A DNA stretch of 45,934 nucleotides from an uncultured Clostridia bacterium (lineage in GTDB: Bacteria; Bacillota; Clostridia; Oscillospirales; Acutalibacteraceae), in NCBI GenBank assembly GCA_947585615.1, contig CANPXD010000005.1:1-45934 (forward strand), written 5' to 3'. Positions 1-45,934 of the stretch are shown one piece after another. Numbering within the stretch: position 1 is the stretch's first letter; the number at the start of each line of letters is the position of its first letter. A model generated the notes under the pieces. It was not told where the DNA came from and did not search any database. It saw nothing but the letters and a program-made list of their open reading frames with translations. The position numbers and the translations under genes were made by a program.

Positions 1-75
1 TTTTCATTTTTAACCCCAAAATACAACAAAATCCCTGCCTTCGCCTAAACAAAACAGGGGTTCTTTGACAGGCTG
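1..75. repeat. Left copy of inverted repeat found at both window ends
   Basis: Bases 1-75 match the reverse complement of 45854-45928 at 73 of 75 positions (differences at 12 and 72). Read on the minus strand, the repeat lies directly beyond the palindrome that follows hydF. It has no convincing coding capacity. It is probably an interspersed genomic repeat at which a contig ended; this is an inference. Confidence 0.85.
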
Positions 76-103
76 AAGGAGAGTGAATTTCACTCTCCTT
101 TTT
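76..103 (+). terminator. Palindromic terminator hairpin
   Basis: The 12-base arms AAGGAGAGTGAA and TTCACTCTCCTT flank a single T and are followed by a plus-strand T-run (99-103). It can end transcription entering from the left. It may also act as the 3' hairpin of the hydF transcript, although the minus strand has no good T-tract. Bases 104-224 hold no gene that I can see. Confidence 0.7.
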
Positions 104-224
104 ATATACTTTTAAACGGTAATCGCCGCGCCCCACATTCTTATCGTTCTAACGCCCGTTCATTTTTCCATTTCATCAGCCCCGAAACGGAACAGCCGCT
201 GCATTTCTTTCTTCTCTATATTCT

Positions 225-1430
225 TTATATCCAATCGGCGTCAATATCGGGAAAAGGCGCAACGCTTCTCTTTAGTATTCCGTTCATATACGCGATAAGT
301 GTGCCGTAGTTGGTAAAACCAACATTCTGATCCTGCGCACATTTAAGACGATAGAGCACTTCCCTATCATTGAGCATACAGCCGCCGCAGTGAACAACAA
401 GAGCATAACTGCTTAAATCCTCCGGGAAACCGCCGCCTGAAGTGAATTGAAAGCTTAGAGTCTTTCCCGTATGCTTTTGAATCCAATTCGGAAGCTTAAC
501 AGTTCCTATATCCTCGCATTGACGGTGGTGCGTGCATCCTTCTGAAATCAAAACCGTATCTCCGTCGGAAAGTCTCTCAAGCATTGCCGCGCCCTTTACT
601 GCCGCCTTGAGTATGCCTTTGCGCCTTGCAAAAAGTATCGAAAATGATGTCAGCGGAACATCTTCGGGTACAATGTCCTTTACCCTGTAAAATGCCTGAC
701 TGTCCGTTACGACCATTTTCGGCGGTTCTTTAAGCGCCGCAAGAGCAGATGAAAGCTCCTCCGTCTGAGTAACAATGCACATCGCATTTGAATCGAGAAT
801 GTCCCTGATCGTCTGCATTTGCGGCAGAATCATTCTTCCTTTCGGAGCGGAACCGTCAATAGGCGTTACAAGCACAACTTTGTCTCCTCTGTTCAGAAGA
901 TCTCCGATAATTCTTTTTTCACTTTCCTCTTTTTTGGCAAGGAATGCGATTTTTTCTTTTAGTTCAAATAGATTCGTGCCGTATTTTGCGCTGACTGCAA
1001 TTTCATTTTCCGAGAGCTTTTCACGGGATTTCAAATCGCTCTTGTTATAAACTACAATATACGGTATGGCTTTTTCCTTAAAAAGCTTTATCAGTTCATT
1101 TTCAGATTGATCCATGCCTGCGGTTGAGTCAACAATCAAAACTGCAACGTCTGTTTTGTTCAGAATTTTTTTTGCGCGGCGAACTCTTTGCTCACCGACT
1201 GCGCCCTCATCATCTATTCCCGGAGTGTCAATAATCATAACCGGTCCGACCGGCAAAAGCTCCATTGCCTTTGAAACAGGGTCTGTCGTTGTTCCCTTTA
1301 CATCGGAAACTATTGAAAGCTCCTGTCCCGTAACAGCATTGACAATACTGGATTTTCCTGCATTTCGTTTTCCGAAAAAGCCTATATGCACTCTGTTTGC
1401 GTTAGGCGTCTGATCAAAATTTTCTGCCAT
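225..1430 (-). CDS. hydF: [FeFe]-hydrogenase H-cluster maturation GTPase HydF
   Basis: HydF is the scaffold GTPase on which the 2Fe subcluster made by HydE and HydG is assembled before transfer to apo-hydrogenase in the cytoplasm. In 401 residues I see the N-terminal GTPase motifs: P-loop GKRNAGKS at 20-27, the switch GTTTDP near 46-51, DTPG at 68-71 and NKSD at 129-132. The C-terminal FeS-site signature is C299-x-H301 followed by H347-C348-x-x-C351, which is diagnostic of HydF. Length is normal for the family. I chose the ATG at 1430 because a GGTGA lies five bases upstream; an in-frame upstream ATG at 1478 would add 16 residues. It is the last gene of the uvrB-to-hydF run, after hydE. HydG and the hydrogenase itself are not in the window. 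Confidence 0.95.
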   Translation of the reverse strand: MAENFDQTPNANRVHIGFFGKRNAGKSSIVNAVTGQELSIVSDVKGTTTDPVSKAMELLPVGPVMIIDTPGIDDEGAVGEQRVRRAKKILNKTDVAVLIVDSTAGMDQSENELIKLFKEKAIPYIVVYNKSDLKSREKLSENEIAVSAKYGTNLFELKEKIAFLAKKEESEKRIIGDLLNRGDKVVLVTPIDGSAPKGRMILPQMQTIRDILDSNAMCIVTQTEELSSALAALKEPPKMVVTDSQAFYRVKDIVPEDVPLTSFSILFARRKGILKAAVKGAAMLERLSDGDTVLISEGCTHHRQCEDIGTVKLPNWIQKHTGKTLSFQFTSGGGFPEDLSSYALVVHCGGCMLNDREVLYRLKCAQDQNVGFTNYGTLIAYMNGILKRSVAPFPDIDADWI

Positions 1431-1605
1431 ACGAATCACCATAGCCTTTCCGGCTGCAAATTGTTTATTAAAAATCACATATGCGTCTTGCAGCAGCCGG
1501 ACAAGGCGTATGTGGCGATTACAGTTCTCTCAAAATTATGCCGCAGGCAAAAATTTTGAGGACAATATAATCCCGATTGTGTGATTTATCACACTGTTTC
1601 TCTTA

Positions 1606-2646
1606 TCAATCCTTTTTATAATCCCCTCTGCTTACGACGACGTTATATCCGATACCTTTCATGCGCCTTTTCATACATTCGATACATTCCGCCGCCTCAT
1701 CACCCATACAGATTTTATTATCGTACAACTCATATTTTCTTCTTGTTTCGACCGGTGAGAGATTCGGCATAACCACGTTTGCGCCTGCAAGTATTCCTTT
1801 TTCGCGTCCGAGCGGATCAATTGTCCCAAGAGCAGTAGTTGCGGGAAGAAGCACACGTGGTATCATAAGCCTGATAATACTCAAAAGCTTCAATGTCAGC
1901 TCAAGCGTTCCGTTCTTAAAACCTTTAAAAGGCGTGTCTTTATGAGGAACAAACGGACCGATTCCAACCATATGCGGCTCAAGCTTTCTGATAAACTTTA
2001 AATCTTCGATTATGCTATCAGTTGTCTGAAACGGAGAGCCGACCATAAAACCGCAGCCAACCTGATAACCTATTTCTTTTAAATTGTAAAGGCACTGCAT
2101 TCGGTTTTGAAGTGAAAGCTCCTTCGGATGAAGTTTTCCGTAGTGAATATAATCTGCCGTTTCGTGACGAAGCAAATAACGGTCAGCGCCCGCATCAAAG
2201 TACGCCTTGTAACTATCATAGCTTTTTTCTCCGATAGAAAGAGTAAGCGCGCAATCCGGATATAAGGATTTAATTTCGCTGATTAAGGCAACAAGCCTTT
2301 CATCAGTATAATAACCGTCTTCTCCCCCCTGAAGAACAAAAGTCCTGAATCCGAGGGCGTACCCTGTCTTGCAGCAATCAAGAATTTGCTGGTCGGAAAG
2401 GCGATACCTCTCACAAAAAGAATTGCTCCCGCGTATTCCGCAGTAATAGCAGTCGTTTTTACAATAATTTGTAAATTCGATAAGTCCTCTGAGATAAACG
2501 TCCTTTCCGTAAAATTTTTCACGAACCTCAACAGCCCGCTCAGAGAGATAGGCGCTTGATTCGGTTTCATCGTTCTCAATCAGCGTTTTAAATTCGGAAT
2601 TGCTCAAAAAATGTTCCTTTTCAAGCTTCAGAATTAAATCTTTCAT
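1606..2646 (-). CDS. hydE: [FeFe]-hydrogenase H-cluster radical SAM maturase HydE
   Basis: HydE is a radical SAM enzyme of the BioB-like class that acts on a HydG-derived iron synthon during synthesis of the H-cluster dithiolate ligand. The 346-residue product has the radical SAM cluster motif C62-x3-C66-x2-C69 (context TNYCKNDCYYCGIRG) and the expected TIM-barrel length. A GGE-like SAM-contact motif (QGGEDG) follows the cluster. The start codon lies four bases beyond the uvrA stop, so translation is probably coupled to uvrA. hydF follows after about 175 bases. Its adjacency to hydF supports HydE over the related methylornithine synthase PylB, whose operon partners are absent. Confidence 0.93.
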   Translation of the reverse strand: MKDLILKLEKEHFLSNSEFKTLIENDETESSAYLSERAVEVREKFYGKDVYLRGLIEFTNYCKNDCYYCGIRGSNSFCERYRLSDQQILDCCKTGYALGFRTFVLQGGEDGYYTDERLVALISEIKSLYPDCALTLSIGEKSYDSYKAYFDAGADRYLLRHETADYIHYGKLHPKELSLQNRMQCLYNLKEIGYQVGCGFMVGSPFQTTDSIIEDLKFIRKLEPHMVGIGPFVPHKDTPFKGFKNGTLELTLKLLSIIRLMIPRVLLPATTALGTIDPLGREKGILAGANVVMPNLSPVETRRKYELYDNKICMGDEAAECIECMKRRMKGIGYNVVVSRGDYKKD

Positions 2647-2649
2647 AAA

Positions 2650-5478
2650 TTATCTCTTTTCAAGCATAGGTTTAAGATATTTTCCTGTATACGATTTTTT
2701 GCATTTAACAAGTTCCTCGGGCGTTCCCGCTGCAACAATCTTTCCGCCGCCATTTCCGCCCTCCGGTCCGAGGTCAATAATATAATCCGCGGTTTTTATA
2801 ACATCAAGGTTATGTTCTATCACAAGCACGGTATTTCCTGAATCGACAAGCTCGTTTAATACGTTGATCAGCCTGTGCACGTCTGCTGTATGAAGACCGG
2901 TTGTCGGCTCGTCAAGAATATAAATTGTTTTTCCCGTTGAGCGCTTCATAAGCTCTGTTGCGAGCTTGACACGCTGCGCTTCCCCGCCCGAAAGCGTTGT
3001 AGCAGGCTGACCGATTTTTATATATCCGAGACCGACATCCGACAAAGTTTTCAGCTTGCGGTATATTTTCGGCTGCTGCCTGAAAAATTCGAGTCCCTCG
3101 TCGACCGTCATTTCAAGCACCTGATAAATATTTTTGCCCTTGAATTTAACCTCAAGTGTTTCGCGGTTATATCTCTGACCTCCGCAGACATCGCAAGGAA
3201 CATAAATATCGGCAAGAAAGTGCATTTCAATCTTCACAATACCGTCGCCCTGGCACGCTTCACACCTGCCGCCCTTTACGTTGAAGGAAAAGCGGTTTGA
3301 TTTGTATCCGCGCATTTTTGCATCAGGCGTTTCAGCAAACAGGTCTCTTATATCATTGAACACACCTGTGTATGTTGCGGGGTTTGAGCGCGGCGTTCTG
3401 CCAATAGGAGACTGGTCAATATTTATAACCTTGTCAAGGAATTCCGTTCCCTTCATTTTATCAAAACGCCCCGGACGCTTTTTGGCGTTATTAAGAACGT
3501 TTGCAAGGTGCTTATAAATTATCTCGTTTACAAGGCTTGATTTACCCGACCCCGAAACACCTGTTACGGCAACGAACTCACCGAGAGGAATTTCGACATT
3601 TATTTTTTTTAGATTATTTTCAGCCGCACCCATTACAACAAGTTTTCTTCCGTTGCCGCTCCTTCTTGCCAACGGAACAGGTATATTTCTTTTACCGCTT
3701 AAATACTGCCCTGTAACCGAATTCTCGCAAGCAATTATATCCTCAACGGTTCCTGCCGCAATAAGTTCACCTCCGTGGACACCTGCACCGGGACCTATAT
3801 CAACAACATAATCTGCCGCACGCATAGTATCCTCGTCATGTTCAACAACTATAAGGGTATTTCCGAGGTCGCGCAGATGGCGCAATGTACCGAGCAGTTT
3901 TTCATTATCCCTTTGATGAAGTCCTATAGACGGCTCGTCAAGAATATATAATACGCCCATAAGAGACGAGCCTATCTGTGTAGCAAGCCTGATTCTCTGA
4001 GCCTCTCCGCCGGAAAGGGTGGCCGCCTCCCTTGAAAGCGAAAGATAATCGAGACCAACGGAATTAAGGAAATTCAGTCTTTCCTTGATTTCACGGATGA
4101 TTAACCGACCGATCATCAGCTCCTTTTCTGTCAGCTTCAAATTTTCAATAAATTCAAGTTCTTCGGATATTGACATCTTACAGAACTGATGAATATTCTT
4201 TCCTCCCACCGTAACAGAAAGACTTATGGGAGAAAGTCTTGCCCCGTTACAATCCGGACATACAGCGGACACCATAACCGATTCAATATCCGACCTCGCC
4301 CATTCGGAGCCGGTCTCGTCATATCTGCGTTTGAGATTTGTAACAACACCCTCAAAATCATTTACATATGTTCCGCTGCCATAGGAGGTTACTCTCTTCA
4401 TTTTTATTTTTTTCCCTTTAGTGCCGTGGAGAATAACATCAACAGCCTCTTTTGAAAGCATTTCTACAGGCATATCGAGCGAAAAATTATATTCCTTTGC
4501 AAGAGCCTCAAAATACATTCTCGCAATAGAAGAGCCATCAGCAACATTCCAGCCGCTTGCTTTAATTGCCCCTTGATTTATAGATAGCTTTCTGTTCGGA
4601 ATAATCAAATCCTCGTCTATCTCCATAAATGTTCCGAGACCTGAGCAGCGTTTGCACGCGCCGAACGGATTATTGAATGAAAACATACGCGGACTCATTT
4701 CCTCAATTGAAACACCGTGCTCAGGGCAGGCATATTCAAGGGAAAAAAGCTCTTCCCCACCCCCCACGATGTCGCAGAGAACAACACCCTTTGAAAGTCT
4801 TGTTGCGGTTTCAATGCTGTCCGTAAGACGGCTTTTTATGCTTTGTGAAACAACAAGCCTGTCCACAACAACCTCAATGCTGTGTTTCTTATTCTTATCC
4901 ATAGTGATTTGCTCGGACAAATCATATATAATCCCGTCAACACGGACACGGACAAATCCGCTCTTGCGCGCGTCGTCAAGTTCCTTGACATATTCGCCTT
5001 TTCTGCCGCGCACAATCGGAGCCATAATCTGAATTCTTGTTTTTTCGGGATAAGAGAGAATTTTGTCAACGATCTGGTCGATGGTCTGCTGTGAAATTTC
5101 CCTGCCGCAGACGGGGCAGTGAGGTATTCCTATTCTCGCATACAGAAGTCGCAGATAGTCATAAATCTCCGTAACCGTTCCTACAGTAGAGCGCGGATTC
5201 TTTGATGTTGTCTTCTGGTCTATTGAAATTGCCGGACTGAGTCCATCAATATAATCAACGTCCGGCTTTTCCATTTGACCAAGGAACTGCCGCGCATAAG
5301 AGGATAAACTTTCAACATATCTTCTCTGCCCCTCAGCATAAATGGTATCAAAGGCAAGACTTGATTTTCCGGAGCCGGACAACCCCGTAAATACAACAAG
5401 GCTGTCTCTCGGAATTTCAACGTCAATATTTTTCAGGTTGTGCTCCCTCGCGCCCTTAACAACTATATTCTTATTCAT
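2650..5478 (-). CDS. uvrA: Excinuclease ABC subunit A
   Basis: UvrA is the damage-recognition ATPase of nucleotide excision repair; a UvrA2-UvrB complex scans DNA and loads UvrB. The 942-residue protein is full length. It has two ABC modules: Walker [10 protein letters not shown] near residue 32 and a second GVSGSGKSS in the C-terminal half, with two LSGGEAQR signature loops. Zinc-binding Cys clusters are visible (CPVCG early, CKRCSGLG in the first module, CEACQGDG with CDVCGG in the second). Its ATG overlaps the MATE gene stop by four bases, indicating coupled translation. uvrB lies upstream in the same run, separated only by the transporter gene. Confidence 0.98.
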
Positions 5479-6893
5479 TCTTTAATCACCCGCCTGTTTT
5501 TAAATTCTTCAACGGCCTCTCTGCCCTCCTGCGTTACGGGACGCAGCCAACCGAGAGAACGATAATATTTTACACAGAGAAAAGTTTTCAGATAATCCTC
5601 AAAAACATACATTACGGCAAAAGCAACAACAAACGGAACATTAAGAACGTAAACTGCAAACAGTGTTGCAGGCAGTGACACCAGCCACAGCGTGCATAAA
5701 TCATATTTTACGCCCGTTACCGTATCGCCGCCGGAACGGAAAATTCCCACTATCAGAATATACGGAATCATTCTGACAGGAAGCTCAAAAGCGTATATTG
5801 CCATTATTATCATTGCCGTATTCAGTGTTACTTCACTGATATTGTTGCCCATATTGAATATTCCGATAAGCTGTCTCCTGAAAATAAATATGGCAACCGA
5901 TACAATAACAGCCGCAGCAGGCACAAGTACCGAAAAGCGCCTTGAATCCTCTATTCCGCGTTCTATTTTTCCCTTGCCGACTGATTTCCCTATCATAACG
6001 CTTGACGCGCTGCACATTCCGATAAAGAAGATAAACGCAATATTTTCAAAGCTCCTCAAAATTGTTACAGACGCAAAATACGCATAACCCATATTGGCAA
6101 AAATCAGGTTAAAGGTAAACGTACCGAGTCCCCACAGTCCTTCGTTAAAAATTACGGGCAAAGATTTTTTATAAAACGCCTTGAACTGAGCGGCGCTGAA
6201 ACCGAATGTTTCTTTAAGCTTTCCGATAAGAATATTTTTGCGGGCAAACGAAACCATAACAATAATGCAGACGCCCGCCCACGCCGATACGGAGGTTGCA
6301 AGTGCAGCGCCCTTTGTTCCCATTTCAGAGAAACCGAATTTGCCGAATATCATACAGTAATCAAGAAATATATTAAGCGCGGTGGTAAATGCCGAAACAT
6401 ACATTGGCAGCCTTACCTGCTCAACAGAACGCAATACTGCAGATAGAATATTGGTTAATGCAACAGCCGCATAGGAGTATGCAACAACAGTCAGATACCT
6501 GCTGCCCTCCTCAATAATCTGCGGGTCTGAATTGAACATTCTCAGCACGTATGACGGAACGGTCAAGCTTACACCGATAAACACAGCCGAAACGATAAGA
6601 ACGGAAACAATCGCAATACCGCAGGTCAGTCTTATCTTTTTTATGTCCTTAATCCCCCAGAACTGTGAAACGAACACCGTTGTACCCGATGAAAAACCGA
6701 CAAGCACCATCGTCATAAGCCATCCCCACTGACCTACCATTCCGACTGACGAAAGTGCAACCTCTCCGAGCCTGCTGACAAGAAGCGTATCGGCAAGAGT
6801 AAAGGAGCTTGTCAGCATATTTTGCAGCGCTACGGGAATCGCAAGTTTAAGCGCGGTTTTCCAAAAGCCTTTATCATTAAATAATTTAAACAT
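5475..6893 (-). CDS. MATE family multidrug/sodium antiporter
   Basis: This 472-residue polytopic membrane protein belongs to the MATE (MatE) efflux family, which exports cationic drugs or metabolites in exchange for Na+ or H+. I see about twelve hydrophobic segments in two similar halves. The N-terminal half contains the family-typical stretch [20 protein letters not shown], and the second half starts again near [15 protein letters not shown]. Substrate cannot be inferred. It sits between uvrB (7-base gap) and uvrA (4-base overlap), so it is co-transcribed with DNA repair genes; that placement may be incidental or may link export of genotoxic compounds to repair. Confidence 0.93.
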
Positions 6894-6900
6894 ACATAGT

Positions 6901-8859
6901 TTACTCCGATTTGAGTTCGGCTATCTTGTCTCTGAGATATGCGGCATGCTCAAACTCGAGCATTTTTGCCGCCTCTTTCATTTCCTTGGTAAGAGAACGT
7001 ATAAGCGTTTCGCGTTCACCTTTAGACATTTTTCGCCTGCTTTTGTCTTCAATTTTATCCTTTGAAGTGATTTCAAGCACCTGTCTGACATCTTTCTTGA
7101 TTGTTTGGGGAACAATACCGTTCTTTCTGTTGTATTCCTCCTGGATACTGCGGCGGCGCAGCGTTTCGGAAATCGCGCGTTCCATAGACGGTGTAACGCT
7201 GTCGGCATACATAATAACCTCACCGTTCGCGTTCCTCGCGGCACGACCTATCGTCTGCACAAGCGATGTCTCCGAACGCAGAAATCCCTCTTTGTCAGCG
7301 TCAATTATTGCCACAAGAGAAACCTCGGGAATATCAAGTCCTTCTCTCAATAGATTTATACCGACAAGCACGTCAAATTCCCCGAGACGCAGATCCCGTA
7401 TTATCTCCATTCTTTCGATGGTGTTCACATCGTGGTGCATATAGCGCACTTTAATATCAAAACCCTCGAGATAGGAAGTCAGATCCTCCGCCATTGCCTT
7501 TGTGAGCGTTGTAACAAGAACCCTTTCCTTTCGCTGAGTGCGCAGATTTATTTCGGACACAAGATCTTCCATCTGGTCCTCGGTCGGCTTAACTGTGACT
7601 ATCGGGTCAAGAAGACCTGTCGGGCGGATAATCTGTTCAATGATCTGCGTTGAATTTTCCTTTTCAAACTGTCCCGGTGTAGCGGAAGTAAATATAACCT
7701 GATTCACCTTAGAATAGAATTCATCAAACCTCAGCGGTCTGTTGTCAAACGCGGACGGCAGACGGAAGCCGTATTCAATCAGACTTTCCTTTCTGCTGTG
7801 GTCACCGCCGTACATTCCCCTTACCTGCGGCAGCATAACGTGGCTTTCATCGCAGAAAAGAAGAAAATCATCGGGAAAATAATCCAGAAGGGTAAACGGC
7901 GCTTCTCCGGGTTTTCTTCCGCTCATAACGGCGGAATAGTTTTCAATACCCTTGCAGAATCCTGTCTCCTGAAGCATTTCAATATCGTTCATCGTGCGCT
8001 CTCTTATGCGCTGCGCTTCAAGAAGCTTCCCCTTTTTTTCAAAGTAATCAACACGTTCAACCATTTCGTCGTATATCTTTTCAAGCGCCTTTTTCATCTT
8101 TTCTTTTCCTACAACGTAATGGGAAGCAGGATATATACAGATATGCGAGAGTATGCCCTCCACCCTGCCTGTAAGCGGATTTATTTCGGAAATCCTGTCT
8201 ATTTCATTTCCGAAGAACTCAACTCTTACGGCACTGCCGGCGGAGCCGGCCGGAAAAATTTCAAGAGTGTCGCCGCGCACACGGAATTTGTTTCTGACAA
8301 AATTAATATCATTTCTCTCATACTGTATTGATACCAGCTTTGAAATCAGTGCTTCTCTGCCGTATTCCATACCGGTACGCAAAGATATAACCATGTTGCG
8401 GTAATCTATCGGATCACCTATCGAATAGATACAGGAAACGGAAGCGACTATTATAACATCCCGTCTTTCGGAAAGCGCGGCGGTTGCGCTGTGGCGCAGC
8501 TTGTCTATTTCCTCATTTACGGCACTGTCCTTTTCGATATAGGTATCCGTGGTCGGCACATATGCCTCAGGCTGATAATAATCATAATAGGAAACAAAAT
8601 ATTCAACAGCGTTTTCGGGAAAAAACTCCTTGAATTCCGAGCAGAGCTGGGCAGCAAGCGTCTTGTTATGGGCAAGAACAAGCGTAGGTCTGTTTATCTT
8701 TTCAATGATATTCGCCATCGTAAAGGTTTTTCCCGAGCCGGTTACACCCATAAGTGTCTGCTCTCTGTCTCCCCTTCTGACACCCTCAACAAGCGCTTTT
8801 ATCGCCTCAGGCTGATCGCCTGTTGGTTTGTATTCACTTACAAGCTTAAAACGGTCCAT
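6901..8859 (-). CDS. uvrB: Excinuclease ABC subunit B
   Basis: UvrB is the helicase-like subunit that verifies lesions and recruits UvrC for incision. The 652 residues include Walker A GVTGSGKT at 38-45, the damage-probing beta-hairpin ([10 protein letters not shown] at 91-100), a DEAD-like box near DESHVMLP, the [10 protein letters not shown]-type helicase motif VI region, and a C-terminal UVR domain that contacts UvrC. Length and architecture are normal. It is the first gene of the five-gene minus-strand run, behind its own promoter at 8894-8921. I saw no GAAC-N4-GTTC type LexA box in its leader. Confidence 0.98.
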
Positions 8860-8893
8860 ATAAAAATTTTCCTTTGATTTGCATAATCAGCTT

Positions 8894-8921
8894 ATTATAA
8901 CACATTATTTACTTTTTGCAA
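8894..8921 (-). promoter_or_regulatory. Promoter of the uvrB-MATE-uvrA-hydE-hydF run
   Basis: Read on the minus strand, TTGCAA (8921-8916) and TATAAT (8899-8894) are 16 bases apart. The uvrB start is about 35 bases downstream, with AAAGGA as ribosome-binding site. Confidence 0.7.
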
Positions 8922-8936
8922 ATTATATTATATAAT
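8908..8936 (+). promoter_or_regulatory. Promoter of the RluA-family gene, possibly giving a leaderless mRNA
   Basis: TTTACT (8908-8913) and TATAAT (8931-8936) are 17 bases apart. The ATG at 8943 begins seven bases after the -10 box, about where transcription should start, and no Shine-Dalgarno sequence precedes it. Confidence 0.6.
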
Positions 8937-8942
8937 TAATGT

Positions 8943-9893
8943 ATGAAAAGTTTTACAATATCGGATAATGATTCCGGACAGCGCGTGGATAAATTCATTA
9001 TTAAAAGGTTTCCAAATCTGCCGAAATCACTGATGTATAAGGAAATCAGAAAAAAGAACATAAAGGTAAATAAAAAGCGGACTTTCCCAAATGCTTTCCT
9101 GAATACGGGAGACATTATCGAGCTTTATCTGAAAGATGACGTATTGCAGGAAAAAGTAAAGCATTATGACTTTACAGTTGCCTCAAAAGAACTCAGCATA
9201 TTATATGAGGACGAAAACATTCTGCTTGCCGATAAGCCTGCCGGACTGCTGTGTCACCCTGACGGCAATGAATATACCGACACACTTATTTCACGCATAA
9301 AGCGGTATCTGTATGATAAAGGCGAATGGGATCCCGACGAAAGCGAAGCATTTTCACCGTCACTTGCCAACAGAATAGACAGAAATACAGGCGGAATTGT
9401 GATTGCGGCTAAAAATGCGGCTTCTCTGCGGGTTTTAAACGAAAAAATAAAACTCAGAGAAATAGAAAAATATTACCTGACCGTTGTCCACGGAAAAATG
9501 GAAAAGAACAGCGACACTCTCACTGCATTTCTTTACAAAGACAAGACAAAAAACAAGGTTTATGTTTCAGGGAACAAATTGCCCGGTTCCAAAGAAATTA
9601 TCACTAAATATACTGTTCTGGACTGTAAAAACGGAAAATCACTGCTTGAAATAGAGCTAAAAACAGGAAGGACCCATCAAATCAGAGCGCATCTTGCCGC
9701 CGCAGGTCATCCGCTTGTAAACGACGGAAAATACGGACGAGAGCGCGGCAGATACAGGCAGGCGCTTTACAGCTACAGGCTTGTTTTCAATTTCAAAAGC
9801 GGCGCAGCTCCGCTTGATTATCTCAACGGCAGAGAATTTACTGTTAAAAACTGCGAAATGCTTAATCATTTTTTGGAGGGAAAATACGAATGA
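8943..9893 (+). CDS. RluA-family 23S rRNA/tRNA pseudouridine synthase
   Basis: The enzyme isomerises uridine to pseudouridine in structured RNA. The 316-residue protein has an N-terminal S4 RNA-binding domain (about 12-60) and the RluA catalytic domain with NRIDRNTGG, in which D146 is the expected catalytic Asp. RTHQIRAHLA near residue 240 is the second family motif. Which RNA position is modified (RluC, RluD or another) cannot be told. The start at 8943 is forced because the S4 domain begins immediately, yet there is no ribosome-binding site upstream. Its stop overlaps the next gene's ATG by four bases. Confidence 0.92.
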   Translation: MKSFTISDNDSGQRVDKFIIKRFPNLPKSLMYKEIRKKNIKVNKKRTFPNAFLNTGDIIELYLKDDVLQEKVKHYDFTVASKELSILYEDENILLADKPAGLLCHPDGNEYTDTLISRIKRYLYDKGEWDPDESEAFSPSLANRIDRNTGGIVIAAKNAASLRVLNEKIKLREIEKYYLTVVHGKMEKNSDTLTAFLYKDKTKNKVYVSGNKLPGSKEIITKYTVLDCKNGKSLLEIELKTGRTHQIRAHLAAAGHPLVNDGKYGRERGRYRQALYSYRLVFNFKSGAAPLDYLNGREFTVKNCEMLNHFLEGKYE

Positions 9894-10429
9894 AAAAGAA
9901 CTTTATATGGATCATGTCGCCGATAACGCTCGGCGTTGCGCTTATACTTGACGCCGCTGTTTTGGGATTCGGCATTTTTGCCGTAAAAAAACTGACGGAA
10001 ATACAGAATGCCAGAATAATCTTCTTTTGCGCTGTGGTCGTGCTGTCCATTGTCGTTGCCTTTATGTATACAAAAGAAATCATGAAAAACGGTATTATTT
10101 TTCATGAGGATGAACTTGAATTTACAGGTGTTGATGACAAAAATATTTTCAGTTATGATGAAATTTCTCTGATAGAAACTTATCAGGACACAACGGCAAG
10201 CCTCATAAAGAATTTTATCGACCGCAGCGCACTTATGATAATTACTCTAAATGACAAAACAGTTTATACAATAAATTTGGGGCTGACAACGAAAGGCACA
10301 TTGGATAAAATAAGAGAAGAACTTTCAAAACATATTGAATCGGAAAAAATCTCAAAAGCCGATCCAAAAAGAGTCTCGCACAACAAATCAAAAGACCCGA
10401 TTAAAAAAGATGATACAGATGAAAAATAG
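9890..10429 (+). CDS. Small membrane protein with cytoplasmic PH-like domain, function unknown
   Basis: I do not recognise a named family for this 179-residue protein. Two hydrophobic helices (about residues 10-32 and 42-61) are followed by a soluble region whose pattern (HEDELEFTGVDDKNIFSYDEISLIE) resembles bacterial PH-like membrane proteins, and then by a Lys/Asp-rich tail. The gene starts inside the RluA stop (ATGA overlap) with GGAGG just upstream, so it is translationally coupled. A terminator begins at its stop codon. Confidence 0.7.
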   Translation: MKKNFIWIMSPITLGVALILDAAVLGFGIFAVKKLTEIQNARIIFFCAVVVLSIVVAFMYTKEIMKNGIIFHEDELEFTGVDDKNIFSYDEISLIETYQDTTASLIKNFIDRSALMIITLNDKTVYTINLGLTTKGTLDKIREELSKHIESEKISKADPKRVSHNKSKDPIKKDDTDEK

Positions 10430-10455
10430 CCGCTGAAAACAGCGGTTCTTTTTTA
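10429..10455 (+). terminator. Intrinsic terminator after the RluA operon
   Basis: The arms GCCGCTG and CAGCGGT enclose an AAAA loop and are followed by a T-rich run. Confidence 0.85.
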
Positions 10456-10469
10456 TTCTTTAACAAACA

Positions 10470-10498
10470 TTGACAAATCGTCTATAATAATGTATACT
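10470..10498 (+). promoter_or_regulatory. Promoter of the Re-citrate-synthase-like/GntR operon
   Basis: TTGACA (10470-10475) and TATACT (10493-10498) are 17 bases apart, near consensus. The -10 box lies inside the palindromic operator that begins at 10494. Confidence 0.8.
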
Positions 10499-10520
10499 TG
10501 TATACAATGTATACAAGTAT
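10494..10520. promoter_or_regulatory. Perfect palindromic operator, probably for the adjacent GntR regulator
   Basis: The arms ATACTTGTATAC and GTATACAAGTAT are perfect reverse complements of 12 bases around an AAT spacer. The site covers the -10 box and the transcription start. GntR/FadR-type dimers bind short palindromes of this kind, and the only regulator in the unit is the GntR gene at 11834. Binding as an autorepression site is an inference. Confidence 0.75.
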
Positions 10521-10536
10521 GAAAGACGGTGGTTCA

Positions 10537-11841
10537 ATGAAGCGCATAATTGCAAACAGTAATGCAAATTATCATAAAGATATTTTCCCCTTTGACATTC
10601 CCCCTATTGATCCTGCAAATCAAATTGAAAGAGATATTTTTATCACAGATACCACGTTCAGAGACGGACAGCAGGCAATGCCTGCCTTTTCAACGGAACA
10701 GATGGTATCCTTGTATAAAATGATGTCCGATCTCGGCGGCGAAAACGGACTTATACGTCAAACAGAGTTTTTCCCTTATTCGGATAAAGACCGTAAAGCA
10801 ATTGAAAAATGCAAGGAATTAAACTTAAAATTTCCCGAAATAACAACTTGGGTCAGAGCCGATAGGAAAGATGCGGATATACTTGAAGATCTGGAAATAA
10901 AGGAAACAGGCGTACTGATGAGCTGCTCCGATTACCATATTTTCAAAAAACTGAAAATCTCTAAGGAAAATGCCCTTGAAAAGTATATCAAAATTGCCGA
11001 AAGCATACTAGACCGCGGAATAATTGTGAGATGCCATCTGGAGGATTTAACAAGAGCCGACATATACGGCTTCGTTATTCCCCTGATAAACAAACTGAAT
11101 GAAACGGTCGGTAACAATAAACACGCAATAAAATTCAGATTATGCGACACGCTGGGCGTCGGACTGCCTTATGAATCGTCCTCTCTGCCGAGAGGCATTC
11201 CGACTTTGTTAAAAAAATTATACGCCGACACCGATCTATTGCCCGAACAGCTTGAGTGGCACGGACACAATGATTTTTACAAGGCAGTTGTCAACGGAAC
11301 ATCTGCCTGGATTCACGGCGTTTCAGCCGTCAACTGCACACTGCTGGGTATCGGAGAAAGAACAGGCAATATTCCGTTGGAAGCAATGCTTTTTGAATAT
11401 GCGTCGCTTAAAGGTTCGTTCGGCGGCGCAAATATGGAAATCATATCAAAAATCAAGAATTATTTCATTGATGAAATCAGTTATAATCTGCCGGAAAATA
11501 CGCCGTTTGTCGGAAAGAATTTTAACACCACAAAGGCAGGTATTCATGCTGATGGTCTGCTTAAAAGCAGTGATATATACAATTCATATGATACATATAC
11601 CGTTCTTCGTTCAAGACCCGGCGTATGCCTTAACAAAACCTCCGGCAAAGCCGGTATTGCATACTGGATTAATTCATACTATAATTTAAATAACGGCATA
11701 TCAAAGGATCATCCTTTGGTCAGTATTATCTATGAATACATCAACAACGAATATGAAAATAATGCAAGATTATCCTATATAAATGAAAAAGAAATTACTG
11801 CACTGATTGAAAAAACGGGGTGGGTCATTAAAAATGAGTGA
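10537..11841 (+). CDS. HMGL-like acyl-CoA/2-oxoacid condensing enzyme, candidate Re-citrate synthase
   Basis: The 434-residue protein belongs to the isopropylmalate/homocitrate/citramalate synthase superfamily, which condenses an acyl-CoA with a 2-oxoacid in a metal-dependent TIM barrel. Motifs seen: DTTFRDGQQ (R42, D43), the metal-binding HGHND at 242-246, and GERTGN at 273-278. It lacks the long leucine-binding regulatory domain of LeuA. The segment LEWHGHNDFYKAV and the overall pattern recall the Re-citrate synthase group of anaerobic clostridia (acetyl-CoA plus oxaloacetate giving citrate) from memory; homocitrate or isopropylmalate synthase activity remains possible. I chose the ATG at 10537 because GGTGG precedes it and an upstream TTG start would lie within the operator. 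It overlaps the GntR gene by 8 bases. Confidence 0.75.
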   Translation: MKRIIANSNANYHKDIFPFDIPPIDPANQIERDIFITDTTFRDGQQAMPAFSTEQMVSLYKMMSDLGGENGLIRQTEFFPYSDKDRKAIEKCKELNLKFPEITTWVRADRKDADILEDLEIKETGVLMSCSDYHIFKKLKISKENALEKYIKIAESILDRGIIVRCHLEDLTRADIYGFVIPLINKLNETVGNNKHAIKFRLCDTLGVGLPYESSSLPRGIPTLLKKLYADTDLLPEQLEWHGHNDFYKAVVNGTSAWIHGVSAVNCTLLGIGERTGNIPLEAMLFEYASLKGSFGGANMEIISKIKNYFIDEISYNLPENTPFVGKNFNTTKAGIHADGLLKSSDIYNSYDTYTVLRSRPGVCLNKTSGKAGIAYWINSYYNLNNGISKDHPLVSIIYEYINNEYENNARLSYINEKEITALIEKTGWVIKNE

Positions 11842-12478
11842 AAATTTAACGTTAAAAATTTATGATATATTGGAATCGAGAATTTTATCCGACTATTACA
11901 GCGACGAATACTACCTTAAAGAAAAGGAGATTTCCGAAGAATTCAATGTCAGCAGGACGCCTGTACGTGAGGCGCTGCAATTGCTTGAATCAAATTATCT
12001 GATAAAGCACAGCGGTTCAAACAAGGGTTATATTGTATGCAAATTCAATACAGGCGATATGATAAACATTTATGATTTGAGGGAAATCCTTGAATCATTC
12101 AGCGCGAAACTGTGCGCAAATAACATAAGTGAAGAAAAACTATTGCAATTAAATGAAATTCTGATATTAGAAGAATTCTATATAAAAAACTATAATCTTG
12201 AAAAAATAGTCTATTATGATAATAAATTTCATAACGCTATACACAGCCAGAGCAACAATGTTTTTCTTGAAAGAATGTTAAATCAGCTTCACCATTACAC
12301 CCTGCACTACAGAGAAAAATCATACAAATCGGAAGAACGCGCAAAGCTGTCATTTTGTGAACACAAACAGATTTTTCTGGCGATTCGGGACAAAAATCCG
12401 GCATTGGCTGAAAAAATGATGGCAGATCATATTAAAAACGCAAAAGAATATATGATAAAAATCAAAACCGCCGGATAA
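11834..12478 (+). CDS. GntR-family (FCD domain) transcriptional regulator
   Basis: This 214-residue protein has an N-terminal winged helix of the GntR type (about residues 5-70, including EFNVSRTPVREALQLLE) and a C-terminal helical FCD effector domain. Likely metal/ligand contacts of the FCD fold are visible as DNKFH, EHKQI and DHIKN. FCD regulators usually respond to small carboxylic acids. The start overlaps the upstream enzyme gene by 8 bases, so both come from one mRNA. The expected target is the operator at 10494-10520 on its own promoter. Confidence 0.9.
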   Translation: MSENLTLKIYDILESRILSDYYSDEYYLKEKEISEEFNVSRTPVREALQLLESNYLIKHSGSNKGYIVCKFNTGDMINIYDLREILESFSAKLCANNISEEKLLQLNEILILEEFYIKNYNLEKIVYYDNKFHNAIHSQSNNVFLERMLNQLHHYTLHYREKSYKSEERAKLSFCEHKQIFLAIRDKNPALAEKMMADHIKNAKEYMIKIKTAG

Positions 12479-12655
12479 CCGGTAATCATTCGAAGTTCCG
12501 ATTCCTTACAATTCAATATGTATCACTCCCTCTTTTTTACAGCCGGAATAATACTATGAACCGAATTACATTTTTTCCTATTCATTTTTCTTCACAAAAG
12601 CTTTGTTTTATCACATACTTTACCGGTTATTAAGATACGCTGTATACACGGCAAA

Positions 12656-12700
12656 GCAAAAGGTCTGAAGTGCAAACCTCAGACCTTTGCTTTATTTTTT
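12656..12700 (+). terminator. Terminator between the convergent GntR and Feo units
   Basis: GCAAAAGGTCTGA (656-668) pairs with TCAGACCTTTGC (679-690) and is followed by a T-rich run on the plus strand. It may also serve the minus-strand iron operon, whose last gene ends at 12692. Bases 12479-12655 hold no gene that I can see. Confidence 0.75.
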
Positions 12701-12868
12701 ATGGCAGATTTCCGATGACGGGCAACACTCGCAGCCGCAGTCACAACCGCACGAGCTTTTTCCTTTTTTTCTGTCTTTCACCATTTTGACTATAATCAGA
12801 ACAACAACGGCAAGTAAAACAAGACCAACTATAATCGTGGACAGATTTTTAGTTATAAAAGCCGCCAT
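12692..12868 (-). CDS. FeoB-associated Cys-rich membrane protein
   Basis: A 58-residue protein with one N-terminal membrane helix (about residues 9-28), a basic stretch (KMVKDRKKGK) and a C-terminal Cys cluster (CGCDCGCECC at 40-49). This matches the small FeoB-associated Cys-rich proteins found directly after feoB in Firmicutes, which are thought to assist ferrous iron transfer in place of FeoC. It starts 18 bases after the feoB stop. GGTGAAATATA before the ATG may serve as ribosome-binding site. It is short and easily missed by gene callers. Confidence 0.88.
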   Translation of the reverse strand: MAAFITKNLSTIIVGLVLLAVVVLIIVKMVKDRKKGKSSCGCDCGCECCPSSEICHKK

Positions 12869-12886
12869 TATATTTCACCAAGCCTT

Positions 12887-15316
12887 TCATACATTGACCT
12901 TTTCTTTTTTGGAAGTATTGACATTGACGCCAAGAGATTTTGCTTCCTTATAAGGTTTGAACAGCATATAGATTATGAAAGCGGCAACGGCAAGTGCGGC
13001 TATGACACCGATCATGCTTGCATTTCCGTTGAATATACTGCCGATTTGATATACCATAAGCGAGACAGCATATGCAAAGACGCACTGATAGCCGATTGCA
13101 AAGCAGGTCCATTTTGCACTGTTCATTTCTCTCCTGATCGCTCCGATTGCAGCAAAGCAAGGCGCACAAAGAAGATTGAAAATAAGGAATGAATAACCCT
13201 GAAGCTGTGTGAGATTTTCAAAATCAAGGACGCCGAATACGCCGACAACCTCTTCCTTTGCAACAAGCCCCATAACTGTGGCGATCGTCGCTTTGATTGT
13301 TCCGAATCCTATAGGAGCAAAAATATATTTAACTATATCGCCTATTCTTCCAAGTACACTGACCTCCAGATCCATATCAGGGTCAAAACCGAAGCCGCCG
13401 GCGGCAAGTGTTCCAAAATGAGAGCCTGCCCATACTATGATTGAGGAAAGAAGAATTATCGTGCCCGCTTTTTTAATGAAAGATGAAGCGCGCTCCCACA
13501 TACTGCGCATAATATTGCCGAAAGTCGGCCAGTGATATGATGGAAGCTCCATAACAAACGGAGCAGGATCACCTGCGAACATCTTTGTCTTTTTAAGCAT
13601 AATTCCCGAGGAAATGATTGCTGCAATACCAAGGAAGTAAGCGCTCGGCGCAACCCACCAGGCATTTCCGAAAAGAGCCGCGGCAATCATTCCTATAATC
13701 GGAAGCTTTGCTCCGCAGGGAATAAAGGTAGTCGTCATAATCGTCATCCTGCGGTCCCGTTCATTTTCTATCGTTCTTGAAGCCATAACGCCGGGAACAC
13801 CGCAGCCTGTGCCTATAAGCATCGGGATAAATGATTTACCGCTGAGACCGAATCTGCGGAAAATTCGGTCGAGTACGAAAGCTATTCTCGCCATATAGCC
13901 GCAGCTTTCAAGAAAAGCAAGCATAATAAACAGAACAAGCATCTGGGGAACAAATCCGAGGACGGCACCCACACCGCCTATAATACCGTCAAGAAGAAGT
14001 CCCTGAAGCCAGTCGGCACAATTGATTGCGGTAAGTCCCTTTTCAACCAGAACAGGAATACCTGGTATCCAGACCCCGTAGTCCTCTGTCGCAGGAACGC
14101 CATCTGCCTCAAGCGCGGCGTCTACAGTCTCTGAAATATCAAATCCTTCATTTGCAAGTGATTCACCATAGTTTGAGTATGCCTCATCAAATGCGCCGAA
14201 ATCTTCATCGGCAATAGCGGTCTGAATATCCTCCGCACCGATTACGCCTGCAGATGCTGCCGCGTCAACAGCAGCAACAACATCTTCTGTCCAGATGTTT
14301 TCTATCGCATATTCGATCATAGCTTCATCATAATCGCTTGTGCCGATGTTGAACAAATGAAATCCGTCGCCGAAAAGACCGTCATTTGTCCAGTCGGTAA
14401 CAAATGTTCCGACTGTTGTAACGGAAATAAAGTATACAAGAAACATTACAACAGCAAAAATCGGCAGCGCGGCAAAACGGTTTGTTACAACCCTGTCTAT
14501 TTTATCGGAAACAGACAGCTTGCCTGCCGATTTCTTCCTATAACAGCCTTTAATTATGGAAGCTATGTATATATATCTTTCATTTGTTATAATGCTCTCC
14601 GCATCGTCGTCAAGTTCATCTTCTGCGGCCTGAATGTCTTTTTCGATATGCGCTTTAACCTCATCAGCAAGATTTAACTGCTGAAGCACCTTTTCATCCC
14701 TTTCAAAAAGCTTTATTGCATACCATCTCTGCTGCTCCTCCGGAAGATTGTGAACAGTGATTTCTTCAATATGTGCGAGAGCGTGCTCCACTGTTCCGCA
14801 AAATCTGTGCTGCGGCATACTTTTTTCTCCATTTGCAGCATTTACCGCCGCTTCGGCGGCCTGCGCTATTCCCGTGCCCTTCAGTGCGGAAATTTCAACA
14901 ACCTTGCAGCCCATTGCACGCGAAAGTTCTTCTGTATTGATTTTATCGCCGTTTTTCTTAACAACGTCCATCATATTAACGGCAACAACAACGGGTATAC
15001 CAAGCTCGGTAAGCTGAGTTGTAAGATAGAGATTTCTTTCCAGATTCGTTCCGTCGACAATATTAAGGATTGCATCGGGACGCTCCGTTATAAGATAATT
15101 TCTCGCAACAACCTCTTCAAGAGTATAGGGTGACAATGAATATATACCCGGAAGGTCCGTGATGATTACATCGCTGTGTTTCCGCAGTCTACCCTCTTTC
15201 TTTTCCACCGTAACTCCCGGCCAGTTTCCGACAAACTGATTAGAGCCTGTAAGCGCGTTAAACAGTGTTGTCTTTCCGCTGTTCGGGTTACCTGCAAGTG
15301 CAATTTTAATGCTCAT
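12887..15316 (-). CDS. feoB: Ferrous iron transporter FeoB
   Basis: FeoB is the GTP-gated membrane permease for Fe2+. In 809 residues the N-terminal G domain shows GNPNSGKTT at 9-17, the switch T36, DLPG at 54-57 and NMMD at 114-117. A helical GDI-like region follows, and the membrane part starts near residue 285 with Gate-type motifs such as GFVPQMLVLF and the Cys-containing GTGCGVPGVM. An acidic, Ala-rich insertion of about 100 residues (about 312-415) follows the first membrane helix, longer than I expect for this position. AAAGGA lies upstream of the ATG. A DtxR-like box lies in the 83-base gap between feoA and feoB. Confidence 0.95.
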   Translation of the reverse strand: MSIKIALAGNPNSGKTTLFNALTGSNQFVGNWPGVTVEKKEGRLRKHSDVIITDLPGIYSLSPYTLEEVVARNYLITERPDAILNIVDGTNLERNLYLTTQLTELGIPVVVAVNMMDVVKKNGDKINTEELSRAMGCKVVEISALKGTGIAQAAEAAVNAANGEKSMPQHRFCGTVEHALAHIEEITVHNLPEEQQRWYAIKLFERDEKVLQQLNLADEVKAHIEKDIQAAEDELDDDAESIITNERYIYIASIIKGCYRKKSAGKLSVSDKIDRVVTNRFAALPIFAVVMFLVYFISVTTVGTFVTDWTNDGLFGDGFHLFNIGTSDYDEAMIEYAIENIWTEDVVAAVDAAASAGVIGAEDIQTAIADEDFGAFDEAYSNYGESLANEGFDISETVDAALEADGVPATEDYGVWIPGIPVLVEKGLTAINCADWLQGLLLDGIIGGVGAVLGFVPQMLVLFIMLAFLESCGYMARIAFVLDRIFRRFGLSGKSFIPMLIGTGCGVPGVMASRTIENERDRRMTIMTTTFIPCGAKLPIIGMIAAALFGNAWWVAPSAYFLGIAAIISSGIMLKKTKMFAGDPAPFVMELPSYHWPTFGNIMRSMWERASSFIKKAGTIILLSSIIVWAGSHFGTLAAGGFGFDPDMDLEVSVLGRIGDIVKYIFAPIGFGTIKATIATVMGLVAKEEVVGVFGVLDFENLTQLQGYSFLIFNLLCAPCFAAIGAIRREMNSAKWTCFAIGYQCVFAYAVSLMVYQIGSIFNGNASMIGVIAALAVAAFIIYMLFKPYKEAKSLGVNVNTSKKEKVNV

Positions 15317-15343
15317 ATTCTATAATCCTTTCCTTAAAATAAG

Positions 15344-15360
15344 ATTAGTTTAGACTAACT
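15344..15360. promoter_or_regulatory. DtxR/IdeR-type iron box upstream of feoB
   Basis: TTAGTTTAGACTAA at 15345-15358 fits the TTAG-N6-CTAA pattern shared with the boxes at 15922 and 15947. It lies 29 bases from the feoB start. Confidence 0.65.
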
Positions 15361-15399
15361 TTGGTGCGTCAAAATTCGATTTTTGAAAAAGTTTAGGGA

Positions 15400-15627
15400 T
15401 TAAACTTTCTCAATTTCAATCATCTCCGCATCTGCCTTGCGGATGGAAAGCTCATAACCGCGAACAGTTACTTCAACAGGATCTCCGAGCGGAGCAACCT
15501 TGCGGATGTAAACCTCAACGCCTCTTGTTATGCCCATATCCATGATACGGCGCTTTACGGCACCCTCACCATGCAGCTTAACAACTCTCAGCGTTTCGCC
15601 GACCTTTGCATTTTTTAAAGTATCCAT
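15400..15627 (-). CDS. feoA: FeoA family protein
   Basis: FeoA is a small SH3-like cytoplasmic protein that supports FeoB activity. The 75-residue product has the usual pattern KVGETLRVVKLHGEG, RRIMDMGITRGVEV and a beta-rich end. I start it at the ATG at 15627 because GGAGG lies 7 bases upstream; the in-frame ATG at 15645 would place that Shine-Dalgarno inside the gene. It lies between a second feoA-like gene and feoB. Confidence 0.9.
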   Translation of the reverse strand: MDTLKNAKVGETLRVVKLHGEGAVKRRIMDMGITRGVEVYIRKVAPLGDPVEVTVRGYELSIRKADAEMIEIEKV

Positions 15628-15651
15628 ATATATCCTCCTGTTCAAATACTA

Positions 15652-15864
15652 TCAAATCATAATTTTGCTTGCCATTTCCTTGCTTATTGCGACGCGCGAT
15701 TCTTTAACATTCACAATAAGATTTCCTCCAATTGCAGAAATGATATGGACTCTTCCACCCGTTACAAATCCAAGATTTTCAAGATGCTGCCTGACTTCCG
15801 GCTTACCGCCGATTTTTTTGATTATGTTTTCCTCGCCGATTTCGGCTAATGTTAAAGGCATCAT
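15652..15864 (-). CDS. feoA: Second FeoA family protein, first gene of the feo operon
   Basis: This 70-residue SH3-like protein (LENLGFVTGGRVHIIS, then GGNLIVNVKESRVAISKEMA) belongs to the FeoA family and differs clearly from the neighbouring copy. Paired feoA genes before feoB are common in Clostridia. It is the first gene after the iron-box promoter at 15944-15972. GGAGTGAT precedes an ATGATG pair, so either Met may start it. Confidence 0.9.
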   Translation of the reverse strand: MMPLTLAEIGEENIIKKIGGKPEVRQHLENLGFVTGGRVHIISAIGGNLIVNVKESRVAISKEMASKIMI

Positions 15865-15886
15865 ATCACTCCGCTCTTTTCTGCAG

Positions 15887-15900
15887 TGAGTTGCAACTAA
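15887..15900. promoter_or_regulatory. Weak iron box in the feoA leader
   Basis: TGAGTTGCAACTAA differs at one outer base from the TTAG-N6-CTAA pattern of the neighbouring boxes and has near-dyad symmetry. Confidence 0.4.
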
Positions 15901-15921
15901 CCGCTCATCAAAATAATATAG

Positions 15922-15935
15922 TTAGATTTCTCTAA
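15922..15935. promoter_or_regulatory. Iron box downstream of the feoA promoter
   Basis: TTAGATTTCTCTAA, within the perfect dyad GTTAGA-N4-TCTAAC (15921-15936), lies just downstream of the -10 box where a repressor would block the start. Confidence 0.65.
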
Positions 15936-15943
15936 CCGCAAAT

Positions 15944-15972
15944 ATATTAGCATAGACTAACCTGCTTGTCAA
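15944..15972 (-). promoter_or_regulatory. feo operon promoter with embedded iron box
   Basis: On the minus strand TTGACA (15972-15967) and TAATAT (15949-15944) are 17 bases apart. The spacer contains TTAGTCTATGCTAA (15960-15947), a TTAG-N6-CTAA box. The divergent DtxR-type gene at 16109 is the likely regulator. Confidence 0.75.
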
Positions 15973-16108
15973 TACTAAAATTTATTTTTTTTGATTTATT
16001 TGAAAAATCTTTAAATATGTGTTACACTTTATCTGTACATATGAAATTTGTTGCAGCGAAGCAATCTGATATTACAGTATATTACAGCGGAAAGGCTATG
16101 TGAATTGA

Positions 16109-16480
16109 ATGAGTATACATGAATCTGCGGAAAACTATCTTGAAACAATATTGATTCTGAAAAACAGAAAAGGCATCGTACGCTCAATAGACATAGTTAA
16201 TGAACTTGCGTTTTCCAAGCCCAGCGTCAGTGTTGCGATGAAAAATCTGCGTGAAAAAAAACTTATTGAGGTTGATGATAACGGCTATATTTCCCTTCTG
16301 CCCGAGGGACGCAAAATTGCGGAAACTATGTATGAAAGGCACACCGTTATATCCGATTGGCTTATTTCTCTCGGAGTTGATTCAAAAACTGCTGTCGAGG
16401 ACGCCTGCAGAATCGAGCACGTTATCAGCGCGAAAAGTTTTGAAGCCGTCAAAAAACTGATTAAAGAAACGCGCCATTGA
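16109..16480 (+). CDS. DtxR/MntR-family metal-dependent regulator
   Basis: A 123-residue protein with the DtxR winged helix (SAENYLETILIL, VRSIDIVNELAFSKPSVSVAMKNL) followed by the metal-binding dimerisation helices (MYERHTVISDWLISLG, DACRIEHVIS). It ends where MntR-type proteins end and lacks the C-terminal SH3 domain of IdeR/DtxR. It is transcribed divergently from the feo operon, and TTAG-N6-CTAA boxes lie between them, so it is the probable iron-responsive repressor. Whether it senses Fe2+ or Mn2+ cannot be settled from sequence; context favours iron. GGAAAGG lies 13 bases before the ATG, which is rather far. Confidence 0.88.
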   Translation: MSIHESAENYLETILILKNRKGIVRSIDIVNELAFSKPSVSVAMKNLREKKLIEVDDNGYISLLPEGRKIAETMYERHTVISDWLISLGVDSKTAVEDACRIEHVISAKSFEAVKKLIKETRH

Positions 16481-16502
16481 GCATATCCCCCCATCGTCTA
16501 TT

Positions 16503-16542
16503 AAAAAAAGCTCTGAATTGCTTTTTGCTTTTCAGAGCTTTT
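16503..16542. terminator. Bidirectional terminator between convergent genes
   Basis: AAAAGCTCTGAA and TTCAGAGCTTTT form a 12-base stem with A-rich and T-rich flanks on both sides. It serves the DtxR gene (+) and the lacZ-acpS-nnr-lipoprotein run (-). Confidence 0.85.
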
Positions 16543-17043
16543 CTAATCAAACAGGATACTGATACCGGCATCTTTAAAAATAATTGATTTATAGGAATAA
16601 TCATCAAACTGCAAAAGCGTAAAGCTTCCGAGGGAAGTCTTGCCGTCATATCTAAAGCCGTCGGCAGTCTTGGAAGCATCCGGCGCTTTGCCTGATGCAA
16701 TGCTTTCAAAAACTTCATAGACAGCCTTTGCGGGATTTGCAGCGTTAAGCCGCTGAGCAGGGAGAGTATATTCCATATCCGAATACCTGAAAACAGCTGT
16801 ATCACCGTTATAAAAGACAGAAAGACCACTCGCATTTGTTGATGTTGCAGTCACTGTTACCCCTTCGGAATTTCGTACAATTTCACAGCTATAAGAAAAT
16901 TCCCCCGTTGAAACGGACGCTTTCTGAGAAAAGTCCGCTATTTCGGGGGTATAGTTTTTTACTTTACAACCTGTCAAAAGCAGTGCAAGTAACAACACCG
17001 CAATCGGTATTATTTTTTTCAAGCAATCATTCCGTTTATTCAA
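16543..17043 (-). CDS. Small lipoprotein of unknown function
   Basis: The 166-residue precursor has a basic N-terminus, a hydrophobic segment and the lipobox LLTGC (Cys near residue 26), so it should be lipid-anchored outside the membrane. The mature part is beta-rich (GEFSYSCEIVRNSEGVTVTA, KTSLGSFTLLQFDDYSYKS). I recognise no named family. Its start overlaps the nnr stop by 8 bases, making it the last gene of the acpS-nnr run. Such lipoproteins next to acpS-nnr are seen in other Clostridia, as far as I recall, without known function. Confidence 0.8.
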   Translation of the reverse strand: MNKRNDCLKKIIPIAVLLLALLLTGCKVKNYTPEIADFSQKASVSTGEFSYSCEIVRNSEGVTVTATSTNASGLSVFYNGDTAVFRYSDMEYTLPAQRLNAANPAKAVYEVFESIASGKAPDASKTADGFRYDGKTSLGSFTLLQFDDYSYKSIIFKDAGISILFD

Positions 17044-18541
17044 ATTTACTCATCAGCGCACCCAAAAGCTCCAGCATATCAAAAACAGTCATGCCTCTGA
17101 CGCTTATTTCCTTGGCTGTTATATCACCGCAAAGCCCGTGGATATAAACGGCACACTGTGCCGCTGCAAGAGGCTCAATGCCCTGCGCAACAAACGATGC
17201 GAGCATACCCGTCAGCAAATCGCCTGTTCCGCCCATTGCAAGTCCGGGATTTCCCGTGGTATTCACAAAAACACGGTTTCCGTCGCTGATAACCGTATTT
17301 GCTCCTTTAAGCACAACAACACAGGCGTATTCTTTTGCGAAAGCTTTTGCCACATCTATTCTGTTAGCCTGAACATATCCAACACTTTCGTTTACCAGTC
17401 TTGCCATTTCGCCCGGATGGGGAGTCAGAATAACTGGCGCTTTAGAGTCCCTCAAGACATCTATATTCGGAATTACGGAATTTATGCCGTCAGCATCAAG
17501 AATTACGGGAACTTTGCTTTCCTTTATAACCTGATTTACAATGACCTGCGTATCATCGTTATTTCCGATTCCGCAGCCGATGGCAACACTGTCAGCCCAA
17601 TCAAGTTCTTCAAGAATGCGGGTAAGCGCACCCATTGAAAAAGTTTTGCTTTCATTTTCGCTTACGGGCATAAAGAGAGGCTGAACAAGATGAGATGTCA
17701 TAACACCGTATATTGATTTCGGAAAGGCGCATTTAAGAAGACCCACTCCTGTTTTAAGCGCGCCATGCGCGCAGATCACGGCGGCTCCCGGCATAGAGTA
17801 ACTGCCGCAGATATTAAGCTGCCTTCCGTGACTGCCCTTGTTGGAATTGACCTTTCGCTTTTCAAAGCAGCCTTTGACGAATGTTTTAGAAATGGTGTTT
17901 GCATATTTTCCGGAATAACATTCCTCCGGAATACCGATGTTTACCGTTACTGTTTTACCGCAGTATTCATTTGCAGGCGGAAGAACGTGACAGTATTTAA
18001 GCGTTGAAATTGCGACCGTCAAATCAGCTCTTACCGCATTCATGACAGTTCCGTCAGTTGCGTTTACGCCGCTCGGTACATCTATGCTTACAACTGTTGC
18101 TGCGCTGTCATTTACAGCGTCAAAAACATCACTGAAGGGAGCTTTTGGTTCTCCGTGAAAGCCTATTCCGAACACGCAGTCAACTATCAGTGTGCAGTTC
18201 ATATCACAATCCGCGAAGCGGACAACTTTTACGCCGCTTTCAACTGCTTCATTGAAATATTTAAGAGGTTCAGGCAAAACAGGCTCTTTATCACAAATTA
18301 CGATCCGAGCGTCAGCACCGAAGATTAGAAGTTCTTTTGCAATAACAAAACCGTCCCCTGCATTTTTTCCGTTTCCGCAAAAAACTAGAACTTTTCTATT
18401 TAAAATGTTTTCTCCGTAATGCTTTATGATTACAGCGGCACTTTTTCTGCCTGCGGCTTCCATAAGCTCGGCTTCGGTAAAATATTTTTCAAAGGCGGCT
18501 TTTTCTGCCTGTCTAATTTCGTCGGCTGTCAGTATTTTCAT
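17036..18541 (-). CDS. nnr: Bifunctional NAD(P)H-hydrate epimerase and ADP-dependent dehydratase
   Basis: This enzyme repairs NADHX and NADPHX: the N-terminal YjeF_N domain (about 1-210, with VFCGNGKNAGDGFVIAKEL) interconverts the epimers, and the C-terminal ribokinase-like domain (about 225-495, with LTPHPGEMARL and GGTGDLLTGMLASF) dehydrates the S form using ADP. At 501 residues both domains are complete. It overlaps acpS by four bases upstream and the lipoprotein gene by eight downstream, an arrangement (acpS-nnr) common in Firmicutes. Confidence 0.96.
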   Translation of the reverse strand: MKILTADEIRQAEKAAFEKYFTEAELMEAAGRKSAAVIIKHYGENILNRKVLVFCGNGKNAGDGFVIAKELLIFGADARIVICDKEPVLPEPLKYFNEAVESGVKVVRFADCDMNCTLIVDCVFGIGFHGEPKAPFSDVFDAVNDSAATVVSIDVPSGVNATDGTVMNAVRADLTVAISTLKYCHVLPPANEYCGKTVTVNIGIPEECYSGKYANTISKTFVKGCFEKRKVNSNKGSHGRQLNICGSYSMPGAAVICAHGALKTGVGLLKCAFPKSIYGVMTSHLVQPLFMPVSENESKTFSMGALTRILEELDWADSVAIGCGIGNNDDTQVIVNQVIKESKVPVILDADGINSVIPNIDVLRDSKAPVILTPHPGEMARLVNESVGYVQANRIDVAKAFAKEYACVVVLKGANTVISDGNRVFVNTTGNPGLAMGGTGDLLTGMLASFVAQGIEPLAAAQCAVYIHGLCGDITAKEISVRGMTVFDMLELLGALMSKFE

Positions 18542-18861
18542 AATTTACTCCATAAAATAACTGTTGCAACAGCATAGTCGCCGTCGTGACTGATAGAAAG
18601 ATCCGAGCAATTCTCAGCACCGCTGATAAACGGCTTCCCTGAAGCGTCGTGCAAAATCTCTATTGCGTTAAGACGGCAGTTAATGCCTGTTCCCTTAGCC
18701 TTGAGATACGCTTCCTTTGCGGCAAAAAGTCCTGCATAGGTTTGAGCGCTCTCCGCATATACAATTTCCTTTTCAGTGAAAACCCTTTCCGCAAAGCCTT
18801 TTATTTCAAGGCTTTTTTCAATTCTCGAAATTTTAACAATATCCGTTCCTATTTTAAACAT
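18538..18861 (-). CDS. acpS: Holo-[acyl-carrier-protein] synthase
   Basis: AcpS transfers 4'-phosphopantetheine from CoA to the Ser of acyl carrier protein. The 107-residue protein has the two family motifs, GTDIVKISRIE with the Mg-binding Asp near the N-terminus and FAAKEAYLKAKGTG in the middle. I start it at the ATG at 18861; longer readings would add 24 residues that belong to the lacZ reading overlap. The start lies within the last codons of lacZ (8-base overlap), so it may depend on lacZ translation, unusual for an essential gene. Confidence 0.95.
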   Translation of the reverse strand: MFKIGTDIVKISRIEKSLEIKGFAERVFTEKEIVYAESAQTYAGLFAAKEAYLKAKGTGINCRLNAIEILHDASGKPFISGAENCSDLSISHDGDYAVATVILWSKL

Positions 18862-21847
18862 TATTTTTCCCCAACGGTTTAACGGTGAAGCTGTTTGTGT
18901 ATCTGCGAACTTTCCTCTTTCTGTGTTCCGCACTCGGTATTGGTCCGCAGGAGTTAGATCCTGCGCCCATCATAAAGCCGTCCAGATGAACAACTGTTGT
19001 GTCATATTCTTTGAGTTCCTCGGCGTGCATAGCCTTGGCGCACTGTAAAACAGTGTAGTGATTTGCGTTAAAAACAAAGGAATTTCCGCTTTCAAAACGC
19101 AATCCAAAACCGTTTTTGTCTGTAAGTTCTGCCCAATAAGTGTTATATCGCATTCCGCTTTCCTGCGGCTTAATATATTTTTCGTGCATATCGCTTACAT
19201 CAAGCTCTGTAATGTTGAAAACAGCTTGCTCTTTGAAATCCGAAAGACTCATTTTATCAAGACCGTAATATCGGACAGACGAAAAGCTTTTCGGCATTTC
19301 AAACGTTATTCCGAGTCGCGGCAGATTCGTAAATTTCAGATTTTTAAAGCAATAATCAACTGAAATTTCACCGTTTCCACTGATTTTGTAATGAATCAGA
19401 AACTTTCCCGCTTTTTTGCGGTACGGGGTGGAAAGAGCAAACGCTGCACTGATACATACATAGTTACCCTCCGTGCGGTAAAAATTCTTTGAAGGAATGA
19501 GCCTGAACGCAAGTTTGTCAAGACCGTCCGCAAGCCATTTGCGTTTCATATTCATATCATTATCGAGCGGCGCCCTGAAAAGCTCGGGAACAAATCCGCG
19601 TGCTGCACCGAAAGGAATTTTATTTATGAGCTGTTTACCGCAGTAAACATAACTTTCCATTTCTCCTGATTCGGAATTATAGATAATTTCGAAATCACCT
19701 GCAGAAACATATATTTTTCTTTCGCTCTTTTCAATCACGGGTGCGGCATCCGAGGCAGTATTTTTCGAATGATAAGTATTGCTCAGAATTATCTGCTCGC
19801 GGGCAATTTCAATATCTCCGTCAAAATATTTGAATATAATAACGGTATGCTCAGAGACCTCATAATTGATGCTTTTCGCAATAGTTCTTGTCGGCTCAAT
19901 GTCAAGCTGTGTTTCGCCGTTCTTAATTTCCTGCCCGTTCCTAAGTATTGCATATTCCGCTCTCAGAAAAGCTTTTTTGAAATAAGAATGATTGGTAAAT
20001 TCAAACACATTTTTTTCTTTCAGCCTTGCTCTAACAGGACGATAACAGTTTTTCATTTGAATAGCGCCTGTATGTGGCGTTCTGTCGGGGAAAAACAGAC
20101 CGTCAACGCAAAAATTACCGTCGTGCCTGAACTCTCCGTGATCGCCCCCGTAGGTGTATTTATACTCCCCGTCCTTATGATAAACAGCGTGATCGGCAAA
20201 TTCCCATATACATCCGCCCATCATATTATCAGCAGAATAGAAAAGACGGACATATTTCTCAAGGTCACCGCTGCCTACACCCATTGCGTGCGCGTATTCG
20301 CAGAGAAAAAACGGTCTTTTATAATATTTTGACGGCAGTCCCCTGCCGTCTGCAATTCTTTTGCAAATCTTCGGGGAAGTATACATTTCGGAATGAACAT
20401 CATATGACCAGCGTATTGTTCTGCAGGCACCCTCATAGTGAATCGGAACATCGGTAAGTTCCTTCAGATTTTTATAGCAGTAATCCTGACATCTGTAACC
20501 TCCCGCCTCGTTTCCGAGAGACCACATTGTAATGCACGCATGATTTTTATCACGCTGGAACATTTTGTTTATTCTGTCCCAATAATGCTCTTTCCATTTC
20601 AAATTGTTGCTGATAAGATTCGGCGCTTTGATCTCGCCCACGCCGTGAGCCTCTATATCCGCCTCATCAACAGCATAAATGCCATATTCATCGCACAAAT
20701 CAAGAAAAATCGGATCCGGAGGATAATGCGACGTTCTGACGCAGTTTACATTATATTCCTTAAATATCCTAACATCCCGCTCCATATCGGAAACAGACAA
20801 AACGTATCCCTTTTCAGCGTCTGTATCGTGATGATTTACTCCAAGGAGCTTAATTCTTTTATTATTGTAATAAAAAATATTTTTTCTTATTTCTATATGC
20901 CTGAAGCCTATTCTCTTTCTGATTATTTCCTGCGTTTTCCCATCTTTGGAAAGCGTGAGATAAAGGTCATAGAGCTTTGGTATTTCAGCGCTCCATTCTT
21001 CAACATCAAGAACATCAAAGGTCACCTTATCCGTCTTTCCGGGGCAAATGTTTATTGACTGCACGGCAACGGTGTTTTCACCGTCTTTGATTTCAGCCGT
21101 AAAGGTCAGTTCATCTTTAATTTTGAACTGCGCAATTACGTCAAGCATATAGGAGCCGTCTGTATTATACTTAGTCTTGGCCTCAAAATCATAAACGGAA
21201 TTATCACCCGTTCTGATAATGAGAACATCACGAAAAATACCGTTGTTTCGGAACATATCCTGACATTCAAGATATGTTCCGTTACACCATTTATGAACAA
21301 CCGCTACAATTTCGTTTTCTCCTTCGGCAAGAAAGTCTGTTATATCAAATTCGGCTGTGTTGTGGCTTCCCTCGCTGTAGCCTGCATATTCACCGTTTAC
21401 AAAAACATCAAGACTTCCCGCGACGCCGAGAAAAGAAAGACAGAAATTACCCTGAATGTCATCAATTATAAATTTTTTAATATATACCCCGACAGAGCAA
21501 TCCTCCGGAAAATAAGGCGGGGCAGGCGCAAACGCATAACGCGTGTTTACATAATACGGCTTTTCATATCCCGTAAACTGCCACATTGAAGGCACTTTGA
21601 TCTTGTCGGTTTCCAGCGTGTCCGTATTAAACTCATCAGGCATATCGGAGACCTTTTCGTAATATTTGAACTCCCAGTCACCCGAGAGAACAGCAACGCG
21701 CGATGAATTAAACCGTTCAGTTCTAATATCTGTTTTCTGAAGTTCCTGAATGTCAGAAAAAGGTATAAAATAAGAACGCGGCGCTGACAGATTATCGGAA
21801 AAAACCTCAAAAGTTTTATAATTATCCTTTTTTAAACTGTAAATCAT
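18854..21847 (-). CDS. lacZ: Beta-galactosidase, glycoside hydrolase family 2 (LacZ type)
   Basis: This retaining glycosidase hydrolyses beta-galactosides such as lactose in the cytoplasm. The 997-residue protein is close to E. coli LacZ in length and domain order: sugar-binding jelly roll (about 40-210), two immunoglobulin-like domains around the TIM barrel (about 325-620), and a C-terminal bgal_small_N domain. The acid/base is E447 in SLGNEAGG and the nucleophile is E517 in FLCEYAHAMG. No signal peptide is seen. It stands behind its own promoter, and acpS, nnr and a lipoprotein gene follow with overlaps, so sugar use and essential cofactor genes share a transcript. Confidence 0.95.
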   Translation of the reverse strand: MIYSLKKDNYKTFEVFSDNLSAPRSYFIPFSDIQELQKTDIRTERFNSSRVAVLSGDWEFKYYEKVSDMPDEFNTDTLETDKIKVPSMWQFTGYEKPYYVNTRYAFAPAPPYFPEDCSVGVYIKKFIIDDIQGNFCLSFLGVAGSLDVFVNGEYAGYSEGSHNTAEFDITDFLAEGENEIVAVVHKWCNGTYLECQDMFRNNGIFRDVLIIRTGDNSVYDFEAKTKYNTDGSYMLDVIAQFKIKDELTFTAEIKDGENTVAVQSINICPGKTDKVTFDVLDVEEWSAEIPKLYDLYLTLSKDGKTQEIIRKRIGFRHIEIRKNIFYYNNKRIKLLGVNHHDTDAEKGYVLSVSDMERDVRIFKEYNVNCVRTSHYPPDPIFLDLCDEYGIYAVDEADIEAHGVGEIKAPNLISNNLKWKEHYWDRINKMFQRDKNHACITMWSLGNEAGGYRCQDYCYKNLKELTDVPIHYEGACRTIRWSYDVHSEMYTSPKICKRIADGRGLPSKYYKRPFFLCEYAHAMGVGSGDLEKYVRLFYSADNMMGGCIWEFADHAVYHKDGEYKYTYGGDHGEFRHDGNFCVDGLFFPDRTPHTGAIQMKNCYRPVRARLKEKNVFEFTNHSYFKKAFLRAEYAILRNGQEIKNGETQLDIEPTRTIAKSINYEVSEHTVIIFKYFDGDIEIAREQIILSNTYHSKNTASDAAPVIEKSERKIYVSAGDFEIIYNSESGEMESYVYCGKQLINKIPFGAARGFVPELFRAPLDNDMNMKRKWLADGLDKLAFRLIPSKNFYRTEGNYVCISAAFALSTPYRKKAGKFLIHYKISGNGEISVDYCFKNLKFTNLPRLGITFEMPKSFSSVRYYGLDKMSLSDFKEQAVFNITELDVSDMHEKYIKPQESGMRYNTYWAELTDKNGFGLRFESGNSFVFNANHYTVLQCAKAMHAEELKEYDTTVVHLDGFMMGAGSNSCGPIPSAEHRKRKVRRYTNSFTVKPLGKNNV

Positions 21848-21876
21848 AACAAGCTACCCCTCAACAAATATACATC

Positions 21877-21906
21877 ATTATACCATATACAGATACAGCA
21901 TTGCAA
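21877..21906 (-). promoter_or_regulatory. lacZ promoter
   Basis: On the minus strand TTGCAA (21906-21901) and TATAAT (21882-21877) are 18 bases apart, with GAGGGG upstream of the ATG at 21847. Confidence 0.6.
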
Positions 21907-21925
21907 TCAATAAAATTAATAACTC

Positions 21926-21954
21926 TTTACAGTTGTGCAGTTTTGCGTTAAAAT
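21926..21954 (+). promoter_or_regulatory. Promoter of the DUF554 gene
   Basis: TTTACA (21926-21931) and TAAAAT (21949-21954) are 17 bases apart, 30 bases before the start codon. Confidence 0.6.
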
Positions 21955-21983
21955 ACTATATATTAATTTTGCGGAGGCGCTTT

Positions 21984-22703
21984 ATGGCAGGAATGATAGG
22001 TGTTATCGTGAACACCGTTACTGTTTTAATTGGCTCATTTTTGGGACTTCTTTTAAAAAAAGGCATACCGGAAAGGTTCAAGGACAGCCTTATGAAAGGC
22101 ATCGGACTATGCACAATATATATAGGCATAAGCGGAAGCCTTAAAGGGAACAACACCATTGTTCTCATTCTTTCCGTAGTCGCGGGAATTCTGATAGGAA
22201 CTTGGATAGATATAGATAAAAGATTCAATACAATCAGTCTCAAAGTTGAAAACAAATTCAAAAAGGACTCCACTCCGACAGGAAGCTTTGCTCAGGGTTT
22301 TGTTACCGCCTGTCTTGTTTTCTGCATTGGCTCCATGACAATAGTCGGCAGTCTTGAAGCGGGTCTCAACGGCGACAACAAAATGATTTTCATCAAATCA
22401 ATTCTTGATTTGATTTCAAGCTTCGTTCTCGCAAGTTCACTCGGAGTCGGCGTTGCGGCGTCGGCAGTCTTCGTTTTTGTATTTCAGGGCATAATTGTGC
22501 TGCTTGCTCATACTGTCGCTCCCGTTCTTACAGACAGCGTTGTCAACGAAATGGTATGCGTCGGCAGTCTTCTCATTCTCGCTCTCGGTCTTGAACTTAC
22601 AGGTATAAAAAAGTTAAAGGTTATGAATTACCTCCCTGCTGTATTTATGCCGATCGTTTTAGTCCCTATATATGATTTAATAAGCTCTCTTATCAACAAA
22701 TAA
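21984..22703 (+). CDS. DUF554 family membrane protein
   Basis: A 239-residue polytopic membrane protein with about seven hydrophobic segments. The N-terminus (GVIVNTVTVLIGSFLGLLLK) and SMTIVGSLEAGLNGD are typical of DUF554 proteins (YdfK-like), whose function is unknown; a transport role has been suggested from topology only. GGAGG precedes the ATG at 21984, which I prefer over an upstream in-frame ATG at 21933. It stands divergent from lacZ and is followed by spoIIID after a 53-base gap. Confidence 0.85.
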   Translation: MAGMIGVIVNTVTVLIGSFLGLLLKKGIPERFKDSLMKGIGLCTIYIGISGSLKGNNTIVLILSVVAGILIGTWIDIDKRFNTISLKVENKFKKDSTPTGSFAQGFVTACLVFCIGSMTIVGSLEAGLNGDNKMIFIKSILDLISSFVLASSLGVGVAASAVFVFVFQGIIVLLAHTVAPVLTDSVVNEMVCVGSLLILALGLELTGIKKLKVMNYLPAVFMPIVLVPIYDLISSLINK

Positions 22704-22756
22704 GAACAGACAGAGTTATAAATTTTAACTTTTTTCAATATACATTACCAAGGACG

Positions 22757-23023
22757 GTGAAACACTTGAACGGTAATGTTGAAAAAAGATGTATTGAAAT
22801 AGGCAGATACATAAGCGAAACCGGTGCAACTGTAAGACAGGCAGGCGCAGTATTCGGAATAAGCAAGTCAACTGTGCATATCGACGTAACAAAACGCCTG
22901 TATGAAATAGACAGAATATTGTATGAAGACGTTAAGAAAGTGCTTCAGGAAAACAAGGCGGAGCGCCATATACGCGGAGGAAACGCGACTAAAAAGAAAT
23001 ACAGCGGCAATAAAAAAAATTGA
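22757..23023 (+). CDS. spoIIID: Sporulation transcription factor SpoIIID
   Basis: SpoIIID is the small mother-cell regulator that modulates sigma-E genes and prepares sigma-K expression during endospore formation. The 88-residue product fits the family: KRCIEIGRYISETGATVRQAG, the helix-turn-helix FGISKSTVHIDVTKRL, and the basic C-terminal end RHIRGGNATKKKY. AAGGA stands very close to the GTG at 22757 and 11 bases before a TTG at 22766, so either could be the start. Its presence indicates a lineage with endospore genes. Confidence 0.95.
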   Translation: MKHLNGNVEKRCIEIGRYISETGATVRQAGAVFGISKSTVHIDVTKRLYEIDRILYEDVKKVLQENKAERHIRGGNATKKKYSGNKKN

Positions 23024-23081
23024 TATTTTTATATTGCTGTGTTAGTATATAAGTAATTATTAAGAAGCAGAGGAAGTTTAT

Positions 23082-23879
23082 ATGAGCATTGGATTTATAG
23101 GTTGCGGAAATATGGCATCCGCGATTATCAAAGGGATTACAGAGTCAGGCATAATTGACGGAAAAGATATTTATATTTTTGATACGTCTCCATCTACACT
23201 TGAAAACGCATCGGCAAAATACGCAGTAAATAAATGTCAAAATGCAAGAGAGGTTGTACGCCTTTCCGAATACGTTATTCTTGCCGTTAAGCCAAATGTA
23301 CTATCGACTGTGCTTAACGACATAAATATAGTTCTCGAAGAAAGCGGAGCCGTCCTTGTATCCATAGCAGCCGGCAAAACAATAGATTTCATAAGAGAAC
23401 ACCTGTCGCACGACAACAAAATCATCCGCGTTATGCCGAATATCAACGCAAAGGTAGCTTGTGCGTGCAGTGCCTATTGCGCGAACACAGAAGTTACTGA
23501 TGCCGAAAAGAAAGAAATTGAAAGGTTGTTTGCCGCGGTCGGTGAAATTATCGAGCTACCCGAAAGCGACTTTCCTCTTTTCGGTGTTCTTTCCGGCTGT
23601 TCACCTGCATTTTCCTATATGTTTATCGATGCTCTTGCGCGTGCCGGAGTCAAAAACGGAATGAAAAAGGATTTGGCGCTGAAAATTGCCGCGCAGACTG
23701 TTCTCGGCAGTGCAAAAATGATTCTTGAAAGCGGCAGCCACCCCTATGAACTTATAGATCAGGTCTGCTCACCGGGAGGTACAACAATTGAAGGCATAAC
23801 TTCTCTTCAGGCAGACGGTTTTGAGACTGCTGTTCATAACGCAGTTGACAGTGCGGTAAAAAAAGATAAATTACTTTAA
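23082..23879 (+). CDS. proC: Pyrroline-5-carboxylate reductase
   Basis: ProC carries out the last step of proline synthesis, reducing pyrroline-5-carboxylate with NAD(P)H. The 265 residues contain the N-terminal Rossmann motif GFIGCGNMASAI, the middle motif AVKPNVL, IRVMPNINA, and the C-terminal dimerisation signature SPGGTTIEGI. Length is normal. A strong terminator follows immediately. The gene is monocistronic or follows spoIIID at 58 bases. Confidence 0.96.
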   Translation: MSIGFIGCGNMASAIIKGITESGIIDGKDIYIFDTSPSTLENASAKYAVNKCQNAREVVRLSEYVILAVKPNVLSTVLNDINIVLEESGAVLVSIAAGKTIDFIREHLSHDNKIIRVMPNINAKVACACSAYCANTEVTDAEKKEIERLFAAVGEIIELPESDFPLFGVLSGCSPAFSYMFIDALARAGVKNGMKKDLALKIAAQTVLGSAKMILESGSHPYELIDQVCSPGGTTIEGITSLQADGFETAVHNAVDSAVKKDKLL

Positions 23880-23881
23880 TG

Positions 23882-23920
23882 AAAAACGGTGCGGCACCAA
23901 AGCGATGCCGCACCGTTTTT
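23882..23920 (+). terminator. proC terminator
   Basis: ACGGTGCGGCA (886-896) pairs with TGCCGCACCGT (906-916), with flanking A and T runs, so it could work in both directions. Bases 23921-24123 show only a small hairpin (AAACTG-TTTATA-CAGTTT at 23932-23949) and no gene. Confidence 0.95.
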
Positions 23921-24123
23921 ATTTCTTTTGTAAACTGTTTATACAGTTTTCCCGCTTACCCAAGATATTTCCTTTACTGTATGCTTCGATCTTATGAAAA
24001 GCCTCTTGCCGTAAGTGACAAAAAAGAAATTTTTATTATTTAGCATTAAACAACTTTTCAGGTGATAATAATTTTCAGTATTTAAGAGTGAATACACACT
24101 TTGAACAAATCTGCGGCGTGGAA

Positions 24124-24882
24124 TTAGAATATTCCACTATATTTTTTTGCCTTTACAATTAAAAAAGTTGGTTTGATTTGTTCTTTTTGCAAAATATTGG
24201 GTAATTTTTCCATTGCGCTTTGCTCCGGGATAGGCTCAGATACCGTTTCAATTATAAATCCTGCCTTGCTTAGATCTGTAATAATATCTGAAAATCTGCG
24301 GTGATATTTCCTTACACCGTCAACAAACCAAGAGGTGACTCTTTCACCGGGTTGTCCATAGTTGGAAAATGTATAGGATGTATAATTCCCGTCGGAATCT
24401 TTATTATAATGCTGTAAGCCGTCAAATGTTGCGGTAACCAGCGGATGCTCCTGTGAAAAAAGCAAATATCCGCCCTCATTTAGTTTTCGATACATATCTT
24501 TTGCGAGTTGAGCAAAATTTTCTACATAATGAAAAGCAAGAGAGCTATAAATCAAATCAAATTTTTGATTGAGTTCGCCTATATCCGTCATGCTCATTCT
24601 TATGTATTGAATTCTATTATCTGTCGATTCTGCCATTGCGATTTTAAGCATTTTTTCCGATATATCAACACCAATTACATTCGCCGCTCCTTTTTTCGCA
24701 AAATCAACACAATTACCACCATAACCGCATCCCAGATCAAGAACGGATTTTCCTTTTAGGTCCGGCAGCAGTTTTCGCATTGCCGGCTGTTCTAATTGAA
24801 TATTATAATTTGCATCATTTTTACGAAGTTCTTGATAGTCATTAAAAACTGTATCGTTGTCGAAAATATTTTGTTCGCCCAT
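24124..24882 (-). CDS. Class I SAM-dependent methyltransferase
   Basis: The 252-residue protein has the class I methyltransferase fold with motif I VLDLGCGYGGNCVDFAKKG, the acidic ribose-binding residue in VIGVDISEKML, and FDLIYSSLAFHYVEN as motif IV. It resembles small-molecule or UbiE/COQ5-like methyltransferases; the substrate cannot be told. I use the ATG at 24882 because AGAAGGAG lies 7 bases upstream; an ATG at 24924 would add 14 residues. It ends close to the metK downstream region but has its own leader, so it is probably a separate unit. Confidence 0.88.
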   Translation of the reverse strand: MGEQNIFDNDTVFNDYQELRKNDANYNIQLEQPAMRKLLPDLKGKSVLDLGCGYGGNCVDFAKKGAANVIGVDISEKMLKIAMAESTDNRIQYIRMSMTDIGELNQKFDLIYSSLAFHYVENFAQLAKDMYRKLNEGGYLLFSQEHPLVTATFDGLQHYNKDSDGNYTSYTFSNYGQPGERVTSWFVDGVRKYHRRFSDIITDLSKAGFIIETVSEPIPEQSAMEKLPNILQKEQIKPTFLIVKAKKYSGIF

Positions 24883-25014
24883 ATTTACCACTCCTTCTCT
24901 CGCAGTAATTTGCAATTTCCGCATAAATCGGCGGCAGCCCTCACGCTGCTTTTTCCTTGTTTTACCCTTATTGCTATGTGAAAAAGCATCCCGGTGAAAC
25001 CGTGTAATTAATAA

Positions 25015-25065
25015 GGCGGTTCAACTGTAAAAAGCCTTTGTTTTCAAGGCTTCTGTCAAACCGCC
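25015..25065 (-). terminator. Nested hairpin at the metK stop codon
   Basis: GGCGGTT and AACCGCC form an outer stem, and AAGCCTT and AAGGCTT an inner one. The structure overlaps the last codons of metK. A T-run is weak, so termination is only a proposal. Confidence 0.45.
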
Positions 25066-26273
25066 CCTTTGAAAGATTTGCCGTTATTTATTTTACTACA
25101 AATACTTTTTATCTCTTCAACCTTATCAAGTTTTTCCCAGGAAACGCCGAGATCCTCTCTGCCCATATGACCGTAAGCCGCAACATTTTTATATATGGGC
25201 TTTCTCAAGTCAAGTCTGTCGATGATGGCAGACGGTCTTAAATCAAATACCTTTGTAATAATTTCGGAAATTTCATCATCCGATTTTATTCCTGTTCCGA
25301 ATGTATCCACCATAACGGATACAGGCTTGGCAACGCCTATGGCGTATGCAATCTCAACCTCGCATTTATCGGCAAGACCGGCAGCGACAACGTTTTTAGC
25401 AACCCAACGCGCGGCGTAGGCGGCACTGCGGTCAACCTTTGTGGGATCTTTTCCGCTGAAAGCCCCGCCGCCGTGGCGCGCGTATCCGCCGTATGTATCA
25501 ACAATAATTTTTCTGCCTGTCAGTCCGCTGTCTCCATGAGGTCCTCCGATAACAAATCTGCCGGTCGGATTTACATAAATTACAGTATTTTCGTCCATTA
25601 ATTCAGCAGGAATTGCCACATTGATGACCTTTTCAGTAATGTCCTTTCTCATTGTTTCAAGGTCAATATCGGCGCTGTGCTGACTTGAAACAACAACCGC
25701 CGTCACCTTGGAAGGTCTGCCTTCGTCATACTGAACTGTTACCTGTGTTTTTCCGTCGGGATACAGATAAGGCAGTGTTCCGTTTTCGCGCACCTCAGTC
25801 AGCCTGACAGCAAGCTTATGGGCAAGGCTTATCGGCATCGGCATAAGTTCGTCCGTTTCATTACAGGCATATCCGAACATCATACCCTGATCTCCCGCTC
25901 CGTTAAGATTGAATTCATCTTTTTCATCGTTTTTCAGCTCGTATGATTTATCAACACCCATTGCAATATCCGCGCTTTGTTTATCGAGCGACACAAGAAC
26001 AGCACACGTATTGCCATTAAAGCCTTTTTCATCGCTGTCATACCCAATATCACAAATGGTTTTTCTCACGATCGACGGAATGTCCACCTGTGCGCCTGAA
26101 GTAATTTCGCCCATAACAAGCACCTGTCCTGTTGTGCAGGTGGTTTCGCAGGCAACTCTGCTCATCTTGTCCTGCTCAAGCATAGCGTCAAGAATTGCAT
26201 CTGAAATCTGGTCGCATATTTTATCGGGATGCCCCTTAGTTACCGATTCGCTTGTAAACAAAAATTTTGACAT
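25056..26273 (-). CDS. metK: S-adenosylmethionine synthetase
   Basis: MetK makes SAM from methionine and ATP. The 405-residue protein has the motifs [11 protein letters not shown]-type N-terminus ([18 protein letters not shown]), [12 protein letters not shown], and the glycine-rich [20 protein letters not shown] start it at the ATG at 26273; the reading frame continues upstream for 40 codons but that stretch is the SAM riboswitch. GGAGAAT-type ribosome-binding sequence lies before the ATG. Expression is very probably turned down by SAM through the riboswitch. Confidence 0.98.
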
Positions 26274-26290
26274 AAATATTCTCCTTTCAT

Positions 26291-26425
26291 AAAAAAAGCA
26301 CACTCCGATATGAGTGTGTATAAACCCTGACTCATCGTTCGGATATACCGCAGGAATTAGCACCTTGCCGGAAGCAGGTTGCTGTGGCGTCATAAGGCCT
26401 GTCCCTCAGCCACTCTTGATAAGAT
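26291..26425 (-). promoter_or_regulatory. SAM-I (S-box) riboswitch with terminator upstream of metK
   Basis: Read on the minus strand, the aptamer starts with CTTATCAAGAG (26423-26413), followed by the conserved GGCTGAGGGA, the GCAACC and GGTGCTAATTCC elements and GATGAG, the standard S-box order. The expression platform is a terminator with arms CACACTC/GAGTGTG (26299-26318) and a T-run ending at 26291. SAM binding should favour termination before metK. Confidence 0.95.
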
Positions 26426-26456
26426 TCTATTCAATTGCAATATCTTTAACAGATAA

Positions 26457-26485
26457 ATGATAACGCGGCAAGGTATAATTGTCAA
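26457..26485 (-). promoter_or_regulatory. Promoter of the metK riboswitch transcript
   Basis: On the minus strand TTGACA (26485-26480) and TATCAT (26462-26457) are 17 bases apart, about 30 bases before the aptamer. Confidence 0.75.
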
Positions 26486-26574
26486 TACTTTTCCTTAAAA
26501 ATTCAAAAAGATTAATTTATGAACAAAATGTTAATTTTTTTAAAAAAATTATTCATTATTTTCGTTAAATACTG

Positions 26575-26603
26575 TTGTAATTTGTTTATAAATAGTTTAT
26601 AAT
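26575..26603 (+). promoter_or_regulatory. Promoter of the SDR/zinc-ribbon gene
   Basis: TTGTAA (26575-26580) and TATAAT (26598-26603) are 17 bases apart. AAGGAGG follows at about 26631 before the ATG at 26646. Confidence 0.75.
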
Positions 26604-26645
26604 ATGCAATGAAAAACCATAAACTTTAATAAGGAGGCTAATCCA

Positions 26646-28208
26646 ATGGCTAAGAAAACCGTATTCATCACCGGAGGTACCGGTAATATGGGCTGGGCGG
26701 CTGTTCAGGAAATGCTTAAAAAACCGAACGAAATCAATATAAAGATGCTCGCTCGCAAAAGCGCTAAAAACGAAGAAAAGTTAAAGCCGCTTATGAGCAA
26801 GCCGAATCTTAAGGTCGTTTGGGGAGATTTGCTTGAATACGACGCAATTCTCGAGGGCGTAACCGGCGCTGACTATGTTCTTCACGTTGGAGGTATGGTT
26901 TCCCCCACTGCGGACTGGAAGCCTTACAAAACGCAGAAAACAAATATAGGAGCAGCTCAGAACATATGCAAGGCTGTGCTTGCACAGCCCGATCCCGACG
27001 CGATCAAGGTTTGCTACATAGGCACTGTTGCCGAAACCGGCGGACGCAATTATCCCATTCACTGGGGACGCTGCGGAGATCCTATTAAAATATCTATTTA
27101 CGACCATTATGCTATCTCAAAAACTGTTGCAGAGCGCACTTTTGTTGAGAGCGGAATCAAAAACTGGGTTGTTATGCGCCAATCCGGTATTCTCTATCCG
27201 AACATTCTCAAGAATATGGATCCGATTATGTTCCACGTCCCGATTAACGGCGTTCTTGAATGGTGTACCGTTGAGGACTCGGGACGTCTTATGTGCAACC
27301 TTGTAACAGAGGATGCAGCAGGGAATCTCGGCTCCGATTTCTGGAATCATTTTTACAACATTGGCTCAGGCAAGGAATACAGAATTTCAAACTATGAGTT
27401 TGAGTGCCTCCTTCTCGGCACACTCGGACTTGCAGGTCCTGAAAAACTCTTTGACCCCAACTGGTTCATCACAAGAAATTTCCATGGTCAGTTTTACGCG
27501 GACGGCGACAAGCTTGAGGAATATCTCCATTTCCGTGAAAATCTTCCGGTGCAGGATTATTTCAACCGTCTTGCCAATCAGGTTGAATTCTATTTCAAGA
27601 TTCCGAGATACCTTCCCAAAAATCTTGTTGCTGCCTGTGCTAAACCGTTTATGAAAAAAATCGCTTCCACTCCCGATTTCGGCACGCTTGACTGGGTTGC
27701 CAAAAACAACACGGTTCGTCTCAGTGCATACTACGGCACAAAAGCTGATTGGGAAAAAATCCCCAGCAAGTGGGAGGATTTTGAAATTATCAAATTTGAT
27801 AAGGATACAAGCGCGGCGGAGCAGTATAAACTTGACCACGGTTATGATGAAAGCAAACCGGAATCCGAGCTTGATATTGACGATATGAAACAAGCGGCTA
27901 AGTTCCGCGGCGGCGAATGTCTGTCCGAGACAATGACCAAAGGCGATCTCGCAACCAAGCTTAAATGGAAATGCGGTCACTGCGGCGCGGAATTTGAAGC
28001 AAGTCCCAATCTTATTCTTCTTGGCGGTCACTGGTGTCCCGAATGTTATATTCCTCAGAAGGCATGGGATTATGATTCAATCGCCAAAACAAATCCATTC
28101 TTTGCTCAGGTTTGGTATCCGAGCCATTCAAAGGATGAAAACAACCGTTACGACTTTGATGAAATGTTCCACATTAACGGCGTTAAATGGGACGACATCA
28201 AGAGATAG
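26646..28208 (+). CDS. Extended SDR (NAD-dependent epimerase/dehydratase) fused to a C-terminal zinc ribbon
   Basis: The 520-residue protein begins with the extended-SDR nucleotide-binding motif TGGTGNMG (about residues 10-17) and has the catalytic YxxxK as YAISK. An acidic D/E ending of the second beta strand is not obvious, so NADP or NAD preference is open. After about residue 330 comes a segment without a family I recognise, then a four-Cys zinc-ribbon-like module: C443-x2-C446 and C464-x2-C467 (KCGHCG ... WCPECY). The substrate is unknown; a nucleotide-sugar or steroid-like substrate would be typical of extended SDRs. A near-perfect AAGGAGG, a good promoter and two terminators downstream suggest a highly expressed single-gene unit. 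Confidence 0.8.
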   Translation: MAKKTVFITGGTGNMGWAAVQEMLKKPNEINIKMLARKSAKNEEKLKPLMSKPNLKVVWGDLLEYDAILEGVTGADYVLHVGGMVSPTADWKPYKTQKTNIGAAQNICKAVLAQPDPDAIKVCYIGTVAETGGRNYPIHWGRCGDPIKISIYDHYAISKTVAERTFVESGIKNWVVMRQSGILYPNILKNMDPIMFHVPINGVLEWCTVEDSGRLMCNLVTEDAAGNLGSDFWNHFYNIGSGKEYRISNYEFECLLLGTLGLAGPEKLFDPNWFITRNFHGQFYADGDKLEEYLHFRENLPVQDYFNRLANQVEFYFKIPRYLPKNLVAACAKPFMKKIASTPDFGTLDWVAKNNTVRLSAYYGTKADWEKIPSKWEDFEIIKFDKDTSAAEQYKLDHGYDESKPESELDIDDMKQAAKFRGGECLSETMTKGDLATKLKWKCGHCGAEFEASPNLILLGGHWCPECYIPQKAWDYDSIAKTNPFFAQVWYPSHSKDENNRYDFDEMFHINGVKWDDIKR

Positions 28209-28223
28209 CCCTATAAAACATTT

Positions 28224-28254
28224 AAATCCGCTTGAATTATCAGGCGGATTTTTC
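28224..28254 (+). terminator. First terminator after the SDR gene
   Basis: AAATCCGC pairs with GCGGATTT and runs into TTT. Confidence 0.85.
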
Positions 28255-28271
28255 ATTGGTATTACCAATGA

Positions 28272-28307
28272 AAAAACGCTCTGAAGATTACTCCTCGGAG
28301 CGTTTTT
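28272..28307. terminator. Bidirectional terminator between SDR and araD
   Basis: AAAAACGCTC and GAGCGTTTTT form the stem. A-run and T-run on the two sides suit both converging units. Confidence 0.85.
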
Positions 28308-28358
28308 GATTAAACTGTCATTTTTCTGTTCCAATGTCCCAATAAATATAAAAAGTAC

Positions 28359-29066
28359 TTACTTTTGCCCGTAGTAAGCATTTTTACCATGCTTTCTCTG
28401 ATAATGCTTATCAAGAAGATACTGCTCGATTCCGATATTTGAAGACTCATCACCGGCAGCGATTTTTTCCGTGCGGCACGCCATTTTCGCAACCTCTTCA
28501 AGAATGAGCGCGTTTTCTACGGCTTTGAAAGGATCGACGCCCCATGTGAACGGACCGTGGCGGTGAACAAGAACAGCAGGGCATTCATTCGGAGCAAGAT
28601 TTCTTCTTTCAAATTCCTCTACGATAACCTTTCCCGTGTTAAGTTCATATTCTTCGGCAACCTCTTGCTCGGTAAGTCCCCTTGCGCATGGAATGGAAAC
28701 ATTGGCAAAATCAGCGTGGGTCGTACCATAGGCAGGTATATCCCTGCCTGCCTGCGCCCATGAGCAAGCCCAGCTTGAATGGGTGTGAACGATTCCCCCC
28801 ACATCGCTGAATTTTCTGTATAATTGAGCATGAGTAGGCGTATCGGAAGACGGATTCAGCCTGCCCTCAATTTTATTTCCATTCAGGTCAACAACCACCA
28901 TATCATCTGCCGTCATACTGTCATAAGGAACACCTGACGGTTTGATTACGAACAGTCCCTTTTCCCTGTCTATACCTGAAACATTACCCCAAGTCAGTAC
29001 AACAAGACCGTATTCAACAAGCATCAGGTTTGCCTTGTAAACTTTTTCTTTAAGCTCTTCCAACAT
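28359..29066 (-). CDS. araD: L-ribulose-5-phosphate 4-epimerase
   Basis: AraD converts L-ribulose-5-phosphate to D-xylulose-5-phosphate, the last step of arabinose entry into the pentose phosphate pathway. The 235-residue protein is a class II aldolase-like enzyme with the zinc-binding HTHSSWA (HxH) and a further His in VHRHGPFTWG. Length matches the family (about 230). It follows araA after an 11-base gap in the same direction and ends before the bidirectional terminator. Confidence 0.95.
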   Translation of the reverse strand: MLEELKEKVYKANLMLVEYGLVVLTWGNVSGIDREKGLFVIKPSGVPYDSMTADDMVVVDLNGNKIEGRLNPSSDTPTHAQLYRKFSDVGGIVHTHSSWACSWAQAGRDIPAYGTTHADFANVSIPCARGLTEQEVAEEYELNTGKVIVEEFERRNLAPNECPAVLVHRHGPFTWGVDPFKAVENALILEEVAKMACRTEKIAAGDESSNIGIEQYLLDKHYQRKHGKNAYYGQK

Positions 29067-29077
29067 ATCGAAACCTC

Positions 29078-30550
29078 TTACATACCAAGCTTGTAGGCAA
29101 CATCATTATAAAAAAGTTCTTTTCGGAATTCGTTTATATCTGTATTTTCATTGATATGAACGAATTCAATACCCATAATTTCGGCAAAGTCACGCATATT
29201 GTCTGCCGTGAGGCTGTAGGAAAGGACGCTGTGATGCGCCCCACCGGCATATATCCACGCTTCCGCCGAAGTCTGGAGACACGGCATAGGCTTCCATAGA
29301 ACGCCTGCGACGGGAAGCTTCGGCATACCGTTTACCTGTTCCTTGCATTCAACGTCATTGCATATCATACGCAGTCTGTCGCCCATATCCACAAGGGTAA
29401 CAACAATGCCTTTACCCGTTTGAGCCTTGAAAACAAGCCTTGCGGGGTCTTCCCTGTCGCCTATTCCGAGAGGATGAACCTGAATTTTCGGTTTTTCCGC
29501 GGCACAGGTCGGACATACCTCAAGCATATGCGAGCCTAAAAGCATTTCGTTTCCCGGTTCAAAGTGATACGTATAATCCTCCATAAATACCGTTCCGCCG
29601 TCAAGTCCCTCAGCCATTGCTTTCATAACTCTCAGCATCGCGGCTACTTTCCAGTCTCCCTCGGCACCGAAGCCGTATCCCTGTCTCATAAGATCCTGAG
29701 CGGCAAGTCCCGGAAGCTGACGAAGCTGCTGCAAATCCTCAAAATTTGTATGGAACGCATTGAAATTGTACCTCTCAAGGAATTTTTTGAGGGCGACTTC
29801 TTCCCTTGCCTGATAACGAACAGCGTCAATATTGTCAGTGTCCATAATATAATTTTTCTCGTATTCAGCCATCTGGGTATCGATTTCATCCTCAGTAACC
29901 GCATCAACCTCGCGTATAATATCACCGACTCCGTAATGATCAACCTGCCAACCGAGTTTTATCTGAGCCTCAATCTTATCGCCGTCTGTAACGGCGACAT
30001 TTCTCATATTATCGGAAATACGGAGAACGTGTATTTTTCTTGACTCGGCAGCGCCGACAGCGGCACGCATCCAGCCTGCCATTTTATTCTGAAATGTCTC
30101 GTCTTTCCAATATCCTGCAATAACCTTTCTTTTGAGTCTCATACGCGCCGAAATATAACCGTGCTCTCTGTCGCCGTGCGCGGATTGATTAAGATTCATA
30201 AAATCCATATCTATATCAGACCACGGTATATCTCTGTTAAATTGCGTATTAACATGAAGATAAGGCTTCTGCAGTGCGCTGAAACCGGCAATCCATGCCT
30301 TTGAAGGAGAAAAGGTGTGCATCCAAGTGATTACTCCGGCACAATCAGGGGCAGAGTTTGCCTCCTGCATCACATTCATAATTTCCGCCGAGGTTTTAAC
30401 ACAGGGCTTTGCGACAACCCTGCACGGGAGCTTTTCACTCCACACAGAGCACATCTGAGCTGCGTGCTCGTTTATTGTTTCAAAAATGTCTTCTCCGTAA
30501 AGGAACTGAGTTCCGACAACGAACCAAAATTCATAATCTTTAATGGCCAT
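29078..30550 (-). CDS. araA: L-arabinose isomerase
   Basis: AraA isomerises L-arabinose to L-ribulose in the cytoplasm with Mn2+. The 490-residue protein is the usual length and begins with the family-typical FWFVVGTQFLYG. It contains GVITWMHTFSPSKAWIAG and the metal-binding region around EDYTYHF and GSHMLEVCP. It stands between the kinase gene (12-base gap) and araD, forming a kinase-isomerase-epimerase operon. Confidence 0.97.
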   Translation of the reverse strand: MAIKDYEFWFVVGTQFLYGEDIFETINEHAAQMCSVWSEKLPCRVVAKPCVKTSAEIMNVMQEANSAPDCAGVITWMHTFSPSKAWIAGFSALQKPYLHVNTQFNRDIPWSDIDMDFMNLNQSAHGDREHGYISARMRLKRKVIAGYWKDETFQNKMAGWMRAAVGAAESRKIHVLRISDNMRNVAVTDGDKIEAQIKLGWQVDHYGVGDIIREVDAVTEDEIDTQMAEYEKNYIMDTDNIDAVRYQAREEVALKKFLERYNFNAFHTNFEDLQQLRQLPGLAAQDLMRQGYGFGAEGDWKVAAMLRVMKAMAEGLDGGTVFMEDYTYHFEPGNEMLLGSHMLEVCPTCAAEKPKIQVHPLGIGDREDPARLVFKAQTGKGIVVTLVDMGDRLRMICNDVECKEQVNGMPKLPVAGVLWKPMPCLQTSAEAWIYAGGAHHSVLSYSLTADNMRDFAEIMGIEFVHINENTDINEFRKELFYNDVAYKLGM

Positions 30551-30562
30551 AAAATCCGCTCC

Positions 30563-32143
30563 TTAAATATTTTCGGCTGCCGCCTTTTCAACGGCAAGTC
30601 CGGATTTATATAATTTCATATAAGCATCAAAGCCCTTTGAATCTTCGTTAACAGGCTCGATTACCGTGCTTTTATATCTATTGAAGACCTTGTTTTCAAG
30701 ATACTTTTCAAGCGTTTCTCCGTTTTCTCCGGCTATGCAGTATCTGGCAAGCACAGCAATACCCCACGCGCCACCCTCGCCGGCTGTTTTCATTACAGCA
30801 ACGGGTGTGCCGAGCGCGCCTGCCATAAGGCGCTGACCTACTTCAGGAGTTTTGAACAAACCGCCGTGACCTGTCAGCCGATCAATTTTGACATTCTCTC
30901 TGTCAAGAATCTCCATTCCGATTTTAAGAGAAGCCATTGCAGCATATATCTGCGCACGCATAAAATTGGCAAGATTGAATTTGCTGCCCTGGGTTCTGAC
31001 AAAAAGAGGTCTGCCGTCCCGAAGACCGGCAACGGGTTCGCCGGAAAAGAAATTATAGTTTATAAGTCCGCCGCAGTCAGCATCTGCCTCAAGAGCCTTA
31101 TTATAAAGGAGATCATATATCTGAGGCTTTGAAAGGGGAACATTTGTTGCGCCGGCAAACTCTCTGAACAGTCCGACCCAGTAATCGAGGTCGGTACAAC
31201 AGTTATTGCAATGCACCATAGCAACAGGCTTTCCGGCAGGCGTTGTTACCATATCAATTTCCTCATAAACGCCCGAAAGCTGCTTTTCAAGAACAATCAT
31301 AAGGAAAATGGAAGTGCCGGCTGAAACATTTCCCGTTTTAACGGGAATGCTGTTCGTAGCCGTCATACCGGTTCCGGCATCGCCCTCGGGTGGACACATT
31401 ACAGCACCTGCTTCAAGAGAGCCTGACGGGTCGAGAAGCAAAGCGCCTTCTTCGGTGAGTGTGCCTCCATTTTCTCCCGCGATTAAAATATCCGGCAGTA
31501 TTTCTCTGATATTCCAGCCGTATTTTTTAACATTTTCGAGGGAGGAAAATTTATCAAGCATTTTTTCATCAAAACTGTTTGTATTGCTGTCAATCGGGAA
31601 CATACCCGACGCCTCGCCTATTCCGAGAACCTTTCTGCCCGACAGCTTCCAGTGAACATATCCTGCAAGGGTGGTCAGAAAAGCTATATCACCGACATGT
31701 TCTTCTTCGTTCAAGATTGCCTGATAGAGATGCGCTATGCTCCAACGCTGCGGAATGTTAAAATTAAACAGTTTTGTAAGCTGTGACGCGGCATCGGCGG
31801 TGGTTGTATTTCTCCACGTTCTGAATTCGGCAAGCTGTCTTCCGTCTTTATCAAAAGGAAGATAGCCGTGCATCATTGCCGAAAAACCTATTGAGGCAAG
31901 CTTCGTTATTTTAACTCCGTATTTTTCCTGAACTTCCATGTTCAGATGTATGTAAGCGTCCTGCAGTCCGGTCCATATATCTTCCGTGTGATATGTCCAG
32001 TAACCATTCTCAAGTCTGTTTTCCCAATCGTGACTGCCCGAAGCAATCGGATTGCAATTTTCATCAATCAGAACAGCCTTAATTCTCGTTGAGCCGAACT
32101 CAATACCAAGCGTTTCATTTCCGCTGATTTTATAATCGATCAT
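30563..32143 (-). CDS. araB: FGGY-family carbohydrate kinase, probable L-ribulokinase
   Basis: The 526-residue protein belongs to the FGGY sugar kinases: phosphate-1 loop [13 protein letters not shown] near residue 16, and an adenosine motif around [14 protein letters not shown] in the C-terminal half. In this operon (before araA and araD) it should phosphorylate L-ribulose. The sequence is not of the E. coli AraB type, so I base the substrate on context; xylulokinase activity cannot be ruled out. GCGGAGG precedes the ATG. The promoter at 32172-32200 overlaps a palindrome that may be an operator. Confidence 0.88.
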
Positions 32144-32171
32144 TTTAACCTCCGCTCATTTATTTAAATTA

Positions 32172-32204
32172 ATTTTACAACATCGCTGTTGATTTTTCAA
32201 CAGC
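32172..32204 (-). promoter_or_regulatory. Arabinose operon promoter overlapped by a perfect palindrome
   Basis: On the minus strand TTGAAA (32200-32195) and TAAAAT (32177-32172) are 17 bases apart. The perfect dyad GCTGTTGA-N4-TCAACAGC (32185-32204) covers the -35 box and part of the spacer, as a repressor operator would. It could instead be the terminator of the upstream CNNM gene, but no T-run follows it. Confidence 0.65.
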
Positions 32205-32243
32205 TTAATCGTTTCTATATCTAAATAAAAAATAAACGAAACG

Positions 32244-33560
32244 CTACTTTGCGGAATTCTGTTTGCGCGTAACAACAGCCCTTTCGACAGTGTGATTAAC
32301 AACATTCAACACGTCAATCACAAGCATATCTGTTTCAACGGAAAACGAGGCGTTATCCTCCGGAATCGAGCAATAAATACCGAAAATATATCCGCTGAAT
32401 GTTTCGTACTCCTCAACAGGCAACTTTATTTCAAGCACCCTTTCAACCTCGTCAAGAGAGGCAGAGCCTTTGATTTTCCATTTATCCTTTGATATTTCTG
32501 CAATGTCAGGTTCATAAGCGGCGGCGTTTTTCTCATTTTCAAGATCGCCGACTATTTCCTCAAGAAGATCATTCATCGTAATTATGCCAACTGTGCCACC
32601 GTATTCATCAAGAACAACCGCGAAATGATTGCGGCTTTTCTGCATATTTTCAAACAGCACATCGATTTTCATATTTTCGGGAATGAATACAGGCTGCGAC
32701 ACTGCGTATTTCCAGACAGAGTCTGTTGTTTTATCCTTCAGTCTGAAATATTTTTTGGAGTCGAGCACTCCCACAATATGATCAATATTACCCTTGAATA
32801 CAGGATATACGCTGTGGCTTGAATCCGTAATGATTTTTTCCCACTCCTTAACGGACAGATCACTGTTCAGACCTAAAATATCCGTGCGGTGCGTTGAAAT
32901 TTCGCCGCATTCCTTGTCATTGAAATCAAAGATATTTGAAATCATTATTTTTTCATCTTTGGCAATTATGCCTTTTTCAGAGCCGACGTCAACGAGCATT
33001 CTGATTTCTTCTTCGCTGACTTCTTCGTCCTTAGCGTTGGGATCGATGCGCATACAACGAAGAATCAGATTTGTTGAAGCCGTAAGAAGCCAGACAAGAG
33101 GAGCAAATATTTTTGCAATAACCGAAATCAGACCTGATACGCCAAGCGCAGTGGACTCCGTTTTGCGCATAGCCACCCGTTTGGGAACAAGTTCACCGAA
33201 AACAAGAGTCAGATACGACAGAATGATCGTAATAATGATAACGGAAATTGTATCAAGTGTTGAACGCGAAATTCCTATTCCCTTTTTCATAATCGCATCA
33301 ACAAGGATTTCGGAAAAATTATCTGCCGCAAAAGCTGAACCGAGAAAGCCCGACAGGGTAATTGCAACCTGAATCGTTGCAAGAAAAGTTGCAGGCTTTG
33401 AGGTCAGTTTAACAAGTCTTCTCGCCCTTTTATTTCCCTGTTTTGCCATTTTTTCAAGCTTAACATCATTCATTGATACAATCGCTATTTCAGCGCTTGC
33501 AAAAACTGCGTTGACACAGATAAGCACCGCCTGCAAAAGCAGCTGCGCCCATATAGGCAT
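32244..33560 (-). CDS. CNNM/CorC-type membrane protein (DUF21, CBS pair, CorC_HlyC)
   Basis: The 438-residue protein, often annotated as hemolysin, has an N-terminal DUF21 membrane domain with several hydrophobic helices (about 1-190), a tandem CBS domain (about 205-330, including [28 protein letters not shown]) and a C-terminal CorC_HlyC domain. Members are linked to Mg2+/Co2+ export or Mg homeostasis. Hemolytic function is a historical name with little support. It has its own promoter (33592-33620) and GGAGG before the ATG, so it is separate from the arabinose genes. Confidence 0.92.
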
Positions 33561-33591
33561 TAACAGATCCCTCCTGATACATTTTTATAAT

Positions 33592-33620
33592 ATTATAGTA
33601 TACCCAAACAATTATGGCAA
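33592..33620 (-). promoter_or_regulatory. Promoter of the CNNM gene
   Basis: On the minus strand TTGCCA (33620-33615) and TATAAT (33597-33592) are 17 bases apart. Confidence 0.7.
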
Positions 33621-33664
33621 GATTTTTCCCATCTTATTTTACTGCTAAAAATTAATTTTAGGTA

Positions 33665-33693
33665 TTGACTTAAATCCAATAAGGTGTTATTAT
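33665..33693 (+). promoter_or_regulatory. Promoter of the CAU tRNA gene
   Basis: TTGACT (33665-33670) and TATTAT (33688-33693) are 17 bases apart and end 24 bases before the tRNA. Confidence 0.7.
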
Positions 33694-33717
33694 ACTTAAG
33701 TCGCAGCGAGATTATAA

Positions 33718-33794
33718 GGGCCATTAGCTCAGTTGGTTAGAGCTCCCGGCTCATAACCGGTCGGTCCGGGGTTCGAGTCCCTGATGGCCCACCA
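33718..33794 (+). tRNA. tRNA with CAU anticodon (Met or lysidine-modified Ile2)
   Basis: A 77-base cloverleaf with encoded CCA. The acceptor stem pairs GGGCCAT with ATGGCCC, the T loop is GTTCGAGTC, and the anticodon CAT lies at 33752-33754. Sequence alone does not settle elongator Met against Ile2 read after TilS modification; the GGCTCATAACC arm resembles firmicute Ile2 tRNAs. It is not initiator-like, since the anticodon stem lacks three G-C pairs in a row next to the loop. Confidence 0.93.
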
Positions 33795-33797
33795 TAT

Positions 33798-33829
33798 CTC
33801 CGCAGTTTCAATAACTGCGGAGTTTTTTT
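33798..33829 (+). terminator. tRNA gene terminator
   Basis: CTCCGCAGTT and AACTGCGGAG form a 10-base stem followed by seven T. Confidence 0.95.
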
Positions 33830-33981
33830 ATTTAAGCAACGGAAAATCAAACAAAGCATCTAAAACAACCGTTTTTCCGCATCTAACACCATTTTTGCCT
33901 TGCCATACGGCAGTATTGCCTGCGGAAAAGAAATAACTTTATGCACAAAAAGCGATTATTTCAGGTGCGGTAAGGAAAATC

Positions 33982-34014
33982 CCTTTTGCTGTTTTTCAGG
34001 CAAAAGGAATTTTT
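33982..34014. terminator. Hairpin downstream of larC
   Basis: CCTTTTGC (982-989) pairs with GCAAAAGG (34000-34007). It lies just beyond the larC stop; T-rich stretches are present on both strands but moderate. Confidence 0.5.
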
Positions 34015-34016
34015 GT

Positions 34017-35216
34017 TTAAAGTTCATGCTTTTCAAGCAGCTTTTGCGCCTCTCTGAAGCTAATGTTATTTTCATCGGCAACAGCGGCAATCTCATCGTA
34101 TTCCATTTTTTCCTTTACCGCTCCATAGCCGCTTGAGATTTTCTTGCTTATTTCACCTGACGATGTTTTTATCTTTACACTTTTTCTATCCATAACATAT
34201 CTGTCAAAGTGACACTTTCTTACGCCGATTGTTGTTGTATGCTTAAATAAAAGCTCCGCTATATTGTCAGCTTCATTTTCATGGCACAAAACAGATATTT
34301 TAGTTCCCTGACGAGACTTTTTCATATAAACAGCAGTAGTATAAACCTCAAGCGCTCCTCCTGAATACAGACGTCTGCAAGCGTATGATATTTCCTCTGC
34401 CGTCATATCGTCAACGTTGCAGGAAAGCTCTGCTATACATTCCTTTGCACCTTCGGCAGCTTCACCCAACAAAGCGCGCAGGCAGTTTGCAGTGTCAAAC
34501 TCCTTTGTACCAAAACCGTAACCGATTTTTTTGATTTTCATTGCAGGCAATTCGTTAAATTCAGTCACAAAATACTTCAGGAGTGCCGCCCCTGTCGGCG
34601 TACAGAGCTCACTTTTTATGTGACCGCCATAAATAGGTATATTCCTCAAAATCAATGCCGTAGCCGGTGCAGGGACAGGTAAAATCCCATGCGCACATTT
34701 AACTGTACCGCTGCCCGTATTAACAGGCGAGCAAACAATTTTATCAGGACTAAGCTCGTTCAACAGCAGACAGACAGCTGTAATATCGGCAACGGCGTCC
34801 ATTGCCCCAACCTCGTGAAAATGGATTTCTCCGACGGGTACTCCGTGTACCTCGCTTTCAGCCTCGGCTATAATTCTATATATATTTTTGATGTCGTTTT
34901 TGATTTTTTGAGAAACATCAATTCCATCAATAATTTTTTCAATATCCCCGAGATTTCTGCCATGGTGGTGATGGTGATGCAGGTTTTCGCCCGAGTAAAT
35001 TTCATCGTTCTCCTCTTTGCCTTTGACTTTCAAAGTCATATGAATTCCCCTGATGCCGCATCTTAACGATTCCTCATATTCGAAAAAAACGCCGGGAATA
35101 TTAAGACTGTTCAGCTTTTTAATATACTTATCTCTATTATCCATCAGGTCAAGCAACGCCGCCGAAAGCATATCTCCGGCAGCGCCCATTGCGCATTCCA
35201 AATAAAGGACCTTCAT
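34017..35216 (-). CDS. larC: Nickel-pincer cofactor cyclometallase LarC, single-frame version
   Basis: LarC inserts nickel, in a CTP-dependent reaction, into the pincer pyridinium cofactor of lactate racemase and its relatives. The 399-residue protein begins with the family-typical YLECAMGAAGDMLSAALLD and has HFHEVGAMDAVADI. A run of six His (80-85) may hold nickel. In Lactobacillus plantarum the protein arises from larC1 and larC2 by ribosomal frameshifting; here both halves are in one uninterrupted frame. It overlaps larB by four bases. LarE and the target LarA are not in the window. Confidence 0.95.
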   Translation of the reverse strand: MKVLYLECAMGAAGDMLSAALLDLMDNRDKYIKKLNSLNIPGVFFEYEESLRCGIRGIHMTLKVKGKEENDEIYSGENLHHHHHHGRNLGDIEKIIDGIDVSQKIKNDIKNIYRIIAEAESEVHGVPVGEIHFHEVGAMDAVADITAVCLLLNELSPDKIVCSPVNTGSGTVKCAHGILPVPAPATALILRNIPIYGGHIKSELCTPTGAALLKYFVTEFNELPAMKIKKIGYGFGTKEFDTANCLRALLGEAAEGAKECIAELSCNVDDMTAEEISYACRRLYSGGALEVYTTAVYMKKSRQGTKISVLCHENEADNIAELLFKHTTTIGVRKCHFDRYVMDRKSVKIKTSSGEISKKISSGYGAVKEKMEYDEIAAVADENNISFREAQKLLEKHEL

Positions 35217-35971
35217 TTTTTTACCTCCATATGATTAATCATACTTGCAAGATAACCTGCTCCGAAACCGTTGTCAATATTCACCGTACAAACCCCTGAT
35301 GCACAAGAGTTGAGCATGGACAAGAGTGCCGCAAGACCGTCAAAAGACGCCCCGTAGCCAACACTTGTCGGCACGGCGATTACAGGACAGTCGGCAAGAC
35401 CTCCTATAACACTCGCAAGAGCGCCTTCCATCCCTGCAACGACAATCACAACGCTAGCATTCATTATTTCTTTAATATAAGGTAAAAGTCTGTGCAGTCC
35501 CGATACGCCAACGTCGTAAATTCTCTCAATATCATTTCCGAGAGCCTCCGCTGTAACAGCCGCCTCTTCGGCAACAGGAATATCACTTGTTCCGGCTGTT
35601 GCAATAACGATTTTACCGATTCCGTAAGGCTTCGGAATCTCGCCAATAATGCCGATTTTTGCCGCATCATAGTATGTCAAACTAAGCTTTTCGTTAATTT
35701 CATCGGCGGTATCCTTATCGATTCGCGTTATGATAATCGTTTTTTGCCCGTTATTTAACATTTTGCGGGAAATACCGATTATCTGTGAAACGGTTTTGCC
35801 ACCGCCGTAAATCACTTCGGCAATGCCTTGCCTGAGTTCACGGTGAAGATCCACTTTTGCGTAGCTAAGATCCTCAAAAGGAGCAGTTTTCAACTTTAAA
35901 ACCGCGTCATCAACCGAAATTTTGCCTGATTTTACATCCTCAAGTATCTTTTTTACTTCTTCGCCGCGCAT
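35213..35971 (-). CDS. larB: Nickel-pincer cofactor biosynthesis carboxylase LarB
   Basis: LarB carboxylates and hydrolyses nicotinic acid adenine dinucleotide to start nickel-pincer cofactor synthesis. The 252-residue protein has a C-terminal AIR-carboxylase (PurE-like) domain with IATAGTSDIPVAEEAA and VVVAGMEGALASVIGGL. I chose the ATG at 35971 because GGAGG lies 6 bases upstream; a longer frame would start 21 codons earlier without a ribosome-binding site. larC follows with a 4-base overlap, so the two form an operon. Confidence 0.95.
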   Translation of the reverse strand: MRGEEVKKILEDVKSGKISVDDAVLKLKTAPFEDLSYAKVDLHRELRQGIAEVIYGGGKTVSQIIGISRKMLNNGQKTIIITRIDKDTADEINEKLSLTYYDAAKIGIIGEIPKPYGIGKIVIATAGTSDIPVAEEAAVTAEALGNDIERIYDVGVSGLHRLLPYIKEIMNASVVIVVAGMEGALASVIGGLADCPVIAVPTSVGYGASFDGLAALLSMLNSCASGVCTVNIDNGFGAGYLASMINHMEVKK

Positions 35972-36005
35972 AAGATTCCTCCAAGTATAATCAAACTGCA
36001 CTTTA

Positions 36006-36034
36006 AATATACCATTATCGTAAAATAAATACAA
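36006..36034 (-). promoter_or_regulatory. larBC promoter
   Basis: On the minus strand TTGTAT (36034-36029) and TATATT (36011-36006) are 17 bases apart. Confidence 0.6.
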
Positions 36035-36067
36035 GAAAACATTTTTTAATATATTTTAATTTTTGTA

Positions 36068-36096
36068 TTGAAAAATGATTTAAGTTGTACTATAAT
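36068..36096 (+). promoter_or_regulatory. tRNA-Trp promoter
   Basis: TTGAAA (36068-36073) and TATAAT (36091-36096) are 17 bases apart, 25 bases before the tRNA. Confidence 0.8.
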
Positions 36097-36121
36097 ACAC
36101 AAGTACCAATTCAAAAAATAC

Positions 36122-36197
36122 AGGGGTATAGCTCAGTTGGTAGAGCAGCGGTCTCCAAAACCGCGTGCCGAGGGTTCAAGTCCTTCTGCCCCTGCCA
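36122..36197 (+). tRNA. tRNA-Trp (CCA anticodon), integration site of the mobile element
   Basis: A 76-base cloverleaf with encoded CCA. The acceptor AGGGGTA pairs with TGCCCCT, the discriminator is G, and the anticodon CCA is at 36155-36157. Its last 45 bases (36153-36197) recur exactly at 45776-45820. The left copy restores a complete, functional tRNA after integration. Confidence 0.97.
36153..36197. repeat. attL: 45-base direct repeat within tRNA-Trp
   Basis: Identical over 45 bases to 45776-45820; the match covers the anticodon loop to the CCA end. The base before (T against G) and those after differ, which fixes the repeat ends. Confidence 0.96.
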
Positions 36198-36201
36198 CCG
36201 A

Positions 36202-36245
36202 AAAGTCTTGAATTTCGCTTAATAATGCGGATTTTAAGACTTTTT
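36202..36245 (+). terminator. Terminator after tRNA-Trp, supplied by the element
   Basis: AAAGTCTT (202-209) pairs with AAGACTTT (236-243), followed by T-rich sequence. It lies inside the element, so the tRNA uses an element-borne terminator after integration. Confidence 0.7.
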
Positions 36246-36265
36246 ATTTTTTTCGTTTTTGTTCC

Positions 36266-36312
36266 TGCAAACAATTACATATCAATTTGCAAACAATTTG
36301 CAAACAGCAAAC
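36266..36312. repeat. Left-end arm-type repeats for integrase
   Basis: Copies of TGCAAAC or GCAAAC start at 36266, 36288, 36299 and 36307, two of them within TTTGCAAACA. The same motif recurs near the right end (45599-45650). Placement inside both att sites suits arm-binding sites of a tyrosine recombinase. Confidence 0.75.
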
Positions 36313-36322
36313 GAAAATCCGG

Positions 36323-37480
36323 CTATATTACAATCATTTTATTAAGACTATCTGCGATTTGAATTTTTGATGTTTTATCACTATGAGCATAAAACTTTAG
36401 TGTCGTTGATGAGCTACTGTGTCCTAACCATTCTGCTACTTGAACAACAGAAAAACCGTTGTTTAAAAGATTACTTGCAACGCTGTGTCTCAAATCGTGC
36501 AATCTTATGTGTGGTAGGGTACTTTTAATGATAATTTTATGAAACGTTCTTGATAAATAATTTGGCGCTATAACATTTCCGTCTTCCCAAGTACACACGA
36601 AATTATTATCTACATAATTATTACCAATTAGCTCTTTTCGCTTTCGTTGAAGCTCTTTGTGCTTTTTAAGCATTTGATAAACATCTTCTGTCAGTGGTAA
36701 TGTTCTGTAACTGCTTTCTGTTTTAGGAGTATCAATATAATTCGTATTTTCTCCTTTATGCTGTTGGAGTGTCTGACTTATAGTGATTGTTCTATTAACA
36801 AAATCTATACTATTCCAGCTAAGGCCTAATACTTCGCTTCTTCTGAAACCGTATATTGCGCAGAGTGTTACAGGTATTTCCACACTTGAACCTTTGAATA
36901 GCAGCAACAAATCTTGAAGCTGTTTCGGATTGAGAAACTCACTTTTATATGTTTCTGTTTTTGGAGTTTTCGCATAAGACGCAGGATTATAATGTATAAT
37001 ATCCTTTCGCACAGCGTCAGATAACGCTTTACTGATATTTTGATGATGATGTTTTATTGTTGTGTGTGATAATGCTTCATCACTTCTTAACTTGCTGTGT
37101 GGCTTTAATTTGAATTTGTAATAATCTTCAAGGTGATAAGGCTTTAGCTCTTGTATTAAAATATCTTTACTTTCAAAATAAGGTATGATGTGATTTTCCA
37201 TATTGCCTTTGTAAGAACGATATGTATTAGGTTTAACTTCTAATTCAATTTCCTTAATCCAATTTTTAAAATACTCTGCAACTGTTAAATCACAGTATTT
37301 TACATTTTTCTTATCCCATTCCAAAAGTAAATCATTTAAAATCTTTTCGGCTTTTTTCTTATTACCTCTAACGGCTAATTTGGTATTATACCATTTCTGC
37401 CGTCTTTCGCCATATTCATTATAATAACTAATTATAGCGTGATATGTTCCGTTTCTTTCAAACAAACTTCCAGTTGCCAT
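36323..37480 (-). CDS. int: Tyrosine recombinase integrase
   Basis: The integrase catalyses site-specific recombination between the element and the tRNA-Trp 3' end. The 385 residues show an N-terminal arm-binding domain (about 1-60), a SAM-like core-binding domain (about 63-165) and the catalytic domain with R213, H328-x-x-R331, H354 and the nucleophile Y364 (contexts GFRRSEVLGL, LHDLRHS, LGHSSSSTTLKFYAH). It is complete. It lies next to attL and is transcribed toward it. GGAGC precedes the ATG. It resembles the Tn916/ICE Int group. Confidence 0.97.
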   Translation of the reverse strand: MATGSLFERNGTYHAIISYYNEYGERRQKWYNTKLAVRGNKKKAEKILNDLLLEWDKKNVKYCDLTVAEYFKNWIKEIELEVKPNTYRSYKGNMENHIIPYFESKDILIQELKPYHLEDYYKFKLKPHSKLRSDEALSHTTIKHHHQNISKALSDAVRKDIIHYNPASYAKTPKTETYKSEFLNPKQLQDLLLLFKGSSVEIPVTLCAIYGFRRSEVLGLSWNSIDFVNRTITISQTLQQHKGENTNYIDTPKTESSYRTLPLTEDVYQMLKKHKELQRKRKELIGNNYVDNNFVCTWEDGNVIAPNYLSRTFHKIIIKSTLPHIRLHDLRHSVASNLLNNGFSVVQVAEWLGHSSSSTTLKFYAHSDKTSKIQIADSLNKMIVI

Positions 37481-37573
37481 TATTCGCTCCTTTCTTTGAA
37501 ACGGACAAATATATTCATTTGTATAATAGCATTAATATTTGCCCGCTTCAAGTATTTTAAATTTAATTTTAGA

Positions 37574-37756
37574 TTAGCTTATATCAAGAAAGTTAATAAC
37601 GCTTTTCTTTGGTATAATGTATCTGTTTCCGATTCTTAATGTCTTTATCCTATTTTCTTTTAAAAGTTTATATGCTGCTGACCTGCCAATCCTTAAAATT
37701 TTTTGCAAATCATCAACAGATAAAATATCAGGATAATTATTTAACAAATTTTGCAT
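37574..37756 (-). CDS. xis: Excisionase-type helix-turn-helix protein
   Basis: A 60-residue MerR-like/excisionase-family DNA-binding protein (LSVDDLQKILRIGRSAAYKLL, then RIGNRYIIPKKSVINFL). Such proteins steer tyrosine integrases toward excision by bending DNA at the arm region. AAAGGA is 7 bases before the ATG. It lies between rep and int, transcribed toward int, the usual order in Tn916-like and mobilizable elements. Confidence 0.9.
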   Translation of the reverse strand: MQNLLNNYPDILSVDDLQKILRIGRSAAYKLLKENRIKTLRIGNRYIIPKKSVINFLDIS

Positions 37757-37799
37757 ATTTAATTCCTTTCAGAAATTATTTTTAAATTTAGGTATAATT

Positions 37800-38948
37800 T
37801 TAGTTAAACATCGAATTAAATAAATCGACGTTGTCAATCGTTGAGATATTAGGACGATTAGCGTCTGAAAAAATATTATCTTTGTCTTCATTAGGCACTG
37901 CGTTATATTTAAAGTTTTTACTGTCATATTCCATAACATGAATGTGGTCATAGTCCATTTTAATAACAAGTGATAATCTTCGTGATAGCTGTTTAAAACT
38001 ATCTGTTATCGACGTATAATTACCAAAATAGCAATTATAAAATGCGTCTGGACTATAAGGCGTTGTTATTATTATTAAATCGCAGGTTAATTCTTTATCG
38101 CTATATCTCGACGGAAGCATTTTATTGATTTCAAACGGGTCAAGTATTCTTAGTAAATCAGAAAATTCAATAATCCTCGGTCTAAGCTCGTCAATAATTA
38201 AGGTATGTTCGCCTAAATATTTTTGAAAATAATCCTTTGATGAACCTGTTAAATAATAGGGCTGGTTTCTTTTTTCGGCATAATATTTTGCAAAGGTCGT
38301 CTTACCTGTACCTGCTTCCCCGTATATCCAAATTACTGTTACTCGTTTGCCCTGTGCAATCATTTCTTTTTTAAAATCTTTAGATTGTTTTTTTAATAGC
38401 TTAGAATACACATTTTCTATTTGAGTTTTATATCTTCCATATTGAGCGCCTGTTATTTGTTTCTCAACTTCTTCTTTAGTAATCAACCCTGAATATAACA
38501 AATCAAGTAAGTTCTTTATTTTCATAGAATTTTTGCTTGAAACCTCTGACAAGATGTTTTCAAGAAGCTCAATATAATCAAAATTTGCGATTACCCGAGC
38601 GGGATCGTACTGATACTTTGTTGTTGCGGTATTTGTTCTATGTACCAGATAAGCATAGCCGTTATTGCTGTTTCCTTTCCACGCTTCAATATATTGCGGC
38701 TTATCGTTAAGAAGGCTTGCAACTTTATTAAGAGAGCGTGCATTTTGAAAACTCATCATAACGTGCACATGAGCTTCAATAAGATTACCTTTTTCGTCAG
38801 TGTCTTTGTCGTGTAGAATCAGGGCATACTTTTTAGGCTTAATTTTATTTTCAATTATATCAACAAGCTTGTCTATCGAACCGGCAGGAAGATGTTTTAA
38901 CTGCTGTTCATACATCATATTTTTGTAACTGTTATTTTTACTGCTCAA
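37800..38948 (-). CDS. rep: Replication initiator/relaxase with HUH endonuclease and SF3 helicase domains
   Basis: The N-terminal half is a Rep_2-type rolling-circle initiator: the HUH motif is H60-V-H62 (EAHVHVMMSF) and the probable catalytic Tyr is Y100 in AYLVHRT. The C-terminal half is an SF3-type helicase: Walker A GEAGTGKT at 210-217, Walker B IIDE at 251-254, and motif C near LIIITTPYSP. This two-domain plan matches Reps of bacterial plasmids related to CRESS viruses and relaxases of some streptococcal mobilizable elements. The start is uncertain: I prefer the TTG at 38948 (382 aa) because AAGGAG lies 11 bases upstream. The frame is open to 39050. Hairpins at 38999-39120 lie just upstream. 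Confidence 0.88.
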   Translation of the reverse strand: MSSKNNSYKNMMYEQQLKHLPAGSIDKLVDIIENKIKPKKYALILHDKDTDEKGNLIEAHVHVMMSFQNARSLNKVASLLNDKPQYIEAWKGNSNNGYAYLVHRTNTATTKYQYDPARVIANFDYIELLENILSEVSSKNSMKIKNLLDLLYSGLITKEEVEKQITGAQYGRYKTQIENVYSKLLKKQSKDFKKEMIAQGKRVTVIWIYGEAGTGKTTFAKYYAEKRNQPYYLTGSSKDYFQKYLGEHTLIIDELRPRIIEFSDLLRILDPFEINKMLPSRYSDKELTCDLIIITTPYSPDAFYNCYFGNYTSITDSFKQLSRRLSLVIKMDYDHIHVMEYDSKNFKYNAVPNEDKDNIFSDANRPNISTIDNVDLFNSMFN

Positions 38949-38998
38949 ATCGGTGTCGTCTCCTTTCTTATTAAATTTGGTTTTTTCATATTTTTTTA

Positions 38999-39049
38999 AC
39001 ACCGTAACACCATTACGGGTGTGTGTGCATAACAAGCCCTGCACACACA
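38999..39049. repeat. Paired hairpins upstream of rep, candidate nicking origin
   Basis: ACACCGTAA pairs with TTACGGGTGT (one bulged G; 38999-39022), and TGTGTGTGC (39020-39028) pairs with GCACACACA (39041-39049) around a 12-base loop. The two share bases, so they are alternatives. HUH enzymes often nick in or near such hairpins; this role is an inference. Confidence 0.55.
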
Positions 39050-39081
39050 AAATATGTATTATTACTAATGTTTGACACCTA

Positions 39082-39120
39082 ACACCGCTGTTGCTTTTGT
39101 TTCACAACGCACAGCGGTGT
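39082..39120. repeat. 10-bp stem hairpin between the translocase and rep genes
   Basis: ACACCGCTGT (39082-39091) and ACAGCGGTGT (39111-39120) are perfect reverse complements around a 19-base loop. It lies 8 bases after the translocase stop, so it could be a terminator or part of the replication/transfer origin. T-runs are weak. Confidence 0.6.
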
Positions 39121-39127
39121 CCGATTT

Positions 39128-40528
39128 TTAGCTGTGATACTTGTTAAGCAATCTGCCAAGCTCAGCGTATACCTTAAAAGTCATACGCGGAAAATGCACA
39201 AATGATACTCTGTCGTGTAATCCGTCTGTGCTGGAAAACCAAGCGTCGCCTGCATTATAAACTCTGCCGTTATTAAAATCTTTTAGCTTGTCACTATCCC
39301 AGATTAGTCGTCCTTCATCAAGTGTAGGCTTAAAAAGAATTTTTGTTGTCATTGCAGAACGTAACATTGCAGGTAGACCACCCTCAGATACACTGGCTTC
39401 TGCTATGCTGATTATTGCAAAGCACCCTGCACTTGCGCCCATTGTTACAATACGCTTTAGCAAGCTGTCAAATGTTGCAAGGCAGTAAGTTGGGCAGTTT
39501 TTACTCGGTTTTGATGGAAACATAGTTCTACAAGAAACATATTCATCTATAAATATAAATGAAGCGTGCATTCCTGCATCCCACCATTTCACCGCATCGC
39601 CGGTTTTTTCTGACAATGTATTTAGTGTTTGTTGACGCTTAACAATGATATCAGAAAACATTTGCATAGCTTTTAATATTCCTTTTGCTTCGCCGTCTTT
39701 GTCAAGAGTAACGACCGTTGGCAAACGGCTTAATTCCGCTTGCTTGGGGTCAATTATAATAATTTTACTGTCAAAATTATCTTTTTCATAGAGAAGGGAC
39801 TGAATTAACAGGCTTATTATTCCTGTTGTCTTGCCGCTTCTTGTTTTACCGGCGCATAGAATACTGCCTGATGTTCGTAAATCAATATATGTATTCTTTT
39901 GAACAGCAAGCGTTGCCGGATTAGTCTGCTTCATTTTTTTTACTTCATTAAAAGTCAAACTAAGGTCTTGAGTTACATCTTCAATGCGAAATTTAACATT
40001 ATTAAAACTTATATCGGTATCGGTTTGAGTTACCGCATAATTAGCAAATCTTTTTTTGTTTAAAGCTGATGAAATACTGCTTGTTATATTTTGCATATTC
40101 TCAACCGTACAAGAAACTACTTTTACTGTAAGCGTGAACACGCCAAGCTCGCTTACTTCACATTTTATCTTAGGTAAGCGTTCTCCGTCTTTTAGGTTTA
40201 GCGGATTGCCGTATTCGTAGCTGCATAACACCTTACGTACCATATATTTGATACGAGTTTTATCAGGCATTATAAAGTGGATTGTAATGGCTGTTACAAT
40301 AAGTATAGCACCTATAATAAGTGAAGCACGACTTATTGTTGTAAGTGCGCATACAAGCCATTCTATAACAACTTGAAACAAATCAATATTAAAAGATATT
40401 GTTTTTAATACAAGTCTTAATATTAACGTAAAAAGGGCAATTAAAAGGCTACACATACCTAATAACAAAAGTTTCGTATTAGGTAATAAAAAGGCAACAA
40501 TTGACCTTTTTTTATTAAAATAATTCAT
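39128..40528 (-). CDS. FtsK/SpoIIIE-type DNA translocase, TcpA-like coupling protein
   Basis: The 466-residue protein has two N-terminal membrane segments (about 17-40 and 50-85), a linker domain, and an FtsK/HerA ATPase domain with Walker A GKTRSGKT at 227-234, IIIIDPKQAELS, and Walker B FIFIDE near 325-329. In mobilizable elements such proteins dock the nucleoprotein to a transfer channel (TcpA role); in actinomycete elements an FtsK-like protein alone moves DNA. Which applies here is open. It lies upstream of rep and after two small genes in the same direction, matching the transfer module of firmicute elements. Confidence 0.88.
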   Translation of the reverse strand: MNYFNKKRSIVAFLLPNTKLLLLGMCSLLIALFTLILRLVLKTISFNIDLFQVVIEWLVCALTTISRASLIIGAILIVTAITIHFIMPDKTRIKYMVRKVLCSYEYGNPLNLKDGERLPKIKCEVSELGVFTLTVKVVSCTVENMQNITSSISSALNKKRFANYAVTQTDTDISFNNVKFRIEDVTQDLSLTFNEVKKMKQTNPATLAVQKNTYIDLRTSGSILCAGKTRSGKTTGIISLLIQSLLYEKDNFDSKIIIIDPKQAELSRLPTVVTLDKDGEAKGILKAMQMFSDIIVKRQQTLNTLSEKTGDAVKWWDAGMHASFIFIDEYVSCRTMFPSKPSKNCPTYCLATFDSLLKRIVTMGASAGCFAIISIAEASVSEGGLPAMLRSAMTTKILFKPTLDEGRLIWDSDKLKDFNNGRVYNAGDAWFSSTDGLHDRVSFVHFPRMTFKVYAELGRLLNKYHS

Positions 40529-40537
40529 GATTTTTTG

Positions 40538-40891
40538 TTATGGATTCACAATCTGAATATCTTCACATTTTATGCTTAGACATTCGTTGTATTGCCCGTA
40601 AACTTTTGCCTTAACTTTCAAAGGCTTAATAAGAGAGTTCACCGGTATATTCATCCGTTTACCTACTTTAAAGGTAACGGATGAATACCGATTTGTGGTA
40701 TTCAAGATGTCACCATTATTATCAATATATTTTGTTTTATCATTGATAATAACAGCTTCAACTTTTGTACCGATAACCATTTTTGTATCATGATCTACCC
40801 ATTCTCTGCAGTCGGTGACAGAAAACTGTTTGTCAGCAGAAAATGATTCCCAATCAAAATGTAAAAATTGGGTTAATCTTTTTAATGCCAT
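40538..40891 (-). CDS. Small accessory protein of the mobilization module
   Basis: A 117-residue soluble protein, rich in beta-strand patterns in its second half (SSVTFKVGKRMNIPVNS, KVKAKVYGQYNECLSIKC). I recognise no named family with confidence; position and size resemble the DUF961/HelP-like helpers found upstream of coupling proteins in ICEs, which assist rolling-circle replication. This comparison is by context only. It starts one base into the preceding gene's stop and lies 9 bases before the translocase gene, so these genes are one operon. Confidence 0.75.
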   Translation of the reverse strand: MALKRLTQFLHFDWESFSADKQFSVTDCREWVDHDTKMVIGTKVEAVIINDKTKYIDNNGDILNTTNRYSSVTFKVGKRMNIPVNSLIKPLKVKAKVYGQYNECLSIKCEDIQIVNP

Positions 40892-41112
40892 TATTTTTCA
40901 CCTCCTTTCTCGTCAAGAGGGATTGATAAATCTAATCCCTCATAAACGATACTTCTTATAATTGACATAATTACATTTATACCGTAATTATGTTCATATG
41001 GTTCTAAACAATCAATGTTTTCAACATCGATTGTAATTGAACCTTTCACATAAGAATCTATAAATGCTTTTATTTTTATTAAAGCATTTTTTTCCTTATC
41101 TATTGATGCCAT
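40891..41112 (-). CDS. Small protein of unknown function in the mobilization module
   Basis: A 73-residue acidic protein (IDSYVKGSITIDVENIDCLEPYE near the middle). No family recognised. The AAAGGA-type ribosome-binding site before the ATG, the tight junction with the next gene and consistent direction support it as real. It appears to be the first well-supported gene of the transfer operon. Confidence 0.65.
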   Translation of the reverse strand: MASIDKEKNALIKIKAFIDSYVKGSITIDVENIDCLEPYEHNYGINVIMSIIRSIVYEGLDLSIPLDEKGGEK

Positions 41113-41183
41113 GTATAAACATCCTTTCTATTAATTTTATGTTAATTAACGGGGTGAAACCGCCCTCAAAAATATAACTGTAC

Positions 41184-41243
41184 CTAAGTAGGATGTAATT
41201 TCAGAAAATACTCTGATTTAAAGCAACAACTTATAAAATTCAT
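41184..41243 (-). CDS. Possible 19-residue peptide with a strong ribosome-binding site
   Basis: The ATG at 41243 follows a near-perfect GGAAGGAGGTG with 7-base spacing, and 19 codons lead to TAG at 41184. The peptide contains a Cys pair (MNFISCCFK). A longer in-frame reading to 41396 exists without a ribosome-binding site. It may be a leader peptide of the transfer operon or only a remnant. No homology is claimed. Confidence 0.35.
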   Translation of the reverse strand: MNFISCCFKSEYFLKLHPT

Positions 41244-41487
41244 TTTTTTCACCTCCTTCCGGGTTATCTTAATACAATCTTTTATGTATGTAGAAATTGC
41301 TTTTTTCCTGAACCTGTAGTGCCACTTAAAAAATATGGAATTTTGCTTTAACAAGTAGTTCAAGTTTATTTGCAATTCCCCTTGGCATAGAGCCAAGAGC
41401 CATACTCAATAAGTTTTTTAATTTGAATTTAACACCTCCAACTTAATAATAGAATTTTGTAATGTTTTAAAAACATAAAAAGAAAAA

Positions 41488-41578
41488 GGATTATAACATA
41501 TTTATGCATACAACCAATCTGCGCAAGCAATTGCTAAAGGCGCATTTCGGCCGTTTTAACATAAACGTGTTATAATCC
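41488..41578. repeat. 19-base inverted repeat in the large intergenic region
   Basis: The arm at 41488-41506 (GGATTATAACATATTTATG) matches the reverse complement of 41560-41578 at 17 of 19 positions. Each arm contains a TATAAT on outward-facing strands, and AGCAATTGCT (41526-41535) is a palindrome in the loop. It may be the control region of the transfer operon or an origin. The stretch 41244-41859 otherwise shows no gene with a good start and ribosome-binding site. Confidence 0.65.
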
Positions 41579-41859
41579 ATAATCAAATGATACTATTACA
41601 TAGGTGACTTGTCAATAGGAAAAAGAAAATTTCTGTTAATATTAACAAAAAAATTACTTGAAGCGCAATAAAAATTGGCAATAATTAACAATGAATAAAT
41701 ATAACAAATATTATAATAAATTGTATAAATATACAATACTTATATATCTTTGTAATACTATACTAATCTATGAAAAAAAATCTTTGATTCTGAAAGCCGT
41801 TCTGTTCGAAATAGTCGACTTTTTCTGTTTGAGGATTGTCTGTAAGTCATTCCCGCATT

Positions 41860-42108
41860 TTAACGTTCTTCCAATTTGTATGATTTCAGTTCAATGAGCA
41901 TACCTGAACCATTATGATTCATTTCAACGGTTTTGTGAAATACATTTTCGGCGTCAATAAAGAATAAGCCTATATATGGGCTTTCACTGTCGCCGAGTTC
42001 GCCGGTTCTTTTAATCGTTGTGACAGATACTTTGTATATGAGATTTGTCACAATGTTGATTTCCGTATCGGCGTTATTTAGCTTTTTTGATAATTGTTCT
42101 GTAGACAT
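41860..42108 (-). CDS. Hypothetical 82-residue protein
   Basis: The protein shows alternating beta-type segments (EINIVTNLIYKVSVTTIKRTG, SPYIGLFFIDAENVF) and a conserved-looking GSGMLIELKSYKL end. No family recognised. CGGAG lies 8 bases before the ATG. It is the last gene of the minus-strand cargo group and follows a hairpin at 42173-42204 that may separate it from the lipoprotein gene. Confidence 0.65.
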   Translation of the reverse strand: MSTEQLSKKLNNADTEINIVTNLIYKVSVTTIKRTGELGDSESPYIGLFFIDAENVFHKTVEMNHNGSGMLIELKSYKLEER

Positions 42109-42172
42109 TTTTATACTCCGTGGTTTTTATTCCCCATTTTGATTTTTTTTTGTCGGTTTTTGATAAACTTTA

Positions 42173-42204
42173 TGGCTGGACACAGTTTTATCTATGTCCA
42201 GCCA
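42173..42204 (-). terminator. Hairpin after the Thr-rich lipoprotein gene
   Basis: TGGCTGGACA and TGTCCAGCCA form a perfect 10-base stem, 15 bases after the stop on the minus strand. The T-run downstream is poor. Confidence 0.6.
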
Positions 42205-42218
42205 CGGTTTAGCGGATA

Positions 42219-42953
42219 TTATTTCTTTACGGCTCCGCAACCCGTGCATTCGTAATGGTCAATGACCTTTTTCGTACCGACTTGTACTTTTTCGTAGCCG
42301 ATAAGTTCTTCTACGAGATGACCTGTACCATAATGGTCGTGGACTTTGAGATGGTCGCCGGATACAGCTACTTCACTTTGCCCTGTTTTACGACCGATTT
42401 CAGTGAAGTCTATTCCGCATACAGAACAGTAGTAATGTGTTACGCATTTGTATCGAGGCTGTTCCTCGTAGACGGGTTCCTCACGGTATACGGCTTTGTA
42501 AGTATGCTGATGTACCGTGGTTGCAGGTTTTGCTTTTTGTGTCGTTGGAGCCTTTGTAGTCGAAGTCGACTTTTTAGTCGCTGTAGGCTCTGTTGTGCGT
42601 TTCTGTGTTGTTGCAGAAACAGTGGATTTTTTAGTCGTCGTTTCAGCGGTATGTTTCGTTGTAACAGACGAAGCGGATTTGGTTGTAACGGGTTTCGCCG
42701 GTTCTACGCCTTTTTTGTCAGTCGGAGTTTCGGCATTTTTTTGTTCGGTAACAGTTTGTCCGTCGGAAACGGATGTTGTTTCTGTTTCTGCTGTGTCGCC
42801 TTTTGCGGTAGTGCCGTCGGTCTGTGTGATGTCCTGTGTGATTTCGGTATCATTTTGCGTTACCGTTGATTCCACGGGCGCACGAGCCGTACAAGCCGTG
42901 AGAAAGCAGACCGCGAGAACTACGAGCAGAATGCTTATGAGTTTCTTTTTCAT
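42219..42953 (-). CDS. Thr/Lys-rich lipoprotein with a C-terminal Cys/His surface domain
   Basis: The 244-residue precursor has a signal peptide with lipobox FLTAC (Cys near residue 21). A long low-complexity linker rich in Thr, Ser and Lys (about 25-150, with repeated TTK/TTQK units) reaches out from the cell surface. The C-terminal domain (about 150-244) has two CxxC pairs (YYCSVCG and YECTGCG) and several His, which suggests a zinc-binding fold. Domains with this His-Thr-Tyr and CxxC pattern occur in clostridial surface proteins as I recall. Role unknown; as element cargo it may affect cell contact or surface exclusion, a guess. Confidence 0.8.
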   Translation of the reverse strand: MKKKLISILLVVLAVCFLTACTARAPVESTVTQNDTEITQDITQTDGTTAKGDTAETETTSVSDGQTVTEQKNAETPTDKKGVEPAKPVTTKSASSVTTKHTAETTTKKSTVSATTQKRTTEPTATKKSTSTTKAPTTQKAKPATTVHQHTYKAVYREEPVYEEQPRYKCVTHYYCSVCGIDFTEIGRKTGQSEVAVSGDHLKVHDHYGTGHLVEELIGYEKVQVGTKKVIDHYECTGCGAVKK

Positions 42954-43070
42954 AGTAATGTACTCTCCTTATTATAAAATTTTTGAAAATATTATTTTCA
43001 CTTATAATCCCGGCACGGTTTACCGTGCTGTTTTCTCAGATGTGATATATTAAGAATTTCGGGAAAACAA

Positions 43071-43091
43071 GGCAACTCGTTACGAGTCGCC
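43071..43091 (-). terminator. Terminator overlapping the stop of the 51-residue gene
   Basis: On the minus strand GGCGACTCG and CGAGTTGCC pair around TAA, followed by TTGTTTT. A second hairpin, GCACGG-TTTA-CCGTGC, lies at 43013-43028. Confidence 0.65.
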
Positions 43092-43235
43092 CTTATTATC
43101 TACCGTGCAAGTTATACTTGTTTGATTATGTGTTTCGGTACTGTCGTCGGCAAAAATGTGATAGGCGAGGATTCCTGTTCCTATCGTGAAACCTATGATA
43201 ATAGCTGTGACGCTTAATAACATTGTTAAAAGCAT
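43080..43235 (-). CDS. Small single-span membrane protein
   Basis: A 51-residue peptide with a membrane helix at about 5-27 and an acidic, polar tail (FADDSTETHN). GTG at 43238 or ATG at 43235 could start it, 14-17 bases after the stop of the upstream lipoprotein gene; the ribosome-binding site is weak, so it may depend on coupling. A terminator at its stop codon supports it as a real gene end. No family recognised. Confidence 0.5.
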   Translation of the reverse strand: MLLTMLLSVTAIIIGFTIGTGILAYHIFADDSTETHNQTSITCTVDNKGDS

Positions 43236-43252
43236 CACATTGATATGTTTTT

Positions 43253-44317
43253 TTAGCCTTTTATATAAGAATTGATGTCAAAAATCACTTTTTTATTTTT
43301 TTCTAAAACATCATCAACATTATCAACTGAAACATTTTTAGTGCCAATGGGATCAATGGTAAATTGTTCAAGATTTTTTCCTCTTGTGAGAAGATAATAT
43401 AAATTATATGTATTACCGTTTTCAATATCAACTCTATATCCAAAATAATATGAATCATATATTTGAAACCCTGTTGTTCCAAACTCAATTAAAGGTCCAA
43501 ACAATTCGATCTTGTTTAATTTAAGACTATATGTATCCTGTATATATGCAAAAGAATTATCAATAACTGGTGCATATTGCTCTACTAATGATTCAGAAAT
43601 AGCATTGTTACCTGTAGAATCAGTATTAATAACAATATTATACTGCAATGTTGGATTCGATGTATAATCTTCAATCGCTTTTATAGCCATTTTTCCTGCT
43701 TCAGAAGATTTAAAACATTCAATAAGGCCATTGTAAATATTATTGGCGGCTTTTTTATAATCGCCTGTTGTAAAACATTCAATATAATTATTCTTAACTA
43801 CATCTCTTAACTTATTTCCAAGTTCACCGTTCCAATCTGATAATTCAGGAACAAAATCATAGAAATTTTCATCAGATATATCAGAATATCTATGCCCGTA
43901 AATATCTATGCTGTTTTCATACTCGATTTTTAACTTTTCTTCCCATTCTTTCTCAGAATATATTGTAACATTTTCTATCAATTCGTTATAAGCCTTTTCA
44001 TTAGATTCTTTAACAAGTTCTTTAAAACTATTCTCTGCCATTTCCTCTATTTCAGAATCTTCCATATTTTCTAATTCACCTAAAGTCATTTCAGGATAGT
44101 ATATCATATTTGTACCATCTTCTTTGAAGATGAGAACAGATTCAACTTTAGCTTCTTTTGCAGGAATGGCGCTATCCTCGCTATTTACTAAAAGAAAAAT
44201 TCTGTGTTTATCTTCTAAATATCCGCTAAGCGTTGTATATTTAGATGATTTGCCACAGCCGACAAGCATTACTGCTATGAGAGCCACGCTTAAAATGACT
44301 GATAATGATTTTTTCAT
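43253..44317 (-). CDS. Lipoprotein of unknown function (element cargo)
   Basis: The 354-residue precursor has a typical signal peptide with lipobox LVGC (Cys near residue 22). The mature part has an acidic helical first half (EMTLGELENMEDSEIEEMAE) and a mixed second half. No named family recognised. I start it at the ATG at 44317 because AGGAGG lies 10 bases upstream; the longer frame to 44374 lacks a site. Its promoter carries the XRE-type operator at 44395-44431, so the divergent regulator probably controls it. Confidence 0.78.
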   Translation of the reverse strand: MKKSLSVILSVALIAVMLVGCGKSSKYTTLSGYLEDKHRIFLLVNSEDSAIPAKEAKVESVLIFKEDGTNMIYYPEMTLGELENMEDSEIEEMAENSFKELVKESNEKAYNELIENVTIYSEKEWEEKLKIEYENSIDIYGHRYSDISDENFYDFVPELSDWNGELGNKLRDVVKNNYIECFTTGDYKKAANNIYNGLIECFKSSEAGKMAIKAIEDYTSNPTLQYNIVINTDSTGNNAISESLVEQYAPVIDNSFAYIQDTYSLKLNKIELFGPLIEFGTTGFQIYDSYYFGYRVDIENGNTYNLYYLLTRGKNLEQFTIDPIGTKNVSVDNVDDVLEKNKKVIFDINSYIKG

Positions 44318-44394
44318 AGTTTTTAATATCCTCCTAAAAATATAAATTTGCAGCCAAAACCACACATTAAACATTGCACCGGCAATAATAAATA

Positions 44395-44446
44395 CTCAGT
44401 ATATTGAGCATATTCAAATTATACTCAATATCTTTAGCATAGTCAA
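44395..44446 (-). promoter_or_regulatory. Promoter of the cargo lipoprotein with overlapping operators
   Basis: On the minus strand TTGACT (44446-44441) and TATAAT (44423-44418) are 17 bases apart. ATATTGAG (44401-44408) and CTCAATAT (44424-44431) form a dyad across the -10 box, and CTCA-N6-TGAG (44395-44408) overlaps it. The divergent XRE protein is the natural candidate to bind. Confidence 0.7.
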
Positions 44447-44497
44447 GAGATTAGTTATGTTATTTTATTCATATATTATATTAAGAGATGATAGCAT

Positions 44498-44707
44498 ATG
44501 ATTTCTTACGCTCCGTTTTATAAAACCTTAAATAAAAAAGGCATAACTGAATACGCCCTGATTTTTAAGCACGGAATTCCCGCAAATACGCTCCATAGAA
44601 TGAAGCACGGCGAAGCAATTACCACAAAAACGCTTAATGAATTATGCTTCATTCTTGATTGCAGAGTTGAAGATATTTTAATTTATATAAAGAATGATAA
44701 AGAATAA
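44498..44707 (+). CDS. XRE/Cro-type helix-turn-helix regulator
   Basis: A 69-residue Cro/CI-like protein (KGITEYALIFKHGIPANTLHRMKHG, ITTKTLNELCFILDCRVEDIL) of the short YozG-like type: a DNA-binding domain only. It is divergent from the lipoprotein gene and probably represses from the dyads at 44395-44431. AGAGATGA is a weak ribosome-binding site. A terminator follows. Confidence 0.9.
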   Translation: MISYAPFYKTLNKKGITEYALIFKHGIPANTLHRMKHGEAITTKTLNELCFILDCRVEDILIYIKNDKE

Positions 44708-44737
44708 AATCCTGCTTGTTAAAGGCAGGATTTTTTA
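44708..44737 (+). terminator. Terminator after the XRE gene
   Basis: AATCCTGC and GCAGGATT form the stem, followed by T6. Confidence 0.9.
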
Positions 44738-44744
44738 TTTAATA

Positions 44745-44773
44745 TTGATTTTTAAAACAATAACTGTTATTAT
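44745..44773 (+). promoter_or_regulatory. Promoter of the toxin mRNA
   Basis: TTGATT (44745-44750) and TATTAT (44768-44773) are 17 bases apart, giving a leader of about 100 bases before the ATG at 44882. Confidence 0.65.
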
Positions 44774-44796
44774 ATCAACAGAGCTTTTGCTCTCTT

Positions 44797-44858
44797 GGAG
44801 TTATCACTGATAACGGTAGGCGGTTAGTCCTCTTAATAAAAAGAGGGCAATGCCCTCT
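44797..44858 (+). promoter_or_regulatory. Structured 5' leader of the toxin mRNA
   Basis: CCTCTT/AAGAGG (44829-44846) and AGAGGGC/GCCCTCT (44842-44858) are mutually exclusive hairpins just before the ribosome-binding site. The segment 44797-44830 is mirrored at 44995-45020. Alternative folding may control toxin translation. Confidence 0.55.
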
Positions 44859-44881
44859 AATTGATTTTAGGGGGTGATGCT

Positions 44882-44962
44882 ATGGAATATTTAGCTTTTA
44901 TAGTAATTATTCTTATCGTAGCCACGGGCTACATAATAAGCATAAAAAACGACCGCCCATAA
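44882..44962 (+). CDS. 26-residue membrane peptide, candidate type I toxin
   Basis: The peptide has one hydrophobic helix (about residues 4-21, rich in Ile/Val) and a charged end (SIKNDRP), the plan of Fst/holin-like type I toxins that depolarise the host membrane. GGGGGTG lies 5 bases before the ATG. Its stop codon is in the loop of a hairpin that serves as a two-way terminator. An antisense promoter of consensus quality faces it from the other side. The locus is too small for routine gene calling. Toxicity is an inference from architecture. Confidence 0.68.
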   Translation: MEYLAFIVIILIVATGYIISIKNDRP

Positions 44963-45027
44963 GCTCCACACTTAGGCAGTCGTTTGTCTAACTTGGGCTA
45001 ACCGTCTATCGGATAACTCCTTGTTCA
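44940..45027 (-). ncRNA. Candidate antisense antitoxin RNA, about 85 bases
   Basis: From a consensus promoter (TTGACA 45061-45056, TATAAT 45038-45033, 17-base spacer) a minus-strand transcript would start near 45027 and end at the hairpin and T-run at 44949-44944. Its 3' end is complementary to the 3' end of the toxin mRNA. No reading frame of note lies in it. RNA evidence is needed to confirm the ends. Confidence 0.6.
44945..44985. terminator. Two-way terminator shared by toxin mRNA and antisense RNA
   Basis: AACGACCGCC (44948-44957) pairs with GGCAGTCGTT (44975-44984) with one mismatch. A strong T-run exists on the minus strand and a weaker one on the plus strand. Confidence 0.75.
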
Positions 45028-45032
45028 TTTTT

Positions 45033-45061
45033 ATTATAATAAGCTGATTTCAATTTGTCAA
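45033..45061 (-). promoter_or_regulatory. Consensus promoter of the antisense RNA
   Basis: TTGACA and TATAAT at 17-base spacing, the best promoter match in the window. Confidence 0.8.
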
Positions 45062-45157
45062 CAGTCAAGTTTTATTCCGCTTGATTTATATGGGATATTT
45101 TTTAATCGGTTTTATATCAACTCTCACTTATGCTTTTCATTATACCAACAGCAATAA

Positions 45158-45234
45158 TTTGTCAAATCTCGACTGAGATTACGACAAAGAAAAAACTTTT
45201 TTCTTCATTATATGTTAAAAAGCTTTTTTCTTTG
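45158..45234. repeat. Hairpin cluster in a non-coding stretch
   Basis: TTTGTC/GACAAA with inner AATCTC-GACT-GAGATT forms a hairpin at 45158-45188. CAAAGAAAAAA (45185-45195) pairs with TTTTTTCTTTG (45224-45234) and overlaps it. The stretch 44963-45309 has no gene; besides the antisense RNA it holds these structures, whose role (single-strand origin, regulatory leader) is unknown. Confidence 0.5.
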
Positions 45235-45309
45235 CTTGACAAATTATCTTATGTTGGTGACTTCTCCTTGCACTCGTAAGAGTAGTAATTATTTAAAGGA
45301 GTTGTCAAA

Positions 45310-45528
45310 ATGAAACTGACATACGAAATTAACAAAATTGATGAGTTCAAGGCTTGGAGCGGGGCAGTGGAAACCGTCAAAGCGATTATTGAAAATGATA
45401 AGCAAGATGAATTTATGTTCATTCTTGAAGACATTTTCCCTAATGGTTGTACTGAAACAGAGCTTAACGATTTCCTTTGGTTTGATGATGATTTCATCTT
45501 TTCCTCACTTGATATAAAACAAGATTAA
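45310..45528 (+). CDS. Hypothetical 72-residue protein
   Basis: An acidic, Phe-rich protein (DEFMFILEDIFPNGCTETELNDF, then FDDDFIFSSLDI). The helical pattern and Asp/Glu content are of a kind seen in small regulators or anti-restriction proteins of mobile elements, but I recognise no family. AAAGGAG is 8 bases before the ATG and a strong terminator follows, so it is probably expressed. Confidence 0.72.
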   Translation: MKLTYEINKIDEFKAWSGAVETVKAIIENDKQDEFMFILEDIFPNGCTETELNDFLWFDDDFIFSSLDIKQD

Positions 45529-45540
45529 GCACATAAAAAA

Positions 45541-45572
45541 TATCCCTGCTTTGTTAAATCAAGGCAGGGATA
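45541..45572 (+). terminator. Terminator after the 72-residue gene
   Basis: TATCCCTGC and GCAGGGATA form the stem, followed by AAAATTTTG. The T-tract is moderate. Confidence 0.75.
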
Positions 45573-45598
45573 AAATTTTGAATATATTGTCCGTTTAC

Positions 45599-45650
45599 TG
45601 CAAACAAAATTAAGATTTTTTGCAAACAAATTGCAAACATTTTTGCAAAA
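45599..45650. repeat. Right-end arm-type repeats for integrase
   Basis: TGCAAAC-type copies begin at 45599, 45621, 45632 and 45644, mirroring the set at the left end in the same orientation. They lie about 130 bases inside attR. Confidence 0.72.
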
Positions 45651-45775
45651 AAAATGTTAAGCTATTGTTATATCGTTGTGATTTTATACAATGTAATTTT
45701 AAAAAAATTGTGCAAGTTAAACTAAAAATCACTAAAAAACACCAGAAAACATTACTTGTAAAGCTATTTGAAACG

Positions 45776-45820
45776 CTCCAAAACCGCGTGCCGAGGGTTC
45801 AAGTCCTTCTGCCCCTGCCA
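45776..45820. repeat. attR: copy of the tRNA-Trp 3' end
   Basis: Exact 45-base match to 36153-36197. It is a tRNA fragment lacking the 5' half, so not a gene. Confidence 0.96.
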
Positions 45821-45823
45821 AAT

Positions 45824-45853
45824 CAATCCCCGCCGCTTACGCGGCGGGGATTG
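45824..45853 (+). terminator. 13-bp GC-rich hairpin beyond attR
   Basis: CAATCCCCGCCGC and its perfect complement GCGGCGGGGATTG enclose TTAC. Before integration it stood 3 bases after the tRNA-Trp gene, probably as its terminator, though no T-run follows. The repeat at 45854 begins directly after it. Confidence 0.65.
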
Positions 45854-45928
45854 CAGTCTGTCAAAGAACCCCTGTTTTGTTTAGGCGAAGGCAGGGATTT
45901 TGTTGTATTTTGGGGTAAAAAATGAAAA
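45854..45928. repeat. Right copy of the inverted repeat at both window ends
   Basis: Reverse-complement match to 1-75 with two differences. It follows a palindrome directly, as does the left copy when read on the minus strand. A reading frame through it (45620-45925) runs across attR and has no ribosome-binding site, so it is not called. Confidence 0.85.
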
Positions 45929-45934
45929 GAAAGA

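Follow-up and report, generated by a model that had tools for sequence, protein, structure and literature searches.

A hairpin with a conserved loop as the candidate nick site of a YLxH-type Rep in an integrated element of Clostridia

The window analysed here, a 45,934-nucleotide stretch of DNA from an uncultured Clostridia bacterium, carries at 39020-39049 on the minus strand a hairpin that we read, at a probability of about 0.82, as the double-strand (leading-strand) origin of an excised tcpA-rep-xis-int element, its loop being nicked by the element's Rep. Comparison with related sequences makes this hairpin very probably the nick site for the start of Rep-driven replication, because the loop is kept in distant relatives and in free plasmids while the stem changes wholly. 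Taken together, an invariant loop, a changing stem, adjacent iterons and an HUH gene downstream give the region the layout of a rolling-circle leading-strand origin. Neither the type of element nor the family of Rep is new: elements with this class of Rep make up 15 of 144 in one survey of streptococci, and related elements also occur in genomes of Clostridia and Bacilli. The accessible text of the literature on such elements describes no nick site for Reps of the Class_IME_4 type, which is why the relaxase role of this class has stayed an assumption. Among papers outside subscription journals, searches for the loop sequence gave none recognisable by its title as dealing with a plasmid origin or a mobile element.

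The integrated element and its Rep

The hairpin lies within a 9.6-kb integrated element (36153-45820) bordered by identical 45-bp repeats (36153-36197 and 45776-45820), the left copy of which lies at the 3' end of the tRNA-Trp gene (36122-36197). A terminator-like hairpin follows the right repeat in the window and stands directly after the tRNA in relatives without the element. The backbone genes are all on the minus strand, in the order tcpA-rep-xis-int. They comprise a tyrosine integrase (36323-37480; PF00589, 2.5e-24); a small HTH_17 protein between rep and int (37574-37756; PF12728, 5.3e-10), a probable excisionase whose excisionase-family domain scores slightly below the cut-off; rep itself; an FtsK/TcpA-like coupling ATPase (39128-40528; PF01580, 1.3e-9), assigned to TcpA from its FtsK_SpoIIIE domain and position, not from a TcpA model; and, upstream of tcpA, two small genes (40538-41112) for proteins of 117 and 73 aa with no Pfam match. 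The coupling gene adjoins rep in most related loci, the 117-aa protein is kept in most of the longer ones, and the 73-aa protein is found in three. Two sister elements, L007 and L008, have the backbone and the att core in common with the window element. In what we regard as the best explanation, 36153-45820 belongs among the integrative and mobilizable elements with the tcpA-rep-xis-int layout, its mobility being predicted.

The rep gene (37800-38948, minus strand) encodes an HUH origin-binding domain joined to an SF3 helicase, of the YLxH type. Both Pfam matches, Rep_OBD (PF01719) at 3.9e-14 and the helicase PF00910 at 9.2e-9, are above the curated cut-offs. The start given by the ORF caller, a TTG at 39050, falls within a hairpin; judged from the sequence, the likelier true start is the TTG at 38948, preceded by AAGGAG, since the Reps of relatives begin at that place. 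Numbered from this probable start, the motifs HVH (60-62), AYLVH (99-103), GEAGTGKT (210-217) and IIDE (251-254), which an earlier note on this DNA had assigned to one protein, are all located in the Rep.

Against solved structures, a profile of 17 Rep relatives matched pMV158 RepB at 1.2e-6 and the Reps of CRESS viruses at 8.8e-18. RepB His39, Asp42, His55, His57 and Tyr99, which we take to be its catalytic residues, align with Rep His46, Asp49, His60, His62 and Tyr100, as counted off the printed profile alignment. A predicted model of the Rep (mean pLDDT 85) resembles the origin-binding domain of RepB (TM 0.71, by target length) as well as the ATPase domain of a circovirus Rep (TM 0.77); its pTM is only 0.55, which leaves the relative position of the two domains uncertain. 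Tyr100, Leu101 and His103 of YLVH are invariant across the 17 relatives. The second His of HVH is likewise invariant among Rep relatives, and the first (residue 60) is lost in three (L020, L023 and L024). At residue 60, L020 and L024 have Asp and L023 is Gly or Tyr-adjacent, and the nick hairpins of all three are intact; the metal site may tolerate change at this residue, or another residue may substitute for it. As sole query the window Rep had no match in viral contigs, and alignment-based queries of the same kind of contig returned one only. A sample of 399 genomes from the phylum of Sporolactobacillus yielded just the member already known.

A conserved loop in a changing stem

The minus strand from 39049 to 39020 reads TGTGTGTGCA-GGGCTTGTTA-TGCACACACA, a perfect 10-bp stem closed by a 10-nt loop at 39039-39030 (z = -3.5; 0 of 200 shuffles as stable). 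At 26 of 27 related rep loci a perfect hairpin of 7-16 bp stands upstream of rep with the loop core GGGCTTGTT, replaced by GGGCTAGTT at L007 only, and 18 distinct stems carry this loop. As a few of the 26 loci stem from one contig fetched a second time or from nearly identical strains, conservation is better judged by how many different stems there are. The hairpin lies 50-190 nt ahead of the start of the Rep match, with one exception at 351 nt (L025).

The loop motif also precedes rep in free plasmids with Reps just 26%-33% identical to that of the window, GGGCTTGT being found in plasmids of Staphylococcus, Lactiplantibacillus, Lactococcus and phytoplasmas. The bearers include plasmids of S. 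epidermidis and L. plantarum (Rep 32%-33% identical) and S. warneri (29%), and the loop GGGCTTGTC is seen in phytoplasma plasmids (29%-30%) and in Lactococcus pQA504 (26%). A chromosomal locus with a Rep 31% identical (L005) has the motif as well, and pCPa has a weak variant only, GGGCTGTC. The more distant pMG2B-1 and L030 carry within a hairpin a pMV158-type loop, ACTACGAC, which at L030 stands in place of GGGCTTGTT and agrees with the TACTAC(C)G/A site described for pMV158 (PMC3541243). The earlier note had proposed three hairpins upstream of rep as a candidate origin of replication or transfer, and had suggested a search for a conserved loop in homologous elements. That comparison, once made, upholds the proposal for 39020-39049, for which a replication nick site is therefore strongly supported, and goes against it for the hairpins at 38999-39022 and 39082-39120.

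Loop lengths of 9-16 nt led us to drop column-wise covariation on a MAFFT alignment in favour of counting base pairs and of a control in which arms were swapped between loci. Pairing extends over 7-16 bp between true partners and mostly over 1-4 bp between swapped arms; the few long pairings among swapped arms, not checked singly, are put down to related stems. When 24 distinct hairpins are compared, every Watson-Crick pair type is represented at seven of eight stem positions, and three of the four types at the remaining one. The fetched DNA, 378 kb in all, has 29 GGGCTTGTT sites, of which 27 belong to the nick hairpins; the remaining two have stems of just 3 and 2 bp. When 30 motif sites were sampled from whole genomes regardless of context, the stem did not exceed 5 bp at 27 and two were known loci. 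The last has a 9-bp stem and is flanked by a TcpA gene and a Rep gene absent from all search lists, a locus reached by the motif alone; such origins can thus be sought by means of the loop motif. The arm-swap and random-site controls exclude chance as the source of the loop conservation. On its own the 9-mer often arises by chance, its counts in 11 whole genomes being often little above those of a reversed-pattern control, and the motif is therefore meaningful only inside a hairpin; GGGCTTGTTA is found once in its own genome.

Probable Rep-binding iterons flank the hairpin. On the minus strand the tandem repeat GGTGTTACGGTGTTA (38997-39011) corresponds to the GTGYYA tandem repeat that directly follows the nick hairpin in most relatives. 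By a strict test, two GTGYYA copies at the right spacing are present at 11 of 18 loci and almost never in shuffles, and most of the remaining loci have one copy or a near form. Upstream, a second iteron-like pair, GGTGTTAGGTGTCA (39073-39086, minus strand), is matched by GTGYYA at the corresponding position in most relatives and overlaps the 3' arm of the hairpin at 39082-39120. An inverted iteron-like copy, CGACACC (38952-38958, minus strand), lies beside the rep ribosome-binding site; GTGACACC or a close form recurs in many relatives, and in many the inverted copy (TGACACC-like) overlaps that site, so that it is possibly a site of autoregulation. Distant plasmids do not share the iterons, as expected if these are lineage-specific binding sites.

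Proposed mechanism, transfer and competing readings

From this arrangement we infer iteron binding, nicking at a particular bond and replication by the Rep. Through its HUH domain the Rep would bind the GTGYYA iterons that flank the hairpin on either side, and the hairpin would extrude on the rep-coding strand. Tyr100 would then cut within GGGCTTGTTA, most likely as CTTG/TTA, and stay on the 5' end. The cut is probably at CTTG/TT (39033/39032), a placing made only by analogy with the G that precedes the pMV158 cut. The freed 3'-OH would prime rolling-circle synthesis towards rep as the fused SF3 helicase unwinds the duplex, and TcpA could hand the nicked strand with its bound Rep to the conjugation pore of a helper. 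The role in replication is argued from the presence of the same hairpin beside distant plasmid Reps, including one on a plasmid typed as having its own MOBP relaxase. Points against the reading as a whole are the ACTACGAC loop of L030, the loss of the first HVH His in L020, L023 and L024, the 351-nt distance at L025 and the failure to find a TcpC helper gene in the element's genome.

For transfer, we lean towards mobilisation from the same nick site. This is plausible because TcpA is present, because no second relaxase candidate is found among the element ORFs tested, and because in ICEBs1 an initiator of a related kind, MobT, serves both replication and transfer. The main competitor, possible if less probable, is that the hairpin is a replication origin only, transfer proceeding from another site (for example near 41488-41578), through the relaxase of a helper, or not at all. 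It gains from pQA504, which has the same loop and is yet typed with a separate MOBP relaxase; from a structure at 41486-41580 more stable than its shuffles (z about -3.2); and from the element's own genome, in which no TcpC-type conjugation gene was found. Besides the single relaxase candidate and the dual role of MobT, it has to contend with the TcpA gene that directly adjoins rep and the hairpin at most loci, and with the 41488-41578 repeat, absent from nucleotide matches to the sister elements. That repeat, upstream of the small genes before tcpA, is inverted, with 19-nt arms 89% complementary and 53 nt apart, and could be a lagging-strand origin, an attenuator or an operator.

That the hairpin at 39020-39049 instead acts as RNA or in transcription between tcpA and rep, as a terminator, an attenuator or a processing site, is highly improbable, common as hairpins are between two genes of the same strand: its loop is invariant though the stem is rewritten, and in plasmids where different genes lie upstream, rep is still preceded by this loop. 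A terminator or a known RNA was rejected, as there is neither a T-run nor an Rfam match. An alternating switch of the first two stems controlling nicking is hardly credible, since the stem at 38999-39022, drawable and sharing three bases with 39020-39049, is bulged and matched in stability by 24 of 200 shuffles (z = -1.28), and relatives carry plain direct repeats there.

The mutual exclusion of these two stems, as described in the earlier note, holds on paper and lacks support as a switch, and of its three stems 39020-39049 and 39082-39120 are exact. The stem at 38999-39022, neither significant nor conserved, was rejected as a functional hairpin; its sequence consists of two direct repeats, probable iterons. 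The accessory hairpin (39082-39120, minus strand), directly after tcpA, has a 10-bp outer stem and z = -5.7, with 0 of 200 shuffles as stable, and lacks a T-run. Counterparts of 7-14 bp are present at 16 of 18 loci (shuffle p <=0.02 in 14), and at these 18 loci they have neither a conserved loop nor a T-run: the structure is kept and the loop sequence is not. On the plus strand at about 39057-39065, TATTATTAC was considered as a geminivirus-like nonanucleotide and is taken as chance, because it lies outside any hairpin and is not kept in relatives.

Relation to known systems and other features of the element

The loop of CRESS-DNA viruses is a nonanucleotide of the TAATATTAC kind, from which the window loop differs in sequence. 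A hairpin with a conserved loop and a Rep of HUH and SF3 domains are features that the window shares with those viruses (PMC8780604); no ORF tested in the element matched a capsid gene. The pMV158 origin is similar in that the nick loop belongs to a hairpin that precedes rep, on the rep-coding strand, with direct repeats nearby and a related HUH domain (RepB structures PDB 3dkx, 8amt and 8amu). The differences are that the window Rep has a helicase whereas RepB has none, and that the loop GGGCTTGTTA, with its core GGGCTTGTT, does not contain the pMV158-type nick sequence TACTAC(C)G/A, as given in the available part of PMC3541243.

Among plasmid Reps, the closest description is that of the YLxH supergroup, pCRESS4-8 (Kazlauskas 2019, PMC6668415, in its accessible text), in which an HUH domain with a YLxH motif III is fused to an SF3 helicase, here in an integrated element. 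The window Rep has YLVH as motif III, HVH as motif II and Walker A and B motifs (GEAGTGKT, IIDE), and is placed there by these motifs, not by a tree. The accessible text of PMC6668415 gives no origin motif for pCRESS4-8. The element itself resembles Class_IME_4, the Rel_PF01719-PF00910 IMEs of streptococci (Coluzzi 2017, PMC5357655, as far as available), in which the PF01719 and PF00910 Rep is a putative relaxase. Common to both are a tyrosine integrase, a small xis, such a Rep and TcpA upstream, in the compact order TcpA, relaxase, excisionase, tyrosine integrase, with insertion at a gene end between direct repeats. The hosts differ, Clostridia here and streptococci there, and the available part of PMC5357655 describes no origin for Class_IME_4, so the comparison covers genes and insertion.

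It is an even call whether GGGCTTG/TY is the nick signature of one entire branch of YLxH Reps with a helicase, covering integrated elements of Clostridia as well as free plasmids from Bacilli and phytoplasmas, stems and iterons being lineage-specific and the same site serving as origin and oriT in the integrated elements. If so, this relaxase class would have its first oriT. A loop of 9 nt that persists through full rewriting of its stem offers an exact and cheap oligonucleotide assay, and the motif may help to trace the change of nick site in plasmid Reps related to those of CRESS viruses.

Outside the backbone, a Cro/C1-type regulator (44498-44704) and a 72-aa protein of unknown family (45310-45525) are 82%-84% identical in the sister elements L007 and L008; the Rep, only 59%-61% identical there, is less conserved than either. 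A 26-aa hydrophobic ORF at 44882-44962, MEYLAFIVIILIVATGYIISIKNDRP, has inverted sequence around it and recalls small type I toxins, without Pfam support. In a genome of the same genus, a different element of 10.2 kb (L083, G1077:C12:71500-82700) is flanked by further copies of the 45-bp tRNA-Trp core; its integrase is distant (35%), and no Rep of the window kind is detectable in it. Two probable lipoproteins, one of them Thr/Ser-rich, appear as cargo of the window element (42219-42953 and 43253-44374); neither has a Pfam match, and both have weak relatives in the element of L008.
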